DNA from: a virus
Strand: one strand, 5' to 3'
DNA length: 64,000 nucleotides
Virus record (IMG/VR): IMGVR_UViG_3300049215_000802
Coordinates: 1 to 64,000 of that record
Both the position numbers and the translations under genes were made by a program. Positions within the stretch are counted from its first letter, which is position 1. Each line of letters begins with the position of its first letter. Positions 1 to 64,000 of this stretch are shown here, piece after piece. Below the pieces are notes generated by a model. That model was given only the letters and a program-made list of their open reading frames with translations. It did no database searches and had not been told where the DNA came from.

Positions 1-258
1 TCAGTACACCCCGACGATCATCGCGTCCGCCGAATTGTTGTGGTCAAAGAAGAGAACCGCCACCGTCGCCCCCACCACCAGCGACCCCGCGCCGATCGCC
101 CGACTCACCGGCACGTTAGCGATCGTCGTCGACGGCGACCGCGTCAGCTGAATCGTCGCCAGATACGCCCCGCCGTTGAAGCTCACCAGCGTCGCGTGCG
201 CCCGATACAGCGCCGGCTCATGCGACGCCAGCGCGTCCACCCGATCGAACCCGGCCAA
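1..258 (-). CDS. Small phage tail or baseplate-like protein
   Basis: This 85-residue protein is rich in Val, Ala and Gly and ends in a hydrophobic beta-prone stretch (LVVGATVAVLFFD). That is reminiscent of small OB-fold or beta-barrel proteins after tail hubs. The start is TTG, five bases after a strong AGGAGG. The gene follows the 53-residue gene at 268-429 in the same orientation. I do not recognise a specific family, and the role is inferred only from position after the hub protein. Confidence 0.55.
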   Translation of the reverse strand: MAGFDRVDALASHEPALYRAHATLVSFNGGAYLATIQLTRSPSTTIANVPVSRAIGAGSLVVGATVAVLFFDHNNSADAMIVGVY

Positions 259-267
259 CTCATCCTC

Positions 268-429
268 CTACACCGCCACGCCCAACGACCGCAGCGCCGC
301 CAGCCACACCAGCGGCGACACCGTCGTCGTCGGACACCCCCGCTCGACGAACAGCCACGCCACCTCGGTCTGCCGCTCCCGTTCCCGTTCCACCTCAACC
401 GCCGCGATCCGCTCTTCGGCCAGCTCCAT
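268..429 (-). CDS. Small hypothetical protein between hub and baseplate-like genes
   Basis: This 53-residue protein has a charged, helical N-terminal half (repeated Glu and Arg) and a hydrophobic C-terminal half. The ATG at 429 was chosen because it follows a GGGGGG-rich ribosome-binding region and avoids the low-complexity extension upstream. It lies between the heptamer repeat block and the 85-residue gene. Function unknown. Confidence 0.45.
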   Translation of the reverse strand: MELAEERIAAVEVERERERQTEVAWLFVERGCPTTTVSPLVWLAALRSLGVAV

Positions 430-459
430 CCTACCCCCCACTACCCCGCCCCCCGCCAC

Positions 460-582
460 CCAGGTGCTAGGTGCTAGGTGCTAGGTTCTGGGTGCTAGGT
501 TCTAGGTTCTGGGTTCTAGGGGTGGGGCAGGGGGACTAGCACCTAGCACCTAGAACCTAGAACCTGGGTGGCGGGGGGCGGG
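460..582. repeat. Inverted heptamer repeat block 1 (CTAGGTG/CTAGGTT words)
   Basis: Consecutive seven-base words of the form CTAGGTG or CTAGGTT, sometimes CTGGGTT, run rightward. After a G-rich turn the complementary words (CTAGCAC, CTAGAAC) follow, so the block can fold into a long imperfect hairpin. It fills the gap between the hub gene and the next small gene. Similar blocks occur at four more gaps of this remnant, and I see none in the second prophage. Confidence 0.85.
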
Positions 583-586
583 GGGG

Positions 587-2707
587 TCAATTCGTCCCCG
601 CCAGGCCCAGCCGCTGGATCAGCTGGCCTTTCTTCCAATCCCAGGTAAACAGCAGGCCGCCGATCGTGTACACCTGCCCGCTAATCGGCGCCGTCGCGAT
701 CGTCACGTCGATCTGGTCGCCCAGCTCGTGACCCACGTTGGCGAAGCTCGTGAAGGACCCTCCCTGCGACTCGGGCGCCAGCAGCGACGCCAGATTGCTC
801 GCCGCGTCGTCCGTCATCGTCTGATTTCCCAGCGTCTTATCGACCTTCGAAGAGACAATGTCGCGCCACAAGAGCCACGTCGGCGTCCAGTTCCGCGCCA
901 CCGACCACGTCGCCGCCCCCGCGACTTCAACACTCGTCGCGGCCGGCGCCACCATCGGCTCGACCTCGCTCTGGATGATCGGATGCTTCCCGTCCGTCGC
1001 AATCGCGTAGGAATACACGCTCCCGCCCGCGCCCCAATTCACCGCGGCGTAGCCTACCGAGTCGAAGCCAGTGCCGTCGCTCGAGCTCTGAATCGTCCGA
1101 AAGACGAGCACAACGCCCGCCAGCTCACCCAAACGCCGCGCCACAACGCCTAAACTCTCGCCCGCCTTCACCGTAAACGTCGCCAGCGTGATCGCGCTCA
1201 GCCGACTGTTCCCCGTGCCTCCGACGACGCCGCTCACGTACCAGAGAATCCGATCGAAGATGTATTCCACCGTCTGATTCGTAAACGTCACCGTCGCCGG
1301 AAAGTGCAGCTGCTCCAGCAAGCCCCAGCCATCCACCAGGCTCAACGTCACCAGCGGCATGCCGCTCGAGATCTCGTCGTGAAAGGCGATCGACGCCACC
1401 CACCACGGCGAAGCAATCACACCCTCAGCCCCCGCCGGCAAGCCGGCGAAGCCCGCGCCGCTCCCGGTTTGGTAGCCAAGCGTCACCGCCACCTGCGACC
1501 ACGGCCGCACCCCCAAATGCGGCCCGGCCTGGCCGGCGTCCTTCAACACCCCACCCTCGTTGAGCAGCGTCACCTGGCCGCGGCCGGGTCGGTTCACCTT
1601 CCCCAGCTCCAAGCGCAGGTTGGCAATCTGGTTCTGCGCGAATCGCACCCGCTGGCCCGTGCTCGTCGAGGCCGTGTCTGCCGCGCAGGCGTACACCTGA
1701 TTCGACGTCGTCACCCACCAGCTCGGCGAGCCCGCGACGTCGCGAAACACCTTCACCCCAAAGCTGCCACCGTAGCGCCACGGCACCACCCCCTGCAAAC
1801 TGGCCGGCGTGGGGGTGAACGCAATCATCGGCTGGGTCCCGATCGGCGACGGCGCGACCTGACTGAAGCACACCACCTGGCGCGGCGAGTCACTCCGCGC
1901 CTCGGCGAACTTCGGGTAGACGTAGCTGTATCCGGAATTCACGCCCGCCGTCTGCAGCGTCGTCGTGCCCGCCACCCACCCCGGCGTCCCGGTCGTGATG
2001 TTGAACTGCTTCAGCGACAGCGACGTTGGGTTCCCGTTCGCCACGATCAGGTACGCGTTCCCGTCCCCATTCGGCGCCGTCGTCGGGCGAAACCCCGCCG
2101 CCAACGTCGGCGTTAACCAGGTCCCGCCATCGCCGGCCGCGGCCGACCACGCGCCGCTTGAGTAATGCGTCTCGTAGATCTGCCCGCTGCTCACCACGTA
2201 GTAAAGTCGAATCGTCGGGTCCAGACCATCGCTCGCCAACCCCGCCACCAGCCAGCCCGCCCCGGGCGTGTCCGACACCAACGCCTTTGCCGACCAGCCC
2301 GCACCGTTCCACGTGCTCCACCAGACCCGATGCCCGTCGGAATCCACCCAGTACAGGTAGACACTCCCGCTCCCGTCCTGGCTCCCCGCGATCGCCACCG
2401 GCGCCGTGTTCGCAAACGCCGACGCCGCGTTGTCCACGAGCGTCCAGGTATCCCACGCCGGCGAGCTCAGCGGGTTCACCACCTGGGCGTACACGTTGCC
2501 GGCGCCGTCCCAATAGCACCGCGCGATCCGCCCGGTGTTCGTGAAGCACGCGTCAAACACGTGGTCGCCGTTCGTCCCGGTGTACTGGCTCGCCAGCTCC
2601 GCCAGCCGCGGCGCCTCCGGCGGGATATCCGACACCAGCACCGACAGCGCCGGCTGCACGTCCATCCGCTGCTGCGCCGCCTGCAGCGTCCCCGAAAGCG
2701 TCTGCAC
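587..2707 (-). CDS. Large tail protein: propeller-like N-terminus plus hub-like C-terminus
   Basis: The protein has 706 residues. Roughly residues 40-370 carry repeated Trp-rich blades (for example VYLYWVDSDGHRVWWSTWNG) typical of a beta-propeller. Residues about 375-700 resemble the start and body of siphovirus hub or minor tail proteins: a short LRLELGKVN segment, then an SLVDGWGLLEQL segment, and a beta-rich end. The start is GTG at 2707 with GGAG about ten bases upstream. It may combine a receptor-binding propeller with a baseplate hub. The hub assignment rests on similarity of style to the protein at 15749-17044. Confidence 0.65.
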   Translation of the reverse strand: MQTLSGTLQAAQQRMDVQPALSVLVSDIPPEAPRLAELASQYTGTNGDHVFDACFTNTGRIARCYWDGAGNVYAQVVNPLSSPAWDTWTLVDNAASAFANTAPVAIAGSQDGSGSVYLYWVDSDGHRVWWSTWNGAGWSAKALVSDTPGAGWLVAGLASDGLDPTIRLYYVVSSGQIYETHYSSGAWSAAAGDGGTWLTPTLAAGFRPTTAPNGDGNAYLIVANGNPTSLSLKQFNITTGTPGWVAGTTTLQTAGVNSGYSYVYPKFAEARSDSPRQVVCFSQVAPSPIGTQPMIAFTPTPASLQGVVPWRYGGSFGVKVFRDVAGSPSWWVTTSNQVYACAADTASTSTGQRVRFAQNQIANLRLELGKVNRPGRGQVTLLNEGGVLKDAGQAGPHLGVRPWSQVAVTLGYQTGSGAGFAGLPAGAEGVIASPWWVASIAFHDEISSGMPLVTLSLVDGWGLLEQLHFPATVTFTNQTVEYIFDRILWYVSGVVGGTGNSRLSAITLATFTVKAGESLGVVARRLGELAGVVLVFRTIQSSSDGTGFDSVGYAAVNWGAGGSVYSYAIATDGKHPIIQSEVEPMVAPAATSVEVAGAATWSVARNWTPTWLLWRDIVSSKVDKTLGNQTMTDDAASNLASLLAPESQGGSFTSFANVGHELGDQIDVTIATAPISGQVYTIGGLLFTWDWKKGQLIQRLGLAGTN

Positions 2708-2752
2708 CTAATCCAATCTCCGCGCCTCCGCGTCTCCGCGTGAGGACCTCGT

Positions 2753-4507
2753 CTACCGCCGGGTCCGCGTCGCCGCACGGTCCCCGCTCGTCGACTCGTA
2801 CGCCCCGATCGTCGGGTTCACCCAGAACGGCCGGCCGCGAAAGTCCACGTCCCAGGCGTGGGCGTACGTCCCCGCCCGGTGCAGGCTCGAAAGCGGCGAC
2901 ACCCGATAATCACCGCCCGAAAAGTTATAGAACTTCGGGTCGGCGCTCATCGCCGTCGCTTCCTGCGCGCCCTGCCACGCGCCCAGCGTGTTACTCGCCA
3001 CGCCCTGGTAGCTCCACGCGTTGGCCGCGACCCCGTTCGCCGAGTAGTAATCGTTACTCGCGAAGCTCGCCGTGCTGGTATCGTTCGCCACCAACACACA
3101 ACTGGTCGGCGCGTTCGCCGAGGAGTACACGACGTTGTTCTTGTAGACAATGCCCGACGCCGCCACCACCGTGCCCTGCGGGTCGTTGTTCACCCGAAAC
3201 GCCGGCGACTGGTAGCTCGCCGCGTCGAGGAGCACCAGGTTATTGCAGAAGATCGTCCCGACGCTCGCCTTCCCATACAGGCAGCCGTTCACGCCGGTCG
3301 AGTCCTGGATGTAATTGATGACGTTGCCGCACCAGACGTTCGGCGTTCCCTTGTACGTCCCGCCGTAGTTCGTCCCGCCGTGCTTGTCCACCGCGCCAAG
3401 CACGCCGTTCTGGAGGGTGTTCCCCCAGATCAGCGCGCCCGAAATCCAGCTCACGAGCAGGCCGTGGTTGCCACCAACGATCGTGTTCTGGCTCACCACG
3501 ACGCCGCCCGCGCCGTTGTACCCCGTCGGACCCACCGGCCCCGCGCTCGCCGGACCATCCTGGCCGACCAGAATCCCGTGTCCGCCAAACCCGTTCGCGC
3601 CAAGCGCGTCGATCGGCAGCGTGACGGTGTTCTTCTGCACCAGCACACTCGACGAGGTTAGGCCGGTCGCACTCAAACCGACGGCGATCCCGTCGATCAA
3701 GTTCGAGCTGGTCTGGTTCGGCGCCGTCACCGTGATCGTGTTCGACTGAATCGTGTGATTCAGCCCCAGGTTGAACATCATCGCCTGCTGGGTGCCCGTC
3801 GCCTGGTCGCACACGAGCGCGCAGGTAACGCCGATCACCGACACCGTGCCGCCCGCCGCGCCCGGGTTCGCCTGAAAAATCCCGTACGCGTTCGTGCTCA
3901 CGCCGCTCGCAAACGTCCCGGTCACCTTGCCGTTGGCGATCTTGTACGCGTCGCTGCTGGACCCAGGATCCAGCCGAATCGCCGCGCTCGTCGCGTTCGT
4001 GCAGCCCGACACGTCGATCGACCAATTCGCGTCGTTCATCACAAAATTCGCGTTCTTAAACAACCGCATCCCGTACTGGGTGAAGTTCTTCGCCTGCACC
4101 CCGATGATGGTCAATGACGACAACTGGTTCGAGCTGTCCGTCGTCAGGCAGCCACTATTGGCGTTCTGCCCGTCCAACACGATCGTCGAACCCGCCGCCC
4201 CCAGCACCGACCCCTGCGACGCCTGCGAAAAGTGGATCACCCGCGAGTCCGAGCCCGTCGCGTCCTGAATCGTCGCCGTCAACCCCGCGTCGGCCTTCAC
4301 CGTCAGCTGCTTGCCCGGGTTCAGGTACGCCGTCTCCACGAACGTGCAGCCGTTCAGAATCAGCGTGTCGCCACCACTCGCCGCGCTCATCGCGTGCGCG
4401 ATCGTCAGCCACGGCGTGCTCTTACTCACCGCCTGGCCCGTGGTGTTCGAGTCGCTCCCAACCGCGTACCCATTCGTCGCCGCGTTGCTCACGTAATACG
4501 TCGCCAC
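2753..4507 (-). CDS. Parallel beta-helix surface or tail-spike-like protein
   Basis: This 584-residue protein begins with the segment ATYYVSNAATNGYAV and continues as a Ser/Thr/Asn-rich beta-helix with repeated NTITV and GILV type rungs. The GTG at 4507 was chosen because it follows GGAGGGG at seven bases and matches the N-terminus of a close paralogue at 24644-26722. The two share long identical stretches, including the start and NPGAAG and VVVSQNT segments. Such folds serve as phage spikes or depolymerases. No catalytic site is identifiable by eye. Unlike the paralogue, it lacks the extra C-terminal beta domain. Confidence 0.75.
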   Translation of the reverse strand: MATYYVSNAATNGYAVGSDSNTTGQAVSKSTPWLTIAHAMSAASGGDTLILNGCTFVETAYLNPGKQLTVKADAGLTATIQDATGSDSRVIHFSQASQGSVLGAAGSTIVLDGQNANSGCLTTDSSNQLSSLTIIGVQAKNFTQYGMRLFKNANFVMNDANWSIDVSGCTNATSAAIRLDPGSSSDAYKIANGKVTGTFASGVSTNAYGIFQANPGAAGGTVSVIGVTCALVCDQATGTQQAMMFNLGLNHTIQSNTITVTAPNQTSSNLIDGIAVGLSATGLTSSSVLVQKNTVTLPIDALGANGFGGHGILVGQDGPASAGPVGPTGYNGAGGVVVSQNTIVGGNHGLLVSWISGALIWGNTLQNGVLGAVDKHGGTNYGGTYKGTPNVWCGNVINYIQDSTGVNGCLYGKASVGTIFCNNLVLLDAASYQSPAFRVNNDPQGTVVAASGIVYKNNVVYSSANAPTSCVLVANDTSTASFASNDYYSANGVAANAWSYQGVASNTLGAWQGAQEATAMSADPKFYNFSGGDYRVSPLSSLHRAGTYAHAWDVDFRGRPFWVNPTIGAYESTSGDRAATRTRR

Positions 4508-4573
4508 CCATGCCCCTCCATTGCCCCACGCCCCAGGTGCCAGGTCTCTTCCCCGCCCCCCGCCCGCCGCCAC

Positions 4574-4660
4574 CCAGGTTCTAGGTTCTAGGTGCTAGGT
4601 GCTAGTTTCCCTGCCCCACCCCGAGAACCCAGCACCCAGAACCTAGCACCTAGAACCTGG
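4574..4660. repeat. Inverted heptamer repeat block 2
   Basis: GGTTCTA/GGTGCTA words are followed by the complementary CTAGCAC/CTAGAAC words around a C-rich spacer. The block fills the gap upstream of the beta-helix gene and can form a hairpin on either strand. Confidence 0.85.
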
Positions 4661-4687
4661 GGACGGGTGGGGAGCAGGGCGAGGCGT

Positions 4688-5065
4688 CTACCGGTAGCTT
4701 ACCGTCACCTTGGTGGCCGCACCGGTCACGATCGTCAGCCCGGTCGTGAACTGCACGTCGAACAGGTACGCCGCCAGCGCGTTCGTCGAATCAAACGACG
4801 CGATAATCGTCCCGGTCCCGCTCGGGTTGTCGTACACGACGATCGTGCCGGCCGTGCCGCCGTTCACCACGATCGAATGAAGAAAGCCCGCCGAGGCCTT
4901 CACCACCGTCGTCGCCGCCGTCGAGATGTACGCGTAGTTATTGCGCGCCTCGACCAACAAACGATTGGCAACCTCGTCTTCCCCCGAGATCAACGACCCC
5001 AGGTTCACCGTCAGCCAACTGTTGACCGAGTCCCACACCGAGTTAAAGATCTGCGCCAAATCCAT
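4688..5065 (-). CDS. Small phage structural protein with C-terminal beta-sandwich
   Basis: This 125-residue protein has a helical N-terminus (MDLAQIFNSVWDSVNSW). Its C-terminal beta domain contains LHSIVVNGG, then GTIVVYDN, then FDVQF. This pattern recurs in phage decoration and neck-fibre proteins. The ATG at 5065 was preferred over an upstream Arg/Gly-rich extension that is non-coding repeat sequence. It lies between the adaptor and the beta-helix gene, so a neck or fibre role is likely. Confidence 0.65.
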   Translation of the reverse strand: MDLAQIFNSVWDSVNSWLTVNLGSLISGEDEVANRLLVEARNNYAYISTAATTVVKASAGFLHSIVVNGGTAGTIVVYDNPSGTGTIIASFDSTNALAAYLFDVQFTTGLTIVTGAATKVTVSYR

Positions 5066-5119
5066 AAACGCCACGCCACCCCTCCTATCCCCACCCCGCC
5101 CCACCCTGCCCCGCCCCAC

Positions 5120-5236
5120 GGTTCTAGGTTCTAGGTGCTAGGTTCTAGTCCCCCCGCCGCCCCCAAGGGCGGCGCGTGTGGACGCGAAAGACCTGGGGGG
5201 TGGGGAACTAGCACCTAGAACCTAGCACCTAGAACC
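5120..5236. repeat. Heptamer repeat block 3 with internal GC hairpin
   Basis: Heptamer words (GTTCTAG, GTGCTAG) at the left and their complements at the right flank a perfect 8-bp stem, CGCCGCCC/GGGCGGCG with a CCAA loop, at 5155-5174. The arrangement looks like nested hairpins. A transcription-terminator role is possible, but there is no T-run. Confidence 0.8.
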
Positions 5237-5266
5237 GTGGGGTGGGGTGGGGCGGGGGCGGGGGCG

Positions 5267-5938
5267 TCACACCTGCGTCCAATCGAACGGGTAGTCTCCC
5301 CACTGGACGAACGGAACGCCGGCCGTTCCGTAGCTCGATCGCAAGTCCTCGAGCATCGCCTTGTACTCGGCCATCCGCGCTGTCGCAAAGGCCGCGATCC
5401 CCCGCGGCGTCCACACCGACGCGTTCAGCCGGTTCTGGGCGTAGCGCGTCGCCGCCTGCGCCGCGTACGCCACCGCCCCGAGGCTGATAATCTCTTCGTG
5501 CTCGGTCAAAATCGTGCTCGTCGTGCCGTTGAGCGTGTGCATTTGCGCGTACCAGATCTTCATGCTGTCGCCGACGTTCGGCGGGTTCCCCACCGGAAAG
5601 TACAGCGACCCCATGTCCGGGATCTCCTCCCGGAACACCAGATACATCGGCGGGTCCTGGTCGATCGGGTACTCCACCCGCATCGTCCACAAATAGCCCG
5701 CGGGTAGCGGGTTAATCACCTGCCGCGTCGAAATCGGCGTCGTCGGCCCCGAGCTACTCGTATTCGCGACCGTGATCACCGTGTCGTTCACCAGCGGCAC
5801 GATCCGCTGGTAATCGTTCACCGCGTGCTGAATGTGCCGGTCCAGCTCCGACGTCGCCCACAAATAGTTCGACGAGTCCAGGTCCTTGAGGTCATTCCGC
5901 GCGTTCGTCTCCATCCCCGGCAACAGCGTGATCCCCAC
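5267..5938 (-). CDS. Neck adaptor (head-tail connector-like) protein
   Basis: The protein has 223 residues. The N-terminal helices (NARNDLKDLDSSNYLWATSE, then HIQHAVNDYQRIVP), the beta insertion, and the C-terminal helices (AAQAATRYAQNRLN, AEYKAMLEDLRSSY) fit phage adaptor proteins that sit between portal and tail. The GTG at 5938 is favoured because GGGAGG lies six bases upstream. A TTG six bases earlier would overlap that site. The position downstream of the capsid fragment supports the assignment. Confidence 0.7.
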   Translation of the reverse strand: MGITLLPGMETNARNDLKDLDSSNYLWATSELDRHIQHAVNDYQRIVPLVNDTVITVANTSSSGPTTPISTRQVINPLPAGYLWTMRVEYPIDQDPPMYLVFREEIPDMGSLYFPVGNPPNVGDSMKIWYAQMHTLNGTTSTILTEHEEIISLGAVAYAAQAATRYAQNRLNASVWTPRGIAAFATARMAEYKAMLEDLRSSYGTAGVPFVQWGDYPFDWTQV

Positions 5939-5961
5939 GCCCAACCTCCCGACCGCCCCGC

Positions 5962-6095
5962 GGTTCTAGGTGCTCGGTGCTACTCCCCACCTTTTCCCCC
6001 GTCCCACCACGTTCCCCAGTCCTACTACGCTGGATACCGCTCCCCCCAAAACCCCGCCCCCAGAACCCAGCACCTAGAACCTAGAACCTAGCACC
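5962..6095. repeat. Inverted heptamer repeat block 4
   Basis: GGTTCTA/GGTGCT words at the left end (5962-5980) and AACCTAG/CACCTAG complements at the right (about 6060-6095) flank a C-rich spacer of about 75 bases with no ORF of interest. The design is the same as in blocks 1-3. Confidence 0.8.
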
Positions 6096-6116
6096 GTGGG
6101 GCGGGGAAGGGCCGGG

Positions 6117-6545
6117 CTAGGCAACGTTCACCTGCTTCACCGTGACGCTCACGTACAGGTTTGAGCCCGCCGTGCCCGAGCCAATCTGAATCACGTCGAT
6201 CCGCAGCCGATCCCCCGGCGCGACGCTCGTCACGTCCGGCAACGTCGTCGAGCTCGCGTTCGCGCCCGCCGCGATCGTCGGCCGGTTCCCCGACGTCGTA
6301 AACAGCGTGGTGCCGTTCTTCATCACGTCCACGATAAAGCTCTGACCCGTCGGCGCAGTCGAAAGGTAGGCCCGCACGTCCACGATCGTGCCACCCACCC
6401 CCATCAGAAAGCCTTGCTTCTCCGTGCCGGTCGTCTGCGCGCCACCCACGAAGAACGTGTAGACCTCGAGGCTATTCGGGTACAACGTCTGCGGCGCGGT
6501 GTACCCATCCGACATTTGCACCGTCCCGAAATTCGTGTTCGCCAC
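6117..6545 (-). CDS. Capsid decoration or head-fibre-like beta protein
   Basis: This 142-residue all-beta protein contains VDVMKNGTTLF, then SVAPGDRLRIDVIQIGS. That pattern is common to jelly-roll domains of phage head fibres and decoration proteins. The GTG at 6545 follows AAAGGAGGGG at good spacing, and longer reading frames upstream read through repeat sequence. It lies directly downstream of the capsid gene fragment. Confidence 0.65.
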   Translation of the reverse strand: MANTNFGTVQMSDGYTAPQTLYPNSLEVYTFFVGGAQTTGTEKQGFLMGVGGTIVDVRAYLSTAPTGQSFIVDVMKNGTTLFTTSGNRPTIAAGANASSTTLPDVTSVAPGDRLRIDVIQIGSGTAGSNLYVSVTVKQVNVA

Positions 6546-6571
6546 TTCTTCCCCTCCTTTGCCCCACCCCA

Positions 6572-6637
6572 CGGTGTCGGGTGGCGGGAATGCGTCACTC
6601 ATTTCCTGACACCTGACACCCGACACCTGACACCCCG
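6572..6637. repeat. Heptamer repeat block 5 (CCTGACA-type words)
   Basis: This variant of the heptamer design uses ACCTGAC/ACCCGAC words, complementary to a GTGTCGG word at the left end. It separates the capsid fragment from the next gene. The word sequence differs from blocks 1-4, but the length and inverted layout are the same. Confidence 0.75.
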
Positions 6638-6639
6638 GA

Positions 6640-7297
6640 CTACGACGTCGGCAGCGCCGCGTACGCGCCGCGGTAGTCGAGCCACCCACAGCCGTATATA
6701 TGTCGCACCTTATAGCTGATCGCGTCGTTGGTGAAAACCGCGCCCTGCGTCGGGTTGTCCTGGACGAGCAGCTCCGGCTCCTCGCGCCCGTTGAGGAAGC
6801 CAATCTCGATCGACTCCACTTGGCTCGGGTCCGCCAGCAGGTACCACTGATACGCCGTCGTGAACTGCGGCACGACGATCGGCACGACCGCCCCGGCTAG
6901 CGGGTTAATGTCGTTGTTCGCCGTGCCCGCGGCATACTGGCTCTGGGTAATCACCGCCGCCGTCCAGCGCAGATCCGGCGGAATCAGCAGGTACCGGCCC
7001 CGAACGCCGATTCGCTTGCCGGCGCTGTTCTGAATCTTCTCCAGTGCCGTCATCGCCGTCTGCAGACTCGAGCTGCTCAGGTCCATCGACGGCGTGCTGT
7101 TGCTCGTATTGCTCTGATGGTTGCTCGCGTCGAAAACGTGGTAGGTGTCACTCATCACCGGGCCCGTGCCCGAGCTCTGAGTGAACAGGTTCGAGATCTG
7201 CTCATTGACCGTCACCACGGCCGCGTGCGCGATCTTCGTGGGAATCCGAACGATGGCGTGCACGTCGTCGTTGAGGAACGTTTCGAGCTTAATTAGT
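6640..7297 (-). pseudogene. Major capsid protein, 5'-truncated (Mu gpT-like C-terminal part)
   Basis: The reading frame encodes LETFLNDDV, then HAIVRIPTKIAHAA, and ends with a typical capsid segment (FLNGREEPELLVQDNPTQG, then ISYKVRHIYGCGWLDYRGAY). Going upstream, coding resemblance ends at about 7297, where an in-frame stop appears after a few codons. The N-terminal part of the normally 300+ residue protein is therefore absent. A GTG at 7263 could still initiate a 207-residue fragment. The break marks the edge of the remnant prophage. Confidence 0.8.
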
Positions 7298-7466
7298 TAT
7301 TGCAGGCCGCGCTAATGCCTTTCTCACTCGACACGTCGTACACGAGGGGATAGGCTCGGACCGTTCCGACGTCGGCGAGGCGCTTAAGTCACCCTACCTA
7401 CGATTCCTGGCCGTACATCCTTCGGGTTTGCTCCGCGCCCGCGCATCCTCGCCGACGACATTCGTC

Positions 7467-7496
7467 TCGACACCCCGTGTCTTACGCTGGTACAGT
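7467..7496 (+). promoter_or_regulatory. Putative promoter of a leaderless small gene
   Basis: TCGACA at 7467-7472 and TACAGT at 7491-7496 are separated by 18 bases. The next ATG is at 7503, so the transcript would be leaderless, and indeed no Shine-Dalgarno sequence is visible. The 7298-7466 stretch to its left shows no gene. Confidence 0.35.
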
Positions 7497-7502
7497 AGCA
7501 TC

Positions 7503-7754
7503 ATGACCGCGGGCATCACTGGTAGCCTCAAGCACAGCCGCATCGTCGTCCACTACGCTGGTCCTTGCTGCTGGATGTGGTTTCTTCACGTGCCCACGGA
7601 CTGGTTTCTAGCGGAAGCCCCAATCTACGGCCACGACATCATCGCGAATGTCGCTCGGTTCCGTGGCGAGCTTATCTTCGACGGATTCTTCGTCGAACCG
7701 GGCTTTACGATCGACGATCAGTGCGAGCTCATCGAAAAGATGATGCGGGCGTAA
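7503..7754 (+). CDS. Hypothetical small protein
   Basis: This 83-residue protein has a balanced composition, an aromatic core segment (YAGPCCWMWFLHVPTDWFL) and an acidic C-terminus (TIDDQCELIEKMMRA). It looks like a folded protein, but I do not recognise it. It stands alone on the plus strand between the prophage remnant and the glycosyltransferase operon. A longer frame upstream is less protein-like. Confidence 0.45.
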   Translation: MTAGITGSLKHSRIVVHYAGPCCWMWFLHVPTDWFLAEAPIYGHDIIANVARFRGELIFDGFFVEPGFTIDDQCELIEKMMRA

Positions 7755-7866
7755 GTCGCCCAAATACGTTTACCACATAGTTGACGTGACTTGCCGTCAG
7801 ATGCTGTGTATTATCGCCGCTGCTGGCGACTTCTGATGGCCACCTATCGTTACATAAGTAGGTTCG

Positions 7867-8049
7867 GTGCGACAGCTTTGGGGAAACGTCTTGCCTTTTG
7901 CTCTGATGAGCTTTGGCCTGATGTCCTATGGCGCCCTCTGGATCATTCCAATGCCACAAAATGTCTTGTTAGGGCTGGCCGTGGGGATGGTGCCCATCGC
8001 CGCCGTTTTGGCCGGTGTTACGATCGCAGTGATTCGCTGGAATCTTTAA
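7867..8049 (+). CDS. Small two-helix membrane protein (hypothetical)
   Basis: This 60-residue protein starts at GTG and has two hydrophobic segments, around residues 8-27 and 33-57. It ends four bases inside the convergent glycosyltransferase gene. No family is recognised. The upstream AAGTAGG may act as a weak ribosome-binding site. Confidence 0.4.
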   Translation: MRQLWGNVLPFALMSFGLMSYGALWIIPMPQNVLLGLAVGMVPIAAVLAGVTIAVIRWNL

Positions 8050-9197
8050 GCGTGTTCGCAAGCGGTCCGATAGACCTCGACGGTTCGATTCGCGACGACG
8101 TCGGCTGAGTACGTCGCAATAGCCTTCTCTCGCCCCGCCCACCCGAGCCGTCGCCGCAACTCCTCCGAATGCAGCAGCTCGTGCCAGCGATCGGCGAGCA
8201 CCTCCTCGTCGCCATCATCTACCAGGTAGCCGTTCTCGCCGTCAGTCACCATCTCGGGAATGCCGGCGACATTGGTTGCGACCACTGGCCGGCCCATCGC
8301 CATGGCCTGAGCAAGAACGGTCGGCAAGTTTTCGAGGTGGCTGAACAGTGTGACCACCGCGGCCCGCTGCATCAATGTGATGAGCCCCGGCCAGGTCTGG
8401 TGACCGAGTAGTTGGACCGATTTCGTGAGTTGCAAGTCCGTGATTGCCTGGCGTACCGTAGCTTCATACTCCGGCGTCTTCGACGGACCAGCCAACAAGA
8501 GCGGCACGTTCACGCCACGAGCACGGAGGCGCGCGTATGCACGGATCATCCCGACGACATTCTTCCGTGGCTCAAGCCATCCGGCGTACAAGATCGAACC
8601 CGCAGGGTAATCGTCGACGTAAGCATCAAAGAATTCCGGGGCGATCGGATTTGGGATGCACGCCAGCCGACCGCGGACACGATCGCGATAGTGCCCCTGA
8701 TCGAAGCTCGAGATCGAGATGATCGCGTTGGCGTCACGCAGGGCGTGATCGACGAGCCGGTCAACCATCTTGAGCCGCAATCGATCGGCAACGCTTGAGC
8801 TGAGCCGACGACGGGCTTCAACCTCGAAAAGGCCGTGAATCGTAACGACCGATGGCAAACCAGCGTGCAACGCTCGCTCGCTGTCGAGGCCAAGTCCGTG
8901 GGCGTGGATCAGGTCGGCACTACTTTGACGTGCGATCGCGCGGAGCTTCTTGCCGTCGATGAGCGCCCCGATGATTAATTGGAACTTTTGTATTCCGACA
9001 ATGCGAATAATCGTAAGTTTGGACGATACCTTCTCGACGCCAGCCGCTGCCGCAGTCGGCACGAAGACAACGTACGTGACGTGCTCGACATCAGGATGAG
9101 CGGCGATCGCCGGCGTCAGCGTACCCGCGACCGCCTCGACACCGCCGCGAACCTTTCCTGCTTCACGCGGGTATCGTCCCGTCGCCAGGATCCTCAC
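8046..9197 (-). CDS. Glycosyltransferase family 4 (GT-B)
   Basis: This 383-residue protein has the two-domain GT-B layout. The N-terminal acceptor domain includes GGVEAVAGTL and LIHAHGLGLD. The C-terminal donor domain includes ILYAGWLEPRKNV, VPLLLAGPSKTPEYE and LFSHLENLPTVLAQAMAMG. It would transfer a sugar from a nucleotide donor to a cell-surface glycan or glycolipid. The usual E-x7-E motif has Glu at the first position but Gln at the second. It lies 13 bases downstream of the methyltransferase in one operon. I treat it as host or cargo DNA, not phage structure. Confidence 0.85.
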   Translation of the reverse strand: MRILATGRYPREAGKVRGGVEAVAGTLTPAIAAHPDVEHVTYVVFVPTAAAAGVEKVSSKLTIIRIVGIQKFQLIIGALIDGKKLRAIARQSSADLIHAHGLGLDSERALHAGLPSVVTIHGLFEVEARRRLSSSVADRLRLKMVDRLVDHALRDANAIISISSFDQGHYRDRVRGRLACIPNPIAPEFFDAYVDDYPAGSILYAGWLEPRKNVVGMIRAYARLRARGVNVPLLLAGPSKTPEYEATVRQAITDLQLTKSVQLLGHQTWPGLITLMQRAAVVTLFSHLENLPTVLAQAMAMGRPVVATNVAGIPEMVTDGENGYLVDDGDEEVLADRWHELLHSEELRRRLGWAGREKAIATYSADVVANRTVEVYRTACEHA

Positions 9198-9210
9198 GTT
9201 GTCGGCTAGC

Positions 9211-10065
9211 CTACTTGCGCATGACGACGAAAACGCCGTTTATGCCGAGTAGTTTTCCGAAACGTCGACGCCAGGTTCGGGACGGCAGCGTCCTAAGTGC
9301 GGATTCGACGATTACCTTCACGCCAACCGGTACGGATACGCTCAGGCTCGACAGGTCCTGATGACGTGCGACTGGTCCGAGAAATGGGGCATCTGACCAG
9401 ATCCGTCGAAAGCCGATCCGCCGGCCGAACTGCGCCAAACTGCGGTAGGTCCACTCCTGCAGGTGAAACCCAGTTGCGACGTCATCATAATATTGGCTGA
9501 CGTCCCACGGCCCGGTGATCCGATTCGGCGTGTCGACGGCGAAGATGCCACCAGGTCGAAGAACGCGGAAGACTTCGCGAAGGTGCTGGGCGGCATCATC
9601 GGGATGGAAATGTTCGAAGACCTGATGGTGATAGACAAAATCGACCGATCCGGACGCAAACGGAATAGCGATGCCTTCGGTAGCCATCAGCTCAAGATTA
9701 CCTAGCGTGCGACCACCAACCGCGTAGGAGAGCTTCTGAACCGAAATGTCCGTGGCGACGACTTGAGTGACAGGGTGTCGTGCAGCCAACTCAGCAGCAA
9801 GCAGGCCGGTTCCGCACCCAATCTCGACGACGACGCCTCGGTCCGGCATCAGGTCATTGAAGAGACTGAGACCGGTTCGGACGTGTTGCGCGAGCTCGCG
9901 AGCGTCCTGGTGTAATCCGGGGTGCCACGTGATTTCAGTATAGAGCTGGTCGTACGCTTCGCGCGTGACCTGACTCCGTTGGTCTGTTCTGCTTTCGAGG
10001 ATACGCCGGGCGAGACGTTTTTCGAGCTCGTAATGGTAACGACGTCGTGCTTCATCAGTTTGCAC
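9211..10065 (-). CDS. Class I SAM-dependent methyltransferase
   Basis: The 284-residue protein carries motif I (VVEIGCGTGLLAAEL), an acidic residue at the end of beta-2 (VVATDIS), and later segments (FVYHHQVFEHFHPDD, then REVFRVLRPGGIFAVDTPN) typical of small-molecule methyltransferases in glycan and lipid pathways. The start is GTG at 10065 after GGAG. It is followed closely by a family 4 glycosyltransferase, so surface polysaccharide modification is likely. The substrate is unknown. Confidence 0.85.
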   Translation of the reverse strand: MQTDEARRRYHYELEKRLARRILESRTDQRSQVTREAYDQLYTEITWHPGLHQDARELAQHVRTGLSLFNDLMPDRGVVVEIGCGTGLLAAELAARHPVTQVVATDISVQKLSYAVGGRTLGNLELMATEGIAIPFASGSVDFVYHHQVFEHFHPDDAAQHLREVFRVLRPGGIFAVDTPNRITGPWDVSQYYDDVATGFHLQEWTYRSLAQFGRRIGFRRIWSDAPFLGPVARHQDLSSLSVSVPVGVKVIVESALRTLPSRTWRRRFGKLLGINGVFVVMRK

Positions 10066-10106
10066 GCGGACTCCGCCTTGAGTGGCTACCTGGTGAAAGT
10101 GCGGCT

Positions 10107-10135
10107 ATTATACTCGGATTATCTCATCAGGTACA
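10107..10135 (-). promoter_or_regulatory. Promoter of the methyltransferase-glycosyltransferase operon
   Basis: On the minus strand an exact TATAAT (10107-10112) is preceded by 17 bases and a weak -35 (TGTACC, 10130-10135). It lies about 42 bases upstream of the methyltransferase start. Its presence separates this operon from the leftward phage transcription that ends at the adjacent terminator. Confidence 0.5.
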
Positions 10136-10221
10136 TTGTTGTCGACTGGTTGAGGTGTCGTGTGGATGCGTACCGCAGACCACTTGGAGTGCTGCTCGCT
10201 CGCCGGTTGCGGAACGAGGTG

Positions 10222-10258
10222 CAAAAGAGGCTGCTAACCTGTCATTGATTAGCAGCCT
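10222..10258 (-). terminator. Intrinsic terminator of the phage late operon
   Basis: A perfect 10-bp stem, AGGCTGCTAA/TTAGCAGCCT, with an 11-base loop (10228-10258) is followed on the minus strand by CTCTTTTG. It lies 15 bases after the amidase stop codon, exactly where leftward late transcription should end. The stem contains TGCTAA and TTAGCA, the half-site words of the repressor operators at 62234-62325. Confidence 0.8.
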
Positions 10259-10273
10259 ACCGCGAAAAGTGCC

Positions 10274-10825
10274 CTACAACGACGGGGGCTGGAGCTTTCC
10301 CCGGGCCACGAGCCCCGGACAATCGGTCCCCCCGTTGGGTAGCAGGCCGTGGCCGGTCAACTGCAACGTCCGGTTGAGAACCGTCTGCACCGCGTCGTAC
10401 ACCTTCATGGCCGCTGACCACTGCTGGTCGGTTGGGTCTTGCCCGGAGAAGCAGACCGAGATCGTCCAGTCGTTGTAGACGCCCTCCTGGTTCGCATCCT
10501 CGGTCGGCGATCCCACACCATTCGACCAGCACTCGTCTTCGAGATCGTTCCCGATCTCAATCGTCGCGTCTCCTTCGATGAAAATCGCATACGCAATTCG
10601 GGGGAAGGGCCAGGTTGCGGTCGGCCCGGTCTGGTATGCGGCCACGGCCTGCGCAGTCGGTCGCCCCTCGCCGTCACCGGTATGATGGATGACGACCATC
10701 TGGACGTCAGCGAGCTTCCGCCGCGGATACGGCCCGGCCCCGGCTCGGGTCGGCAATTTCTCCCGCAGATCGACCGCGCCGAGCAGCTTGATCAGCGCGT
10801 CGGTGGGAGAAACGCCGTTCAGGAT
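10274..10825 (-). CDS. N-acetylmuramoyl-L-alanine amidase domain, probably the -1 frameshift extension of the upstream glycosidase
   Basis: About 183 codons encode an Amidase_2-type domain: VVIHHTGDGEG (zinc His), EIGNDLEDECWSNG, and GHGLLPNGGTDCPG (zinc His and Cys). The usual WH of the middle motif is WS here. There is no ATG, GTG or TTG between the upstream stop and the first catalytic motif. The only near start is CTG at 10822, overlapping the glycosidase TGA. The frame lies -1 relative to the glycosidase frame, entered at the slippery heptamer 10825-10831. I infer a 543-residue fused endolysin. Independent CTG initiation or a homopolymer sequencing error are the alternatives. Confidence 0.75.
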   Translation of the reverse strand: MLNGVSPTDALIKLLGAVDLREKLPTRAGAGPYPRRKLADVQMVVIHHTGDGEGRPTAQAVAAYQTGPTATWPFPRIAYAIFIEGDATIEIGNDLEDECWSNGVGSPTEDANQEGVYNDWTISVCFSGQDPTDQQWSAAMKVYDAVQTVLNRTLQLTGHGLLPNGGTDCPGLVARGKLQPPSL

Positions 10826-11904
10826 AAAGGGGGCAGCCCGACATTGACCTCCGTCGTCAGGTTGCCGTCCTTGTCGATGCCGGCGTACAGCGAGCGGCCA
10901 CTGGAGAACATCTGGTAGATCCACTGGCCATTCTCGGTTCGATGCTCCGGCTCGAGCGGCGCACCAAGAGGGCTGTTCTGATCCTGGAGCTCCTTCCATT
11001 TGTCGGACAGTCCGTGCCCTGGCACGTAATCAGCCCCAAAGCGCTTCCAGAGATCGGAGTAGTACCGCGTCAGTTCGTCTTGTGGCACGTTGCCTCCATT
11101 CGTTGGATGAGATGGTGGGTTGACTGCTGGGCCGCCCACCAGTTGAGCGGCCAGGTCAGAGGCGAGATCGTCTAACGTGAACGTCTGCCACGTTTCGGTC
11201 GGTCCCGCCGTGAAGAACGTCGCGTACTCGTGGGAATGTAGCTGCTTGGCGTAGGCAACACACTCGGCACGGTAAGCGTCGGCGGCGATTCCATCAGCGC
11301 GCCAGCCGTTGTGACCAAGCCAAGTACCTCCTGCCCCATCCCTAACTTGAGCGCGGCCGCACTCAGTAACGAATACTGGCTTTCGCTGATCAAGATTTTC
11401 GTCATAGAACTGTCTCCACCGGAGCGCGTTCCACTGGGTGAAGCCGGCACTATTCCAGTAGGCGTGGACGGCGATCGCGTCGAGGCCGGCCCATCCAGCT
11501 TTCCGCCACGCTTGCCAATCTTCGAGCTCGTAGTCGCCGGTTGCCCAGGACGGTCCCGCGACCAGGACGCCGGCGTCGTGGAGAATCGGCACGATCTTTT
11601 GGGCGAAGCTGACGTAGCACGTCGTATCGCTCGGCGGAACCTCGTTGAGCAACTCGACGTAGAGCCGCCCCGGAGCGCGGAAGCCCTTGAGCCGACCAAG
11701 CAGCAAGGACGCGAACGTCTCCGCGCCGTCGTCCGTGTGGAGATAGGTGCCCCAGTCGTCGGCTACAGCGCGGAAGATCAGCAGCGAACCTGCATTAGCC
11801 TCGGCCAGTAGTGAAGGATCGTCCAGAACCTTTACCACATCGGCCTTTTGGACCCAGGCCTTCGCCGCGGCGGTGGGGAGGATGACGTGTGGACCGGCGT
11901 TCAT
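10819..11904 (-). CDS. Endolysin glycosidase part: GH clan A-like domain plus LGFP-like repeat
   Basis: The protein has 361 residues. Residues about 5-240 resemble a TIM-barrel glycoside hydrolase, with the acid/base pair Asn-Glu in LYVELLNEVPP (residues 87-88) and a nucleophile Glu in PVFVTECGRA (181). After a Pro/Asn linker, residues about 300-350 read as an LGFP-like wall-binding repeat (SPLGAPLEPEHRT, then WIYQMFSSGRSLY). The ATG at 11904 overlaps the preceding stop as ATGA. Together with the -1 amidase extension it would give a glycosidase, wall-binding repeat and amidase lysin. Confidence 0.75.
   Translation of the reverse strand: MNAGPHVILPTAAAKAWVQKADVVKVLDDPSLLAEANAGSLLIFRAVADDWGTYLHTDDGAETFASLLLGRLKGFRAPGRLYVELLNEVPPSDTTCYVSFAQKIVPILHDAGVLVAGPSWATGDYELEDWQAWRKAGWAGLDAIAVHAYWNSAGFTQWNALRWRQFYDENLDQRKPVFVTECGRAQVRDGAGGTWLGHNGWRADGIAADAYRAECVAYAKQLHSHEYATFFTAGPTETWQTFTLDDLASDLAAQLVGGPAVNPPSHPTNGGNVPQDELTRYYSDLWKRFGADYVPGHGLSDKWKELQDQNSPLGAPLEPEHRTENGQWIYQMFSSGRSLYAGIDKDGNLTTEVNVGLPPLS
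10825..10831 (-). promoter_or_regulatory. Putative -1 frameshift site CCCTTTA in the endolysin
   Basis: On the minus strand the zero frame reads CCC CCT TTA TCC TGA, so the heptamer C-CCT-TTA has the X-XXY-YYZ phase. A tandem slip to CCC TTT continues directly into the amidase frame. The stop lies three bases after the heptamer. GGAGG occurs about 16 bases upstream. Confidence 0.6.
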
Positions 11905-12167
11905 GGCTTGAAGTCCGATTCAGAGAAATCATTAAGGTACGTCGGCGCTGACGTATATGCATCGTCATAGGTTTCGGTGTCCGACTTCTCCGCCGTCAGG
12001 GTCAACTCGACCGCGCTGGCAATCGGTCCGTGCTCGTTGATCGCTTTGACCCAATGAAACTCGTCGAGACTATGGCCTTCTTCGTAGAAGTTATTGTCGA
12101 CGTACAGGGCGACCCAGTCGCCGGTATCCCACTTGACGACGGTGATGCGTTTTCCTGCCGCGTTCAT
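11901..12167 (-). CDS. Hypothetical protein of the lysis block
   Basis: This 88-residue soluble, acidic protein contains WVALYVDNNFYEEGHSLDEF and a Thr/Asp/Tyr-rich C-terminus. Its start is ATGA-coupled to a 26-residue membrane peptide upstream, and its stop is ATGA-coupled to the endolysin downstream. No family is recognised. Its place suggests an accessory role in lysis. Confidence 0.7.
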   Translation of the reverse strand: MNAAGKRITVVKWDTGDWVALYVDNNFYEEGHSLDEFHWVKAINEHGPIASAVELTLTAEKSDTETYDDAYTSAPTYLNDFSESDFKP

Positions 12168-12244
12168 CGTTGAATCACCAAAGACCAGATCGAACCGGCC
12201 AGGAACATCAAACTGCCAATGATGCAGAAGATCTCTGGTCGCAT
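12164..12244 (-). CDS. 26-residue single-helix membrane peptide
   Basis: The ORF runs ATG to TGA and encodes MRPEIFCIIGSLMFLAGSIW plus six residues: one transmembrane helix flanked by Arg. A G-rich Shine-Dalgarno region (GGAGGGGGGG) precedes the ATG. The stop overlaps the next start as ATGA. Being in the lysis block next to the endolysin, it could be a small holin, holin regulator or spanin-like anchor. Confidence 0.65.
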   Translation of the reverse strand: MRPEIFCIIGSLMFLAGSIWSLVIQR

Positions 12245-12261
12245 TGGTTGCCCCCCCTCCC

Positions 12262-14010
12262 TCAGTTCAACCCGTCAATTCGCGCCAAGATCGACGCGAT
12301 CGTCGGCAAGCTCGAGCCTTTCCCGCTACACCCTGCACACGTCGCGGTCAGGTTCACGGCGTTCAGGTCTGTCCAGTGCGGCGTACCGTTCGGCAAGACC
12401 GCCTGAAACTGCGGATTCACGTTGGCACCCCCTGGCACCGGATCGGTATTCCAGTAGAGCGAGCCGGTCGACGACGCGCCGAACCCGGTCAACCCGATGT
12501 CGTTCGAGCATCCCTGGAAGATCGAGTTCGTCAGAACGTGCCCCGTTCCCCGGATGCTGTCCAGGTGCGCCCCGCAGACGCCATCCGGAGCCGCGCCCCA
12601 CTTGTACGACGTCACGTTTTCGATCGTCCAGCCGCTCGTCGTGCGGAGATCGCCGTTGACGCTGTCGTACCAGGTATTGAGATAGGTCACGTCATTGAGC
12701 GTCAGATTATTCGTCTCGGCCGGCGTCCCGCTGTCCGCCGGATACGTCCCTTGCGCCAGGTACGGTCCGACGATCGAGTGCTGGATCGTCACCCCGACGT
12801 TCGGATTTCCGCTGAACAGCTGCGTGCCGTCTGGATGATGACACGGCTGGTTATTCCCGGTGTTGAATCCCCACCCCGGATAATTCGGGTTCTCGCGGGA
12901 GAAGTAGAGCCAACTATCGGTAATCATCAGGTTCGAGATCGCCGGCGTCGTATAGTTGCCGCTCTGGAGATCATCCTGGCCGTTGTCGTGAATCAGGTCG
13001 CGGGCAAACGTGATCGACTGCCCTTCAACCCAGACACCCGGATTGTCACTGCCGTAGCCAGTCGTCGCGTAGTTGCCGCCTTCCGGATCGGCCCCCTTGC
13101 CTTCCGCGCCGTTGTCGAAAATCTCGAGGTTCTGGAAGGTCAGGTTACTCGCCGACGCGCTGTTGATCGAGATCCCGTTCTGCCCGCCGTAGACGATCAC
13201 CCCGCCGCGCTTCGTGCCGTCCAGCGTGATGTAACTGTGCGCGCCGGTCAAGATGACGTTCGCCAGGTTATTCCCGCTGTACGTCGCGGTGTAGCTTGTC
13301 TGCGTGCAGTAGGGAAGATCGGACGTGCGCCCGCCGAAGAAGATCGCCGATCCGTTGTGGCCGGCGTCCGGCGACAGTCGAATCGTGATCGGAGCGAGCA
13401 GCGTCCCGGTCGTCCCGTAGGTCAGCGTCGTGTTGTAGGTCATCCCGCAGGCGTTCCCGGACTGGCCGGGCTTCGGTCCGAAGCCATAGGGTGACGCGGC
13501 GACCGGCGTGGTCGGGCTGGTACAGGCGACCGCGCCGCCATCGATCAGGATCGTGTCACCCGGCTTGACGCTCGACCAGCCGATGCTGCTCAACTCGTTC
13601 CAGGCGGTCGTATAGGTCTTGCCGTCCGCGTTATTGCCGCTGCGGGACACGTACCAGATGCTCCCCTGCGCGATCGGCGTCGCCGTCGCCGTGGGGGTTA
13701 GCGTGACGGTCGGTGTCAACGTTACGGTCGACGTTGGCGTTACGGTCGGACTGGGCGAGCTCGTCGGCGTGTAGGTCGCCGTCGCCGTCGTGGTCATCGT
13801 CGCGGTTGGGGTGATAGTTGGTGTGCTCGTCGATGGTGGCGTGACGGTCGGCGTGGGGGTGAAACAGTTGGCGGTATCGATGACACCGTTTCCGGCAATC
13901 ACCAAGACCTGACCGCTCGAGCAGCTGATCGTCACGCCATCGGCCAGCGCGATGGGCGGGACAGTGAGCGTCAGGAGTAGCAACCCGACCCGAAGAAGCC
14001 AGCGGTGCAT
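12262..14010 (-). CDS. Secreted beta-helix protein with Thr-Pro spacer
   Basis: This 582-residue protein starts with a Sec signal peptide (MHRWLLRVGLLLLTLTVPP, cleavage near ALADG). A short Cys-containing domain is followed by a Thr/Pro-rich spacer of about 65 residues (repeats of TPT, TVT). A right-handed beta-helix follows from residue about 118 (IWYVSRSGNNADGKTYTTAW). Paired cysteines suggest an extracytoplasmic fate. AAAGGA precedes the ATG at good spacing. The spacer style is typical of Chloroflexota surface proteins. It may be a lysogen surface protein or a spike acquired from a host. Confidence 0.75.
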   Translation of the reverse strand: MHRWLLRVGLLLLTLTVPPIALADGVTISCSSGQVLVIAGNGVIDTANCFTPTPTVTPPSTSTPTITPTATMTTTATATYTPTSSPSPTVTPTSTVTLTPTVTLTPTATATPIAQGSIWYVSRSGNNADGKTYTTAWNELSSIGWSSVKPGDTILIDGGAVACTSPTTPVAASPYGFGPKPGQSGNACGMTYNTTLTYGTTGTLLAPITIRLSPDAGHNGSAIFFGGRTSDLPYCTQTSYTATYSGNNLANVILTGAHSYITLDGTKRGGVIVYGGQNGISINSASASNLTFQNLEIFDNGAEGKGADPEGGNYATTGYGSDNPGVWVEGQSITFARDLIHDNGQDDLQSGNYTTPAISNLMITDSWLYFSRENPNYPGWGFNTGNNQPCHHPDGTQLFSGNPNVGVTIQHSIVGPYLAQGTYPADSGTPAETNNLTLNDVTYLNTWYDSVNGDLRTTSGWTIENVTSYKWGAAPDGVCGAHLDSIRGTGHVLTNSIFQGCSNDIGLTGFGASSTGSLYWNTDPVPGGANVNPQFQAVLPNGTPHWTDLNAVNLTATCAGCSGKGSSLPTIASILARIDGLN

Positions 14011-14042
14011 CGGATGTCCTTTCAGGGGCCTAGACCGTCACA

Positions 14043-14882
14043 TCAGAGAAGGTCTAGTCCGTACTGCCACGTAACCGGCCGACTGTCGCTTACCCCGTAC
14101 AGGTGCCATCGATTCGTCGATTCCCAGCCAAACAGTCGAAGGGCCCACTCGTCATCGGAGACCATCGTTCCAGATTCAATCATCCGGAACGTGTTGATCT
14201 GCCAATCGCCCCAACTGTGAAAGTGCCCCATCATCGCCACATCGAAGCCGCCAAGAGCGCGCGTCGTCTGCCACTTGATCAGCCGGTTCATCATTCCGTA
14301 CCACGGGATGCCCGCATACGACCTGATGTCGTGGCCGTGGTAAAGCAGATAACTGTGGCCGCGCCAGGTCGCTTTCTTAATGAACGTCGAGGCGTCCCCC
14401 TCGCTCTCGATAATCATTGGCACGTCGGCGATGTCGACCTTGACCGCGTTGGCAATCTTAAGTTTCAGATAGCGGTAAGAAACGATATCCCAGTTCGCTG
14501 CCTCGTGGCCGAGCTTTCCGGTGTGGCCGTGGTTGCCGGGAATCGCCGTCATATCGACCGCGCCCCAGATCGGCATCTGCTTGACGATCCACTCGGCCAG
14601 AAAGTCCGAAACCTCATCCGCCTGGCGCTCGACGTTCGACTGCGCCTGGTGGTACGGCTGCGTAGCGTAGATCATCGTGCCGTCGTTCAGGTCGCCAAGT
14701 AAGGCGATGTGGAGTCTTTCGATCTCATAATCGCTTTGGAGATCGCGGAGCCGCTTGAGCCGCTCGCCAGCGCGATCGAAGCGCTGTTTGCAGACGTCCA
14801 TATCGAACGTCGGCGTCTTCTTGCCCCAATGGACGTCGGTGATCGCCAGGACCGCGTCCTCGCGCTGGCTGCGGCCTTCCAT
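14043..14882 (-). CDS. Calcineurin-like metallophosphoesterase
   Basis: This 279-residue protein shows all metal-binding motifs in order: D-x-H (AITDVHWG), GD (LLGDLND), GNHGH, YHGHD and GHFHS. It would hydrolyse phosphoesters with two metal ions. The substrate cannot be told from sequence. The start overlaps the preceding stop as TAATG, so it belongs to the late operon between the tail fibre gene and the lysis block. Phage members of this family often resemble DNA-end or nucleotide-processing enzymes. Confidence 0.85.
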   Translation of the reverse strand: MEGRSQREDAVLAITDVHWGKKTPTFDMDVCKQRFDRAGERLKRLRDLQSDYEIERLHIALLGDLNDGTMIYATQPYHQAQSNVERQADEVSDFLAEWIVKQMPIWGAVDMTAIPGNHGHTGKLGHEAANWDIVSYRYLKLKIANAVKVDIADVPMIIESEGDASTFIKKATWRGHSYLLYHGHDIRSYAGIPWYGMMNRLIKWQTTRALGGFDVAMMGHFHSWGDWQINTFRMIESGTMVSDDEWALRLFGWESTNRWHLYGVSDSRPVTWQYGLDLL

Positions 14883-15097
14883 TACGACGTCTCCCGCAAT
14901 GGCCCCTCGACGAGCATCGATCCATCGTCGTTCAGCTCAATCAGGTCGCCGCTTTCACCCATTCCGTCCAAGACACCGTTGAGGTACGTCGCGATCCTGA
15001 GGTCGATCTGCGCCTTAGCGGCGAGCATCTTTGCCAGGGTGGGCCTCGCCGCCGCTGGCACCGGAACGATGTGCGTTGGCTTGTCGTCCATCATCAC
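14882..15097 (-). CDS. Hypothetical small late protein
   Basis: This 71-residue protein has a central helix (LAKMLAAKAQIDLRIATYLN) and an acidic C-terminal half. It lies between the fibre gene and the phosphoesterase, with TAATG coupling to the latter. Function unknown. Confidence 0.65.
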   Translation of the reverse strand: MMMDDKPTHIVPVPAAARPTLAKMLAAKAQIDLRIATYLNGVLDGMGESGDLIELNDDGSMLVEGPLRETS

Positions 15098-15100
15098 TCC

Positions 15101-15739
15101 TTAGCTTGACGTCCCAATCGCCATCCACGCGATCTGAATGTGAGTTGAACCGGAGCCGTTGTTTGCCCAGTTAGCGGTAAAGCCACTCGCGCTGGCGCTG
15201 CTCGTCCACATATTCTGGACGTTCTGGCTGTTGCTCCACCCAAGAAAGATCGTCGGCGTCGAGGCGAAAGCGTGGGTAAATGTGATCGCCTGATTGCCCG
15301 AGACGGACGTGCTGTCGGTCGTCAAGCCAAACTCGACGTGCAGCTCAGCGCTCAGGCTGTCCAGGTAGCGGAGCGCTCGATACTGGGTGCCGCCGCCGCT
15401 GTTCAGCTTGAGATGTGGCCCGTAGAGTGTCAGGTCGCCGCTCGTGTCCAGGTTCGCGTAGGTCGTGCTACCTGCGATGTTCTTCCAAAAGAATCCGTTG
15501 TTGCCGGCGATGATCACGTCATTGGAGCCGTCCAAGCCGATCAGCCACTGAGCAACGCCGCCAGACGTCTTGGCTTGGTACGGGTAGGTGTTCTCCATAA
15601 TGATGCTGGCGGCAATCCCGCCGTTGAGCAGCGTCCACAGGTAAAGGTCGTTGTCGGAGAGATAGGTTTCAAGGTCGGATGCCGTGACGACGTAGGCATC
15701 GGCCCAGTCTCGCGGTGCCGTCCAGGTCGCGGATGCCAT
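15101..15739 (-). CDS. Tail fibre-like protein with gp53-type C-terminal domain
   Basis: The protein has 212 residues. The N-terminal part (ATWTAPRDWADAYVVTASDL) resembles the attachment segment of many phage fibre proteins. The C-terminal 70 residues (QAITFTHAFASTPTIFLGWS, then HIQIAWMAIG) fit the H-lectin or gp53-like fibre tip fold. AGGAGG lies just upstream of the ATG. It follows the hub gene and probably contacts the receptor. Confidence 0.75.
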   Translation of the reverse strand: MASATWTAPRDWADAYVVTASDLETYLSDNDLYLWTLLNGGIAASIIMENTYPYQAKTSGGVAQWLIGLDGSNDVIIAGNNGFFWKNIAGSTTYANLDTSGDLTLYGPHLKLNSGGGTQYRALRYLDSLSAELHVEFGLTTDSTSVSGNQAITFTHAFASTPTIFLGWSNSQNVQNMWTSSASASGFTANWANNGSGSTHIQIAWMAIGTSS

Positions 15740-15748
15740 GGTGTCCTC

Positions 15749-17044
15749 CTAGTAGGCCAGGCGTGTCGTCGACGTCAAAGCGCTTGTGCCGAGCACCCAG
15801 TAGGTCTGTGTGTCGAGTAGGCTGAGGGATAGCGTGATGCGCCAATTCCACGGCGTCTCATCGATCTGGATCCCTTCAACGCGGTTCGTCGTCACGATTG
15901 GCGCGAGTCCAGGCGCGCTCTGTGGCGTCCGGTACACCGTCACGACGTCGCCAATCTCGCGCGCCAGCACCGCAGGCCAGAGCGGATCGTCGATTCCGCC
16001 CTGGAACTCGAGCGTCGGCACGCGAAGCTGCGGCTCCTGATAGACGTTGACGATATGCTGGAGCCGGTTGTTGACCTCGTTGCCGACGCCGGATATGTCT
16101 ACGAGTATCAGGGCGCTATCGTCGTGCGACCGGAGAAAGTACTCCTGGATCGAGGTGCCGCTCGGATCCTGATAGGCGTATTGCGTGCTCGATCCATCGT
16201 TGGCAATGGTCGCCGTCGCGCGATTGTAGATGTACTGATCGTCGAGCTGGAACGTCGGCGGGGTCTTGCCACGGTAGGGAATCTGGCCGGCGCCGCCGCC
16301 GAAGACGGCCTGCACGTTCCGATTCGAGTAGAGCGTCTGCCGTCCCTGAAAACAGAACGTCCCATCCGCCTTGACGAAGGCGACACCAAACTCCGCGTTC
16401 ACAACATCGCCGAGATGCTGTATCGCCTTGGTCGTGTTTGATCCGGTGAACGCCTGGATCGTCGTTGATCCGGTATCAATGGCTCGATCGCCAACTGGCG
16501 CGAGCGCGGTCGTGTGCCCAAGGACGCCATTCGTCGGATCGCCGAGGACCCACGCCTGGCCGGTCGTCCAGCTAATCGTGTCGAGGATGTTATTGATCCG
16601 AGATCCGCTCAGCTCCTGGGAATAGCTCACCGTCGCATCGAGGATCGCGCCGGCCACCATCTTCCATCCGTCCGAGCACTGAATCTCCATCAGTCCGTCG
16701 AACAGACCCGGCGTCGTCAGAATGTAGCGTTCGATGAAGCCGGTATAGAGGATGTACGTCGCGGAGCCGAAGGTGGCGCTCAACTGAACCTTGCGCGCGA
16801 CCTTCAAGTCGCCGTAGTAGGGCCCGGAAACGTTCGTCGGGTCGAAGCGGCGATCGCGGTTATCGAGCCGTACGCTCAAGGTTCCCGCCTGCACCTGATC
16901 GAGCTCGTGTTGCCGGCCGCGCTTCAGGCTCCACCCGCGCACGTAGTCAGACACATCCGTCCACGACGGCGCGACGGTCGGGTTGCTGCCAAAGGAAATC
17001 TGCAGCTGGATCGTCGGGAATCCCGGCTCATTCGCAACCGTCAT
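15749..17044 (-). CDS. Minor tail or hub protein
   Basis: This 431-residue protein starts with a beta domain (IQLQISFGSNP, then WTDVSDYVRGWSLKRGR, then GTLSVRLDNRDRRFDPTN). That is characteristic of distal-tail and hub proteins encoded after tape-measure genes of actinophage-like siphoviruses. Middle and C-terminal parts are beta-rich (VVTVYRTPQSA, NRVEGIQIDE). The gene is ATGA-coupled to the tape measure upstream, which fixes its role at the tail tip. Confidence 0.8.
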   Translation of the reverse strand: MTVANEPGFPTIQLQISFGSNPTVAPSWTDVSDYVRGWSLKRGRQHELDQVQAGTLSVRLDNRDRRFDPTNVSGPYYGDLKVARKVQLSATFGSATYILYTGFIERYILTTPGLFDGLMEIQCSDGWKMVAGAILDATVSYSQELSGSRINNILDTISWTTGQAWVLGDPTNGVLGHTTALAPVGDRAIDTGSTTIQAFTGSNTTKAIQHLGDVVNAEFGVAFVKADGTFCFQGRQTLYSNRNVQAVFGGGAGQIPYRGKTPPTFQLDDQYIYNRATATIANDGSSTQYAYQDPSGTSIQEYFLRSHDDSALILVDISGVGNEVNNRLQHIVNVYQEPQLRVPTLEFQGGIDDPLWPAVLAREIGDVVTVYRTPQSAPGLAPIVTTNRVEGIQIDETPWNWRITLSLSLLDTQTYWVLGTSALTSTTRLAY

Positions 17045-20000
17045 GCGTTCGATCCCAAGATCGAGCCGTTGCGCGAGCCGTAGCGCAGGAGAGATTGCTG
17101 GACGTACGACGTCAGGTTCTGGCCGTCGACGTAGATATTCGGCGGATTGTTCTGTAAAGCTGTTGCGACCGCCGCGCCAAGTTGGTCATAATTCACGCTG
17201 CCCGTCTGACCATCGGGAACGGTGCCGCTCAGATTGCTGGGCGGAGCCGGAATAACCCCCGGCACGGTGAGTGCGGCCCCGCCAACTGGCCCAAGCAGCG
17301 CCGCCATCGCGTAGCTAACCAGATTGGGAAGCGCCGCTTGCAATGACGATTCGAGCGAGGCGATGTCGATCTGTCCGAGCGACACCGGGTTGAGGATCGG
17401 ACTGTCGATCGTCGGCAGGCCCAACGCGCGAAGCCCCTGATTGATGAAGTTGACCATCGGGCCGAGAATCTTGGCGATTCCGTTGATCACCTTGTTGACC
17501 AACTGCTCGACGGTCGAGAGGATGCTATTGATCGTGCCAGCGATTGCAACCGCAGCCTGGACGATCGCGTTGACGATTCCATCCCGGATGTTCTGCCAGG
17601 CGTCCTGAAACTTACGCTCGAGCCAGTCGAGCGTGTCGCCAACCCAAGTGATGACGCCATTCCAAACCCTGGCTATCGTCGAGCTCATGCTGTTCCAGAC
17701 GTTGGTGATCGTGTCTCGGATACCGAACCAGTTGTTGGTCCACGCGAGATAGAGCAGCGCGACTGCCCCGGCAATCAGCCCGACGATGATGAGGATTGGT
17801 GAGAGCGGTAAGAGAGCCAGTCCCTCGGCAACGCCTAGACCAGTGAAGATGACGGACAGCCCTTCGATGATGCCGCCAATCGTCACGAACGCTTCGCCGA
17901 TCGTTGTCAGGATCTGCCAGCCAATGAACGTGACCAGCAACGCCCCCGCGATGTCCTTGAACTTGTTCCAGGTATCGAGACCATCTTTGACCGTGTTGAT
18001 CACGCTCTCGAGGTCGTTGTACAGGTCAGTCGCGTGACTGCTCACCGTGCGAATCGTGTCGCCGAGCGAGGCAAAGTCCTTTTCCGCCTGCCCGCTGGCG
18101 AACCACTGCTCGATCTGGCCGGCGATGCGTTCGATCACGGGCGCCAGGTCGGTGAACGCCTGATGTAGCTTGTCGCGAATCGTCGCGGCAACCTCCGCGA
18201 TCTTGTCCTGGTTCTTACTTGCCCACTCGTAAATCTTCCGAAGCTCGTCCTCAATGTCGGTGTACAAGCCCTTCGGCTGAGCAGCGCCCTCTTGATTCCG
18301 TCCCTCATCGCCGCGGCGCGGTGCCGGTGGCGACATCGGGACGCCGCCGATGATTCCCTGGACGATCAGCCCGAGGTCGGCGAAGTTGGACAGGAGCCCC
18401 GGCAGTGTTTGCGCCTGGCTCGCCGCCATTCCCTTGAAGCGGCTTTGCAGCCCCGACATAATCAGCGGGAGCGCCTGCGAAGCCGGCAACGTCAATGCGT
18501 TCGCCGAATCGAACGATCCTTTCGGCAGGATGTCTTGGAGCGGCACGCCCAGTTGAGCGAACTCGTACGCTGCACGTCCACCTTCGCCCGTCGAGATCCG
18601 CCCCAGAAGCGATGCGATCATCTGCGGTGTCTGGCCGGTTGCCGCCGCCGTGTTGACGATCGTGTCCAGCCACTTGGTCGTATCCAGCTTGAAGCCGGTC
18701 AACGTGCGCGAGGCCTTCCGCAAGTCATCGGCGGTGAACGGTGTCCCGAACGTCGCCTGCATCAAGAACTCGTTGAGCGCTTCGGCGTACTCCTGGCCGT
18801 TCTTCAGCTTCTGGCCGGTGTAGTCTTCGAGCGCCTTCTTCTCGTCGGGTAGTTCGTTGACCTCGGGCCCGGCCATCCGCTTTGCCGCCGCGCTCGGCTT
18901 GCCGCCACCACCTGCGCCCGCGTGGTCAATCTGCTCATTCAGGTCACGGATGTGGCGCTCGTACATCAGGTTCTCTTGGTCGAACCGCTGTTGGAGCGCC
19001 GCGAGTTTGTCTTGCTCGGCTTTCTTGGCGTTGGCGACGTCCTTGTCGTAGGTGGCCTGCTTGACCGCCACCTGCTTCTCGTATGCCGACTGTTCGCTCG
19101 CCATCTGCTGATTCGTCTCGGCGAGCTTCTTCGCCAACGATTCCCGGAGACTGGCGACTTCGGCGTTGTACGAATCCTGGAGCTTCTTGACCCGATCGGC
19201 GTAGGACGCCTCTTCCGTCGCCTGTTCTTGCTGGATCTTCTGAACTTTGAGCTGATACGCCTGATCTGCCGCGGCTTGGGTCGCAGCTTGCTGGGCGTGC
19301 AGGTTGGCCAGGTAACTGTCGTAGTTCTCGCCGGCCAGCGCCTGCTCTTGTTGAATCCGATTTTCGAGTGCGGCGACTAGGTCGCTGTCGCCCGCGGCCC
19401 GCGCGTCGGCTAGGTCCGATTGCAAGCTCTTCGCGTCGGCGAGCGCCTTCTTGCGCTGCGCCTCGTAGGTGTCCGGCGCGGACTGATCCTGCGCCAGAAA
19501 CGTCGCGTCGCGCTTCTCTTGCTCTTGCTGGTAGGTCTCGGTCAGTTGCTCGAGCTGATCCGCCAGCGATTGCATCGTCTTCTGGTGGCTATCCTGAAGC
19601 GACTGCATGGCGTCATTGAACGCCTGGGTCCGCTGCGCCAACTGCTCGTTGAACTGCTGGGTCGCGTCCGCTTCGCCCTGCTTGAGTTTGTCCATCGCCG
19701 CATCGTGTGACGCGGTGAGGTCACTCATCGACTGCTCGTAGGCTTGGGCAAGCTCTTGTAGCGTCGCCGTCAGCGTGTCGCGAGCTTTCTGGGCTTCGTC
19801 GTTGATCTGGGCAATCGCGCGCGCGTGATCTTGCGCGGCGTCGGCCATCGACTGCTGCGCCCGAGCGATCGTGTAGCCCGCACTGCTCGTGCGACTGGCC
19901 GCGGCATCGGACGCCTGGCCGGTGTTATTCATCGACGTCGAGGCGTTGTCGAACAAGACGCCCATCTGGGTGTTGAACTGTTCGATCGCCGAGTTGACGT

Positions 20001-20196
20001 CCATCATCGAGCTGAAGAGCTCGTGAACCGCGTCGATCGCGCCATCAACTGACGCGACGAAGGCCTCGCCGATGACCAGCCCGGTCGCGATCTCGGCAAC
20101 CGCGTTGAGCGCACTGCCGACCGAATTGACCGACGCGAGCGCGCCCGAGGCATCGCCGAGTAGTCGAAAGGTGACGTCGCCGCCGCTGACACTCAT
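17041..20196 (-). CDS. Tape measure protein
   Basis: This 1051-residue protein has a long coiled-coil region from about residue 100 to 440, rich in Gln, Ala, Glu and Lys. A hydrophobic cluster around residues 750-820 contains several membrane-like helices (GLALLPLSPILIIVGLIAGA). A short C-terminal tail follows. It starts straight after the tail chaperone stop codon, the usual position. At about 1.5 angstrom per residue it predicts a tail near 150 nm. It would set tail length and help DNA cross the membrane. Confidence 0.9.
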   Translation of the reverse strand: MSVSGGDVTFRLLGDASGALASVNSVGSALNAVAEIATGLVIGEAFVASVDGAIDAVHELFSSMMDVNSAIEQFNTQMGVLFDNASTSMNNTGQASDAAASRTSSAGYTIARAQQSMADAAQDHARAIAQINDEAQKARDTLTATLQELAQAYEQSMSDLTASHDAAMDKLKQGEADATQQFNEQLAQRTQAFNDAMQSLQDSHQKTMQSLADQLEQLTETYQQEQEKRDATFLAQDQSAPDTYEAQRKKALADAKSLQSDLADARAAGDSDLVAALENRIQQEQALAGENYDSYLANLHAQQAATQAAADQAYQLKVQKIQQEQATEEASYADRVKKLQDSYNAEVASLRESLAKKLAETNQQMASEQSAYEKQVAVKQATYDKDVANAKKAEQDKLAALQQRFDQENLMYERHIRDLNEQIDHAGAGGGGKPSAAAKRMAGPEVNELPDEKKALEDYTGQKLKNGQEYAEALNEFLMQATFGTPFTADDLRKASRTLTGFKLDTTKWLDTIVNTAAATGQTPQMIASLLGRISTGEGGRAAYEFAQLGVPLQDILPKGSFDSANALTLPASQALPLIMSGLQSRFKGMAASQAQTLPGLLSNFADLGLIVQGIIGGVPMSPPAPRRGDEGRNQEGAAQPKGLYTDIEDELRKIYEWASKNQDKIAEVAATIRDKLHQAFTDLAPVIERIAGQIEQWFASGQAEKDFASLGDTIRTVSSHATDLYNDLESVINTVKDGLDTWNKFKDIAGALLVTFIGWQILTTIGEAFVTIGGIIEGLSVIFTGLGVAEGLALLPLSPILIIVGLIAGAVALLYLAWTNNWFGIRDTITNVWNSMSSTIARVWNGVITWVGDTLDWLERKFQDAWQNIRDGIVNAIVQAAVAIAGTINSILSTVEQLVNKVINGIAKILGPMVNFINQGLRALGLPTIDSPILNPVSLGQIDIASLESSLQAALPNLVSYAMAALLGPVGGAALTVPGVIPAPPSNLSGTVPDGQTGSVNYDQLGAAVATALQNNPPNIYVDGQNLTSYVQQSLLRYGSRNGSILGSNA

Positions 20197-20559
20197 CTAG
20201 CCGAACACCTTGGCGAAGGCAGCATCCATCGCCGCTTGCTTGGGGTCTCGGTTCTTGCGCTCATCGCGACCTCCAAACACGGCGTTCAATTGCTCAATCT
20301 TCGCTAGTAAATCGGTGGGCTTGGCCGGCTCTTTCTTGTGGAACGGCATAAAGTCGATCGGTTGGAACGGCTCGGTGTCCGGTCCGCGGTTGACGTTGGC
20401 GATGACGCTCGCGAGCATCGCCGCCCGCCAGTCCTGCCGCTCGATCATGCCTTCGCGTCGTTGCAGAAGCGCGTCGAACTCTTTGAGCGTGAGCCGCCAG
20501 AAGGTATCATCGCTCAGGCCGAGATCGTGAACGCCGATCGACCACAGGTCTAGCCAGCT
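20197..20559 (-). CDS. Tail assembly chaperone, T-like frameshift extension
   Basis: Read in the -1 frame from the heptamer at 20559-20565, this segment is open for 120 codons. It encodes a typical chaperone extension: LDLWSIGVHDLGLSDDTFWR, then LTLKEFDALLQRR. An ATG at 20448 would start an 83-residue product but would drop this conserved part. I therefore read it as the T half of a G-T fusion of about 228 residues made by frameshifting, as in lambda gpG-gpT. Confidence 0.85.
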   Translation of the reverse strand, partial: SWLDLWSIGVHDLGLSDDTFWRLTLKEFDALLQRREGMIERQDWRAAMLASVIANVNRGPDTEPFQPIDFMPFHKKEPAKPTDLLAKIEQLNAVFGGRDERKNRDPKQAAMDAAFAKVFG

Positions 20560-20882
20560 AAAGGGGTCTCAGGTTCGGCCTGCTCGCCCTTCGCTTCGGG
20601 CATCGCCGCGCTGAACGCGCGCCTGAAGGCGTCCGACACATCGGCCAGGTTGTGCAAGTCGATCATGTCGCCGACCTGTTCCGGCGTGAGCGTCGGATCC
20701 TCGTGGATCAGCGCTGCCCAGACGTAGACCCTCAGATCCTTGAGACCAATCTGGGTGGCCTTCGTGTTGAGCATCGATCGCCCAGTCCGCTCCTCACACT
20801 CGATCATCGCGTTGAGGGTGAAGCGCAGGTGCCGCGTCTTGTCCAGTTCGATCGGCACGAGAGGGACGGCTGACTTTGGCAT
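20550..20882 (-). CDS. Tail assembly chaperone, G-like
   Basis: This 110-residue protein has the usual chaperone composition. A beta start (VPIELDKTRHLRFTLNAMIE) is followed by helical segments (KDLRVYVWAALIHEDPTLTP) and an acidic Pro-rich end leading into the slippery site. It lies between the tail tube and tape measure genes, where the chaperone that coats the tape measure during assembly is expected. Confidence 0.85.
   Translation of the reverse strand: MPKSAVPLVPIELDKTRHLRFTLNAMIECEERTGRSMLNTKATQIGLKDLRVYVWAALIHEDPTLTPEQVGDMIDLHNLADVSDAFRRAFSAAMPEAKGEQAEPETPLAG
20559..20565 (-). promoter_or_regulatory. -1 frameshift site CCCTTTA in tail assembly chaperone
   Basis: The zero frame reads ACC CCT TTA GCT GGC TAG, giving C-CCT-TTA in X-XXY-YYZ phase nine bases before the stop completes. 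A slip to CCC TTT enters the open T-like frame. A small GACC-TGTG-GTC hairpin lies downstream. This is the classic position for frameshifting in siphovirus tail chaperones. Confidence 0.85.
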
Positions 20883-20929
20883 AACCTCTCCGCGCCCGGG
20901 ACTGCTCGCACAGTCCCGGGCTATTCCGA

Positions 20930-21364
20930 TTAGGCGAGGGTCGGCTGGCCGGTGATCTTGAGCGTGGCGTCCAGCGACAGCTTGTCTTTAGTCGGCGCCT
21001 TCGGCGCGTAATCGGTCACGTAGGTCGCAAACTGCCACGTCGTCGAGTTCGGGTCGGTGAACACGAGCTTGTAATTCCGCTTGTTGCGGTTCACCTGGTC
21101 GCGGAGGATGCCCGAGCTAAACGACTGGGTTGCCGCCTGGGGAATGAAGTTCGCGGTGATCTTGATGTCGCCGCCGTGCAGCAGGGTGGGAATGGATTCA
21201 TCCCAATCTCCTGAGCTGTCGTGGCTGGTGCCGTCGGCGACGTCGAGCTTGATGCTCGGTCCGGTGATGTCGACGACTTCGGCGACCGTCGTAAAGTTTT
21301 CAGGACTTTGGCCGTCGCCGATCTTGAGCAGGGTTCCCTGCGCGCGTACGCCTTGCGTGGCCAT
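20930..21364 (-). CDS. Major tail tube protein
   Basis: This 144-residue beta protein has features of TP901-type tail tube subunits: GTLLKIGDGQSPENFTTVAE, then VVDITGPS, then GDIKITANFIPQ, and a final LDATLKITGQPTL strand. AAGGAGG precedes the ATG. Its place just upstream of the chaperone and tape measure genes supports the call. Confidence 0.88.
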   Translation of the reverse strand: MATQGVRAQGTLLKIGDGQSPENFTTVAEVVDITGPSIKLDVADGTSHDSSGDWDESIPTLLHGGDIKITANFIPQAATQSFSSGILRDQVNRNKRNYKLVFTDPNSTTWQFATYVTDYAPKAPTKDKLSLDATLKITGQPTLA

Positions 21365-21389
21365 TGCTTCCTCCTTGCCTTACGGCGCG

Positions 21390-21746
21390 TTACGGCAGAA
21401 TGATCGGCGAAAACAGAATCGCCGCGTTGTTTGCCTGGTAATACAGATTGCCGTCCGGCTGACGCCAACCCGTCTGTTGGAACGGTCCGAAGATCGCGAT
21501 CTTGCCGTGCGCGATCGAGAACGCTGAAATGTCGCCGGTCCGGCCGAGCGGGTCGGCGACCGACGTGACGGTGACGGTGTAGGTGTTGGCGCCGTCCGAG
21601 TTGTACGCGACGAGCAGTTCCTTGCCGGTCGATGGCGTCGAGTTATTGTTGCCCGTATCGGCTGCTGTCTGGGTGAGAATCAGGCCGGTCACGCCGGCGC
21701 CAGTGCAACCCGGAGCCGCTTGGCCTGCGATTGCTGTTCGTGCCAT
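21390..21746 (-). CDS. Small beta-domain phage protein (member 1 of three)
   Basis: This 118-residue protein is built of the repeated domain also found at 24085-24435 and at the C-terminus of 24644-26722. Shared elements include ELLVAYNSDGANTYTVTVTS, a GRTGDI segment, and FGPFQQTGWRQPDGNLYYQA. It is encoded downstream of a C2H2 finger protein, as is the second copy. A virion surface or tail decoration role is likely. Confidence 0.7.
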   Translation of the reverse strand: MARTAIAGQAAPGCTGAGVTGLILTQTAADTGNNNSTPSTGKELLVAYNSDGANTYTVTVTSVADPLGRTGDISAFSIAHGKIAIFGPFQQTGWRQPDGNLYYQANNAAILFSPIILP

Positions 21747-21760
21747 TCGTCAGATCTCCT

Positions 21761-22198
21761 TTAGCGGCCGCGTGACCGCGTATTCTCTCGTGTGCCATCG
21801 GGTCGGAGTGGATGCGCTTCGTCGAAATGGGTCGCGATGACCTCTTCGTCGAGGCAATCAAACGGACAGTACGCGCACTGGTAATTCAGCAACCCGCCCC
21901 ACGTGCTCGCCGTCCAGTGCCCGATCGGCTTCGGCCGGTCGGCAACTGGCGCTGGCGCAGGCTCCGGTTCGCGTGTCGGATCCTCCAGCAGCACTGGCGC
22001 TTGCTCTGCACTGTCGCTGGGTAGCGATGTGACACTGGTGACCGGTTCGACCGGCGGTTCGTCAGCGACAGGTGATGTCGGTGGGTCCGGGGTTGGCGCC
22101 GGTTCAGGCATTCCCGCAACCGATTCGACCGGTTTGTCGTCGATGGCAGGAGCGCTTGGCGCCTCCTGAAGTTCAACTTCTTGTGGCACGTACTCCAT
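21761..22198 (-). CDS. Acidic Pro-rich protein with C-terminal C2H2 finger
   Basis: The first 90 of 145 residues are acidic and Pro-rich, with no fold evident. The last 50 contain YQCAYCPFDCLDEEVIATHF, then DEAH, a Cys-x2-Cys-x12-His-x4-His finger. It sits between the tail completion genes and the beta-domain protein. The finger could be structural in the virion or bind nucleic acid. Confidence 0.65.
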   Translation of the reverse strand: MEYVPQEVELQEAPSAPAIDDKPVESVAGMPEPAPTPDPPTSPVADEPPVEPVTSVTSLPSDSAEQAPVLLEDPTREPEPAPAPVADRPKPIGHWTASTWGGLLNYQCAYCPFDCLDEEVIATHFDEAHPLRPDGTRENTRSRGR

Positions 22199-22213
22199 CT
22201 GTCACCCCACCAA

Positions 22214-22630
22214 TCAGGACGGTTCTTTGACGACTTGACAGTTGAATCCGATAATCACTCGCTCTTTCAAATCGCGCCGCAACTCGAATGGCGACTGCAG
22301 CGGCACGATCTCGCGATACCAAACCTGTTCTCCGTCACTCGCGGTCAAGAACGTGTTTTTGACGATCATCAGCGCGAGGTAGACCGCCCTCGCCCGGGCG
22401 CGTGGTCCGTCGTAATCCTGCGGTTCGCCGCGGCACGCCACCTGGAACCGCGGCCGCTCATAAGCCACCCCGGGAATGTCGTGGGTATACTCACCGTCCA
22501 TCCCGCCATAGTCGCGAACCACGGTGCAGACATTGGGCTGATCTGGTTCTTGCGAATAGAACAGGTTCGTCCCGAGCGTTCCGAGACCCAGGCCCTGGAG
22601 ATAGGTTGTCACTTCGTCGCACAGCGACAT
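22214..22630 (-). CDS. Tail terminator or completion protein
   Basis: This 138-residue protein (CDEVTTYLQGLGLGTLGTNL, then RPRFQVACRGEPQDYDGPRA, then RVIIGFNCQVVKE) fits the minor capsid or tail terminator proteins encoded between neck and tail tube genes. It shares one base with the preceding gene. It would cap the tail at the neck end. Confidence 0.7.
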   Translation of the reverse strand: MSLCDEVTTYLQGLGLGTLGTNLFYSQEPDQPNVCTVVRDYGGMDGEYTHDIPGVAYERPRFQVACRGEPQDYDGPRARARAVYLALMIVKNTFLTASDGEQVWYREIVPLQSPFELRRDLKERVIIGFNCQVVKEPS

Positions 22631-23019
22631 CAGAGTTCGCTCCGCAGCTTGTCACCGATTCGTCCGGCCATTCCGTTCGCGGCCTTCAGCAACGGCTCCT
22701 CGAGATACTTGGCCTGGCCAACGGTGTGGCGATAACTCAAATCCTCGTGCTGGCGTAGCGCATACGGCGCGCTCGGGCCACCATAGCCAAGGGTCACGCT
22801 CACCTGGTTGCCGCTCATCTGAGGCGGATCGACGTGACCAGTTGAGCGGAGCATGCCGGTATCGACGGGCACATAGTTGGCTTTCGAATCGGTCATCACC
22901 AACTCAGCCTCCTGGTAGAGCGCGGCTCCAAGTGCCTGGGAAGCATTCTGCCCAAACTGGTTGAGTACCCCCTGGAGCGCGCTCAACCCGTCGACCTGGA
23001 CGTTCACAATCCCGGCCAT
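22630..23019 (-). CDS. HK97 gp10-like neck or tail completion protein
   Basis: This 129-residue protein has the signature of the family: an N-terminal helix (LSALQGVLNQFGQNASQALG), then YVPVDTGMLRSTGHVDPPQ and a C-terminal helix. The PVDTGxLR motif is typical. It follows the head-closure gene without a gap. Confidence 0.85.
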   Translation of the reverse strand: MAGIVNVQVDGLSALQGVLNQFGQNASQALGAALYQEAELVMTDSKANYVPVDTGMLRSTGHVDPPQMSGNQVSVTLGYGGPSAPYALRQHEDLSYRHTVGQAKYLEEPLLKAANGMAGRIGDKLRSEL

Positions 23020-23358
23020 TTAGGCCCCTCGCTTGTGCCAGGTATAGATAATCGTCGCGTACCCGCCAAACTCATCCGGACTGCTGTTCACGCTCTGCAC
23101 GATCGGTTGCGTCCCGTCCGGTAGCGTGACCCGATCCTCCGACGTGATTGACGGTGTGTAGTTCAGGTAGATCGACGCCCAGTTCACCAGATCCACCTGG
23201 CCATCGTGGTAAAACGATCGGACCGAATTGACGACCCGCGCTTGGTAGGTTACCGGCGAGCCAAAGACCGGCGAGCCATCGCCCTTTCTCACGTTGAAGG
23301 GCTCGACCGTGACCGTCTGCGTCAGCAGCTCCAAAAGCTGCGGGTCCAGTCCAGCCAT
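23020..23358 (-). CDS. Head-closure (stopper) protein
   Basis: The 112-residue beta protein contains TVTVEPFNVRKGDGSPVFGS, then TSEDRVTLPDGTQPIVQSVN and a final YATIIYTWHKR strand, like SPP1 gp16-type stoppers. Its place upstream of the gp10-like and terminator genes is canonical. It would sit under the adaptor and close the head after packaging. Confidence 0.75.
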   Translation of the reverse strand: MAGLDPQLLELLTQTVTVEPFNVRKGDGSPVFGSPVTYQARVVNSVRSFYHDGQVDLVNWASIYLNYTPSITSEDRVTLPDGTQPIVQSVNSSPDEFGGYATIIYTWHKRGA

Positions 23359-23810
23359 CAGGTCGTTGTTCCTGCCGGCGCGTACTCAACAGTCGCCGCG
23401 GTCACTGGATACGTATTGGTCATCGTCGCCAATTGCGATGGATTCGCCGGCTGTGAGATGGTCGCGGGCGTCGCGGCTGGCGTCGGTGTTGTCGGCATTG
23501 GCAACACGGCGTGGACGTTCACCACCGGAGCCGGAGTCCCTTTTAGCGCATCAACGAGCTGCACAATTGCACTGATGAGAGAGGACTCCTGCGGTGACGG
23601 GTTGGGTCCCGCGACCGATTGAAGCAAGCTCGGTAGCAGGATCGTCAACAGTGTCACCGCAAAACCAAGTAGCGGCAGGAGTGCCGCGGCGACGAGAGCC
23701 AAACTCGATGGCAGCAACGCTGTGTTCGCCCCGAGAACGTTCGCGACGATGATCAGTCCGCCGACACCGAGCGCAATCGCGAGGTACTTGAGCAGATGGC
23801 TGGTTTGCAC
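23358..23810 (-). CDS. Holin-like membrane protein
   Basis: This 150-residue protein has two hydrophobic helices (LAIALGVGGLIIVANVL, then LALVAAALLPLLGFAVTLLT), a loop, and a Thr/Pro/Ala-rich soluble tail. It shares its last base with the head-closure start. Together with the XhlA-like gene upstream it could form a holin system. Unusually, it is embedded in the neck genes about 12 kb from the endolysin. Confidence 0.6.
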   Translation of the reverse strand: MQTSHLLKYLAIALGVGGLIIVANVLGANTALLPSSLALVAAALLPLLGFAVTLLTILLPSLLQSVAGPNPSPQESSLISAIVQLVDALKGTPAPVVNVHAVLPMPTTPTPAATPATISQPANPSQLATMTNTYPVTAATVEYAPAGTTT

Positions 23811-23819
23811 GTTGCCTCC

Positions 23820-24083
23820 CTAATGGACAAACTGCTTGATGAGCGCCACGGTAATCGTGACCGCTGCCGGGAAACCCACGATCAGGAGTGCGACGGCACC
23901 AATGACGCGGTTCTGCCACTTCTCCAGATCGGACAGGCGATCATCGCGTACCTTATCGTCCTTGACGTCGTTATCGCGCGTCTGCTGGATCGTCGTCTTG
24001 AGATCGACGATCCCCTGGGTCAACTGGCGGATCTGCTCTTCCAGGTGCGCGATTGCGACCGCTGTCGACGTCGTCGCTGCCAT
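23820..24083 (-). CDS. XhlA-like hemolysin or holin accessory protein
   Basis: This 87-residue protein has an N-terminal coiled coil (HLEEQIRQLTQGIVDLKTTI, then DRLSDLEKW) and one C-terminal transmembrane helix (IGAVALLIVGFPAAVTITVA). That is the exact layout of XhlA-type membrane proteins that partner holins. It probably cooperates with the two-helix protein encoded next to it. Confidence 0.75.
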   Translation of the reverse strand: MAATTSTAVAIAHLEEQIRQLTQGIVDLKTTIQQTRDNDVKDDKVRDDRLSDLEKWQNRVIGAVALLIVGFPAAVTITVALIKQFVH

Positions 24084-24084
24084 C

Positions 24085-24435
24085 TCACCACCCCGTTAGC
24101 GTCACGAGCGCGACCTGGAGCGCCGAGTTGTCGCCACTGAACCAAAGCTTTCCGTCGGATTGGATCCATCCCGCGACCGGGAAGGGCCCAAGCGCCTGGA
24201 ATCCGCCGGCGGGAACCGCCGCCACGAGATCGCCCGTACGCAGACTGGGGTCACTCGACGACGTGACCGTCAGATTGTGCGCTGACGAATCGGTGTTCTG
24301 GACGACAATCACCTGACCGCCGGTTAGGACGCAGGCGTTGCCGTTGGCAACGTCAACCGCCGTGAAGGTGAGCGCCACGCCCGCAGTTGCGTAGGGTCCA
24401 GTCGCGACGGCCGGCGTTATGACAGTTCGCGCCAT
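24085..24435 (-). CDS. Small beta-domain phage protein (member 2 of three)
   Basis: This 116-residue protein is closely related to the C-terminal domain of 24644-26722. Both have an ITPVxATxPY start, an NTDxxxAHxLTV strand, a RTxxLxxxxPA segment and a GPxxVxGWxxxxG segment. It is directly preceded by a small C2H2 finger gene and directly followed by the XhlA-like gene. It is probably a virion surface domain. Confidence 0.7.
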   Translation of the reverse strand: MARTVITPAVATGPYATAGVALTFTAVDVANGNACVLTGGQVIVVQNTDSSAHNLTVTSSSDPSLRTGDLVAAVPAGGFQALGPFPVAGWIQSDGKLWFSGDNSALQVALVTLTGW

Positions 24436-24636
24436 CTAGACCTCGCGCGTCCCAACGAGATTCCCGAAGCGGTCGTAGTGATTCAGCGTCGCCGTGATCC
24501 GCGCCGGCGGTTCGCCGTGGACCTTCTCCTGGTGCTCGATCATCGCCTCGCGGCTCAGCGTGTCGAACTGACAAAGCGCGCACTCAAAGAGCGGATGCTC
24601 TTGCCAGTTGCGCTCGACAAATGCTGCGTTTGCCAT
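24436..24636 (-). CDS. Small C2H2-finger protein
   Basis: This 66-residue protein contains FECALCQFDTLSREAMIEHQ, then EKVH, a Cys-x2-Cys-x12-His-x4-His finger with the same spacing as the protein at 21761-22198. The ATG at 24636 has GAGG six bases upstream. It abuts the beta-domain gene downstream, so the finger and beta domain form a pair that occurs twice in this phage. Confidence 0.65.
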   Translation of the reverse strand: MANAAFVERNWQEHPLFECALCQFDTLSREAMIEHQEKVHGEPPARITATLNHYDRFGNLVGTREV

Positions 24637-24643
24637 CGTGTCC

Positions 24644-26722
24644 TCACTTCCCCGTGCCGCGCAAATCAAGCGCAGTCAGCTGGAGCGCGATATTGTCCAC
24701 GCTTACCAACAGCGTTCCGCCTGGACTCGCCCAGCCCGAAACGTGGAGTGGCCCCACCGCGACGGTTGTATTTGCCGGAATCGACTGGATGAGGTTGTTC
24801 GTTCGCCCTTGCGAGTCCGGATATGCGATGACGGTGAGCATATGGGCGTTGTTGGCGTCGGTGTTGCGCGCTAGAAGAAGTTGCCGCCCGAGCATCGAGA
24901 TCTGGACGCTCAGATTCGGATCGCCTGCTTGCCAAGTCAACGTCGCCCCGGTCGTGCCGTAGGGCGCAGTCGCCTTCACTGGCGTCATCTTGATCGGTAG
25001 GATCTCGTAGGGGCCGATCGTCGGCGTCACGCTAAACGGATGGCCGTCGTAGCCGAGCGAACTCGCGCTGGCGAACGTTCCGGCCAGGTACAGCGGCGAG
25101 CCGACCTGCTGGTGATAGTCGCCACCGGAGAAGTTGGCGAAGGACGGCGTCACGCCGAGCGCCCCGGTTTCCTTCGCCGCCTGCCACGCGCCCAGGTTCG
25201 CGTAGTTGGTTGCCTGGTAAACCCACGCGTTGTTCGCGAAGCCGGGAACGGAGTAGTAGTCGTTGGTGAAGAACGTCGCGGTTGACCCGTCGTTGCCGAC
25301 CGACACGGCCGCTGTCGCCGCGCTCGCTCCCGTGACGTAGAGCAGGTTATTCGCGTACACGATGCCGCTGGCGGCGACGACCGTTCCTGACGGATCGTTT
25401 GCCGCCTTGAGGAAGATTGACCCGTTGCTCGTCGCGTCGAGCAGAACCAGATTGTTCGCGAAGATCGTGCCGACTGAGGCCTTCGCGTACAAGCAACTGG
25501 ATCCGGCCAGGTTCGCGCCGTTGCTCACGAAGTTGACGATGTTGCCACACCACAGGTTCGGTATCCCGTTGTAGGTGCCGCCATAGTTGGTCCCGCAGTG
25601 CTTGTCGACCAATCCCAAGATCGTCCCGGTGACCGTGTTCCCCCACGACAGGGCACCGCTCAACCACGCGATCAAGATGCCGTGGTTGCCGCCGGTCACG
25701 CTGTTCTGGCTGACCACGACGCCAGTCGCGCCGTTATATCCTGTCGGCCCAACCGGCCCCGCACTCGCCTGGGTGTCCGCGCCGACGATAATGCCGTGCC
25801 CGCCAAACGCGGTCGAGGCGGTGGGAAGCGTGACGGTGTTTTTGTTGACGACCACACTCGTACTGGTCAGGCCGGTTGCCGAGACACCAACCGCGATGCC
25901 GTCGATCAGATTGCTCGTCGTCGCGGCTGTCTGCGCTACCGTGACGGCGTTGTTCTTGATCGCCAGCTGCGCGCCGATGTTGAACATCATCCCTTGCTGC
26001 GTGCCGCTCGTCGCAGCCGTGGAGACGTTGACGTTGACGTTCTCGACGTCAACCGTCACACCGGCCGCGCCCGGGTTCGCCTGGAAGATGCCATAGGCGT
26101 TCGTGCTGACGCTCGATGCGAACGTGCCGGTGATCGAGCCGTTCTTGATCGTGTAGACGTCAGTCGCGCTGCCCGGATCGAGGCGGATCGCCGCGCTGGT
26201 TGCATTCGAGCACGCCCCAACCGTCACGAGCCAGTTCGCATCGATCATCACGAACGCCGCGCACTTGAATACTCGGATGCCATACTGGGTGAAGTTGATC
26301 GCGTGGACGCCGATCAGCGTCAGTGACGATAGTTGGTTCGACGAATCGGTCGTGAGGCACCCGCTGTTTTGGCTGCGGCCGTCCAAGACGATCGTCGAGC
26401 CAGGGTCGCCCAGGATCGAGCCCTGCGCGGCCTGCGCGAAGTGGATGACCCGCGAATCGCTGTTCGTCGCGTCCTGGATGGTCGCGGTTAGCCCCGCGTC
26501 GGCCTTGATCGTCAGTTGCTTGCCGACGTTGACGAACGCCGTCTCGGAGTACGTACCGGCGTTGAGGATGATCGTGTCGCCGTTCACCACGGCGCTGTTC
26601 CCGACAGCGCCGGCGAGCGTCAGCCATGGCGTGCTCTTGCTCTGTGCCTGCACCGACGTGTTGGAGTTGTTGCCAACGGCGTAGCCGTTCGTCGCTGCGT
26701 TCGAGACGTAGTACGTCGTCAT
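24644..26722 (-). CDS. Beta-helix surface protein fused to the small beta domain
   Basis: The protein has 692 residues. Residues 1 to about 575 are a parallel beta-helix, strongly similar to the protein at 2753-4507 in the remnant prophage, including the TTYYVSNAATNGYAVG start. Residues about 580-690 are the repeated beta domain, member 3 (MTPVKATAPYGTTGATLTWQ, then GPLHVSGWASPGG). It probably forms a trimeric spike on the neck or tail, and the extra domain may anchor or decorate it. Confidence 0.8.
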   Translation of the reverse strand: MTTYYVSNAATNGYAVGNNSNTSVQAQSKSTPWLTLAGAVGNSAVVNGDTIILNAGTYSETAFVNVGKQLTIKADAGLTATIQDATNSDSRVIHFAQAAQGSILGDPGSTIVLDGRSQNSGCLTTDSSNQLSSLTLIGVHAINFTQYGIRVFKCAAFVMIDANWLVTVGACSNATSAAIRLDPGSATDVYTIKNGSITGTFASSVSTNAYGIFQANPGAAGVTVDVENVNVNVSTAATSGTQQGMMFNIGAQLAIKNNAVTVAQTAATTSNLIDGIAVGVSATGLTSTSVVVNKNTVTLPTASTAFGGHGIIVGADTQASAGPVGPTGYNGATGVVVSQNSVTGGNHGILIAWLSGALSWGNTVTGTILGLVDKHCGTNYGGTYNGIPNLWCGNIVNFVSNGANLAGSSCLYAKASVGTIFANNLVLLDATSNGSIFLKAANDPSGTVVAASGIVYANNLLYVTGASAATAAVSVGNDGSTATFFTNDYYSVPGFANNAWVYQATNYANLGAWQAAKETGALGVTPSFANFSGGDYHQQVGSPLYLAGTFASASSLGYDGHPFSVTPTIGPYEILPIKMTPVKATAPYGTTGATLTWQAGDPNLSVQISMLGRQLLLARNTDANNAHMLTVIAYPDSQGRTNNLIQSIPANTTVAVGPLHVSGWASPGGTLLVSVDNIALQLTALDLRGTGK

Positions 26723-26731
26723 CGGGGCTCC

Positions 26732-28183
26732 TTAGCTACTCGCCTTGCCGGTCGCGGCGAGCCGCGCCAGGACGTTCGCGGTGATCTGCTGGAGCCGACT
26801 ATCCGCCGTGGCCTGATTGCCCGCCGGCAGGTAGTTGTCCAAACCCCAGGTCCAGGAGACGGTTCCCGCGCCAAACACGCCCGCTCCGCTCTTGTGCTGG
26901 TAGTAGGTGGAGTAGTGAGACGTATCACCTCCACTCACCGAGATCCCCGTTGTCGAGGCGATCGTCTGGATGCCAGCGGGCGACGGCGCGCACACCGGCG
27001 TTCCGCCCGGCTGGAGCGTGTCAAACTCGTAGCCGACGATTCCCGCGATCGTGTCGTTGGTCGCCATCCCGGTCCCGGCGAACGCCCAGTTCGCGGCGTC
27101 CGCGCAGGTGAAGGCGACCGTCCCGTTGGCGGTGACGACGCCGCCAAAACCGACCCCGAACAGCGCGTTCGGCCAGTCGCCGTTCCATTGGGCGCGGCCG
27201 GCTCGTTCGGAAGTATCCGCGAGCGGATCCGCGTAAGGAAAGTGCTCGTAGCACTCGAACATTCGGCGCGGGCCGGTGTACTGGTCCGAATCGAGCCAGC
27301 GAATTCGCTTGTAGGCGGTGTTCGCGCAGAACGCCCCGAGCGACGTCCCGTTGTCGCGCGCTTTCCGAAAAGCGTTCCACATCGTCTTAGACCAGTATTC
27401 GGCGTGCCCGGCGGTCAGGACGACTGCGTGCCGCCGCAGGACCGAGGGATCGTACTCGACGTCGGCGCACCCGACGTACGTGACGTCGTAGCCGTTCTTC
27501 TCGAGCCAGCGCACCCACTGGAGCTCCCAGTTGGTGAAGGCCTGGTTGAGCGCGGTCGTGTTGACCGTCCAGGGCCGATCGTAGCTTACCCGCGCACCGA
27601 AGTTTCCGGCGGTTGCCGCGTAGATGCTGTACCCACCGACCGCCGAGTAGGCTTGCCAGGTCGTATCGTTGAACATATTGACGAACGTGCTCTGGCTAAA
27701 CGGGTTGGTCACGATGAACGGCACCCAGGTCGGGAAGCTGCCGCTACCTTGGTAAATCCGGGCGAGATAAAGGCCGCTCACCCAGCTGTTCGGGATCGCC
27801 AGGGAGAAGCCGTGCTGATACTGAGCCGTGTAGTAGTTGTAGAGCACGCCGACCGAGCCACCGAGTGAGTAGGTCGTGTTGACCGTCGTGCTCGACAGCT
27901 TGTTCGTCGCGTTGAAGGAGATCGTCTGGATCTTGCGGCCACCCGCGCCGTTGTACCAGCCGAGCCGGTAGATGTCAGCGGTACAGGCTGCGGAATCGCT
28001 TGCGACGTAGAAGTTGATCGTGCCACCAAGGGCGACACTCATCGCGTCGGCGAACGCGGCCAGGTGCGCCTGGTTCGCGCCGGTGATGTTGTTCCAGGTG
28101 CTATCGCCGGCCAGGGCGTTCTCGACCTGGATCGGGTTCGGCGCGGGAGACGGCGGGTTGATTGCGCTGACAGGATATGGCAT
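26732..28183 (-). CDS. N,N-dimethylformamidase beta-subunit-like protein
   Basis: The protein has 483 residues. An N-terminal beta domain (TINFYVASDSAACTADIYRL, then YNGAGGRKI) is followed by a glutamine-amidotransferase-like core: FVNMFNDTTWQAYSAVGGYS, then VSYDRPW, then WVRWLEKNGYDVTYVGCADV, then VLTAGHAEYWSKTMWNAFRK. I know this arrangement from dimethylformamidase-type proteins (DMFA2 C-terminal family). The ATG at 28183 overlaps the preceding stop as TAATG. Whether it is an enzyme, a receptor-binding protein or cargo cannot be told. Confidence 0.7.
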   Translation of the reverse strand: MPYPVSAINPPSPAPNPIQVENALAGDSTWNNITGANQAHLAAFADAMSVALGGTINFYVASDSAACTADIYRLGWYNGAGGRKIQTISFNATNKLSSTTVNTTYSLGGSVGVLYNYYTAQYQHGFSLAIPNSWVSGLYLARIYQGSGSFPTWVPFIVTNPFSQSTFVNMFNDTTWQAYSAVGGYSIYAATAGNFGARVSYDRPWTVNTTALNQAFTNWELQWVRWLEKNGYDVTYVGCADVEYDPSVLRRHAVVLTAGHAEYWSKTMWNAFRKARDNGTSLGAFCANTAYKRIRWLDSDQYTGPRRMFECYEHFPYADPLADTSERAGRAQWNGDWPNALFGVGFGGVVTANGTVAFTCADAANWAFAGTGMATNDTIAGIVGYEFDTLQPGGTPVCAPSPAGIQTIASTTGISVSGGDTSHYSTYYQHKSGAGVFGAGTVSWTWGLDNYLPAGNQATADSRLQQITANVLARLAATGKASS

Positions 28184-28752
28184 TAGGCCGTCGCCTCCGT
28201 CCACTCGATGTCCATATCGAGCAATTCACCACCGGCGAGCGTTGCGCCATTCAAGTTGATCGCGAGCACGTCGGCCGTCCCGAACAGCTCGATCGCTTTG
28301 CCCGGTCGGTTCTCAAACGTCCACTCGATCCGATCGCCCGGCGTCGTCGCGGCGGCAGCGGAAATGCCGAGCCGCGACGCCCGAATCGTGCCAACGGCTG
28401 TTCCAACGGACGGCGGCGTCGAGGTCCAGTTGTTCACCGTCGCGACGGCGGCAGGGCTGGTCTTGTTGTGCGGGACGGCCGTCATCGCGTTCGGCGTGCC
28501 GGACGTATCAGCAGCAGACCGCTTGATAAGGCAGACGGCGATCACCGCGCCAGACGTCGAGAAACCCGAGACGCCCACGCGGGTTACGCGAACGACCTTG
28601 CCGGCGGCACCAGCAATCGTGAGAACGTCGGTCGCGGCCGAGCCTGGCGTGTAGCCGACGACCGACGCCGAGTAGGTGTCGATCGTCGAATGGCCGAGCG
28701 CGGTGAGCCACGCCTCGGACGGATCGCCGGGCGCTCCCTGGTTGACGTACAT
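28183..28752 (-). CDS. Phage surface beta protein
   Basis: This 189-residue Ala/Thr/Gly-rich beta protein contains VLTIAGAAGKVVRVTRVGVS and AAAATTPGDRIEWTFENRPG. Such segments occur in jelly-roll decoration or fibre proteins of related phages. It is coupled by one shared base to each neighbour, between the fibre gene and the dimethylformamidase-like gene. Confidence 0.6.
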   Translation of the reverse strand: MYVNQGAPGDPSEAWLTALGHSTIDTYSASVVGYTPGSAATDVLTIAGAAGKVVRVTRVGVSGFSTSGAVIAVCLIKRSAADTSGTPNAMTAVPHNKTSPAAVATVNNWTSTPPSVGTAVGTIRASRLGISAAAATTPGDRIEWTFENRPGKAIELFGTADVLAINLNGATLAGGELLDMDIEWTEATA

Positions 28753-30182
28753 CAGACCGCCTCCTGGTAGCGCCGTAGCGCGAGCAACTGATTCGAGATC
28801 GCGCTAATCCGCCGTGACGACAGGGCGCTGTTGGCGTAGACGAACGGGCCGATCCATCCCTTGAACGGCGTCGTCAACGTCGCGTCTGGAATGATCCCGT
28901 AGCTGCCCTGGATCGCGCCCAACGTCGCCGGCGCTGCCTGGAGCATCAGGCCGTTCCCCGCCGTCCCGTTGACTGAGCCGACCAGGTAGCCGTCCTTGTA
29001 CAGACAGGTCTTGTTCGGTCCCGCGCCGTAGGCAAACGTCATCGCCCAGACGTGATACTGCTTCGGGTTCTGGTTCAGCGCGATGTTCAGGTTCGCCGCC
29101 CCGCTATCTTCCTGAACCGACTGCCAGGTGTTCGCCGAGTTGACCCGGAACTGGCAAATCCACCCGCCGATCGTGCTGGAGATGTCGAGCAGGTAGCCCG
29201 ACGTGCCCATCACCATATCGGACTTCGCGCCCAGAATGACGGTGTAACTAGACGTGCTCGGGTTGGCCGTGCCCAGGTCCAGCGCGTCCTTGTCGTAGAG
29301 CTCGAACGCGAAGCTGGTTCCGGTCTGCACCGTCCAGGACGAGCCGTTGTAGGTGGCGCGATTGAGACCGAACGTTCCGGCGACGTCGTAATACCAGTCG
29401 ACGTGGTCCGATCCGTCGATGCCGGACGGCGACGTGTACTCGATCACCACCCAGTAGGTCGTCCCCGCGACCAGCGACGGCCCAGTGTTGAAGGTCAGGC
29501 CGACCCACCCGGCCGAGGCGATCGAACTGTTCGCCAGGTTATTCGTCGTGCCCGACGTGATGACCGCGTTGGGCTGGCCGGCGTTGTCCGAGTAGATCTG
29601 GACGGCGATGTTGCCGCCGGGCGAGCCGGTCTTGCGAATGTAGACGCGAGCGAAGCCCAGGACACACGACGCGGGCGCGATGAACTGCTGCGCCAGCAGG
29701 TTCGTGTTTGCCGTCAGCGACGTGTCGTAGGTGCCGCCGACCGGGTTGGCGATCACCGGATCCTGGACGATGTACGCGGTCGATCCGTCCAGATAGGGGA
29801 TCGGATGCGGCCCGCCTGGTTGTCCGAACAGGACTTGACCGCGTGGGGAAAACGTCTTGTCGTAGTTGACGATATTGCGGAACGGCCCGCCCTCGAGCTC
29901 CCACATCGGCAGGACGCATTTCAGGTTCTGCAAGCCGATGTCGTCGATGATCTCTTCGTAGACGCGCGCCGCAACGTCACGCCACCCGCGTCGGGTGTAC
30001 AGGTGACGGTGGCTGTCGATCCGTGGCTTGGCGACCCATCCTTTCGGAACTCGCAACGGATCGAAATCATTAGGCAGGTTGTATCCGAAATCGTCACCCG
30101 GATCGACCGGCACGCCGCCGCCGCTTGACGGAGATGCTGTCCGTCGAGCGGCTAGCAATTGTTCTGTGTTGAGGGTTGCCAT
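28752..30182 (-). CDS. Fibre-like protein with two jelly-roll domains (anchor-type and LamG-like)
   Basis: The protein has 476 residues. After a Pro/Gly-rich N-terminus, residues about 155-300 form a choice-of-anchor-like beta domain (LLAQQFIAPASCVLGFARVY, then GPSLVAGTTYWVVIEYT). Residues about 310-470 form a concanavalin/LamG-like domain (WICQFRVNSANTWQSVQED, then NKTCLYKDGYLVGSVNGTAG). Such domains bind glycans. It follows the adaptor gene, so a neck or head fibre is plausible. Confidence 0.7.
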   Translation of the reverse strand: MATLNTEQLLAARRTASPSSGGGVPVDPGDDFGYNLPNDFDPLRVPKGWVAKPRIDSHRHLYTRRGWRDVAARVYEEIIDDIGLQNLKCVLPMWELEGGPFRNIVNYDKTFSPRGQVLFGQPGGPHPIPYLDGSTAYIVQDPVIANPVGGTYDTSLTANTNLLAQQFIAPASCVLGFARVYIRKTGSPGGNIAVQIYSDNAGQPNAVITSGTTNNLANSSIASAGWVGLTFNTGPSLVAGTTYWVVIEYTSPSGIDGSDHVDWYYDVAGTFGLNRATYNGSSWTVQTGTSFAFELYDKDALDLGTANPSTSSYTVILGAKSDMVMGTSGYLLDISSTIGGWICQFRVNSANTWQSVQEDSGAANLNIALNQNPKQYHVWAMTFAYGAGPNKTCLYKDGYLVGSVNGTAGNGLMLQAAPATLGAIQGSYGIIPDATLTTPFKGWIGPFVYANSALSSRRISAISNQLLALRRYQEAV

Positions 30183-30194
30183 AACCAGCCTGCC

Positions 30195-30650
30195 TTACGG
30201 TTCGCTTCCCAGGATTGGCTCAACCGACGCCTGTACCGGCAGATCAGCACCTGGAATCTCGAACAGATCGCGATTGAAGAAGGGTACCGTCGAATCGGAA
30301 TTGTCTTGCTGGACCTGCTTATCGCTAACCGAGATCCCGCCGGCGTATGGTGTGACCGTTTCGGTAAGAGCCCGACGGCGCAGCCGTACCGCCAAATCGA
30401 GATACTGCTTGTGCTGCTGACTGGCCGAGATCTTCAGGTCGCCAACCGCCTTATCCGCCTTGCGCGCGTAGTAGGCGGCAATACCGTTAGCCGCTTCCAC
30501 CGCCGCGTAAAACGGTGTCGCATTCTCGGTCAGCAACCAATTGATCTCCGCGTCCTGAAGGATCGGGTCACTTGATTGGGTATCCCCAATGAGGAATCGC
30601 ACCTGATCCTTCGTCGACGTCGAGGGATCCCCGCTATACGTCCAGGTCAC
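30195..30650 (-). CDS. Head-tail adaptor protein (gp6-like)
   Basis: This 151-residue protein starts VTWTYSGDPSTSTKDQVRFL and then ILQDAEINWLLTENATPFYA, the standard signature of siphovirus adaptors that dock under the portal. The GTG at 30650 with AAGGTGG upstream was chosen over a longer frame with Arg-rich sequence. It lies between capsid-associated genes and fibre genes. Confidence 0.85.
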   Translation of the reverse strand: MTWTYSGDPSTSTKDQVRFLIGDTQSSDPILQDAEINWLLTENATPFYAAVEAANGIAAYYARKADKAVGDLKISASQQHKQYLDLAVRLRRRALTETVTPYAGGISVSDKQVQQDNSDSTVPFFNRDLFEIPGADLPVQASVEPILGSEP

Positions 30651-30658
30651 AGCCCACC

Positions 30659-31156
30659 TTATGCCAGGAAGTAGGAGATGTAGAGCGTCCCGACGAAGCC
30701 AGCCGACGCGCCCGCGTCTGCCATCGACGCCGTAATCCACTTACCTGACGCGAGCTTGCCCGTCGATTTGCCGTTCGACCCCTTGTTCGAGAAGTTATCG
30801 AACTGACCCGTAGCCGAGTGAATGTCCGCGCCGTCGATCAGGTTGTCGGAGAGTGTCGTCGCGTTCGTGTTCGTAGTTCCGACGTCGATGTTGCACGCGG
30901 CCGACGCGACGACGGTCACATCGACGACCACATCTTCGATGATGATGGCGGCGCCTTCGGGGTTTTGCCACGAGCCGAGACCGCCACCGGTGTCCGTACC
31001 GCCGGCCAGCGCGACGGCAACTGTCTTTGATGTGCGCCGCGCCGCCGCGCTTTGGCCGGCAATCGTATTGAGATCAGCTCCCGACGCCGTGAGTTTCGTG
31101 GTACCCAGCGCGAGATTGCCGACCTGGGCCGTCCCTTTGGTCAATCGGTTAGGCAT
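30659..31156 (-). CDS. Phage structural beta protein near the capsid gene
   Basis: This 165-residue protein begins MPNRLTKGTAQVGNLALGTT and has a beta-rich middle (EDVVVDVTVVASAACNIDVG). I do not recognise a named family. Similar Ala/Thr/Gly-rich proteins next to capsid genes are usually head decoration proteins. It overlaps the preceding 65-residue gene by eight bases. Confidence 0.65.
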   Translation of the reverse strand: MPNRLTKGTAQVGNLALGTTKLTASGADLNTIAGQSAAARRTSKTVAVALAGGTDTGGGLGSWQNPEGAAIIIEDVVVDVTVVASAACNIDVGTTNTNATTLSDNLIDGADIHSATGQFDNFSNKGSNGKSTGKLASGKWITASMADAGASAGFVGTLYISYFLA

Positions 31157-31346
31157 GACGCACCTCCCGCGGTCGCCGTGTGCTCGCGGTAGGATCCTCC
31201 TCCGGCCGCACAATCACGTACCGACAGCGTCCTTGTTCGACGAGCTTCTGAGTATTCCGCCAGGACGTCGCATCGACGACCTGGCCGGGCCGCAGTGTCT
31301 CAGCTCCGGCCTGGATGGGCCGGAGCACCTCCACCTGAATCTGCAT
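31149..31346 (-). CDS. Small hypothetical head-module protein
   Basis: This 65-residue protein has a beta barrel-like first half (QIQVEVLRPIQAGAETLRPG, then QVVDATSWRNTQKLVEQGRC) and a basic tail. The motif with Leu-x-Pro-Gly-x-Val-Val recurs in small phage head proteins. It lies immediately after the major capsid gene. Confidence 0.65.
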   Translation of the reverse strand: MQIQVEVLRPIQAGAETLRPGQVVDATSWRNTQKLVEQGRCRYVIVRPEEDPTASTRRPREVRHA

Positions 31347-31385
31347 CGTGCCGCTCCTCTCTGCCGATCAGATCGGCCTTAGCTA

Positions 31386-32330
31386 TCAGGCTGCCGAGTT
31401 GAAGTAGTAGCCGAGGTCCGAGCCAACAACGTGCTGGTCCCAGGCACTCTCACCCTCGACGCGGGTCGACTCGAGCCACTGCAGGTAGAAGCTCTTGATC
31501 CGGACGTTGCTCCCAAGTGCCGCGGCGAGGCCCTTCCACGCGAAGGTGTAGCCGCCACTCGGCATCCGGAGGCCCGGTCGCGGGTTGGCGTAGACCAGCA
31601 GTGCGTTGTTGCCCTGAACGAACGAGTACGCCTCGGTCTCGTTCTCGATGTTGGTCGCCTTCACCGCCTTGGCCACGAGGACGCGATCGACCTGGAACAG
31701 CCGCGCGAGCATGTCCTCAGTGATCGCGTCGGCCGTCGTGTACTTGTAGCGATCGACGACGTCCGGATGGTTCCGGAGGGCCTCAAAGACGTTGAAGCCA
31801 AGCACCAACGTGTTCGGGAGGTACCCGGTGTTCTGCAGCACCGTCGCCCGCCCGGTCTTGATGTCGGTGATCGGATCCGAGCTCGTGTAGTTGCTCCACG
31901 CCGTCGGCGTGACGTCGGTGCCCCAGATGCCCGTTCCGAAATACTGGCTGGTCCAGGTGATCTCCTGCTTGAGCAGAAGCTTCTGGGTGCACAGCAGTGT
32001 CGCGTCCTGGTCTGGGTCGAGCGGCTGGTCGGAGTTCTCGCGGGTCTGGTCCGGAACGTCTTCGTGCCACGCGTAGACGGTGCAGTTGTAGCTATCCGTG
32101 GTCAGGTTGTGACCACCGCCGGCCGATTCGCTTCCCGGCGCGCGCTCCTGCGCCTCGTCGCGGAACCAGTCGTTTTTGGTGTACTTGAAGTACAAGTCGC
32201 TCTTTTTGTCGACCGGAATGATGGGAAAGACCTTCGTGCTGATGAAATCTTTCTGGTCCTGAATGTACGCCGTGCTGATCATGGTCAGCGGTCGGTTTAC
32301 ATGGACCTGTTGTAAAGTAGGTTGCGGAAT
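31386..32330 (-). CDS. Major capsid protein, apparently with an ATT start codon
   Basis: The body of 298 residues from ATG 32282 starts MISTAYIQDQKDFISTKVFP, but the family normally begins about 16 residues earlier. In frame upstream lie codons for PQPTLQQVHVNRPLT, which is the expected N-arm (VHVNRPLT-type). They are preceded by ATT at 32328-32330 and, nine bases before it, a perfect AGGAGG (32340-32345). A stop lies three codons before the ATT. I therefore propose ATT initiation, giving 314 residues. The body has the usual segments PVDKKSDLYFKYTKNDWFRD and VFEALRNHPDVVDRYKYTT. Confidence 0.85.
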   Translation of the reverse strand: MPQPTLQQVHVNRPLTMISTAYIQDQKDFISTKVFPIIPVDKKSDLYFKYTKNDWFRDEAQERAPGSESAGGGHNLTTDSYNCTVYAWHEDVPDQTRENSDQPLDPDQDATLLCTQKLLLKQEITWTSQYFGTGIWGTDVTPTAWSNYTSSDPITDIKTGRATVLQNTGYLPNTLVLGFNVFEALRNHPDVVDRYKYTTADAITEDMLARLFQVDRVLVAKAVKATNIENETEAYSFVQGNNALLVYANPRPGLRMPSGGYTFAWKGLAAALGSNVRIKSFYLQWLESTRVEGESAWDQHVVGSDLGYYFNSAA

Positions 32331-32345
32331 GGGATCCTACCTCCT

Positions 32346-32363
32346 AATGTCCACGTGGACATT
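32346..32363. repeat. Perfect 18-bp palindrome between capsid and HNH genes
   Basis: AATGTCCACGTGGACATT is its own reverse complement over 18 bases. It lies directly upstream of the capsid Shine-Dalgarno sequence on the minus strand and overlaps the -35 of the HNH promoter on the plus strand. It could be an operator, an RNA hairpin in the capsid leader, or a nuclease site. Confidence 0.85.
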
Positions 32364-32384
32364 CGAGACGATTTGCGATAGAAT
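32356..32384 (+). promoter_or_regulatory. Promoter of the HNH gene
   Basis: TGGACA (32356-32361) and TAGAAT (32379-32384) are 17 bases apart, each matching the sigma-70 consensus at five of six positions. The HNH start codon follows 20 bases later with GGAGG upstream. The palindrome at 32346-32363 overlaps the -35 box, suggesting repression by a dimeric protein. Confidence 0.65.
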
Positions 32385-32403
32385 CAGGCTCGGAGGTAAT
32401 CCC

Positions 32404-33102
32404 ATGCCGAGCCGCACACCCGTCGATGAGCAACCCATCGTTGACAGCTACGCCCGCCTGCAGTCCGGCCGAGCCGTAGCGCGTGAACTTGGTATCCACG
32501 AAAACACCGTCTATGCCGTGCTCAGGCGGCACCGTGGCGCCTGTGTTCGCTGCTCTGCACCCGTTGCTCCCGGCAAGAAGCACTGCCCGTCCTGCACCGA
32601 GTGGAATCGGGACCGAATGCGCGAACGGCGCAAGGAAGCCCGCCATCGCGGAATCTGTGTCGTCTGCGATAGGCCACGATCCCCCCTCTCGCGGAACTAC
32701 TGTGAAGAGCATCGACTGGCCGATCTGGAAGCCGGCCGAGCCTACAATGAACGGCAAAAACTCAAGCGAGGAACCCCAGAAGATGGCATCCCCAGTAACC
32801 GACAGAGGGAGCGAGCACTTCGGGATCGTTACGGCCCGGATGCTGTTGCCCTCTGGCGTGAGACCGGCGGAAAGTGTCAGTTGTGCGGAATCCAACACCG
32901 CCAACGCGCGGTCTGCCTGCACCATATCGACAGTGATCCCACTCACAACGAGCGAAGCAACTTCGCCCTGTTGTGCGTGATCTGCCATAAACTGGTGCAT
33001 CTGCTGACCGAACATCCGAACCTTCCCGCCGTCCTCGATTGGGTAAAGCGAAGTCAGGCCGCGCGGTGCGGCGACGCGGAATTGATCAGCGCGGTGACGT
33101 AG
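32404..33102 (+). CDS. HNH endonuclease with two extra zinc knuckles
   Basis: This 232-residue protein opens with an HTH-like segment (DSYARLQSGRAVARELGIHE). Two zinc knuckles follow (CVRCSAPVAPGKKHCPSC and CVVCDRPRSPLSRNYCEEH). The C-terminal HNH core has CQLCGIQHRQRAVCLHHIDS and CVICHKLVH. It is the only late-region gene on the plus strand. It has its own promoter, and its 3' end overlaps the decoration gene by 49 bases. This is the pattern of a free-standing homing endonuclease inserted between head genes. Confidence 0.85.
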   Translation: MPSRTPVDEQPIVDSYARLQSGRAVARELGIHENTVYAVLRRHRGACVRCSAPVAPGKKHCPSCTEWNRDRMRERRKEARHRGICVVCDRPRSPLSRNYCEEHRLADLEAGRAYNERQKLKRGTPEDGIPSNRQRERALRDRYGPDAVALWRETGGKCQLCGIQHRQRAVCLHHIDSDPTHNERSNFALLCVICHKLVHLLTEHPNLPAVLDWVKRSQAARCGDAELISAVT

Positions 33103-33449
33103 CCACCAGAGTTCGCGTTTGCAACCAGGACCACCCCGATGACGTACTTGGTCGTATCAGTGCCTGGCGTCAGCGCGACTGCCTGGCCGGAGGCGTTCGG
33201 TCCGATCTGGTTGCCGATGGCCAGTGCCGCGCCGGCCTGCACCTTGGAGACGCCTCCGAAAGCAATCTCGGCCGCATCGTTGTTAGCCGGCGTGTTCTGG
33301 AGAACGCCGATCGGCACATCGGTCGTCGCGGCGCAGAGCACAGCATTTCCGTTGCTGTCGAGCTTGACCAACTTGTACTGGTTGGCCGCCGCCGACAGGT
33401 CCGCTCCAGCCTTCAGCGTGAAGGTCTGAAGTCCAACTTCGTAGGCCAT
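33054..33449 (-). CDS. Capsid decoration protein (DUF2190-like)
   Basis: This 131-residue protein starts YEVGLQTFTLKAGADLSAAA and continues with DVPIGVLQNTPANNDAAEIA and an AIGNQIGPNASGQAVAL segment, all typical of the DUF2190 decoration family encoded before capsid genes. GGAGG precedes the ATG. Its 3' end is convergent with, and overlaps, the HNH gene. Confidence 0.88.
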   Translation of the reverse strand: MAYEVGLQTFTLKAGADLSAAANQYKLVKLDSNGNAVLCAATTDVPIGVLQNTPANNDAAEIAFGGVSKVQAGAALAIGNQIGPNASGQAVALTPGTDTTKYVIGVVLVANANSGGYVTALINSASPHRAA

Positions 33450-33452
33450 CGC

Positions 33453-35420
33453 TTACCGACCTCCCCGCATCTGCTCGCTGAATCGCCGCGCCAGCGCGGG
33501 GTTGTCGCGCTGGACTCGACTGAACGCGGTGCCGTAGTCGAGTTTGTGCTCGGCCATCGCGCGCTTCACCGCGGCGTCAAACTCGGACTCGGCGTCGCCA
33601 TCCCCGCCGAATGCCTCCGAACCGCGCTCACTGAAGAGGCCCGAGGTTCGCATCTGCTCGGCGTGCGCCCGGTTCTGCTCGATCTCGTAGCGCACTTCCT
33701 CGGAATCCTCGCCAAATGCCTTGGCGAGCTTCTTCAGGTGGCCGACGTGCTTGGCGGTATCGCCGATCCAGCGGATGCCGTTCGCGGAATTGCGACCGAG
33801 GACTTCATCGGTGAATCGCTTCGTCTGCGCCTCGTCGGTCATCGTGGCCAGTCGATCCGTCGCGGCCTTCAGCTCCGCGGCCTGCTTCGCCGACTCCGCC
33901 GCCTGCTTTTCGAGCTGCTCTTTGAAGGCTTTGTTCTGAGCCTCCATCTCGGCGAAGCGCTTCTCACTCATCGCCTTGTCCTCGCCTCCCTCGTGATCGT
34001 GTCGATGCGCCTCCGGGTGTCCGTCGCCCTGCGGCACGTCACCGCCGTGATCGTGCTCGTGCGAGTGGGTTTCATCCCCGTGGCTGTGCTCGTGGGTATG
34101 GCTGTAGTCCTCGGCCGCGCGGCGCTGCTGCGTTGGCATAGTCGCTCCTTTCGATTGGATGGGTAACCAGGTCCGCGGCGTCGCCGTTTCGCCGGCAGCC
34201 AACGGCCGTAAGACGCTCTCTTTGAAAAAGGGGCGCGTGGTGAGTGCCCCGCCAATCACCACGTCGCGGTAGGTCTTGGTCGTCGCCGGGTCCGTCCAGT
34301 CGTCGTACCATTCCGGTGAGACAAACTTGTAGCGGTTTGCCTCGAGGAACGACCGCCCCCGATCGGTCCACTCGACCATCGCGTCGACGGACCCGTCCGG
34401 ATTCTGCGAAAGCTGCTTGACCCAGCCGACTGCGCCGCTGAGCTTCGTCTGGTGCTCGGCGTCCAGCGGCACTTGCTTCTGGTAGATCCCGGCGTTGAAG
34501 TTCTTGACGAAGTTCGCCAACCGCTCCGGCGTGAGCCGAATCTCGCCATAGCTTGGGTGCGTGTACCGCCCTGGCATCGGCAGAAAGGGGATCCGCGTAG
34601 GCGCGTCGGCGAAGCAAAGACGCTCGGTAGACTCCTTGAAAGTTCGCTCGCGGTAGACGTTCTCGCGACTATGGAAGAGGTCGCACACACCGTTCGGATC
34701 GATCGAGCCTTCCACGAGCGTGCAGGTCGCGCCACAGAAAAACCGGCAGCCACTGCACGCCTGGTCCGGATCCGTCGACGCACGGTAATGAACAGCAGGA
34801 TCATCTTTCCGCAGATGCGGCTCGTCACCCTCTTCCTGCTCGCCCATCCACTCAGCACTTTGACGTGCATCCGATCGCGCTCTCCCGCCGGCGTGCGCGC
34901 GCGCCTTCCGCATTGCCTCGTCGTACTGGTCCGGTCGAACCATCCCGCGCAGGTGCTCGATCATCTTGGTCAGAAATGGCCGGCCCGGCTTCTCGGCGGT
35001 TGGCTCAGCGTCTTGGTCTTCGCCTTCCTCTTCGTCGTCCTCGTCATCATCCTGGCCATCACCCATCGGCTCGGCCCGCACAGCGCCCAGCGGCGCATTG
35101 ACGTGGACCTGGGTAAGTGTCGGTTCGGCCGCCTTCAGCGCCTCCGGCATCTCATCGTCTTTGGCATCCGGGTGGAACTTCTTCCACGCTGCGCGTACTT
35201 TGGCGACGACTTTGGAACGATCGGCGTCGGGGATCTCGGCCTTCTCGCCACGGTAACCCGGTCCGAGAGCGGCGGCAGCTCCGCCGACGTGCTCGGCATC
35301 GTCAATGCGGAGCTTCCACGTGCTCGACTTGGTCGGATCAGGCACGTAGGCGTAGTGCTCGGCGGGGTGCTCCCCGTCCGCTTCTTTCTTGGTGACCCGC
35401 TCCGCCATTCGCGTCGGCAT
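33453..35420 (-). CDS. Prohead protease (Mu I-like) fused to scaffold
   Basis: The protein has 655 residues. An N-terminal domain (HPAEHYAYVPDPTKSSTWKL) resembles DUF6582. An acidic linker, a Cys cluster (CSGCRFFCGATC) and a Mu I-type protease follow (PLDAEHQTKLSGAVGWVKQL, then DRGRSFLEANRYKFVSPEWY, then GGALTTRPFF). A His/Asp/Glu-rich segment (HTHEHSHGDETHSHEHDHGG) leads into a coiled-coil scaffold with a Lys/Arg-rich end. The ATG at 35420 has GGAGAGG upstream. It would build and mature the procapsid. Confidence 0.82.
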   Translation of the reverse strand: MPTRMAERVTKKEADGEHPAEHYAYVPDPTKSSTWKLRIDDAEHVGGAAAALGPGYRGEKAEIPDADRSKVVAKVRAAWKKFHPDAKDDEMPEALKAAEPTLTQVHVNAPLGAVRAEPMGDGQDDDEDDEEEGEDQDAEPTAEKPGRPFLTKMIEHLRGMVRPDQYDEAMRKARAHAGGRARSDARQSAEWMGEQEEGDEPHLRKDDPAVHYRASTDPDQACSGCRFFCGATCTLVEGSIDPNGVCDLFHSRENVYRERTFKESTERLCFADAPTRIPFLPMPGRYTHPSYGEIRLTPERLANFVKNFNAGIYQKQVPLDAEHQTKLSGAVGWVKQLSQNPDGSVDAMVEWTDRGRSFLEANRYKFVSPEWYDDWTDPATTKTYRDVVIGGALTTRPFFKESVLRPLAAGETATPRTWLPIQSKGATMPTQQRRAAEDYSHTHEHSHGDETHSHEHDHGGDVPQGDGHPEAHRHDHEGGEDKAMSEKRFAEMEAQNKAFKEQLEKQAAESAKQAAELKAATDRLATMTDEAQTKRFTDEVLGRNSANGIRWIGDTAKHVGHLKKLAKAFGEDSEEVRYEIEQNRAHAEQMRTSGLFSERGSEAFGGDGDAESEFDAAVKRAMAEHKLDYGTAFSRVQRDNPALARRFSEQMRGGR

Positions 35421-35538
35421 CAGCCTCTCCATCGGCTTGAAACTTGGACAAAACAAAAACGGCGAGCCACTTGCCGAAGCAAGCAACTCGCCGTTCTACT
35501 GACCTAGGCGACAGGTGGTATTCAATTTCGATGGAATC

Positions 35539-35611
35539 AGCCGGTGGCGCGGAATCGAACCCGCTACCCACCGCTTACAAGGCGGTTGCTCTACCGATGA
35601 GCTACACCGGC
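35539..35611 (-). tRNA. tRNA-Thr (anticodon TGT), with irregular T-arm
   Basis: The acceptor stem GCCGGTG/CACCGGC is perfect. The D-arm reads TAGCTCATCGGTAGAGC, and the anticodon stem ACCGC/GCGGT encloses CTTGTAA. The T-arm GCGGGTTCGATTCCGCGC does not form five regular pairs. A one-base bulge or shift is needed, so the gene may be degenerating or unusual. CCA is not encoded. Confidence 0.75.
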
Positions 35612-35620
35612 CTATCCCGG

Positions 35621-35694
35621 TTGCGGGAGGCGGATTTGGACCGCCGACCTTCGGGTTATGAGCCCGATGAGCTGCCAGACTGCTCCATCCCGCT
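35621..35694 (-). tRNA. Initiator-type tRNA-Met (anticodon CAT)
   Basis: The anticodon stem carries the three G-C pairs typical of initiators (CGGGCTCATAACCCG). The first acceptor pair is an A-A mismatch (AGCGGGA/TCCCGCA), also an initiator hallmark. The T-arm is GGCGGTCCAAATCCGCC. CCA is not encoded. It lies nine bases upstream of the tRNA-Thr gene. Confidence 0.85.
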
Positions 35695-35701
35695 AATTCC
35701 T

Positions 35702-35731
35702 ACCCTAACATTTGTTCGAGAGGCTTGTCAA
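35702..35731 (-). promoter_or_regulatory. Promoter of the tRNA pair
   Basis: On the minus strand a perfect TTGACA (35726-35731) is followed after 18 bases by TAGGGT (35702-35707), eight bases before the initiator tRNA. It could drive the tRNAs and the protease-scaffold gene behind them. Confidence 0.55.
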
Positions 35732-35746
35732 TAGTCTGAACGAAAC

Positions 35747-35935
35747 TCACTCCCGCACGTCGCGTTGGCTCTCGGGTCGCCACATCACCTGCTCGGGTCG
35801 GCCCGTTCGCCGGTTCAACACGACGATCACGGTTACGCGCGCCAGGTCGATATCGCCGTCAATCTCTTCCTGACGACGATCCAGTTCATCGCAAATAGCC
35901 CCGCGGATACCGTCGGTGCGGCTCCTCGTCGCCAT
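35747..35935 (-). CDS. Small hypothetical head-module protein
   Basis: This 62-residue charged protein has a helix (RGAICDELDRRQEEIDGDID) followed by a beta strand (VTVIVVLNRRTGRP). Its ATG directly follows the TGA of the head morphogenesis gene. Function unknown. Confidence 0.6.
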   Translation of the reverse strand: MATRSRTDGIRGAICDELDRRQEEIDGDIDLARVTVIVVLNRRTGRPEQVMWRPESQRDVRE

Positions 35936-37027
35936 TCAGGAATCTGCCTCACCGTTGGTAATCCCGGCTGTACAACGACATCGCGGGTGTCCGGGGGGCA
36001 TCATCACCGGTCCGTACATCGTGCTAAACGGCTGATCCCACGGAACCACTTGCCCGGCGGCTGCACGACATCCATCGCACGTGCGACCGTCTCCCGTGTC
36101 GATCCAGACTTTGCGCGCTAACTTCGGCAACAGTCCCTGATCGACTGCCTGCGACCACAGTAGCCACGTTCCCTGGTTCGCCGCGCCGAGAAGCTCCGTC
36201 CGTGCGATCGTCTCGGCCCGTTCGCGGATCAGGCGCCGGCGGTAGCCGTCCACCAACTGATCGATGCGATCGGCACTCAGTCCGGTGCGCTGCAGCCTCG
36301 GGATTTGGTTGCGGCGCATTCCGCCGCGGAGCAACCGTTCGATATCGGTCTGGCTCAAGCCGGCCAGCGGATCGGTCCCTTTGCCGGCCAGCCACGCCCG
36401 ATAGTTGTAGACAGCGTTCGCACCGCGGTCGGTCAATCCAATCGTCGCACGAAGTAGTCGTGCTGTCTCCGCCGGCGTCACGCCATCCTGAAAGGCACGT
36501 CGCATCAACATGCGGATCGTCGAGCGGGTGTCCTCCGTAATCTCGCGGACCAACTCGCCCGCACTGCCGTCAATCCACGCCAACGACTGGGGATTCACCA
36601 GGTCAAAACGAGCAACAAAACGCCCGACCGGTTCAGGACTCGAGAGCCCGGTCACCTTTGGTGCGCGCGGTGGCGGTGGCGGCAAGAGCGTCAACTGGGC
36701 CCGTAACTGCTGGTAGAGTGCCCGCGCCGCCACATCGCCGGCCGCAGGAATGACGTCGGCGAGCACCTCGCGCGCCGCTTCTAGGACAGTCGAGGTGAAG
36801 TCCTCCCACGCAATCGCGTCGAGAGCCGCGTTGATATCGTGGGATTGAACCGCATCCGTGAGATCGCCGTCGTCGACGTCGTCGCCCAGCCCCATCAGTG
36901 TTGATTCGAGGGTATCGGTCAGGTCGGGCACCTGCGCATCGGCGAGATCCAGCGTCGCTTGCACGTCGGGCGCGATGGGCTCGTCGAAGCGACGGAGCTG
37001 GGGAAGACGCGCGACGAAGCGAATCAC
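35936..37027 (-). CDS. Phage head morphogenesis protein (SPP1 gp7/Mu F-like)
   Basis: This 363-residue protein ends with the diagnostic segment: ERAETIARTELLGAANQGTW, then KVWIDTGDGRTCDGCRAAAG, then MMPPGHPRCRCTAG. The Cys-x2-Cys and HPRCRC residues are the usual metal-binding set. The GTG at 37027 was chosen because an upstream extension in the same frame belongs to the next gene in another frame. It acts in early procapsid assembly. Confidence 0.88.
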   Translation of the reverse strand: MIRFVARLPQLRRFDEPIAPDVQATLDLADAQVPDLTDTLESTLMGLGDDVDDGDLTDAVQSHDINAALDAIAWEDFTSTVLEAAREVLADVIPAAGDVAARALYQQLRAQLTLLPPPPPRAPKVTGLSSPEPVGRFVARFDLVNPQSLAWIDGSAGELVREITEDTRSTIRMLMRRAFQDGVTPAETARLLRATIGLTDRGANAVYNYRAWLAGKGTDPLAGLSQTDIERLLRGGMRRNQIPRLQRTGLSADRIDQLVDGYRRRLIRERAETIARTELLGAANQGTWLLWSQAVDQGLLPKLARKVWIDTGDGRTCDGCRAAAGQVVPWDQPFSTMYGPVMMPPGHPRCRCTAGITNGEADS

Positions 37028-37031
37028 CGAG

Positions 37032-37307
37032 TTAGGCTTTCTCGATCCAATGCCAGGTGCCGTGTTTGTGGCTATCGTCGTGGAGAACCGATGTCTTCCA
37101 AACGGCCGCCAGGAACCCATCGACGGGCATGGTCGCGTAATCGTTCGTGCCGTCGACGAAAACAGCCAGTTGGCAGCAGCCGTTTTCTGGCGGGTGCCCA
37201 TTGTGGTCGCGCCACACGCGTACGACGATCGCCGGCCGATGCTGACCGGGGTTTCGGCCGTCATTCATCACAAAGTGAACGATGCGACCTTCCGTGAGAC
37301 CTTCCAT
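37032..37307 (-). CDS. Hypothetical small phage protein
   Basis: This 91-residue protein has a beta-rich, His/Trp-rich sequence (EGRIVHFVMNDGRNPGQHRP, then FVDGTNDYATM, then HGTWHWIEK), of a type common in phage genomes without known function. The ATG at 37307 has AGGAG seven bases upstream. Confidence 0.65.
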   Translation of the reverse strand: MEGLTEGRIVHFVMNDGRNPGQHRPAIVVRVWRDHNGHPPENGCCQLAVFVDGTNDYATMPVDGFLAAVWKTSVLHDDSHKHGTWHWIEKA

Positions 37308-37317
37308 TTCCACTCTC

Positions 37318-37443
37318 CTAGTTCTTACTCACCAACCGTCGCTGAACCACCTTCGCCGTTGGCGTCTCGATCGTCAGACACCGCACGCTATAGCCACGGG
37401 CATAGGCGGCGTTGAGGAAGCGAAGCGAGTACCGATACCACAT
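37318..37443 (-). CDS. 41-residue hypothetical protein
   Basis: The ORF runs ATG to TAG and encodes a basic, folded-looking peptide (MWYRYSLRFLNAAYARGYSV, then RCLTIETPTAKVV). It fills the gap between two operon genes and ends ten bases before the next ATG, so it is probably translated. Function unknown. Confidence 0.5.
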   Translation of the reverse strand: MWYRYSLRFLNAAYARGYSVRCLTIETPTAKVVQRRLVSKN

Positions 37444-37464
37444 CGAGAGCCCTATTTCCTTCCC

Positions 37465-37731
37465 CTACGACCCTGGATAGACGAAGCGACATCGCCCAAA
37501 CTGGTACGAGTTTGCGCCGTAGACTTGGCTCTCGCAGGCTTCGTACGTTTCCCGTGCCTCGATCTGTGCGATCTCATCCGGGTCAACAGTGACGAACATG
37601 CCGTCAGGTATCGGTGTCGCCATGTCAGGCGAAGCGGCCGGCGAAGCCAACCCAAACACAACCAGCGCGGCAACCAAGAAGATCGCCGCGACAAGCCAGG
37701 TCAGGCAGCCCAGACAACTACGCGTCAACAC
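37465..37731 (-). CDS. Small membrane-anchored protein
   Basis: This 88-residue protein has a hydrophobic helix at residues about 8-27 (GCLTWLVAAIFLVAALVVFG) and a soluble acidic domain with two cysteines. The GTG at 37731 overlaps the end of the gene upstream by seven bases. It may be an inner-membrane superinfection or lysogenic-conversion protein. That is only a guess. Confidence 0.5.
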   Translation of the reverse strand: MLTRSCLGCLTWLVAAIFLVAALVVFGLASPAASPDMATPIPDGMFVTVDPDEIAQIEARETYEACESQVYGANSYQFGRCRFVYPGS

Positions 37732-38018
37732 AGAGGTGCGCCCACCTGGAACAGGGCAAGCAATCGTTCCTGGATCGCATCGACCGAGACAATCGGCCCG
37801 GGCATAACCGCTTGCACCTCTGCGGGAGTAAGCTTGAACCACTTGCCGTCGTAGCCGCTTTCGTCATCCCGGTAGACGATGACCAGAACCTTGATCAATG
37901 CCCCTTCCGGTTTCGACCAGATCGCCTTTTTGGTCAGAGGATCACACCCGTGGAATGCCCACACCTCGTTATCGGTCGGTGGCTTGAATGTCCAGATCGT
38001 CGGCTCCATTGCTTCCAT
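37725..38018 (-). CDS. Hypothetical small protein
   Basis: This 97-residue protein contains IWTFKPPTDNEVWAFHGCDP and LIKVLVIVYRDDESGYDGKW. Its ATG overlaps the preceding stop as TAATG, supporting the start at 38018. No family is recognised. Confidence 0.55.
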   Translation of the reverse strand: MEAMEPTIWTFKPPTDNEVWAFHGCDPLTKKAIWSKPEGALIKVLVIVYRDDESGYDGKWFKLTPAEVQAVMPGPIVSVDAIQERLLALFQVGAPLC

Positions 38019-38143
38019 TAGTGACACCCCACCGCGCAGAATCCAAACGTCTGGGTGAACGTCGTCACGAGGATGGCTACTCCGAGCGCGATCGTGATCA
38101 GTAGCTCGGGTGGTGGATCGTACCAGTCAAAGCGGTCGTTCAC
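38018..38143 (-). CDS. 41-residue membrane peptide
   Basis: The GTG at 38143 overlaps the preceding stop as GTGA. The peptide has a short polar start (VNDRFDWYDPPPE) and one transmembrane segment (LLITIALGVAILVTTFTQTF), ending in a Cys-x3-Cys tail. Strict coupling on both sides indicates real translation. Confidence 0.6.
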   Translation of the reverse strand: MNDRFDWYDPPPELLITIALGVAILVTTFTQTFGFCAVGCH

Positions 38144-38649
38144 GTCGCGGCTACCAGTCCATACGGCGTTGAGCTGGCCGTCGCCCGAAACCCGAACAGG
38201 CCGAGCAAACGAGACCAGATCGGTCGCGGTGGGAAGTAGGCGAAGTTGTGAGAGATCACGAAGTCGGTGGCCTTGGTGGTCGCACGAATCGCGCAATCAC
38301 CCGATTCCATTCGCATCGTGCAAGACGCTACCCCGACCTTTGGCCCATCAAGCAGGATCGCGGAGCCAGTTCCGCGATAGATCAGTTCGGTTCCGTTGCC
38401 AATCAGGATCACGTTGCCAGCGAGCTTGATCGTTCGAGACAAGACATAACGGCCTGCGGCCAGAGTGATCGTGCCGCCCTTGTCGATCTGCGCTTGCAAC
38501 CAGTCGGTAATGTCGATCAGGCGATCCGTATCGATTAGCCGATACTGTTCGGCCGTCGCGGCCCGGGCCTGCGGCGTGCCGACTGTCGTAAGAGTCGCTC
38601 CCAGAAGGGCAACACCCATCCCGGCGATGAAGCGTCGTCGACTAGCCAT
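38140..38649 (-). CDS. Exported pectate-lyase-like protein with twin-arginine signal
   Basis: This 169-residue protein begins with an Arg-rich Tat-type signal (MASRRRFIAGMGVALLGATL, cleavage near PQARA). A short beta-helix cap follows (ITDWLQAQIDKGGTITLAAG, then YVLSRTIKLAGNVILIGNGT). It is much shorter than a full beta-helix enzyme. The gene lies between portal and head morphogenesis genes, an odd place for an exported protein. Confidence 0.65.
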   Translation of the reverse strand: MASRRRFIAGMGVALLGATLTTVGTPQARAATAEQYRLIDTDRLIDITDWLQAQIDKGGTITLAAGRYVLSRTIKLAGNVILIGNGTELIYRGTGSAILLDGPKVGVASCTMRMESGDCAIRATTKATDFVISHNFAYFPPRPIWSRLLGLFGFRATASSTPYGLVAAT

Positions 38650-38829
38650 TTACGGCTTCCTCCGTTCCCGAATCACCTGCAACTGCTCAGCGTGTTGATC
38701 GGCATATAGCCGGAGTGCCTTGGCGAGCATGTACCCGGCTTGCTCCGGTAACTGCCGCCGTTCGTTCTCGGCGATGAGGTCGAGCAGGTCGATCTCTTCC
38801 GCCGTCACCTGAGCGTGGATGTATTTCAC
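38650..38829 (-). CDS. 59-residue hypothetical helical protein
   Basis: The ORF starts at GTG, overlapping the preceding TGA as GTGA, and ends in TAA directly before the next ATG. The product is helical and charged (TAEEIDLLDLIAENERRQLP, then AKALRLYADQHAEQLQVIRE). Gap-free coupling on both sides supports it. Function unknown. Confidence 0.65.
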   Translation of the reverse strand: MKYIHAQVTAEEIDLLDLIAENERRQLPEQAGYMLAKALRLYADQHAEQLQVIRERRKP

Positions 38830-38978
38830 TCAGCCTTCACCGAGGTCGTGTGGCAGCTACACCCGCACGATGCTTTCTTTTGGCGCGGTGGATCAATCTT
38901 CGGATCGCGCGTGCGATTGTTCGTCGATCGCGGCCCCTTCCGGTGTTGGCAAGCGTGGCAGCGTTCCGGTGCACTCAC
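38826..38978 (-). CDS. 50-residue zinc-binding-like protein
   Basis: The GTG at 38978 overlaps the portal stop as GTGA, and the TGA overlaps the next GTG the same way. The product has a CHAC knuckle near the start and a CGCSCH cluster near the end, with a basic Pro-rich middle. It is likely a small metal-binding protein. Confidence 0.65.
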   Translation of the reverse strand: MSAPERCHACQHRKGPRSTNNRTRDPKIDPPRQKKASCGCSCHTTSVKAE

Positions 38979-40345
38979 GCGCTGTCCTCCTCTTCCGTGC
39001 TCCCTTGACCACCAATGGTTTGCGCCTGGCGGTTCGGCAACGGTGAATAGCCCTCATCCGGTGGCTCCGGTAGACTAGCCACCTGCATCAGTCGCTTCTC
39101 GAGCGACCCATCCGCCGATGGGAACAACGGGAAGCCGGCTTGCGAGAGCTGCTGAATGTACATACCTAGTTCGCCGAGGTTCGGCTGCTCGATGTCGCCG
39201 TGCTCCAGAGTCGGCGTGCCGGCCGAGATGTCGCGCCCGTTCAGCAGCAGGAGCTCCGGTACGGCAAACCGATTGAATGTGCTGGCGATGATGTCGAGGA
39301 TCGAGCCGATCGCCGTCGCGAAGAGGTCGGTCTGATCAGATGACAGCGCCCACGAGCCGTGCTGGTTGCTGCCGAGTAAGAGGAATGACGCCAACATCGA
39401 GAGCGCCATCCGCGATTCGTACCGCTGGATGACCTCGTTCGCGTTGACCTGGCGCGTGCCGCCCGTGCTCAGTAGCTTGAAGTCGTAGAGCGGTTTGCCC
39501 TGGTCGTCGTACTCCATCGGCCAGACAATACCCATCTGCTCGTCGACGCGAACACCGGTCACCGTCTGCTTGATCTTCGCGAGCACGGCTTGCTGATTCG
39601 GGGTGGCGGTGCTCGACAGAAGCTCGGCCGGCACGTAGGCGATCGGCAAGCCGGCCAGGTCGCGCTCGATGCCGATCGCCTCGACCTTGCGGAGATTCGA
39701 GGCGTAATACCAGCTCGTGTACGCGCCGCGCAGGATTGAGTAGCCTTCAGGGTTATTGAGCCGGCTCGTCGTTCGAAAGAGCAGCGACTTGGCGATCGGG
39801 ATGTAGCGAATCTGGTAGTCGGGCGGCGGCAGCTGGACCATGCCACGCAGACCGCCACTTTCGTCGAAGTCCCAGTGGAGCAGTGTCTCTTGCGACCGCG
39901 GCGCAAACTTTCGCCAGCCAATCCGTCCGTCCGAATACTTGCTGTCCTGGGCCGGGTCCGCGCTCCGCCCACTGCGAATCTTGAACACTTTCTCGGACAG
40001 CTGCCAGCCAAAGCCCAGCATCGTCAGGACCTCGGCGACGGTGTCCTCCCACGTCATCGCCATATCCTCGCGACACTGCTCGACGAACTCGGCGTCGTCT
40101 TGCGCATCCGGACTCGAGCCGGCCGGCTGAACAAACCAGTCAACTTGCCGGATGAGCATCTCGATCGCGCGGAGACAGCCCGCGATGATGGGGTCGTTGT
40201 CCATCATCTCGCGGTAGATCTTGCGACCTTGGAACTGTTGGAGCTCCGGCAGCCGCTCTTCGTAGATGTACCCGGAGAACCGGGTTAAGCCGGTGTTACC
40301 GAACTCCCCCAGGTCGACGCGGGGCCGCTTCTTCTCGTCCGCCAT
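38975..40345 (-). CDS. Portal protein
   Basis: This 456-residue protein is portal-like: REMMDNDPIIAGCLRAIEML, then VDWFVQP, then EVLTMLGFGWQLSEKVFKIR, and an ARSG/QTDL-type C-terminal part (LGSNQHGSWALSSDQTDLFA). The last is typical of DUF935-family portals. GGAGG precedes the ATG. It follows the large terminase by three bases and precedes the head genes. Confidence 0.88.
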   Translation of the reverse strand: MADEKKRPRVDLGEFGNTGLTRFSGYIYEERLPELQQFQGRKIYREMMDNDPIIAGCLRAIEMLIRQVDWFVQPAGSSPDAQDDAEFVEQCREDMAMTWEDTVAEVLTMLGFGWQLSEKVFKIRSGRSADPAQDSKYSDGRIGWRKFAPRSQETLLHWDFDESGGLRGMVQLPPPDYQIRYIPIAKSLLFRTTSRLNNPEGYSILRGAYTSWYYASNLRKVEAIGIERDLAGLPIAYVPAELLSSTATPNQQAVLAKIKQTVTGVRVDEQMGIVWPMEYDDQGKPLYDFKLLSTGGTRQVNANEVIQRYESRMALSMLASFLLLGSNQHGSWALSSDQTDLFATAIGSILDIIASTFNRFAVPELLLLNGRDISAGTPTLEHGDIEQPNLGELGMYIQQLSQAGFPLFPSADGSLEKRLMQVASLPEPPDEGYSPLPNRQAQTIGGQGSTEEEDSA

Positions 40346-40348
40346 CTG

Positions 40349-41791
40349 CTACCTCCAGCGGCTCGGCGCGGTCAATGGGTCACGACGATTCGGAACGCGC
40401 GGCGATGGAGACGACGTCGTATCAGGTCGTTCCGATCCTGGCGACCACGGGCTCACGCGTGTCATTGAATCAGGGGCGGCATCGCGCGCGTGCTTGCCCA
40501 GATCGAGCTCAGCGGCCATGTAGCGCACACAGTCCATTCCGTGATCGCGCTCCTTGACCGGCTCTTCGCCCTTGTTCCGCCCGCCCGCGACATTCCAGAT
40601 GTAGCCCTCGACCTCTTCCTCGGCACACGTCGGCTGAGCCGATTCCGCCAGATACGGATCGCGTTCGACGAGGGCATCGCGTACCAGGAATAGGCGCGGT
40701 TTCCCATCGCCGGCGACCTTCAACCGGCTCGCGACTGCCTGGATCCCCGGCGAGACGTCCTTGCGTGCCGCCTTCGTCGTCATTCCGAGGTGCTTCTCCA
40801 GCGTCGCCCGGTCCTCGGCATCGTGATCACAGATGATCGAGACCGGGCGCGGGAGATCGCGGGTGATCTCCTTGATGTGACGTGCGTGGTCCTCAACGAG
40901 CCGCTGCGTCCGATAGATCTCGCGCAAGCGATACAGCCGCCCGTCGGGGTCCTCGGCCCACTCCTGCCAGACAAACGGATGGGTGAACCCGAAGTCGACG
41001 ACCCAGTAGCGTCGCCAGCTCGCTGGTACCGAAAAACGATCGATCAGGTGGATCGCCCGGTCCCAACCGTCGTAGACCAGCCCTTCGGCCGCGGCCCAGA
41101 TCCCCTTGCGCAGTCGGAGATAACGCACCCCGGTCAAGGCGTCGAGCTTCGCCATGTATGCCGCACCATACTCGGTTGGCTGCCCCGCGTCATCGAACAG
41201 AGCCGGGTTATCCTCGTGGCGGCTCTCGAGCATCGCCGTCTTACCCGCATCCGCTCGCCGCTTGAGCCAGTGGGTCGGCATATCCGGGTTACAGTCGCCG
41301 ACGAGCTGCTGGTACGGCATTCGTCCGTGTCGGAGGCGCGTAGTCAGCGATTCCCAGTCGTTCTCGGTTGCTTCGGCCGCTTCGTTGACGTAGATCAGGT
41401 CGTACTCGCCCGACATAATCTTCTTCGGGTTGTCGAGGCCACCAATCATCAGGCGGGAACCGTTCGGGTAGCGAAACTGGGGAGGCTCGGCCGCGGAGCC
41501 ACCGTAAAACTCGACGCCGTCGAGCGTGTGCAACACGCGTTGCTGATAGGTCACCAAGGCGGTACCACTCAACGCCGCGTGGGTCTTGCGGACCATCAAG
41601 CCACGCATCCCGCCATACTTCAGCGCGCAGAGGTGAACTTTGTGGAGCGCGGCGTAGGTCTTCCCGGTCCCAGCCGGCCCGGACAGCACGACCTCGGGAT
41701 CACGGCGCGAGAACACGGCCTTGGCCGCGCCACGCGGCCGGTAGGTCACGACCGTGGTCTTCGACGTCGCGCGATTAGACCTCGTCGACAT
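40349..41791 (-). CDS. Terminase large subunit
   Basis: This 480-residue protein has an ATPase domain with Walker A (LSGPAGTGKTYAALHK) and Walker B (YDLIYVNEAAE). The RNase H-like nuclease domain has conserved acids (YWVVDFGFTH, SIICDHDAED, and DHGMDCVRYMA near the end). The ATG at 41791 has AAGGGG just upstream. It drives DNA packaging into the prohead through the portal encoded next. Confidence 0.92.
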   Translation of the reverse strand: MSTRSNRATSKTTVVTYRPRGAAKAVFSRRDPEVVLSGPAGTGKTYAALHKVHLCALKYGGMRGLMVRKTHAALSGTALVTYQQRVLHTLDGVEFYGGSAAEPPQFRYPNGSRLMIGGLDNPKKIMSGEYDLIYVNEAAEATENDWESLTTRLRHGRMPYQQLVGDCNPDMPTHWLKRRADAGKTAMLESRHEDNPALFDDAGQPTEYGAAYMAKLDALTGVRYLRLRKGIWAAAEGLVYDGWDRAIHLIDRFSVPASWRRYWVVDFGFTHPFVWQEWAEDPDGRLYRLREIYRTQRLVEDHARHIKEITRDLPRPVSIICDHDAEDRATLEKHLGMTTKAARKDVSPGIQAVASRLKVAGDGKPRLFLVRDALVERDPYLAESAQPTCAEEEVEGYIWNVAGGRNKGEEPVKERDHGMDCVRYMAAELDLGKHARDAAPDSMTRVSPWSPGSERPDTTSSPSPRVPNRRDPLTAPSRWR

Positions 41792-42359
41792 CGACCCCTT
41801 CATAGCGGCGGACAATGATCTCCCCTGAATGCTCTTGCTTTTCGGTCCACTGGCCCAGGTCCTGGGCGACCTGCTTCTCGAGCGCGCGCATCTCGGCCGA
41901 CAATCCGGTGTCGACGCCGTATTTCAAGACCAACTCAGATTCTTTGGTCGGAATCAGGATCTCTTGCCCTTCGGGATCGACCGCGCTGCGGTAGGCCTTG
42001 ACCAGGACTGGCTCAGCGACAAGCAGCCCTGTTCGCCCACCCGGTATATCGGCCATCGCCGGATCCGCCGCACGCTCGTCGATCACCTGCTGCATCCGCC
42101 GGTGACGATCATTCGCGGCATCAACGCGGTTCTGTCGTTCGGCGATCCCGCGCGCGCGAATCGCCGCGGCGTAGTCGTCCCGAATCTCTTTGATCCGCGC
42201 GGCAAACTCCGGGTGTAGCTTCCAGATCGCGAGAGTACGTCGAATGACGCCGACCTTGGCCGCAATCTCGTGATCGGGCAGCTCGTCGTCGGCGAGAAGC
42301 TGCGCGGCTTCCGCGCGACGGTTGGTCCAGACAAAAGGACTGGCGACGTCCATCGGCAC
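41775..42359 (-). CDS. Terminase small subunit-like DNA-binding protein
   Basis: This 194-residue protein has an N-terminal HTH (AAQLLADDELPDHEIAAKVG, then VIRRTLAIWKLHPEFAARIK) and a helical C-terminus (AEMRALEKQVAQDLGQWTEK), like phBC6A51-type small terminases. It overlaps the large subunit start. The start is GTG 42359 directly after the preceding stop, or ATG 42353. Confidence 0.78.
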   Translation of the reverse strand: MPMDVASPFVWTNRRAEAAQLLADDELPDHEIAAKVGVIRRTLAIWKLHPEFAARIKEIRDDYAAAIRARGIAERQNRVDAANDRHRRMQQVIDERAADPAMADIPGGRTGLLVAEPVLVKAYRSAVDPEGQEILIPTKESELVLKYGVDTGLSAEMRALEKQVAQDLGQWTEKQEHSGEIIVRRYEGVDVDEV

Positions 42360-42500
42360 CTAAAATCGCTCCCGACACTTGGCACAAATGCCGTGGCTGA
42401 CCAGTTCTGTGTCGGCCGGCACGCGCCCTGTGGTTGTGCCGTCGCCGTTCATCTCGAGGCCGCACCAGGCGCAGGCGTAGATGATTCCGCCGGCGTCCAC
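42360..42500 (-). CDS. Small zinc-ribbon protein
   Basis: This roughly 46-residue product contains YACAWCGLEMN and GICAKCRERF, two Cys-x2-Cys knuckles. The GTG at 42500 lies inside the upstream gene. A longer frame exists, but its added part is the upstream gene read out of frame. Zinc-ribbon proteins next to terminases are common, and some are HNH relics. Confidence 0.5.
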   Translation of the reverse strand: MDAGGIIYACAWCGLEMNGDGTTTGRVPADTELVSHGICAKCRERF

Positions 42501-42721
42501 ACGGTCTTGCACTTCTCGCAGCGGATCCCGCGAATCACTCCCCAGAGTTCGCGACCCCGGTGCAGAACCACCACCTGACCACCACTGATCTGCCCGAGCA
42601 GGTTGTTGCATGTCGCGCATCGAATCCACGCCACGCCAGATTCAGACAAAGAAAAAGCCGTCAGCTCAGGACGTGATTCGTCCAAAACTGACGGCAGAAC
42701 AGCCGTGCGTGTTTCCGACAT
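42449..42721 (-). CDS. Zinc-ribbon protein at the start of the late operon
   Basis: This 90-residue protein has IRCATCNNLLG and IRCEKCKTVW knuckles around a beta strand region (GQVVVLHRGRELWGV). No Shine-Dalgarno sequence is clear. TCTATA at 42745-42750 gives TATAGA on the minus strand as a possible -10 for the terminase operon. Confidence 0.6.
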   Translation of the reverse strand: MSETRTAVLPSVLDESRPELTAFSLSESGVAWIRCATCNNLLGQISGGQVVVLHRGRELWGVIRGIRCEKCKTVWTPAESSTPAPGAASR

Positions 42722-42941
42722 TGTAGCACACTCCCAAGCGCCGTTCTATAGTCCAGCCGCTAGACAGCCAAAGCCCCAAAAAAGAGAGGACAGTGAGGAT
42801 TCGGACCCCCAGGGCTCCATCACCAGGCTGACGGAGAGGCTAGCCGTCCGAGAAGCAGTGTGCGTTGCCACCCAAGCCAGACGCACACCCCCAGCCACTT
42901 CGGCATCGCTCCAAGCGACCACCTGTCCCACGATCACCGCG
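42722..42941. other. Structured intergenic stretch between RNA ligase and late operon
   Basis: There is no convincing gene. A 62-codon minus-strand frame has biased composition. The stretch holds a perfect 8-bp stem (GTGTGCGT/ACGCACAC, 42858-42888) and a T-arm-like GGGGGTCCGAATCC. On the minus strand it ends in CTCTTTTTTGG, resembling a terminator tail. A possible -10 of the late promoter follows. Confidence 0.4.
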
Positions 42942-43544
42942 TTACTTCACCGGCCAAGGCAACCCAAAGTCGCGGCGCTTAAGCTTGACCATATCAGGAT
43001 CAGCACTCCTATCTCGATGCCACACGATGCCTTCGACATTCGGATGTACCGAGAGCCACTCTCGAATACCTGCAAAGTCACGCGGCACATCGTCTAAAAC
43101 AGTTTCACCGTGTCGCCACAGCGCGTGTTTTGCCAAGCCGTAGGGATTGCCCTGCACTTTTGGTCCGACAAGTTCGTAGGTACCTTCGGCCGGCCCGATG
43201 TACTCGGTTACTTCACCATCGAACGTTGGATGATATGCGGATATCCACGCTTCGCGAAACCACTGATCTTCCGTTCCTTCACCAACTTTCAGCCAGCCCG
43301 GCCAGTGGCCAGTAACCGGGTCAGGCTCCTGTGCAGGTACAAATCCCGTTGGCGGCTGTTTGCCTTTCTTGGCATCGTAACGCTTGAACAACGCACCATC
43401 TTCCACGAGGCAGCACGTGCCATCGTACTTTTCGGATGCAAAACCTTCCCCATCTACGACCCACTCAGCGCCCGGTACGATTTCATCGCGTACCAATCGA
43501 TCGCCATCGTAATTGCGCGCAAACAAACTGATGATTTTCTTCAT
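42942..43544 (-). CDS. RNA ligase-like nucleotidyltransferase
   Basis: This 200-residue protein has the adenylation lysine motif K-x-D-G (ASEKYDGTCCLVEDG), then FDGEVTEYIG, VEGIVWHRD and a final MVKLKRRDFGLPW. This is the motif order of covalent nucleotidyltransferases of the small RNA ligase type (DUF5565-like). It could seal cleaved RNA, for example the phage or host tRNAs. No polynucleotide kinase partner is visible nearby. Confidence 0.8.
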   Translation of the reverse strand: MKKIISLFARNYDGDRLVRDEIVPGAEWVVDGEGFASEKYDGTCCLVEDGALFKRYDAKKGKQPPTGFVPAQEPDPVTGHWPGWLKVGEGTEDQWFREAWISAYHPTFDGEVTEYIGPAEGTYELVGPKVQGNPYGLAKHALWRHGETVLDDVPRDFAGIREWLSVHPNVEGIVWHRDRSADPDMVKLKRRDFGLPWPVK

Positions 43545-43562
43545 TGCACCTGTCCCACGAGA

Positions 43563-43952
43563 TTAGGATGATTCCGATGGTTTCAACACTTCCGCGCCAA
43601 GGGCGTCGACCGCGAGACGGCGCTTATCAGTCTTGTCCTGCCAATCTCGCGTTAGTTGGATGTACTCGCGAGGGCGCTTCGTTGGATCACCCTTGAATGC
43701 CCTAACTGCTCGCTCTGCCTCTCGCTCAATTTGGCACGCCTCAACTACCGCTCGCCACCGCTCGATCATCGCGCGGGCCGTGGCGAGGTCGCGTTGAGCC
43801 ATGGCGAGCGTGGCGTAGATGGCCCCGCCGTCAATGTCGTCGCAGTAGTAACGTTCGCTTCGGATCAGGTCCAGAAGATCGCCAATTGGCTCGGCGTCCA
43901 CGTCGGTTGGCTCTTTTGTCCAGGGCTTCGAGTACAGATCATCTCGCGGCAC
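43563..43952 (-). CDS. Hypothetical helical protein
   Basis: This 129-residue, largely helical protein contains GAIYATLAMAQRDLATARAM and RWRAVVEACQIEREAERAVR. The GTG at 43952 has GGAGGGG six bases upstream and overlaps the previous gene by 14 bases. Function unknown. Confidence 0.6.
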   Translation of the reverse strand: MPRDDLYSKPWTKEPTDVDAEPIGDLLDLIRSERYYCDDIDGGAIYATLAMAQRDLATARAMIERWRAVVEACQIEREAERAVRAFKGDPTKRPREYIQLTRDWQDKTDKRRLAVDALGAEVLKPSESS

Positions 43953-44481
43953 TCCGTTCCCCTCCTTGCCCCTCGCCCGTGGCTGGCTGGCCGAGAGCGG
44001 CACGTATCGCATCGCGTAGTTCGATCAGTGCAGGTTCACGCCACGTACTGACGCCAAGGCCCCAACCGTTGTCGGCAATGTGGACGTGAAACCATCCGTC
44101 TTTTCCAAGGTTAACGCTCGCAGTGTCAGCGCCCTCCGCTACGGCCTTTTTCGCCGCCTTGTCAGCATCTTCGCGTTTGACGTAAGATTCCCAACGATGT
44201 TTCGGCATCTTGAACGGCTGACCGGCTTTCGCTGCATCAACCGCTTTCTGCCACGTCGCCCGTTCTGCCTCGGTTGAGCACTCAGGATCGGGCTTGAAGT
44301 CGCGCGGGTCTTCCACGTGTGCGCCACCGTATGTTTCGGATTCGGCCTCCATCTCAACCAGTGGCAGCGCCTTTGCGAGCAATTCCTCGAGAGTTGTCAT
44401 TCTCGCCACCGCGCACTCGTGATGCCGTGGGTCGCGCCAGCAGGTGGGGGAGTGGGTCATTTGCATGCCGTCGAGGTTCAT
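43939..44481 (-). CDS. Hypothetical protein
   Basis: This 180-residue protein starts with a Cys/His-rich segment (THSPTCWRDPRHHECAVARM). It has a Lys/Ala-rich helix and a beta segment (VNLGKDGWFHVHIADNGWGL) resembling small antitermination-like or metal-binding phage proteins. The start overlaps the preceding stop as ATGA. No family is recognised. Confidence 0.6.
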   Translation of the reverse strand: MNLDGMQMTHSPTCWRDPRHHECAVARMTTLEELLAKALPLVEMEAESETYGGAHVEDPRDFKPDPECSTEAERATWQKAVDAAKAGQPFKMPKHRWESYVKREDADKAAKKAVAEGADTASVNLGKDGWFHVHIADNGWGLGVSTWREPALIELRDAIRAALGQPATGEGQGGERSAAR

Positions 44482-45089
44482 CGTCGTGCCTCAACGAGCA
44501 CTTGCCGTGAGTGACTTTTCGCTGTCGAGCGAATGATAGTAGCCGTTGTCAGCACGCCCCCAACAACCGCGAAAATGACGAGCGCAATAGCCAGGATAAC
44601 GGCTGCTGCCCCCAACTCACCCTCTTCGCTGTCGCTGCTGGAATCAGACCCTTTGAACAGATCACCGATGGCACTGAACACACCTGGTAGCGATTCGATC
44701 GCCTCGTAAGTGTTGTAAACCTGCGCGAAAGTGTTGTAGCCGGCTGCCGCGATATTTCCGAATGATCGTGTACGCCACGCCGTTGCCCACGAATCGAGAG
44801 CGATAGCTAGACCTGAGCCTAGGACGGGCAGAATAATGATGGCATAGCCAAGCGCCACCATTCCGCTCACTTGGCGTGGCCCCAAAAGACCAGCAGCCTG
44901 AGCAACAATAGCCAGCACGATCAGATAGACCCAGGTGAAACCGCACGCGCTCATTGTCGCGCCCATCCACGACATAAAGCGTGCCCATCCGCCCATTTTC
45001 TTGGTTTCCGCCCAGGACTTACCTACCGTGTAGGCATTAAGCCAACTGATGCCAAAGTTAAGGACCATCAAGACGGCAATCACAAACAC
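44478..45089 (-). CDS. Multi-pass membrane protein
   Basis: This 203-residue protein has four to five hydrophobic helices (FVIAVLMVLNFGISWLNAY, FTWVYLIVLAIVAQAAGLLG, LGYAIIILPVLGSGLAIALD, AAVILAIALVIFAVVGGVLT) and an acidic Ser-rich loop. The GTG at 45089 has GGGAG upstream. I have seen similar proteins in phages and plasmids without known function. Membrane remodelling or superinfection exclusion are options. Confidence 0.65.
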   Translation of the reverse strand: MFVIAVLMVLNFGISWLNAYTVGKSWAETKKMGGWARFMSWMGATMSACGFTWVYLIVLAIVAQAAGLLGPRQVSGMVALGYAIIILPVLGSGLAIALDSWATAWRTRSFGNIAAAGYNTFAQVYNTYEAIESLPGVFSAIGDLFKGSDSSSDSEEGELGAAAVILAIALVIFAVVGGVLTTATIIRSTAKSHSRQVLVEARR

Positions 45090-45100
45090 CTTTTTTCTCC

Positions 45101-45358
45101 CTACACCTGATAATGTTCCACCACATTCGTCAACCCGTCCTCGCGGGTCGTGGCACGCTGGCGCATATGCGGATAGATTGCTAAGTAGCGTTCATCCGAC
45201 CACATACAGTCATCGCAGATAACCGTTTCACCAGGGTTCGCGAATTGTGAGCACATCCCATCCGGCGAGATGCGGTAGAAGCCGCTCGTGGCCGTCTTGT
45301 CCTCATAGCCGTCGACTTGGCGACCACAGCGCGAGCAGGTAACAGTGAGATCAGGCAT
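45101..45358 (-). CDS. Small zinc-ribbon protein
   Basis: The 85-residue protein has two Cys pairs (VTCSRCGRQVDG and VICDDCMW). It lies in a row of small early genes. Function unknown. Confidence 0.6.
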   Translation of the reverse strand: MPDLTVTCSRCGRQVDGYEDKTATSGFYRISPDGMCSQFANPGETVICDDCMWSDERYLAIYPHMRQRATTREDGLTNVVEHYQV

Positions 45359-45367
45359 TGCAACCTC

Positions 45368-45805
45368 CTAAAGTCGATCAGCGCACAGTAGTTCGAGATC
45401 GTGGGCGCGTTTTCGCCACCCGTCGCGGCTTTCCGTAATCTGGGCCAGCGTCGCCTCGGCACCGCGTACGTAGTTACCGTAAGCCTCGCGGAGCTTCGCT
45501 AATTCTTCGCTAGTCTGCTCCCAAAGCTTGACGTAAGCATCGCGGTCAGAGGCTGCCTTCTTTGCTAGGCTCATCGTCTCGTCATTGCGGAGTTCCAGTA
45601 CCGCCTTGTCCCGCGTAACCGCCACGAGGTCAGCGGTCAGCGTGGCGATAGCACGCTGGTCCTGCTCCCGCTGGGCTTCGAGGAAGCGGTATCGCCTAAA
45701 TATGGCGTTCATCGGATGGTCTAGACGGCGAATGGTTGATTGATACTGCTCCTCGTCACGCAGCCAGCGTTCTTGTTCCTCGGTCAGCCGTGGCTCATCG
45801 CTCAT
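45368..45805 (-). CDS. Coiled-coil protein
   Basis: This 145-residue protein is almost all helix with coiled-coil character (RFLEAQREQDQRAIATLTAD, then WEQTSEELAKLREAYGNYVR). Its start lies in the GGAGGGACCGATG junction shared with several neighbours. Function unknown. Confidence 0.6.
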   Translation of the reverse strand: MSDEPRLTEEQERWLRDEEQYQSTIRRLDHPMNAIFRRYRFLEAQREQDQRAIATLTADLVAVTRDKAVLELRNDETMSLAKKAASDRDAYVKLWEQTSEELAKLREAYGNYVRGAEATLAQITESRDGWRKRAHDLELLCADRL

Positions 45806-46040
45806 CGGTCCCTCCCGCCATATCTAGTGGCGCTTCAGGCCAGGTGTATCGGCAGTTTTGACACTGGCGCTCAATGTGCTCGACGTAATCCGCGAAAAAT
45901 CCTCGCATTGGCGGCTTAGCGTGGCAACCACAGGAGACAGGCCAGCCATCAGTCCTGCGTCCGTTGTAAAATCGAGTCTTTATATCAGTGTTCCCGCACT
46001 TTGGGCACGTTGCGAACTCTTGAAACGGTTTAAGTGGCAT
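45795..46040 (-). CDS. Zinc-ribbon protein ending in GGTD
   Basis: This 81-residue protein has ATCPKCGNTDIKTRFYNGRR and, further on, RQCQNCRYTWPE, two zinc knuckles of the restriction-alleviation Lar-like kind. Its last codons (GGA GGG ACC GAT) are the Shine-Dalgarno region of the next gene. Confidence 0.6.
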   Translation of the reverse strand: MPLKPFQEFATCPKCGNTDIKTRFYNGRRTDGWPVSCGCHAKPPMRGFFADYVEHIERQCQNCRYTWPEAPLDMAGGTDER

Positions 46041-46236
46041 CGGTCCCTCCCTGCATTCTCGGACCCCTCGCTTCCTCCATCTTGAACTTCGCATATTCTC
46101 GTGCGCGCTCTTCCGCAAGCGGTCCACTGAAGATGGCAACAAAGATTGCCCCAGCATCATATTCGCCGTCATGGTCAATTGCGTTCGCACACCACTCGCC
46201 GGGGTGTTGATCGCATTCAAAGACTTCGTACACCAT
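46030..46236 (-). CDS. Hypothetical small protein ending in GGTDAT
   Basis: This 68-residue acidic protein contains YEVFECDQHPGEWCANAIDH and a C-terminal helix (EERAREYAKFKMEEARG). Its last codons encode GGTDAT and contain the ribosome-binding site and start of the next gene. Confidence 0.55.
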   Translation of the reverse strand: MVYEVFECDQHPGEWCANAIDHDGEYDAGAIFVAIFSGPLAEERAREYAKFKMEEARGPRMQGGTDAT

Positions 46237-46415
46237 CAGTGCGTCCCTACCCCCGTTGATCTCGTATCCAGGTGAATATGAATCGGCAGGCACGGCAAGA
46301 GGCAAAACCACACGTCAGTCACACGCGGGTCGTCGATGCCGTTCTTCCAAAACACGCCAATCCAGAAGTCTTGCGGCTTGAACTCCAAGCGAATCCAGAA
46401 GCGCCCGCTACCCAT
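46236..46415 (-). CDS. Hypothetical small aromatic-rich protein
   Basis: This 59-residue protein is rich in Trp and Phe (FWIRLEFKPQDFWIGVFWKN, then VWFCLLPCLPIHIHL). The ATG at 46415 lies in the GGAGGGACCGATG junction. Function unknown, but the pattern is common in phages as a short beta protein. Confidence 0.55.
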   Translation of the reverse strand: MGSGRFWIRLEFKPQDFWIGVFWKNGIDDPRVTDVWFCLLPCLPIHIHLDTRSTGVGTH

Positions 46416-47151
46416 CGGTCCCTCCCGCCGCAGCCGTGCGCGCGGCACGCAGCGCATCGACGGCGGCTAGTAGATCAGCAACGAGCTTTGCCCCTTCGTC
46501 GGGCACCTTGACCACTCCCTCGAAGTCTTTGGGCAAGCCATACAACACTACGAGGTAAGGCCCAGTCGTTTGATGCGAGACGTGCGTCCCTAATCTCTCA
46601 GCGCACGCGATCACCGCACCCGCGAGGGCGGCGAGCGGGGTAGCGGCGAGGGCATTGGCGCTTACACGTTGGAGCGACGTATCTTCGTCAATCTCATCGT
46701 CGGCACCGTCGGGATACTTGGCGACATACTTAGGCACGTCGAGTGTTGTGAAGTCGTGATGCCGTTGCAGCGCCTCCCTCAGCACCGCCTCCTCGCCCAG
46801 CGCTCGATCCCGCTCGGACATTACCCGTCCGAGGCTATCGGCAGCGTTGCTCAATTCACAGCGGTACGTATCCCGCTCGGCCTCGACGGTGGCGAGGCGG
46901 GCGCGGAGGTCGGCAATCTCTTGGGTATCGCCATGCTCAAAGCGATCTATCGCCTCCTGCACCGTTCTGAATGGCCCTTCCCACCGGTGCTCTTCGCCTT
47001 TCTTCCAGTAGACGAGGTAGAAGCCATCCGTTTTCCGGCCCAGGTCAATTGTTTCGATAACATCCTCACCATCGCCGATCTCGTTAAGAGGAATCAGGTT
47101 CCCTGGATCGATACTGTTGAGGAAAGTCCAATCCCATTCAATCTCGCTCAT
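46408..47151 (-). CDS. Coiled-coil early protein ending in GGTDG
   Basis: This 247-residue protein has an N-terminal acidic domain (EWDWTFLNSIDPGNLIPLNE), a coiled coil (QEIADLRARLATVEAERDTY) and a compact C-terminal part (YLVVLYGLPKDFEGVVKVPD). The ATG at 47151 follows GAGGGACG. No family is recognised. Confidence 0.6.
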   Translation of the reverse strand: MSEIEWDWTFLNSIDPGNLIPLNEIGDGEDVIETIDLGRKTDGFYLVYWKKGEEHRWEGPFRTVQEAIDRFEHGDTQEIADLRARLATVEAERDTYRCELSNAADSLGRVMSERDRALGEEAVLREALQRHHDFTTLDVPKYVAKYPDGADDEIDEDTSLQRVSANALAATPLAALAGAVIACAERLGTHVSHQTTGPYLVVLYGLPKDFEGVVKVPDEGAKLVADLLAAVDALRAARTAAAGGTDG

Positions 47152-47417
47152 CGTCCCTCGCCTCGCGCATGGCCCCCCCGTTGATGCCGATACCTCAGCT
47201 CTCGATCCAAAGCTTTGCAGGCGTTTGAATACTTGTAGATCAAGGCACACGCACGCCTAGCGGTAAGTCGATCCGACCCACTGTCGATCAACCGCTCCAC
47301 TGCGACGTCACACCTCTCCTGGCACTCGACCAGACGTAAACGAAGATCGAACGTCTCGGCAGTATCGGGCCATCGCTCCGGTGTCGTGCCCCACCGCGTG
47401 CCTTGGGGCAGGCTCAT
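47148..47417 (-). CDS. Hypothetical small helical protein
   Basis: This 89-residue, Arg- and Cys-containing helical protein (AETFDLRLRLVECQERCDVA) is ATGA-coupled to both neighbours. It lies between the multi-HTH regulator and the coiled-coil protein. Function unknown. Confidence 0.55.
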   Translation of the reverse strand: MSLPQGTRWGTTPERWPDTAETFDLRLRLVECQERCDVAVERLIDSGSDRLTARRACALIYKYSNACKALDRELRYRHQRGGHARGEGR

Positions 47418-48181
47418 GCCACCATCTCCTTTCGCCGCGACTTCGGAAACATCCGATCGGCTTGCGCGATGCGTGGACCATCAAGGCCCAGCTGCTTGCA
47501 CCGATTCATCACCGATGTTGACGACCGCGCCAGTGCCACGGCCAGGTGGCACATCGGCTGATACGGTCGCCACGCGCGCAGAAACGCATCGTCGAGTGCG
47601 GAGAACCTCCAGAAGCGCTCCACGATGCGAGGCGCCTCGACCGGCGTCTCGTCAAGCCAGTCCGAGCGCACGACGTACGAGGTGTCCAGGCATTGAAGCG
47701 CTCGAATGTAGCCCTTCCCGATCCGCCAGAGCACGGTTGCCTGCGTTAGTCCTAACCGTTGGCCGACGTCCTTCGTCGTCAAAAACGTCAGTCCGTGACG
47801 CACGTCGGTCGCGTGCTCACGCCAGTTCGCGTCTGTCATCGCCAAAGGTTCCCATTCGTGCCAGTGGACTTCGTTCTCGATGAAGTCGGTCAAATCTTGC
47901 TCGGTGATGATCCGAACCGTTCCTTTTCCCACCGGAATCGACTGGCCGAACCACCCCGCGTCAAACCATCGGCACATCGTCATGAAGCCAACACCAAATA
48001 ATCGTGCCAACCGAGCCCGTGTGTAGCCAGTCTCCTGTGCCGGTGCGAGCTGCTCACGAACCCGCTTCGCCTTGATCGAACCTGCCGACCGGTGCAGCCG
48101 CGCCGCTATTTGTCGATCGGTTTTGTTTTCCTCGACCAGCGATTCGAGGAGTTCTTGTTCTTCGGATGTCCAGTACCGCAC
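47414..48181 (-). CDS. Multi-HTH DNA-binding protein
   Basis: This 255-residue protein strings together several HTH-like units. These are a SANT/Myb-like N-terminus (YWTSEEQELLESLVEENKTD, then AARLHRSAGSIKAKR), a MerR-like unit (TRARLARLFGVGFMTMCRWF), another (TTKDVGQRLGLTQATVLWRI) and a SANT-like C-terminus (LDDAFLRAWRPYQPMCHLAV). GTG overlaps the preceding stop as TAGTG. It may control the early-to-late switch or bind the packaging or replication origin. Confidence 0.7.
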   Translation of the reverse strand: MRYWTSEEQELLESLVEENKTDRQIAARLHRSAGSIKAKRVREQLAPAQETGYTRARLARLFGVGFMTMCRWFDAGWFGQSIPVGKGTVRIITEQDLTDFIENEVHWHEWEPLAMTDANWREHATDVRHGLTFLTTKDVGQRLGLTQATVLWRIGKGYIRALQCLDTSYVVRSDWLDETPVEAPRIVERFWRFSALDDAFLRAWRPYQPMCHLAVALARSSTSVMNRCKQLGLDGPRIAQADRMFPKSRRKEMVA

Positions 48182-48378
48182 TATCTAGCCTCTTGCGCGC
48201 GCAAATCGCCGGTCCGCATGTGGCCGACGTGATACCGCCGGCAGAACGGGCACTGGTAGACGTGGAGCCGGTCCGATCCTTTTCGGACCAATGCGTCCAT
48301 CGCGTGCTCGGCGATCCGTGGATTGGTCCAGCCTTGCTTGGCGTCGCATTGACGGCGACGATAACGCTTTGAAGCCAT
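48181..48378 (-). CDS. Small zinc-finger-like phage protein
   Basis: This 65-residue basic protein carries YQCPFCRRYHVGH (Cys-x2-Cys with two His) and an N-terminal Arg/Lys cluster. Proteins like this are frequent in phage early regions. AAGGAGG lies upstream at an unusually long 16-base spacing. Confidence 0.6.
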   Translation of the reverse strand: MASKRYRRRQCDAKQGWTNPRIAEHAMDALVRKGSDRLHVYQCPFCRRYHVGHMRTGDLRAQEAR

Positions 48379-48391
48379 TGAACGTCTGTAA

Positions 48392-48472
48392 CTACCTCCT
48401 TGCTTCGATGAGCCCCAACCGGGCCATTCTGGCGCGTCTACCAGCCAATTTCACGCTAAATCCCACGATCAT
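48392..48472 (-). CDS. 26-residue basic peptide (tentative)
   Basis: ATG overlaps the stop of the nuclease gene as ATGA and the frame ends at TAG inside the next gene's AGGAGG. The peptide is basic (MIVGFSVKLAGRRARMARLG). Coupling suggests translation, perhaps only to deliver ribosomes to the next gene. Confidence 0.3.
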   Translation of the reverse strand: MIVGFSVKLAGRRARMARLGLIEARR

Positions 48473-48750
48473 TTGTTCTCCGATGATGATGCGATCGCCC
48501 CGATCGCGACCAGCGCCTCGTCGACGCTCGACCAGAAGACAAGTGGCCAGCCCTCGGCTACCAGCGCGCGTTGCGCCTTCGTTCGCGGGGCTTTGGGGCC
48601 CGACTTGAAATCGACCAGGTACAGCCCTTTGCGAAACCAGACCAGCGCGTCGATGGTTCCGTTGATGAGCAGAACCCGCGCTCCCACCTGGCGCAACGCC
48701 GCGACGATCTCGCCCTGGTTGGCATCGAGTGAAACGCTGTATCGGCTCAT
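48469..48750 (-). CDS. VRR-NUC-like nuclease
   Basis: This 93-residue protein matches the compact VRR-NUC fold: NQGEIVAALRQVGARVLLIN (helix), then DALVWFRKGLYLVDFKSGPK with the D-x(n)-D-x-K catalytic set, then a C-terminal strand (WPLVFWSSVDEALVAIG). The ATG overlaps the preceding stop as ATGA. It probably cuts DNA junctions or ends during replication, beside the primase-helicase. Confidence 0.8.
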   Translation of the reverse strand: MSRYSVSLDANQGEIVAALRQVGARVLLINGTIDALVWFRKGLYLVDFKSGPKAPRTKAQRALVAEGWPLVFWSSVDEALVAIGAIASSSENK

Positions 48751-49313
48751 CCGCGCAGCTCGCCCAGCAGCGTCTTGAGCCGGTCCGCATGCGGGAGTAG
48801 CTTCTCCTTGCGCCAGAATGCCCAGTCGCTCTCGCTGATCGTGCCGCGCTCGAGCTTGGCTCCGCCGGTTGACACCGCGACCAGCTGTGCCCCGAGACAC
48901 CGGAAGCCATGGAGCGCTTGGAAGAGACCCTTCGGGTCGGCGCGATCGGAGCCAGTTGCGAACAGTAGTTGCACCCACAAATCGTGGTCATCGACGCGAT
49001 CTGGACGCGGATCGGGCCAGCCCGGCCACGGAAGCAGCTCTTTGTTTTGTGCAGTTTTGGTGTTTTCTAGTGAATCGGTCGCCTGAGCGCTTACCACCTG
49101 CATCGGTGCAGTTGGCACGCCGTCAGTCGGATTAGTCAAGAACGTTTGCTGGGTCGTCCTCTCCGCGCGCAACGCCTCGATGATGAGCCCCCGGTTCGCC
49201 GTAATGCGATCGCGCCACGCGCTATCAACCGAACGCGGTCCGCGCGCAACGAGGCTGTCGCCATTCAGGGTGAAGATGATCCCGGCCGCGCGGGCTTCGG
49301 CGAGCAGGCTCAT
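48747..49313 (-). CDS. Protein with TubC-like N-terminal docking domain
   Basis: This 188-residue protein begins SLLAEARAAGIIFTLNGDSL, then AWRDRITANRGLIIEALRAE, a small domain often found at the start of primase-associated phage proteins (TubC-type docking fold). The rest is unrecognised. The ATG at 49313 overlaps the primase stop as ATGA, implying a partner role in replication. Confidence 0.65.
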   Translation of the reverse strand: MSLLAEARAAGIIFTLNGDSLVARGPRSVDSAWRDRITANRGLIIEALRAERTTQQTFLTNPTDGVPTAPMQVVSAQATDSLENTKTAQNKELLPWPGWPDPRPDRVDDHDLWVQLLFATGSDRADPKGLFQALHGFRCLGAQLVAVSTGGAKLERGTISESDWAFWRKEKLLPHADRLKTLLGELRG

Positions 49314-52039
49314 AGTGACCACTCGAAGGATTCGTCAGCATCGGTTTTATGTCCGCCGGACAATGCCGTGCCGTCATAGGAAGGAGCCGGAGGAAATAGT
49401 GGCGTAGTGGCGTCAAGTGGCGCGTCTTTGGGAAAAGTGGCGTGAGTGGCGCCAAGTGGCGCGTCTTTCGATAAACCTAAACCATGATTCTTCTCATGTA
49501 GAGAGTTTCCCGAAATCACGCCACTTTGCGCCATCGCGCCACTATTTGATGCCACTTCATCCTCCTGAAGGGGTCGAATACCTTTCCATAGTCGCGTGCC
49601 GCCTGTCCCTTTGGCTGATACGCATCCGTATGCGCGTAAACGATCGGCCCAGGCACGACCACTGATCGGATTTCGGACGCCGTTTTCTTTGGTCCACTCC
49701 TCGTAGAGATCGCGTAATCGCTTCGCCGGCGTCTCCGCTTGTGCCTCAACGACACAGCAATCACGGACAAAATCGCGCAACGGGTCCATCGTTTGGCGCA
49801 GCGACAGGGTCGCGTTTTCGACGATCGGCGGGATTCCGAGGCCGTGTTTGGTCCATTCCACGCACCCGCGAACCGCCCAGGCGAGAATCGCCGGGCCCGC
49901 CAGCTTCGGATTGCGCAGGGTTTCTTTGACCTTTGGATCGCGCTTCTCGAGTGGGATCTCGTGTTCGAACGGTAATCGCTTGATCCGGTTCCAGATCGCC
50001 TGATCGTCCTCGCGGATCTTCGGCGCGTGGTTCGCCGCCAGCCAGAGCGTGAAGGACGGGAGGAACTCGAACTCCTGGGCGTAGAGGAAGCGCGCGACAA
50101 TCACATCCCCGCCGGTAAGGCTCTTGACCAGGCCCTCGGCAAGCTTCTTCCCCTCGTCGACTTCGACGCTCGTGACGATCCGTGCACCAGCGAGGCGTGC
50201 CAGGTCCGGCCGCGGTCCACCGACATCGCGTCGCGCGAGCCAGGTTTCGAAATCTGCCGACGCTGCATAGTCGCCGAGGGTTGCCTTCAGCGCCTCGATG
50301 AGCGTCGTCTTGCCAGCCTTTGACGGACCGTGCAGGAAGAACAAGACCTCTTCGGGATTCGTTCCGAGTAGGCTGTAGCCAATCGCGCGCTGAAGGAACG
50401 CCTGATACTCGACGTCGCCTTCGGTCGCAGTGTCGAGATAGCTGGTCCACATCGGATGGGCCGCGTTCGCGTCGTAGACGACGGGCGCCTGTTTCGTGAT
50501 GAGGTAGGCAGGATCGTGCGGGAGCAGCGCGCCGGTGCGCAAATCGATCGTACCGTTCAGGACGTTGAGGAGGTAGGGATCGGCGTCGAGCTCCTTCGGA
50601 ACAACCGGGATTGTCGCTTCCGATTGAGCCAGCCGAATAATCGCCTCGATCGACTTGCGCGATTCGGATTTTCGAGCGTGGTCGACGATCGCCTTCCGGA
50701 GCTTCTCGTCCTGGACGTCCGCGGCGTCCCGATAGATCGTTCGGACCGTTTCTTTGACCAAACGCTCGATTTCGCCGGTCGCATCGCGCTTCCACCGACT
50801 ACCATCCCAGACGTACCAGGCGTTCTGGGCATAGCAGTAGTGAACGTTCTTGCCGTGGCGATCGACGAAACGCTCAGCGTTACCGAGGTCGGTCAGATGG
50901 TAGTAGTCGTCGGACTCTTGAACGGACTCCTTATTAGAGGCACTGTCCGTGGTGCTATCGTTCTTCGTCTGACGATACGTTGCCGCGAGCGCTTTACCTG
51001 CAGCGTGGAAATCGCCGCCGTGGTTCAGGACGGCGTAGGCCGCGAACTTGGTGTAGGACGTCTCGGGCTCGAAAAGCGTCGATGTCGAAAAGACGTACAA
51101 ACAATCACTGCCCTTGTAGTTCGTCGTCGCGCTAACGCCGTGTGCTTTGTCTGGCCGCGTCCAAAGACCTTTCCCATTCCCCTCTCCGATAAAGCGCCAG
51201 CCGTGCGGCTCTAAAATCTCGCGCCAGCTGGTCTCCGCGTTGAAGCGATCGCCGGGGCGGTCACCGCCTTTCGTCGCCGATGTGAGTGGAATCGGATCAT
51301 CGATCGCCTTTTTCGGCATCTCGTCGAACGCGCGCGCCAGGTCGAACAGGCTTTCGCGCTCGTCGGGCGTGATCGTCGCGATCGAGGCAAATCCGCCGGC
51401 GAGGAGCTCGTAGGGCTTTCCCGATTGATGCACCTTGCCGAAGCTCGGAGCAGTGACGACAAAGCCACCTTCACCGCGGGTCTCGATCAGCACTTCGACT
51501 GTTGGCCGGCCGTTCTTGTCTGGTAGGCCTGGCCGGCGCGCGAGCTTCGTGTTGCCGGCGATCTCGGGACAGACGTACAGCCAGTGAATCCCGCCACCGG
51601 GCGTCTTCTCTTCGTAGCCCTGGCGGATTCGTGCGACCAGCTCGCCGAGTCCGGCAGCCTCGGCCGTGTCGCAGAAGGTCTGGTAGGTTGCGAGGTCGTC
51701 GAACTCGAGCACTTCGAGGTTGCCGCTGATCGCGCCAGCGACGATGCCGAGGCCGGTCAGACCATTCTGGTAGTTAGCGTTGACCTCGTCGGTGGTCATC
51801 CGCAGGTGCTGTCGATGGACCCAGGTCCGACCCTCGCCATCCGGGAGCGCGTCGAGCGCGATCGCGTTCGCGCGCTCCTCGCCGACCACGGGCGCCAGAT
51901 AGTCGGTCAGGCTCGCGACGGTGAAGTGGCGCGTCCGCGGCCGCTTCGTCCCGTCTTCGTACGGAGGCAAGACCGAAAGGCCAGCCGCGTGGGCAGCCAG
52001 GGCCGCGGCGAGAATACTCGGATCCGTTCCGAGATCCAT
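49310..52039 (-). CDS. Primase-polymerase with SF3 helicase
   Basis: The protein has 909 residues. The N-terminus is a prim-pol domain (AALAAHAAGLSVLPPYEDGT, then NLEVLEFDDLATYQTF, then GIHWLYVCPEI). A middle D5-type region is followed by an SF3 helicase with Walker A GPSKAGKT and LAGARIVTSVEVDEGK. A C-terminal winged helix contains DFVRDCCVVEAQAET and AKRLRDLYEEWTKENG. The ATG at 52039 has TTGGAG seven bases upstream and is preferred over ATG 52084. It starts and unwinds phage DNA. Confidence 0.88.
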   Translation of the reverse strand: MDLGTDPSILAAALAAHAAGLSVLPPYEDGTKRPRTRHFTVASLTDYLAPVVGEERANAIALDALPDGEGRTWVHRQHLRMTTDEVNANYQNGLTGLGIVAGAISGNLEVLEFDDLATYQTFCDTAEAAGLGELVARIRQGYEEKTPGGGIHWLYVCPEIAGNTKLARRPGLPDKNGRPTVEVLIETRGEGGFVVTAPSFGKVHQSGKPYELLAGGFASIATITPDERESLFDLARAFDEMPKKAIDDPIPLTSATKGGDRPGDRFNAETSWREILEPHGWRFIGEGNGKGLWTRPDKAHGVSATTNYKGSDCLYVFSTSTLFEPETSYTKFAAYAVLNHGGDFHAAGKALAATYRQTKNDSTTDSASNKESVQESDDYYHLTDLGNAERFVDRHGKNVHYCYAQNAWYVWDGSRWKRDATGEIERLVKETVRTIYRDAADVQDEKLRKAIVDHARKSESRKSIEAIIRLAQSEATIPVVPKELDADPYLLNVLNGTIDLRTGALLPHDPAYLITKQAPVVYDANAAHPMWTSYLDTATEGDVEYQAFLQRAIGYSLLGTNPEEVLFFLHGPSKAGKTTLIEALKATLGDYAASADFETWLARRDVGGPRPDLARLAGARIVTSVEVDEGKKLAEGLVKSLTGGDVIVARFLYAQEFEFLPSFTLWLAANHAPKIREDDQAIWNRIKRLPFEHEIPLEKRDPKVKETLRNPKLAGPAILAWAVRGCVEWTKHGLGIPPIVENATLSLRQTMDPLRDFVRDCCVVEAQAETPAKRLRDLYEEWTKENGVRNPISGRAWADRLRAYGCVSAKGTGGTRLWKGIRPLQEDEVASNSGAMAQSGVISGNSLHEKNHGLGLSKDAPLGATHATFPKDAPLDATTPLFPPAPSYDGTALSGGHKTDADESFEWSL

Positions 52040-52101
52040 TGACAACTCCAAGCCCGCGATGCGAATGGATCTCCGAACTGTCATAGTTCGGCGCCAAATA
52101 A

Positions 52102-54312
52102 CTAGGCGGTAGCGACGTCGATGCCCATGAATGAGAACAGGTCGCCACCTTTGGCTAACTGCTCTGCTTGACGTAGATTCTTGACCGCAACCCGCCAGTA
52201 CTCGGGTTTCAGCTCGCAACCCCAGAAGCGCCGTCCACTGAGAATCGACTGATAGCCTTCGCTACCAATGCCACCAAACGGCGATAAGACCAGTTCCCCG
52301 CGGTTGCTCCACAGCCGCACGCAGCGTTCAATCGTGCCGAGCTGCAACGGACAGATGTGCCGCTCGTCCTTTTCCGACCGCGCCTCGACCACGTTCAGCG
52401 TGTCGGATTCCTTGATCCCGTACCAGATCGGACGCGCGTACTCGATCCATTGGTCGTTCGTCAGGTCAGGTTGAATGGGCGTCGGGTTGTCGCCGGGCTT
52501 GCGAAACAGGATGATGTAGTCGGCGAAGGCCGGCCGTGACCAACTAGAATCCTTCCGAAACTGCGCGAACAGCAACCCTTTCGAGTGGGTCCGAATCGCC
52601 TGCGCCTGCGGGTCTTTGTCGATGCACACCTCGCCGTGGTAGACAAAGCCCTGGCTCTCGAAGTGGCGGATCAGGTCGCCGCGGAAGTCCTTCATTCCGA
52701 TCACGCCGTCACTCGCCAGATGCGAAGCGAGCTGCTGGCAGTGGCAGCAGATGTTGCGCCCTGGCTTCATCACGCGCAGCAACTCGCGGGTGATGAAGCC
52801 AAAGTGCTCGAAGAACTCGGCATAGTCGCGGCCGTTGCCCAGGTCACGTTCACTCGCCGAATAGGTGTACAGTTGCGCGAACGGCGGTGAGAAGATCGAC
52901 AGGTCCACGCTCGAGTCGGCTAGCTCCTTGAGTCGTTCCGCCGAATCCCCCAAGTGCATGGTCCAGTCGTGACCGCTGGCTGTCTTTTCCTCGTAGACAA
53001 AAGAATCCACGCGCCCGCTCCTGATTTCGGCCCGCTCAAACTCCGCGACGTTCGCAATCAACTCCCGCGCGATGGCATCCGCGTCGGCTTCCTTCCGTAC
53101 GATATTCTGGTAGATGGCTTCCTCGGCATCCGACAACACGACGTAGGCAGTCACTGGCTGCGTCTGCCCAAACCGCCAGCTTCGCCGAATCGCTTGGTAG
53201 TACTGCTCGTAACTGTCCGACAAGCCCACGAAGGCCATGCGGCTGGCGCACTGCAAGTTCAGTCCGTGTCCAATGATCGACGGCTTGCTAATCAGCACCC
53301 GCGCGCCGCCATCGAGAAACGTCGTGATGCGTTCCTCTTTCTGCTGGATCGTCTGCCCGCCTTCGATAATCAGCGCCTCTTCAATCAGCCGATGGAGCGC
53401 GTGCCCTTCCTCGTTCAGCCCACACCAGATGATCCACTGGTGCCCCTTGTCGCGGTTCACCATCTGCGCGGTTCGGAACACTCGATCGTTGAGTGTTGAG
53501 CGCCGTACCTTCGCGCGGTCGGTGACGCCCTTTAACCCTGTCGAGAACAGTTGGCCTTCTGGCACGTAATCACTCGCGACGATCACCGGTGCGATGGTCA
53601 GCGCTGGTAGGTTGTACCCATCGTCGGCGTATCCCAAATCGGATGGCTTCCGCAGCGCCATTGCCCACGACGCGAGCCATTGGTAGAACGGCTCCCGCGC
53701 GTGGCCCTTCAGCCGCCAGCCCTCGTCGTCGTGGACGAAGTAGGTCGCGAGCATTTCCTGACGGGTCATCACGCCCAGGAATTCGGCGTGGTTGGCGATC
53801 TCAGTATGATCGTTGGGCGCCGGCGTCGCCGTGCAGCACAGTCGGTACGGCGTGTCTTTGAACGCCTCAATCAGTGCTTTTCGCGTTTTACCTTCGAAGT
53901 TCTTGAGAATCGAACTTTCGTCCAGTACGACCGCGCCAAACGTCGACGGGTCCATCTTGTCGAGCATCTCGTAGTTCGTCACCACGATCCGCCCGCGCAC
54001 GTCCCGCTGGTGGCGTACGTACTGGACGTTCACGCCCAGCTTCGCCGCTTCGCGCACGGTCTGCTGTGCCACCGCTAGCGGCGCGAGTATCAGCGTCGGT
54101 ACTCCGATCAGCCGTGCCCACTCGACTTGCTGAAACGTCTTACCGAGGCCGCAATCCTCGAACAGTGCCGCGCGCCCCTTGCGAAGCGCCCACCTAACCA
54201 TGTCGCGCTGGAAGGGAAAGAGCAGCGGGTTGATTCGGTCAACGCTGACTTCGATGCCACTGGCTTGCACTGTAACTTGCTTCGACGCCAGGAAATCCGT
54301 GTAGTCGCTCAC
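52102..54312 (-). CDS. SF2 helicase fused to beta-class DNA methyltransferase
   Basis: The protein has 736 residues. Residues 1 to about 440 are an SNF2-like helicase: FEDCGLGKTFQQVEWA, VVLDESSILKNFEG, CCTATPAPNDHTEIANHAEF, then QAIRRSWRFGQTQPVTAYVV. Residues about 450-730 are an amino-methyltransferase with motif IV SPPF (LSIFSPPFAQLYTYS) before motif I (LSPFGGIGSEGYQ), the beta-class order. GTG overlaps the preceding stop as GTGA. The fusion suggests translocation-coupled DNA methylation, protecting phage DNA from host restriction. Confidence 0.88.
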   Translation of the reverse strand: MSDYTDFLASKQVTVQASGIEVSVDRINPLLFPFQRDMVRWALRKGRAALFEDCGLGKTFQQVEWARLIGVPTLILAPLAVAQQTVREAAKLGVNVQYVRHQRDVRGRIVVTNYEMLDKMDPSTFGAVVLDESSILKNFEGKTRKALIEAFKDTPYRLCCTATPAPNDHTEIANHAEFLGVMTRQEMLATYFVHDDEGWRLKGHAREPFYQWLASWAMALRKPSDLGYADDGYNLPALTIAPVIVASDYVPEGQLFSTGLKGVTDRAKVRRSTLNDRVFRTAQMVNRDKGHQWIIWCGLNEEGHALHRLIEEALIIEGGQTIQQKEERITTFLDGGARVLISKPSIIGHGLNLQCASRMAFVGLSDSYEQYYQAIRRSWRFGQTQPVTAYVVLSDAEEAIYQNIVRKEADADAIARELIANVAEFERAEIRSGRVDSFVYEEKTASGHDWTMHLGDSAERLKELADSSVDLSIFSPPFAQLYTYSASERDLGNGRDYAEFFEHFGFITRELLRVMKPGRNICCHCQQLASHLASDGVIGMKDFRGDLIRHFESQGFVYHGEVCIDKDPQAQAIRTHSKGLLFAQFRKDSSWSRPAFADYIILFRKPGDNPTPIQPDLTNDQWIEYARPIWYGIKESDTLNVVEARSEKDERHICPLQLGTIERCVRLWSNRGELVLSPFGGIGSEGYQSILSGRRFWGCELKPEYWRVAVKNLRQAEQLAKGGDLFSFMGIDVATA

Positions 54313-54614
54313 GTTTCGGACTCGAGCCGCTGGATCGTTTCGTCAATAACCTCGATCATTCCCGCCTTGCCGAGTGTTCGCTCAGCATCTTCGACTGACC
54401 GAAACCCCCGAAGCCGCACGGTGTGCGCGAGGTCAACGAATGCCTCGGACGAATCCACACCGATGTACGCTTTCGGCCACGCTGCCGAAAAGCTATCGAA
54501 CTGCGGGGTTTTATCGTTGGTATCCTCCGACGGCACCAGGTGCCGTCGGAGCCAACGCAACGCCCGCAGTGAACGCTGCTGGACCGTCGAAACATCAGTT
54601 GTCATCAAACTCAC
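54309..54614 (-). CDS. Hypothetical small protein between two methyltransferases
   Basis: This 101-residue acidic protein contains WPKAYIGVDSSEAFVDLAHT and a C-terminal helix (GKAGMIEVIDETIQRLE). GTGA overlaps couple it on both sides. Function unknown. Confidence 0.6.
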   Translation of the reverse strand: MSLMTTDVSTVQQRSLRALRWLRRHLVPSEDTNDKTPQFDSFSAAWPKAYIGVDSSEAFVDLAHTVRLRGFRSVEDAERTLGKAGMIEVIDETIQRLESET

Positions 54615-55423
54615 TCCAAAACTCGATCAGCCACATCAGCCACAAGCGTGGTATGGTCGGTAGTGTGGGAAGAGATCGCCTTCCGAATAGCGCGAGCGAT
54701 TGCACGGCCGGTGAAAAGCGGCACACCGTTACCGATAACCTGATATTTTCCGCTCGCCGTAAACGGTGCATCTTTGAGAAAATCTCGCGGCAACCCCTGG
54801 AGTTCGGCACATCGCTCCACTGTACGTCTGGGCGTCTGTCCTGCCAGGACAGACGCGGCTCGCTTCATTCGCGGGCTAATACCGTTTCGTAGTTCTTCCT
54901 GAGATTTAGCTAGCGCTCCTTCCTTGCTAGACGTCGCGACAACCGCTCGCTCATAACTCGGATTTTCCATAGCACAACACTCGATCTGGATACGCCGACC
55001 GTCTCGCGTGCCAAAGGCAAACAGGCGTTCGCGGTTCTGCTCGGGCGCTTCGGGTGCCCATCGGTTGTTGTACAGGTGCGCGTCGATCAAATAGCCATCG
55101 ACGTTAGGCACGGGAGCCTGCGGCACGTTCTCCATCAGGAACCACTCGGGCTGAGCTTCGCGGATCACCCGCTCAAACTCCGGTATCAGGTTCGGCTTGG
55201 GCGTCTGTCCCTTTGCTCGAACAATATGGACTAGTCGCGAAAAAGACTGGCACGGGGGCCCTCCGATCACACCCGCGAATACGCCCGCAGGCGGATGGAA
55301 GCTGTGAATGTCGCCACCCCATAGCACATCGGGACCGCGGACCACCGTGAAGCCCTCCTCCTCGAAGGCCCGGCCGAGTAGGTCGATGCCTGGAAAGATC
55401 GAGAGAATGAGTGGTGCACTCAC
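54611..55423 (-). CDS. C5-cytosine DNA methyltransferase
   Basis: The 270-residue protein has motif I (LSIFPGIDLLGRAFEEEGF), catalytic motif IV (IGGPPCQSFSRL), motif VI (MENVPQAPVP), motif VIII (QNRERLFAFG) and motif X (YQVIGNGVPL). It is short, with a minimal target-recognition region. The GTG at 55423 overlaps the preceding stop as GTGA. It would methylate phage DNA against restriction, alongside the helicase-methyltransferase. Confidence 0.9.
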   Translation of the reverse strand: MSAPLILSIFPGIDLLGRAFEEEGFTVVRGPDVLWGGDIHSFHPPAGVFAGVIGGPPCQSFSRLVHIVRAKGQTPKPNLIPEFERVIREAQPEWFLMENVPQAPVPNVDGYLIDAHLYNNRWAPEAPEQNRERLFAFGTRDGRRIQIECCAMENPSYERAVVATSSKEGALAKSQEELRNGISPRMKRAASVLAGQTPRRTVERCAELQGLPRDFLKDAPFTASGKYQVIGNGVPLFTGRAIARAIRKAISSHTTDHTTLVADVADRVLE

Positions 55424-55668
55424 CCGAATGCCACCAGAAATTCTTGGTCGTTCAGCGCATCGGCCCATTCCTGGCTGTCGAATCTGCTGGCCGGTGATAC
55501 GGGGAACAGCGGAAGATCCGCGTGGCTCGCGTCGGCCTGCTCTTCGAGGTAGATGTGGATGCGAGTCGACATGATTTCGTCTTGAACGTGCGCGAGCAGC
55601 CGTTCGAGAATTGCCTCTTCCTCGCGAGCCAGCTCAAGGTCGCGTCGTAGTCCAGCCAACCCTTTCAC
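55420..55668 (-). CDS. Hypothetical coiled-coil protein
   Basis: This 82-residue protein has an N-terminal helix (LRRDLELAREEEAILERLLA) and an acidic C-terminus ending EWADALNDQEFLVAFG. ATGA/GTGA overlaps couple it to both neighbours. Function unknown. Confidence 0.6.
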   Translation of the reverse strand: MKGLAGLRRDLELAREEEAILERLLAHVQDEIMSTRIHIYLEEQADASHADLPLFPVSPASRFDSQEWADALNDQEFLVAFG

Positions 55669-55901
55669 CGGAACAACTCCTGCATCTCCTTTTCGAGCTT
55701 TGCCGCGCTCGCCTTCGGAAGCTCCTTCTGGAGCAAGTCGACATCGACGACAACCGTTTTGCCGAAATAGCCGGCCGCGTCGCCGACAACATCAGGTGTG
55801 ACGATCGCCTCAACGGTCAGCGTCAGGACCGCGACCGGTTCATCGGTCTCGACCTTTGGCGGCTTCGCAGTAATCGCGCTGATCTTGCCTCGCAGCTCCA
55901 C
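55665..55901 (-). CDS. Hypothetical small beta protein
   Basis: This 78-residue protein alternates beta strands (MELRGKISAITAKPPKVETD, then VAVLTLTVEAIVTPD) with a C-terminal helix. It resembles small accessory proteins next to phage DinG helicases, but no name is certain. Confidence 0.6.
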   Translation of the reverse strand: MELRGKISAITAKPPKVETDEPVAVLTLTVEAIVTPDVVGDAAGYFGKTVVVDVDLLQKELPKASAAKLEKEMQELFR

Positions 55902-55955
55902 TGTCTCTCTCCCGCAAAAGATCAGGCCGGCTCGATCGAGCCGGCCTGTCCGAAT

Positions 55956-58900
55956 CTAGCCCGCGCCGAAGAAAGCCCGCACGACGTCGAGTGACCGCGT
56001 CTGTTTGGCCGGCGGAAGGCTCCGAATAATCCCGGTCCCGTAGCCCTTCGTCGTCAGTCGGCCGTCGAGCAACGCGACCACGCCGCGATCGCTCTTGGTA
56101 CGAATGAGCCGGCCGAAGCCTTGCTTGAACTGGATCGCACAGAGCGGAAGCGCCAGCCCGCTGAACCACGCCCACTTGTCGTTCTTCTGGCGATTCAGCA
56201 GATCGCAGCGCGCCTGATAGACCGGCTCGTCGGGTGTGGGGAATGGCAGCTTGTCGATGATGACGAGCGAGAGCGCTTCCCCCTGGACGTCGACGCCGGC
56301 CCAGAATGTCCGAAGCCCGAACAGAACTGCGTGGCCGTCCTCGCGGAATCGGCGAATTGTTTCCTGCGTTCCGAACTCGCCCTGGCGCAAGACGGTCCAG
56401 CGCAGCCGTGAATCGAGCCGGTTGTAGACCTCGTCGAGCGCCTTTCGGCTCGTGAACAGGCAGAACGCTCGGCCGTCCGAAGCTAGGAGCAACGCCTCGA
56501 TCTCGTTGGCGAGCCGATCGAAATACTCGATCGAGCCATCCTCGCGAAACTTCGACGGATCGAATGCGCTGCCATTGGCCGGCAGGTAGAGGAGCGCGTT
56601 GCGGCCAAAGTCGAACGGGGAATCAACGATGATCTCGCGGCCGTTTTCACAGCCGGTTCGACCGCGGAAATAGCTGAAGTTCCCGTGCGTCGAGAGCGTC
56701 GCCGACGTCGCGACGGTCGGCCACCGTGTCCATAACGCGCGATCGAGATCCTCCGCGACCGAGATCGGCGCGCACCTGAGCGCCGTCGTCGTGTTGCCCT
56801 TGCGTCCGACTGACTTCTCGACAAACGTCACGTGGGTATCGGCATCGCCCTGAAGCACCTGGCCGAACACATCGGCCCAGCCGCGGATCCGGCTCGCGTA
56901 GTTTTCGAGCTGCTTTGCGTTGCGGGTCGGCTCAAGGTCTTTTAGATTCGGATCAAAGCTAATTCCGGTTAGGGGTTCATCGGTCGCCGCCCGCTTCGCC
57001 TGGCCGGCCAGCGCAAGAAGCGCCAACCGCACCTTTTCGGCGCGCGACGTGAGCCGTTCAGTCGCGGTGACAGAAAACGTCTGCCGTTGATCCGGTGCGA
57101 ACTGCGCGAAGAACTCTTCGCTGGCCTCGCGTGCCGTGGCCATCTGCTCATCGGTGAAGCCAGCCTTGATCGGAAGCTTTCCGCGCAGCAACGACGGCAC
57201 GGTCCAGTTCGTCGCCTCGATCGTGAACGCTTTGGTCGCGACGTCTTCGAGCGAGTGCGCTTCGTCGACGACAATCAGGTCACGATCAGGAAGAACGGCA
57301 ACGCCGTCACTCGTCTTATCGCGCAAGGCAAGGTCGAGGCTGAGAAGAGTGTGGTTGACGACGATGACGTCGGCATCTTTCGCCGCGGCGCGCGCCTTCA
57401 TCGCGAAGCAGGCATCGTACAGCGGGCACTCTTTGCCGAGGCACTCATCGGTCGTCGAGGTCACGTTACTCCGCAGCTCGGGCGTGATCGTGAACGTCAG
57501 TTCGGCGAGATCGCCAACGAGCGTCTCCTCGGCCCATTTGTCGATTTGGGAAAACTCCCACGATTGGCCGAGCGCGAGCTGCGCGCCGCGTTCCTCGTCG
57601 AGTTTGAACAGGCAGAGATAGTTGCTCAGCCCCTTGAGGACAGCAAACTGGAACTGGACTGGCAAAACGTTTTTGAGAAAGGGCAGGTCCTTGCTGCAGT
57701 TGTGAGACGCCAAGCCCTCGGCAATGTAGGTCCGCGATGACGTTCGAATAGCTCGAACTGTTTTAGTCCCAACGAAGGTTTTTCGGATGACGCGGTTACC
57801 ATTCGCACTGTCACCGCTAACGGCCGGGATAGTTCCAACAAGATCTGGGTTGAACTTCTCCAACAACCGAGCCGGCCTAACTTGCCCCAGAAACCGCAGC
57901 ATGTCCTTGCGATTGCCGAAGTAAAGGGCGAACATATCCTTGTGGCCCTCATCAGATCGCGTATGAAGCTGCGCCCGATAATCGAAGCCAAGTGCGGTTA
58001 GATAGCCACGAACGCGGTCAAGCATTGCGTTGGGCGACTGCGCGAACGCTAGGTGATTCGAGTGGCCGCCAGCGAGATTAGTCACTTTCTTCTGACTGAG
58101 ATGGCCTTCGCCGTCAAAAGCCGCAGCGAGATAGCCGGCCTCGTAGCTTGTATCTATCTCCCACACGTCGGCAATTCGGATAATCTTTGAACCAAGCCGC
58201 TTACCAGCCGTTGAACAAAGTTGCTCCGTCGTCATCCATTTGATTTCCATGCGGTGCCCGACCAACCAGCGATGCTCGTCTGAACAGGTTACAGTCGTTC
58301 CGTCTTCGAGTTCGATTTCGTAACAGGGGCGCTCGATGTCCTGGACCGATTCAACGACGGAATCGCAAAAATGGCGGCGATTACCGACTCGCTCCTCTTC
58401 AAAGGCAAGAAGGTGCATCCCTTCGGTAATGTCCTTGGCCGGAATGTAACGGAGATCGGCGGTCAGAATCTTTGTCTCAGGCGCAACGCAAAGCTGATCC
58501 TGAAGCGCTTTGCCTTCGGTCGAGACGATCGTTTTCTTCCCGGAGTAGATCGCAGGGATCAGGTAAGCTAGGCTTTTGCCGGTCCCGGTCCCCGCTTCGG
58601 CCAGGACGTTTTCGCCGTGAACCATGCCATCGGCAATCGCCTGCGCCAGCTGGACCTGGGTGGGCCGGCTCTCGTAGCCCGGCATCCGCTCGGCGATGAC
58701 ACCATTCGGCCCGAGGATCGCGGCCATATCGAGACGCGGCACATCATCGGTTTCGTCTTCGACGGACGCGAGGCTGTTGACCGGAACGGCGATCTCGTCG
58801 TCGTCCTCGTCGTCTTCGTCGTCGGGTATTGCGTGTGCCGCGCGCTCGAGCGTCTCCAGATTAAAGCCCAACTCGCCCAACTGACGGTGATACCGACGTA

Positions 58901-59099
58901 GCAGGCGAAGCAGGGCAAATCCCTGATCGCGCGTGACGCGCCCGGTCGCATCGACCTCGCTGAGGATGGCCGCGGCGCGCGGGTAGTCGAACGCGCTGAA
59001 CCCGACGTTGTTGCGATCGATCGGAACGCCGCCGTCGTCACCGCGGTGCAGGAGACTGTCGGCGACGCGAACGAGCGGGTTATCCAGGTGCGTGATCAT
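55956..59099 (-). CDS. DinG/XPD-type helicase interrupted by an intein
   Basis: The precursor has 1047 residues, of which 783 are the helicase. Walker A is NVLAEAGTGTGKSLAYL. Four iron-sulfur-type cysteines appear in CLGKECPLYDAC and nearby. The DEAH box is VVDEAHSLEDV, and the final motifs are LRTFWAGVDVQGEALSLVII and QGFGRLIRTKSDRGVVALLD. The intein lies between motif Ia and the cysteine region. No clear Shine-Dalgarno sequence precedes the ATG. A possible promoter (TTCACA-18-TATAGC) lies just upstream. The helicase unwinds DNA 5'-3', likely in replication or recombination. Confidence 0.88.
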   Translation of the reverse strand: MITHLDNPLVRVADSLLHRGDDGGVPIDRNNVGFSAFDYPRAAAILSEVDATGRVTRDQGFALLRLLRRYHRQLGELGFNLETLERAAHAIPDDEDDEDDDEIAVPVNSLASVEDETDDVPRLDMAAILGPNGVIAERMPGYESRPTQVQLAQAIADGMVHGENVLAEAGTGTGKSLAYLIPAIYSGKKTIVSTEGKALQDQLCVAPETKILTADLRYIPAKDITEGMHLLAFEEERVGNRRHFCDSVVESVQDIERPCYEIELEDGTTVTCSDEHRWLVGHRMEIKWMTTEQLCSTAGKRLGSKIIRIADVWEIDTSYEAGYLAAAFDGEGHLSQKKVTNLAGGHSNHLAFAQSPNAMLDRVRGYLTALGFDYRAQLHTRSDEGHKDMFALYFGNRKDMLRFLGQVRPARLLEKFNPDLVGTIPAVSGDSANGNRVIRKTFVGTKTVRAIRTSSRTYIAEGLASHNCSKDLPFLKNVLPVQFQFAVLKGLSNYLCLFKLDEERGAQLALGQSWEFSQIDKWAEETLVGDLAELTFTITPELRSNVTSTTDECLGKECPLYDACFAMKARAAAKDADVIVVNHTLLSLDLALRDKTSDGVAVLPDRDLIVVDEAHSLEDVATKAFTIEATNWTVPSLLRGKLPIKAGFTDEQMATAREASEEFFAQFAPDQRQTFSVTATERLTSRAEKVRLALLALAGQAKRAATDEPLTGISFDPNLKDLEPTRNAKQLENYASRIRGWADVFGQVLQGDADTHVTFVEKSVGRKGNTTTALRCAPISVAEDLDRALWTRWPTVATSATLSTHGNFSYFRGRTGCENGREIIVDSPFDFGRNALLYLPANGSAFDPSKFREDGSIEYFDRLANEIEALLLASDGRAFCLFTSRKALDEVYNRLDSRLRWTVLRQGEFGTQETIRRFREDGHAVLFGLRTFWAGVDVQGEALSLVIIDKLPFPTPDEPVYQARCDLLNRQKNDKWAWFSGLALPLCAIQFKQGFGRLIRTKSDRGVVALLDGRLTTKGYGTGIIRSLPPAKQTRSLDVVRAFFGAG
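57699..58490 (-). mobile_element. Intein with LAGLIDADG-type endonuclease in DinG
   Basis: Residues 204-467 of the precursor (264 aa) form an intein. It starts CVAPETKILTADLRYIPAKD, has a block B TCSDEH, and ends RTYIAEGLASHN followed by Cys. One clear LAGLIDADG-type motif (AGYLAAAFDGEGHL) and a weaker second region (RVRGYLTALGFDY) are present. Splicing would join ALQDQL to CSKDLPFL in the helicase. All splice-site residues (Cys1, His-Asn, Cys+1) are intact. Confidence 0.9.
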
Positions 59100-59151
59100 C
59101 TGCGCTATACTCCAACCGTCCAGGGTCTGTGAAGGGGTCTGGACAAGAAGT

Positions 59152-59174
59152 CGGGGAAGGTGATGACTTCCCCG
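59152..59174. other. Hairpin between SSB-like gene and DinG
   Basis: An 8-bp perfect stem, CGGGGAAG/CTTCCCCG, encloses a 7-base loop 11 bases after the SSB-like stop. There is no T-run, so attenuation or mRNA stabilisation is more likely than full termination. Confidence 0.5.
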
Positions 59175-59184
59175 GCTTCGGCGT

Positions 59185-59838
59185 TTAGAACGGCAAGTCT
59201 GGATCGTCGTCGACCGGATTGTCAGCCAACTTGTTCAGCAGCTCCGGATCGTGCCGCTTGAAGCACTCGATCAGCTTTTCGCGATTCGGCTTTTCGTACT
59301 CGTCGAGCGCCTGCGGCGTGACATTGACGTAGACGCCGCCGTTCGGATTCGCGGCGTGCTCGACGATGCCACGGAAAACCATCCCCTTGAACCAGTCCGG
59401 ATCGAGCGTGCCGCCGGCCAGGAGCCACTTCTTCATATCGCTCTTGACCAGCATCCCGCCGACGTCGGCGCAGAAGTCGAACAGCTTCGACGAGTGGAAC
59501 GTGCCCTGGCGATCGACCCAGCCCCAGGTGTAATTTCCGCTGTGCCAGCACGTAATCGACTGTTCCTGTCCCTCGGCGAGCTTGGACTTCGTCTTCTCCT
59601 TCAGCTTGATCGCGTGCTCCTCGACCAATTTGCAGGTGAAGAGCACCCGCGGATAGGTCTTCTGCGGCTTGCCGTCCGGCCCCTTCTTGCCTTCGAGCGG
59701 TGCCTTCATCGTGGTGAGCTCGATGTGCATCCGGAACTTACCCTCGGGAACCGGCGCGAAGTCGGATCCTTCGCCGCCGCCCTGGCTCAGTCCCTTTGGC
59801 TCGTAGTCGATGCCTTGCCGTGTTGCCGTGTCGGTCAT
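59185..59838 (-). CDS. SSB-like single-strand DNA-binding protein
   Basis: The protein has 217 residues. The core contains beta-rich segments (GKFRMHIELTTMKAPLEGKK, then RVLFTCKLVEEHAI, then SITCWHSGNYTWGWVDRQGT). The C-terminus is acidic and ends DPDLPF, resembling the SSB tail that recruits replication proteins. It lies directly upstream of the DinG helicase. The ATG at 59838 was chosen because the longer frame adds low-complexity sequence. A Gp32- or DUF669-like single-strand binder is the likely class. Confidence 0.7.
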   Translation of the reverse strand: MTDTATRQGIDYEPKGLSQGGGEGSDFAPVPEGKFRMHIELTTMKAPLEGKKGPDGKPQKTYPRVLFTCKLVEEHAIKLKEKTKSKLAEGQEQSITCWHSGNYTWGWVDRQGTFHSSKLFDFCADVGGMLVKSDMKKWLLAGGTLDPDWFKGMVFRGIVEHAANPNGGVYVNVTPQALDEYEKPNREKLIECFKRHDPELLNKLADNPVDDDPDLPF

Positions 59839-59896
59839 TTTGCTTATCTCCGTGGCCTCTTCTGGCCGGCCACCAGCCGATTCGTGCTCAGCCGAA

Positions 59897-60346
59897 TCAC
59901 TCGGCTGGCGAGGATTCACCCGCGAGAAAGCGAAGGGATACTTCAACGAGGCGTAGCCGCTGACTGCTGGTCGCAATCTGGCGTTCGAGTTGGACGATGT
60001 CCGCGTCGAGCTCGGCCTGGTATGCCGTGAGTTCGCTCACCTCCTTTACGAGCTTCTGGTGCCTTTCATCTTCGCTGAGAGCAATCACCAGCCGCGCCTT
60101 GCGCTCGTCGGCGTTCTTGCCTTCGATGGTGAGGGACAAATGTGCCTCGCTAACGTCCAGGCGCTGGCGCAACTCGGACAGCTTTTCGTCGACTTCGATG
60201 CGTTCGGTCGCCTTCAGGCGCGCGTCGAGAATGAGATCGTCTTGCCCCATGAGAGACGCCTTGATGCGGAAACTGTCGATGATGGTTTGACGCGAAGGAA
60301 GGCTTTGCCAGGAGCGGGGGATGTCGATACCATTTGCAACTGTCAT
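59897..60346 (-). CDS. Coiled-coil early protein
   Basis: This 149-residue protein is mostly coiled coil (DEKLSELRQRLDVSEAHLSL, then VSELTAYQAELDADIVQLER). The ATG at 60346 overlaps the preceding stop as ATGA. Proteins of this kind often precede phage SSB genes. Function unknown. Confidence 0.65.
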   Translation of the reverse strand: MTVANGIDIPRSWQSLPSRQTIIDSFRIKASLMGQDDLILDARLKATERIEVDEKLSELRQRLDVSEAHLSLTIEGKNADERKARLVIALSEDERHQKLVKEVSELTAYQAELDADIVQLERQIATSSQRLRLVEVSLRFLAGESSPAE

Positions 60347-60534
60347 CGTGTCGGCCACCGGCGAGCATTGCGCCAGATACGTCGTTTCTCAACTGCAAAG
60401 AAGCTTTGATCAACGATGGGTTTCGCCTCGACTCGCTGGGCACACCAGAGACAGGCAAGTGCGGGGTCGACCGGATCGTCATCAGTGACCATCGGTCCGC
60501 CACATCGGTTGCAGCGCGGAATCTGTTGGTTCAT
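60343..60534 (-). CDS. Small zinc-ribbon protein
   Basis: This 63-residue protein has CNRCGGPM and CLWCAQRVE knuckles and a basic C-terminus. The ATG follows GGAGGACCG and overlaps the HNH stop as ATGA. Confidence 0.65.
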   Translation of the reverse strand: MNQQIPRCNRCGGPMVTDDDPVDPALACLWCAQRVEAKPIVDQSFFAVEKRRIWRNARRWPTR

Positions 60535-60962
60535 CGGTCCTCCGCTTCCCAGCGCAGTACCCAAATGCGAATGTTGCTCATCGAAAAGCCGAGGGATTTG
60601 CCAATCTGTCGATAAGTTTGTCCGGCTTTTCGAGAGGCCAGAATCGTCTCTTTGAACTGGGGTATTTGCGCCGGGATCTGGCCGCCATCTTTCTTGCCGT
60701 GGCAGCGACAACAGAGGCACTGAAGATTCGATGGATCATTGTTTTGGCGGTTGTGGTCTATGTGGTCGATCGTGAGTGGCCATCCCCACCGCTGACGATG
60801 CTCAATTTCGGTCATCCCACACCGAACGCAGGTTCGACCGTCGCGGTCCAGTACGGTGTCACGAGCCTTGTCGAACTCGTAGTGCTTATCCAGGCTAAAG
60901 CCGTGTTCAGCAGCGAATCGCGCTCGCTTTTGTCGGTTCCATTCACGGTAGTCGAATGGCAT
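60531..60962 (-). CDS. HNH endonuclease with C-terminal HTH
   Basis: This 143-residue protein has an HNH core (CVRCGM, then LTIDHIDHNRQNNDPSNLQC and CCRCHGKKDGG) and a C-terminal HTH (KAGQTYRQIGKSLGFSMSNI) of the NUMOD or homeodomain-like kind. It is co-oriented with the early operon. It could be a homing endonuclease or a DNA-processing nuclease. Confidence 0.85.
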   Translation of the reverse strand: MPFDYREWNRQKRARFAAEHGFSLDKHYEFDKARDTVLDRDGRTCVRCGMTEIEHRQRWGWPLTIDHIDHNRQNNDPSNLQCLCCRCHGKKDGGQIPAQIPQFKETILASRKAGQTYRQIGKSLGFSMSNIRIWVLRWEAEDR

Positions 60963-61274
60963 CTAGCGGTCCTCCGCCAGGTCCGACAACACCGTTCGCT
61001 GCGCAAAGGGCTGGCGCGTGTTCCGTCGGGCACTTTCCCATACGCGAACAAGCGTGTGTAGCGTTGTGGTCGCCTGCTTCACCTGGTCGTCGTAGTAGCC
61101 GGACCACTCATGGACACCCATTTCACGCGCGCGGTCGCGCTTCTTGCGCCACTGCTCCCGGCCGCGCCAGTGATACGAAATCTCCGCACGAAGAGCAGCG
61201 TTGATCGCATCAGGAAGGACGCCGATAGCCTGTTCGCGTGGGGGTGGGGCGATAAATCGAAAAAAAACGCTCAT
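60963..61274 (-). CDS. Hypothetical early protein
   Basis: This 103-residue protein has helical segments (DAINAALRAEISYHWRGREQ, then YYDDQVKQATTTLHTLVRVW). It starts ATGA-coupled to the preceding gene and contains a run of eight T on its coding strand near the start. Function unknown. Confidence 0.6.
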   Translation of the reverse strand: MSVFFRFIAPPPREQAIGVLPDAINAALRAEISYHWRGREQWRKKRDRAREMGVHEWSGYYDDQVKQATTTLHTLVRVWESARRNTRQPFAQRTVLSDLAEDR

Positions 61275-61465
61275 CTAGCCACCAGCCCTAGCGCCTTTGG
61301 CGCCCGAACCTGCTCAATCCGTCGATCGACGTTCGCGAGCAGCTCCTCGTCGAACGCGATCATTCCCAGTCGATCGGGAAAACCGTCAGCCACCGCGCGC
61401 CGTCGTTCCGCCAGCCGGACGGAGACTTCCTCGCGCAAATCCAAGAGCCGTGATAGACTTGACAT
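61271..61465 (-). CDS. Hypothetical small early protein
   Basis: This 64-residue helical protein (SLSRLLDLREEVSVRLAERR, then FDEELLANVDRRIEQV) starts at ATG 61465 with GGGAGG nine bases upstream. The 70 bases upstream of it hold nothing further. Function unknown. Confidence 0.6.
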   Translation of the reverse strand: MSSLSRLLDLREEVSVRLAERRRAVADGFPDRLGMIAFDEELLANVDRRIEQVRAPKALGLVAR

Positions 61466-61535
61466 ATGAGGTTCCCTCCCACGGAATCTCATTGATTGCC
61501 GCTCGGCGTGTACCAGACGTCGGGCGGTTAAATAT

Positions 61536-61736
61536 TTAGGCCGCGAGTTTCGCGCGAGCCCGAAGCGGCACGACATTCGCGACCGGTTCGGGATCAGGAC
61601 TTGTGAGAAGCACACAGGCACGAAGGACGAGCGCCGCAATGTCCTGGTGGCCGCGCTCATTCGCAAGCACCTGCGCCTCGACGAGCAGTTCCTCCGCGAG
61701 CGCTCGACGACGAGCGGCAAGGTTTACGATCGTCAC
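61536..61736 (-). CDS. Hypothetical small early protein
   Basis: This 66-residue helical protein (NLAARRRALAEELLVEAQVL) starts at GTG overlapping the preceding stop as GTGA. Function unknown. Confidence 0.55.
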   Translation of the reverse strand: MTIVNLAARRRALAEELLVEAQVLANERGHQDIAALVLRACVLLTSPDPEPVANVVPLRARAKLAA

Positions 61737-61969
61737 CCCTTCCCTCCTACAGCGATAATTTCTTCAGCCCGCGCCTCGACCTGACGCGCGTTCTCTTCCA
61801 TCTTTGCGTCGGCATATTGGGCAAGGGCCCGTCCCCAACGCTCGACGTCTCGCGGCCGATTTCCCACGATCAGCCAGCACTCACCTCGCGTTGCCGCGGC
61901 GACGACGTCGGCCGGCGGCTGCTCGTCGAGGAAGATGTAGACATTCTTTGCCGGCAAGTTGGATCTCAT
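61733..61969 (-). CDS. Hypothetical small early protein
   Basis: This 78-residue protein has a strand-helix start (NVYIFLDEQPPADVVAAATR, then CWLIVGN) and a C-terminal helix. ATGA coupling links it to the Cro-like gene. No family is recognised. Confidence 0.55.
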   Translation of the reverse strand: MRSNLPAKNVYIFLDEQPPADVVAAATRGECWLIVGNRPRDVERWGRALAQYADAKMEENARQVEARAEEIIAVGGKG

Positions 61970-62217
61970 CGGTCTGAGCCTGCGCTCTTACGCACGGTGC
62001 TTGCAAGTTCAGGCACATCTGATTGCAAAAAAAGAAGCACGAGCGGCTGGAGTTCGGGATATGCCCGCGTAACGCCACGTAGGATTGCCTCGCCGATGCG
62101 CTGCTCCTCGGTCCGCGTCTTTTGCCACATTTGGCGCGAAACGCCCAGGACCGCCGCGAACTCCTCGTCAGTCAGCTCGTCTTTGCGCTGGCGTTCGATC
62201 AGTCGCTCTAGAAGCAT
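61966..62217 (-). CDS. Cro-like HTH regulator
   Basis: This 83-residue protein has an HTH of the XRE type (LTDEEFAAVLGVSRQMWQKT) and a helical C-terminus. It is the first leftward gene, divergent from the repressor. CCGGAGGGG precedes the ATG. It would repress the repressor gene and permit lytic growth. Confidence 0.75.
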   Translation of the reverse strand: MLLERLIERQRKDELTDEEFAAVLGVSRQMWQKTRTEEQRIGEAILRGVTRAYPELQPLVLLFLQSDVPELASTVRKSAGSDR

Positions 62218-62233
62218 CTGCCCCTCCGGTGTG

Positions 62234-62325
62234 TGCTAGTACATTAGCAGATAGTGCGAGCGAATGCAATACCTATTTGAGGCAGGTTTCAACCACTTCT
62301 AGCAAAATCTGCTAACTTGTTAGCA
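62234..62325. promoter_or_regulatory. Divergent operator region of the lysogeny switch
   Basis: Two 16-bp dyads lie at 62234-62249 (TGCTAGTACATTAGCA) and 62310-62325 (TGCTAACTTGTTAGCA, perfect 7-bp arms). A third arrangement of the same half-words (TAGCA-5-TGCTA) lies at 62300-62314. The left dyad covers a possible -10 (TAATGT) of the Cro-like gene. The right pair lies just before the repressor start, fitting autoregulation. Confidence 0.8.
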
Positions 62326-62348
62326 CACCACACAAGGGAACAGGTGGT

Positions 62349-63026
62349 ATGCCTCGCCATAGTCGTCTGGGTAACCTTATTCGGGAATATCGGGAGAAAC
62401 GCGGGCTGACGCAAGGGCAGTTGGCCCAATATGCCCAGGTCCCGCGCCCTTGGCTATCGGTCGTGGAAACGGGTCGAATAGAAAAGCCCGAGCGTGACCG
62501 TCTGACTGCGGTCGCAAAGGTGCTCCGTATCGATCCTGAGAGGTTCCTTGACGCGGCTGGCTATAACATTACCCCTGGCCAGGCAACTCACGAAATGTCG
62601 ACGGCTGACCTGGCTCGCGAACTCCTCGCACGACTAGAAGTTGAAGCAGAGGTAAAGCCAGTGCTGGTTCCGATTGTTCCGAATGTCACGGTTTCGGCTG
62701 GCGCCGGAGGCGTTGGGAACGAAGTGGTCGCCTATTTGCCGAAGGCCGAAGCGCGTGAGCACGAGTTTCTTGCCGTTCGAGTGATCGGCGATTGTATGGA
62801 ACCGGACATTCACCGCGGCGAAGTCGTCGTGGTCGATACGTCGGCGGACCCGCGTGCTGGCGATATTGTGGTTGCTGAACGCGAGGGTGAAATGCTTATC
62901 AAGCGACTGCGGCGACGCGGCGCTGATCTTTTTCTTGAGCCAAATCAGTCAGATTATGAGACGGTTCAGGTCGACGAGCACACCCGTATTGTCGGCGTGG
63001 TCCGCTGGTCGGGCCGCGAACACTAG
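62349..63026 (+). CDS. CI/LexA-like repressor with S24-type domain, catalytic Ser replaced by Cys
   Basis: The protein has 225 residues. The XRE HTH covers residues 7-62 (GNLIREYREKRGLTQGQLAQ, then PRPWLSVVETGRIEKPERDR). The S24 domain covers about 108-222. The usual G-D-S-M-x-P reads GDCMEPDI, with Cys149. The Lys of the dyad is present (MLIKRLRR, Lys185). Ala-Gly pairs at 117-120 could be the cleavage site. It should keep the prophage silent. The Cys may alter or abolish self-cleavage. Confidence 0.9.
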   Translation: MPRHSRLGNLIREYREKRGLTQGQLAQYAQVPRPWLSVVETGRIEKPERDRLTAVAKVLRIDPERFLDAAGYNITPGQATHEMSTADLARELLARLEVEAEVKPVLVPIVPNVTVSAGAGGVGNEVVAYLPKAEAREHEFLAVRVIGDCMEPDIHRGEVVVVDTSADPRAGDIVVAEREGEMLIKRLRRRGADLFLEPNQSDYETVQVDEHTRIVGVVRWSGREH

Positions 63027-63028
63027 GC

Positions 63029-64000
63029 ATGCCTGCCTTTCGCTGCGTCATCCTCGCCGCCGTCAGCTCCACGGCCCAGGTCGCCGATTTGGCCGGCGAT
63101 GAGAAGGAATCCATCCCGTACCAGCTGCGCCGCGGCCGCGAGATCATCGAAGCACGCGGCTGGTCCGAGGTTGCCGAGCCACTCGTCATCCCCGGCCAGT
63201 CACGCTCGCTCAATTGGCTGCACGAGGCGCTGGAGCAGATCGACGCCTATCGCCAACTACGCGACCTCGCCGACGCCCGACGGATCGACCTGGTGATCTG
63301 CCGCAACTACGACCGTCTCGCCCGGACCTCGACGCTCCAGCAGCAGGTGTCGGCCTATCTGAAGGAGCGCGGCGTCCAGATTTACGCGCTCGAAATGCCT
63401 GTCGAGCCGCACGACCCGCGCAGCTGGCGCCCGCGGTCCGACAGCACCCGCCTCTGGGTGGAGGCGATCGCCGGCGCACAGTCCGAATCCTACGTCAACC
63501 AGCTCAGCAACTTCCACCGCTTCGGGATGGAGGGACGCACGAAGAAGGGCTGGCACGCCGAGGGGACGCCGGTCTACGGCTATCGCGACATCGTGACACC
63601 CGATGGTTACGGGAAGATCCCGAAAAAGCGTGTTCCCGATCCAGAGACCTTTCCCGTCGCCCAGCGCATTTTTCGGATGCTCCTCGACGGAAAGACGGGC
63701 GTCTACGTGATGCGCTGGCTCAACGGCATCGCCGACAATCCGGGCGGCACGCGTGCTCCGATCCCTAGCGCCCGCGGTGGTCTCTGGTCGACCCAGGCCG
63801 TGGTCAGCCTCGCCCGCAATCCCTTCTACGCCGGCAAAGTCGCCCGCTATCGCTTCACCCTGAGTCAGGATGGTCGGCGGCGCCGCAAGAGCACGCGCGA
63901 GCAGCCAGGGTTACTTGTCGATGGTGTCCACGAACCGGCCATTTTGTGGGAGGAGTGGCTTCGCGTTCAGGAGATTCTCACCGCACGCGGCAAGGTGGCC
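63029..64000 (+). CDS. Large serine recombinase (integrase), 3' end beyond the window
   Basis: An open frame of 324 codons runs from ATG 63029, two bases after the repressor stop, to the window edge. It contains the catalytic segment VILAAVSSTAQV, KESIPYQLRRGREIIEARGW, CRNYDRLARTSTLQQQVSAY, and a recombinase domain (GTPVYGYRDI, then GVYVMRWLNGIADNPGG, then WSTQAVVSLARNPFYAGKVA). The Arg normally two residues before the catalytic Ser is Ala. It would integrate and, with a directionality factor, excise the prophage. Confidence 0.9.
   Translation, partial: MPAFRCVILAAVSSTAQVADLAGDEKESIPYQLRRGREIIEARGWSEVAEPLVIPGQSRSLNWLHEALEQIDAYRQLRDLADARRIDLVICRNYDRLARTSTLQQQVSAYLKERGVQIYALEMPVEPHDPRSWRPRSDSTRLWVEAIAGAQSESYVNQLSNFHRFGMEGRTKKGWHAEGTPVYGYRDIVTPDGYGKIPKKRVPDPETFPVAQRIFRMLLDGKTGVYVMRWLNGIADNPGGTRAPIPSARGGLWSTQAVVSLARNPFYAGKVARYRFTLSQDGRRRRKSTREQPGLLVDGVHEPAILWEEWLRVQEILTARGKVA

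Follow-up and report, generated by a model that had tools for sequence, protein, structure and literature searches.

A phage wall hydrolase with an optional amidase, probably added by programmed −1 frameshifting

The DNA analysed here, called the window throughout, comprises bases 1–64,000 of an 82,888-base IMG/VR virus record, a metagenomic contig. According to the list of its open reading frames a lysin gene sits on the minus strand downstream of the tail genes, and the 3′ end of the glycosidase reading frame runs GTC GGG CTG CCC CCT TTA TCC TGA. The following features make up the locus.

11904–10819, minus strand: zero-frame glycosidase-like open reading frame of 361 aa, with an ATG start and a UGA stop at 10819–10821
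11140–11904, minus strand: clan GH-A-like (beta/alpha)8 catalytic domain, approximately residues 1–255, from alignment, AlphaFold2 and Foldseek
10832–11139, minus strand: linker region without a Pfam match, described as "LGFP-like" in an earlier note on this DNA and not homologous to the linker of the relative L109 (see below)
10848–10852, minus strand: Shine–Dalgarno (SD)-like GGAGG, 16 nt upstream of the heptamer, anti-SD duplex −10.2 kcal/mol
10831–10825, minus strand: slippery heptamer C CCU UUA in zero-frame X XXY YYZ phase
10274–10824, minus strand: −1 frame extension, open and with coding signal, 183 residues after the slip plus a stop
10751–10817, minus strand: predicted stem-loop starting 7 nt after the heptamer, dG −37.6 kcal/mol, z −2.2
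10756–10754, minus strand: in-frame TTG, a rival amidase start, 62 nt past the UGA and inside the predicted stem
10313–10711, minus strand, −1 frame: Amidase_2 (N-acetylmuramoyl-L-alanine amidase) domain, Pfam PF01510, E 3.1e-9
10228–10258, minus strand: 12-bp hairpin followed by UCUUUU, z −3.1, directly after the amidase

The last of these, with its UCUUUU tail, is a probable terminator as far as can be read from its sequence, and the amidase is therefore probably the last coding region on the transcript; the hairpin was absent from the output of a consensus terminator scan. Glycosyltransferase and methyltransferase genes that resemble cargo genes follow directly behind (8046–10065, minus strand), and no holin was recognised next to the lysin gene. 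Elsewhere in the window, a DEAD/DinG-like helicase (55956–59099, minus strand; Helicase_C_2, DEAD) is interrupted by a probable intein, whose LAGLIDADG-like segment (residues 319–406, E 4e-4) lies just under the Pfam cut-off, and one open reading frame (52102–54312, minus strand) fuses an SNF2-type helicase and an N6_N4 DNA methylase. Two large proteins whose genes lie ∼20 kb apart (24644–26722 and 2753–4573, minus strand) are 65% identical over 576 residues; the pair has no Pfam match at E ≤ 0.01 and possibly represents duplicated virion or adsorption proteins.

The assignment of the first domain rests on structure and conserved residues. Pfam returned weak Cellulase and Glyco_hydro_cc matches with scores under the cut-off, and PDB sequence searches gave nothing useful. 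In an alignment of seven sequences R45, N87-E88, H147, Y149, E181 and W201 are invariant, and the AlphaFold2 model folds as a TIM barrel, most of residues 1–230 having a pLDDT of ∼80. Foldseek matched it mainly to TIM-barrel glycosidases (E ∼1e-5, with modest TM-scores). The marks of clan GH-A, namely a TIM barrel with an Asn-Glu acid/base and a later Glu nucleophile, have their counterparts here in the barrel, N87-E88 and E181. The substrate of this enzyme need not be peptidoglycan, and the phrase "two wall-cutting activities" in the earlier note goes beyond the evidence for the glycosidase. The LGFP-like repeat that the note placed in the linker is a visual resemblance, with no Pfam support at E ≤ 1.

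The second catalytic domain lies complete in the −1 frame, as the note had maintained. Its HHT, GH and DCPG motifs are intact, and the −1 frame also matches the endolysin family phrog_1493 (E 1.6e-7); these observations favor the name endolysin, which as worded nevertheless claims more than they can carry. Codon scoring trained on this phage places the coding signal in the zero frame up to the heptamer and in the −1 frame from just after it. Read in the −1 frame, the 21 codons between the UGA and the TTG have a score of 0.688, the mean for true genes being 0.506; among open off-frame stretches, 0.24% (−1) and 0% (+1) score as high as 0.688. In addition, a stand-alone Chloroflexota amidase (L111) matches the window amidase with E 3e-19, and its alignment starts at DLREKLPTRAGAGPY, so that conserved residues (the homology begins at DLREKLP) lie upstream of TTG 10756.

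An independent internal start that yields a separate, longer amidase is, against this background, very improbable. Suitable codons do exist in the open −1 frame (GTG 10924, ATG 10999, and CUG 10822 over the UGA), but their SDs are weak, the same scoring gives the −1 frame no coding character ahead of the heptamer, and the heptamer would be left without an explanation.

The heptamer itself, reported earlier as an in-phase C-CCT-TTA ahead of the TGA, does occupy the X XXY YYZ phase at 10831–10825, with the UGA one codon past it. A slip at C CCT TTA joins 360 residues to 183 and gives the 543-residue longer form that had been predicted. As assembled, the slip site reads CCCCCTTTATCCTGA and carries a C5 run; slippage during transcription is not favored, because both this run and the T3 run are short. 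Across 1,409 genes from related phages and prophages (438,003 codons), two in-frame copies of C CCT TTA were counted (4.6e-6 per codon), and one of the two is the lysin site itself. At gene ends canonical heptamers of any kind are scarce as well: they occur within the last four codons at 6 of 1,696 ends in the phage and prophage sequence surveyed, three of the six being the window lysin, the window tail chaperone and the L109 lysin, all with CCCTTTA. A mechanical scan of the window found exactly two canonical −1 junctions, in the lysin and in the tail chaperone, and the latter gene is organized as follows.

20550–20882, minus strand: tail assembly chaperone G-type open reading frame of 110 aa, matching phrog_2115 (E 1e-22) and, weakly, Phage_TAC_11
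20559–20565, minus strand: heptamer C CCU UUA, in phase, two codons ahead of the UAG
20197–20565, minus strand: T-type −1 extension of 122 codons, open

The identical in-phase heptamer that the note had located in this gene is thus present, with the −1 frame open beyond it. No strong structure was predicted downstream of the chaperone heptamer, and the chaperone had no relatives among the loci examined.

At the lysin site, by comparison, CGGCGUUUCUCCC pairs with GGGAGAAAUUGCCG in the predicted stem, and the 70-nt stretch at this stem ranks within the top 0.17% of the strand for stability. The usual spacer between heptamer and structure is 5–9 nt (PMC5009743), and the predicted stems of both the window and L109 start 7 nt after the heptamer, inside this range, with the stem being exceptional in the window only. 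The upstream GGAGG is, judging by its sequence, a possible 5′ stimulator, although at 16 nt it is probably farther from the heptamer than would be ideal.

L109 is the closest relative of the glycosidase, and it was retrieved with the 543-residue protein as query against 400 Chloroflexota genomes, the heptamer playing no part in the search. It is located on contig C324 of genome G172, a prophage-like contig with integrase-like, phage head and tail, and tape measure-like genes in its list of open reading frames, and is 50% identical over residues 1–255. Its glycosidase ends CTC CCT TTA CCG TGA, and the −1 frame past the heptamer encodes Amidase_2 (E 1.6e-17), such that heptamer, phase, distance to the stop, spacer and −1 amidase are all the same as in the window. 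The surrounding sequence has diverged considerably: the linkers have no convincing alignment, the amidases are very divergent when judged by eye, and beyond a common UGA-R-CGGCG after the heptamer the stem sequences differ. The L109 stem, a GC-rich predicted helix of 9 bp, is not exceptional for its contig. Given that C CCT TTA is rare in frame and canonical heptamers of any kind are rare at gene ends, it is very unlikely that the two sites coincide by chance.

This comparison also bears on a sequencing or assembly error, or a recent frameshift mutation, in what would be a single in-frame glycosidase–amidase gene. The window is from a metagenomic contig with a C5 run at the site, and in-frame fusions of the two domains do exist in other Chloroflexota (L113, L114 and L115), from which it follows that a joined glycosidase–amidase is a natural product. 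However, the independently assembled L109 has the same break, heptamer and stop spacing, and an error in the window would therefore not explain the heptamer match. On each side of the heptamer the domain is intact and the coding character extends as far as the heptamer, and the window's list of open reading frames showed no second gene that looked broken. An error or a recent mutation is very improbable.

L109 is the only independent homologue found to carry the heptamer site. No close relatives by sequence were found in IMG/VR, INPHARED or GTDB contigs, and the same queries returned none from 49 terminase-related viral records or 18 related host genomes; profile-based pattern searches likewise returned none, and further Chloroflexota and Actinomycetota genomes held no additional close glycosidase. 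Among the other Chloroflexota glycosidases considered, L121, L123, L124 and L126 lack an amidase and terminate in frame, and in L122 the two domains are fused in a single frame. The tail chaperone-like gene of the L109 phage (L118/L119, G172 C324, 21722–22069) has no canonical heptamer at its end, where a GTG overlaps the stop; CCCTTTA is therefore not a genome-wide habit of that phage.

The main rival to frameshifting is translational coupling, in which a ribosome terminating at the UGA would open the stem and re-initiate at TTG 10756 to make a separate amidase. The statement in the earlier note that no ATG, GTG or TTG precedes the first catalytic motif was mistaken: TTG 10756 and ATG 10699 are both upstream of the first catalytic His (10687). 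In the amidase frame the window has no ATG, GTG or TTG within 62 nt 3′ of the UGA, and the TTG is the only such codon between the UGA and ATG 10699. Because a start there would retain the whole Pfam-matched domain (residues 45–177 of P0002), the argument from the absence of a start is weaker than had been stated. Coupling would also make sense of an SD-like GGGAG (10760–10764) ahead of this TTG and upstream of the catalytic His, both elements being exactly what the predicted stem would hide. Related amidases are stand-alone endolysins in actinophages. In L109, and in a possible third case (L144, below), a GTG overlaps the stop in the 4-nt overlap common between adjacent genes. There is moreover a precedent in the MS2 lysis gene, for which, according to references cited within PMC5009743, frameshifting was proposed first and coupling shown later.

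Several observations nevertheless make coupling improbable as the main route. It leaves the heptamer unexplained in both phages, given its in-frame rate, and the SDs for the GTGs of L109 and of the third case (locus L151) are poor. In the window the SD-to-start spacing would be a mere 3 nt, the start a TTG and the gap 62 nt. Ahead of the TTG lie the conserved DLREK and 21 codons that have coding character in the −1 frame; since, in addition, the predicted stem encloses the TTG, this codon is probably not the main entry to the amidase on sequence grounds. As to where homologues begin their amidase, a point raised in the earlier note, L109 gives a divided answer: a GTG overlaps the glycosidase stop, so that the amidase there could be a separately initiated gene, yet the heptamer and the −1 amidase are retained. 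Coupling and frameshifting could both operate in one phage family.

Taken together, it is very probable from sequence that this phage wall hydrolase acquires an optional amidase through programmed −1 frameshifting, with two proteins made from one late gene of a tailed phage. This reading, which the earlier note had put forward, is well supported because the arrangement is conserved in L109 (as a protein-similarity search revealed), the heptamer is rare, the coding frame switches upstream of the TTG and the predicted stem is strong. Most ribosomes would stop at the UGA and release the 361-residue GH-A-clan-like glycosidase, while some would be held up by the stem-loop 7 nt further on, at a moment when CCU occupies the P site and UUA the A site. 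After re-pairing with CCC UUU, these ribosomes would read on in the −1 frame, append Amidase_2 and yield a two-enzyme protein of 543 residues. If slippage is simultaneous, the A-site residue should mostly be Leu and the junction should read VGLPP(L/F)ILNGVSP; the predicted junction peptide is DGNLTTEVNVGLPP(L/F)ILNGVSPTDALIK, to be set against the zero-frame C-terminus DGNLTTEVNVGLPPLS. The sequence elements, the intact domains, their conservation in L109 and the switch of coding frame are observed, whereas we infer the slip itself, its efficiency, any stimulatory effect of the stem or of the upstream GGAGG, and a function in lysis or in penetrating the wall. The "ratio control" of the two activities that had been suggested goes further than the evidence.

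It might be asked whether the arrangement extends to other phages. A search of IMG/VR with the DNA pattern CCCTTTANNNTGANCGGCG returned 22 loci, and one of them, L144 (L151), has real domains on both sides, joining a polysaccharide lyase (Polysacc_lyase PF14099, E 6e-4, below the Pfam cut-off) to Glyco_hydro_12 (PF01670, E 1.8e-23). A 6-bp hairpin lies 6 nt downstream of its heptamer, similar Thr/Gly/Pro linkers flank the site on both sides, and the stem is not unusually stable for its GC-rich contig. The L151 heptamer is at 3405 (minus strand) of a 138.8-kb phage and adjoins a terminase-like gene. Because the pattern itself selected L144 and a GTG overlaps the stop there, it is counted as suggestive and not as proof. 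SD-like sequences upstream of the L109 and L151 heptamers are weaker or nearer than the GGAGG of the window. In the 400 Chloroflexota genomes the DNA pattern occurred in three places, L109 and two without the frameshift arrangement. Separately, in a Limnoglobus prophage (L104, 12888, plus strand) an A AAA AAA stands four codons before the stop of a 908-aa open reading frame, with a −1 frame of 333 codons, and is possibly another frameshift.

A broader but more doubtful idea is that phages of Chloroflexota, and possibly of other hosts, share a recoding cassette that makes a second catalytic module optional. Such a cassette might tentatively be written as CCCUUUA NNN UGA with a stem 6–7 nt after the heptamer, placed in the linkers of modular wall- or polysaccharide-cutting proteins. 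The modules concerned would then perhaps be an amidase after a glycosidase in two phages and GH12 after a polysaccharide lyase in L144.

Among dsDNA phages, programmed frameshifting has been described in tail chaperones and in capsid and tail proteins that carry optional domains. Our search of the literature, confined to open-licence papers, found no wall-degrading enzyme or lysin made by frameshifting, in agreement with the earlier note, which knew of no well-established case. If the reading is correct, recoding can determine the composition of a lysin or virion hydrolase. Gene callers will then overlook the second catalytic domain or annotate it as a gene of its own, and two-enzyme forms of this kind may be absent from lysin catalogues. 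The site would also be a case open to direct testing, a cassette of 100 nt with a heptamer, a stem and a defined junction peptide.

Several known systems share part of the arrangement. Lysin genes with two products that differ in domain content, as proposed here, include those of Lys170, CD27L and CTP1L (PMC6023083) and Ms6 lysA (PMC3111421), all of which use an internal start in the same frame and not recoding. In Lactobacillus phage Sabazios the split lysin is encoded by two overlapping open reading frames, as here, and its authors considered frameshifting and found no slippery sequence (PMC7260188), unlike the present site. The Chloroflexota proteins L113, L114 and L115 have the same kind of domain order in a single reading frame. 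The same heptamer, CCCUUUA, with a downstream structure was proposed for −1 frameshifting between CP and RdRp in Giardiavirus, a eukaryotic dsRNA virus, although that proposal has been questioned (PMC8230311). The lambda-type tail chaperone G/GT resembles the lysin gene in having X XXY YYZ near the zero-frame stop and a −1 extension that gives, or in the lysin would give, a longer, minor product; here, in contrast, a strong stem is predicted, and what would be added to the glycosidase is a catalytic amidase and not part of a chaperone. A further parallel is provided by the Ig-like domains added by frameshift to capsid or tail proteins in phage T3, Lactobacillus A2 and Listeria phages (PMC5009743), where, as proposed here, an optional C-terminal domain is recoded onto a fraction of a phage protein. 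Those are structural proteins that acquire binding domains, whereas here a hydrolase would gain a second enzyme.
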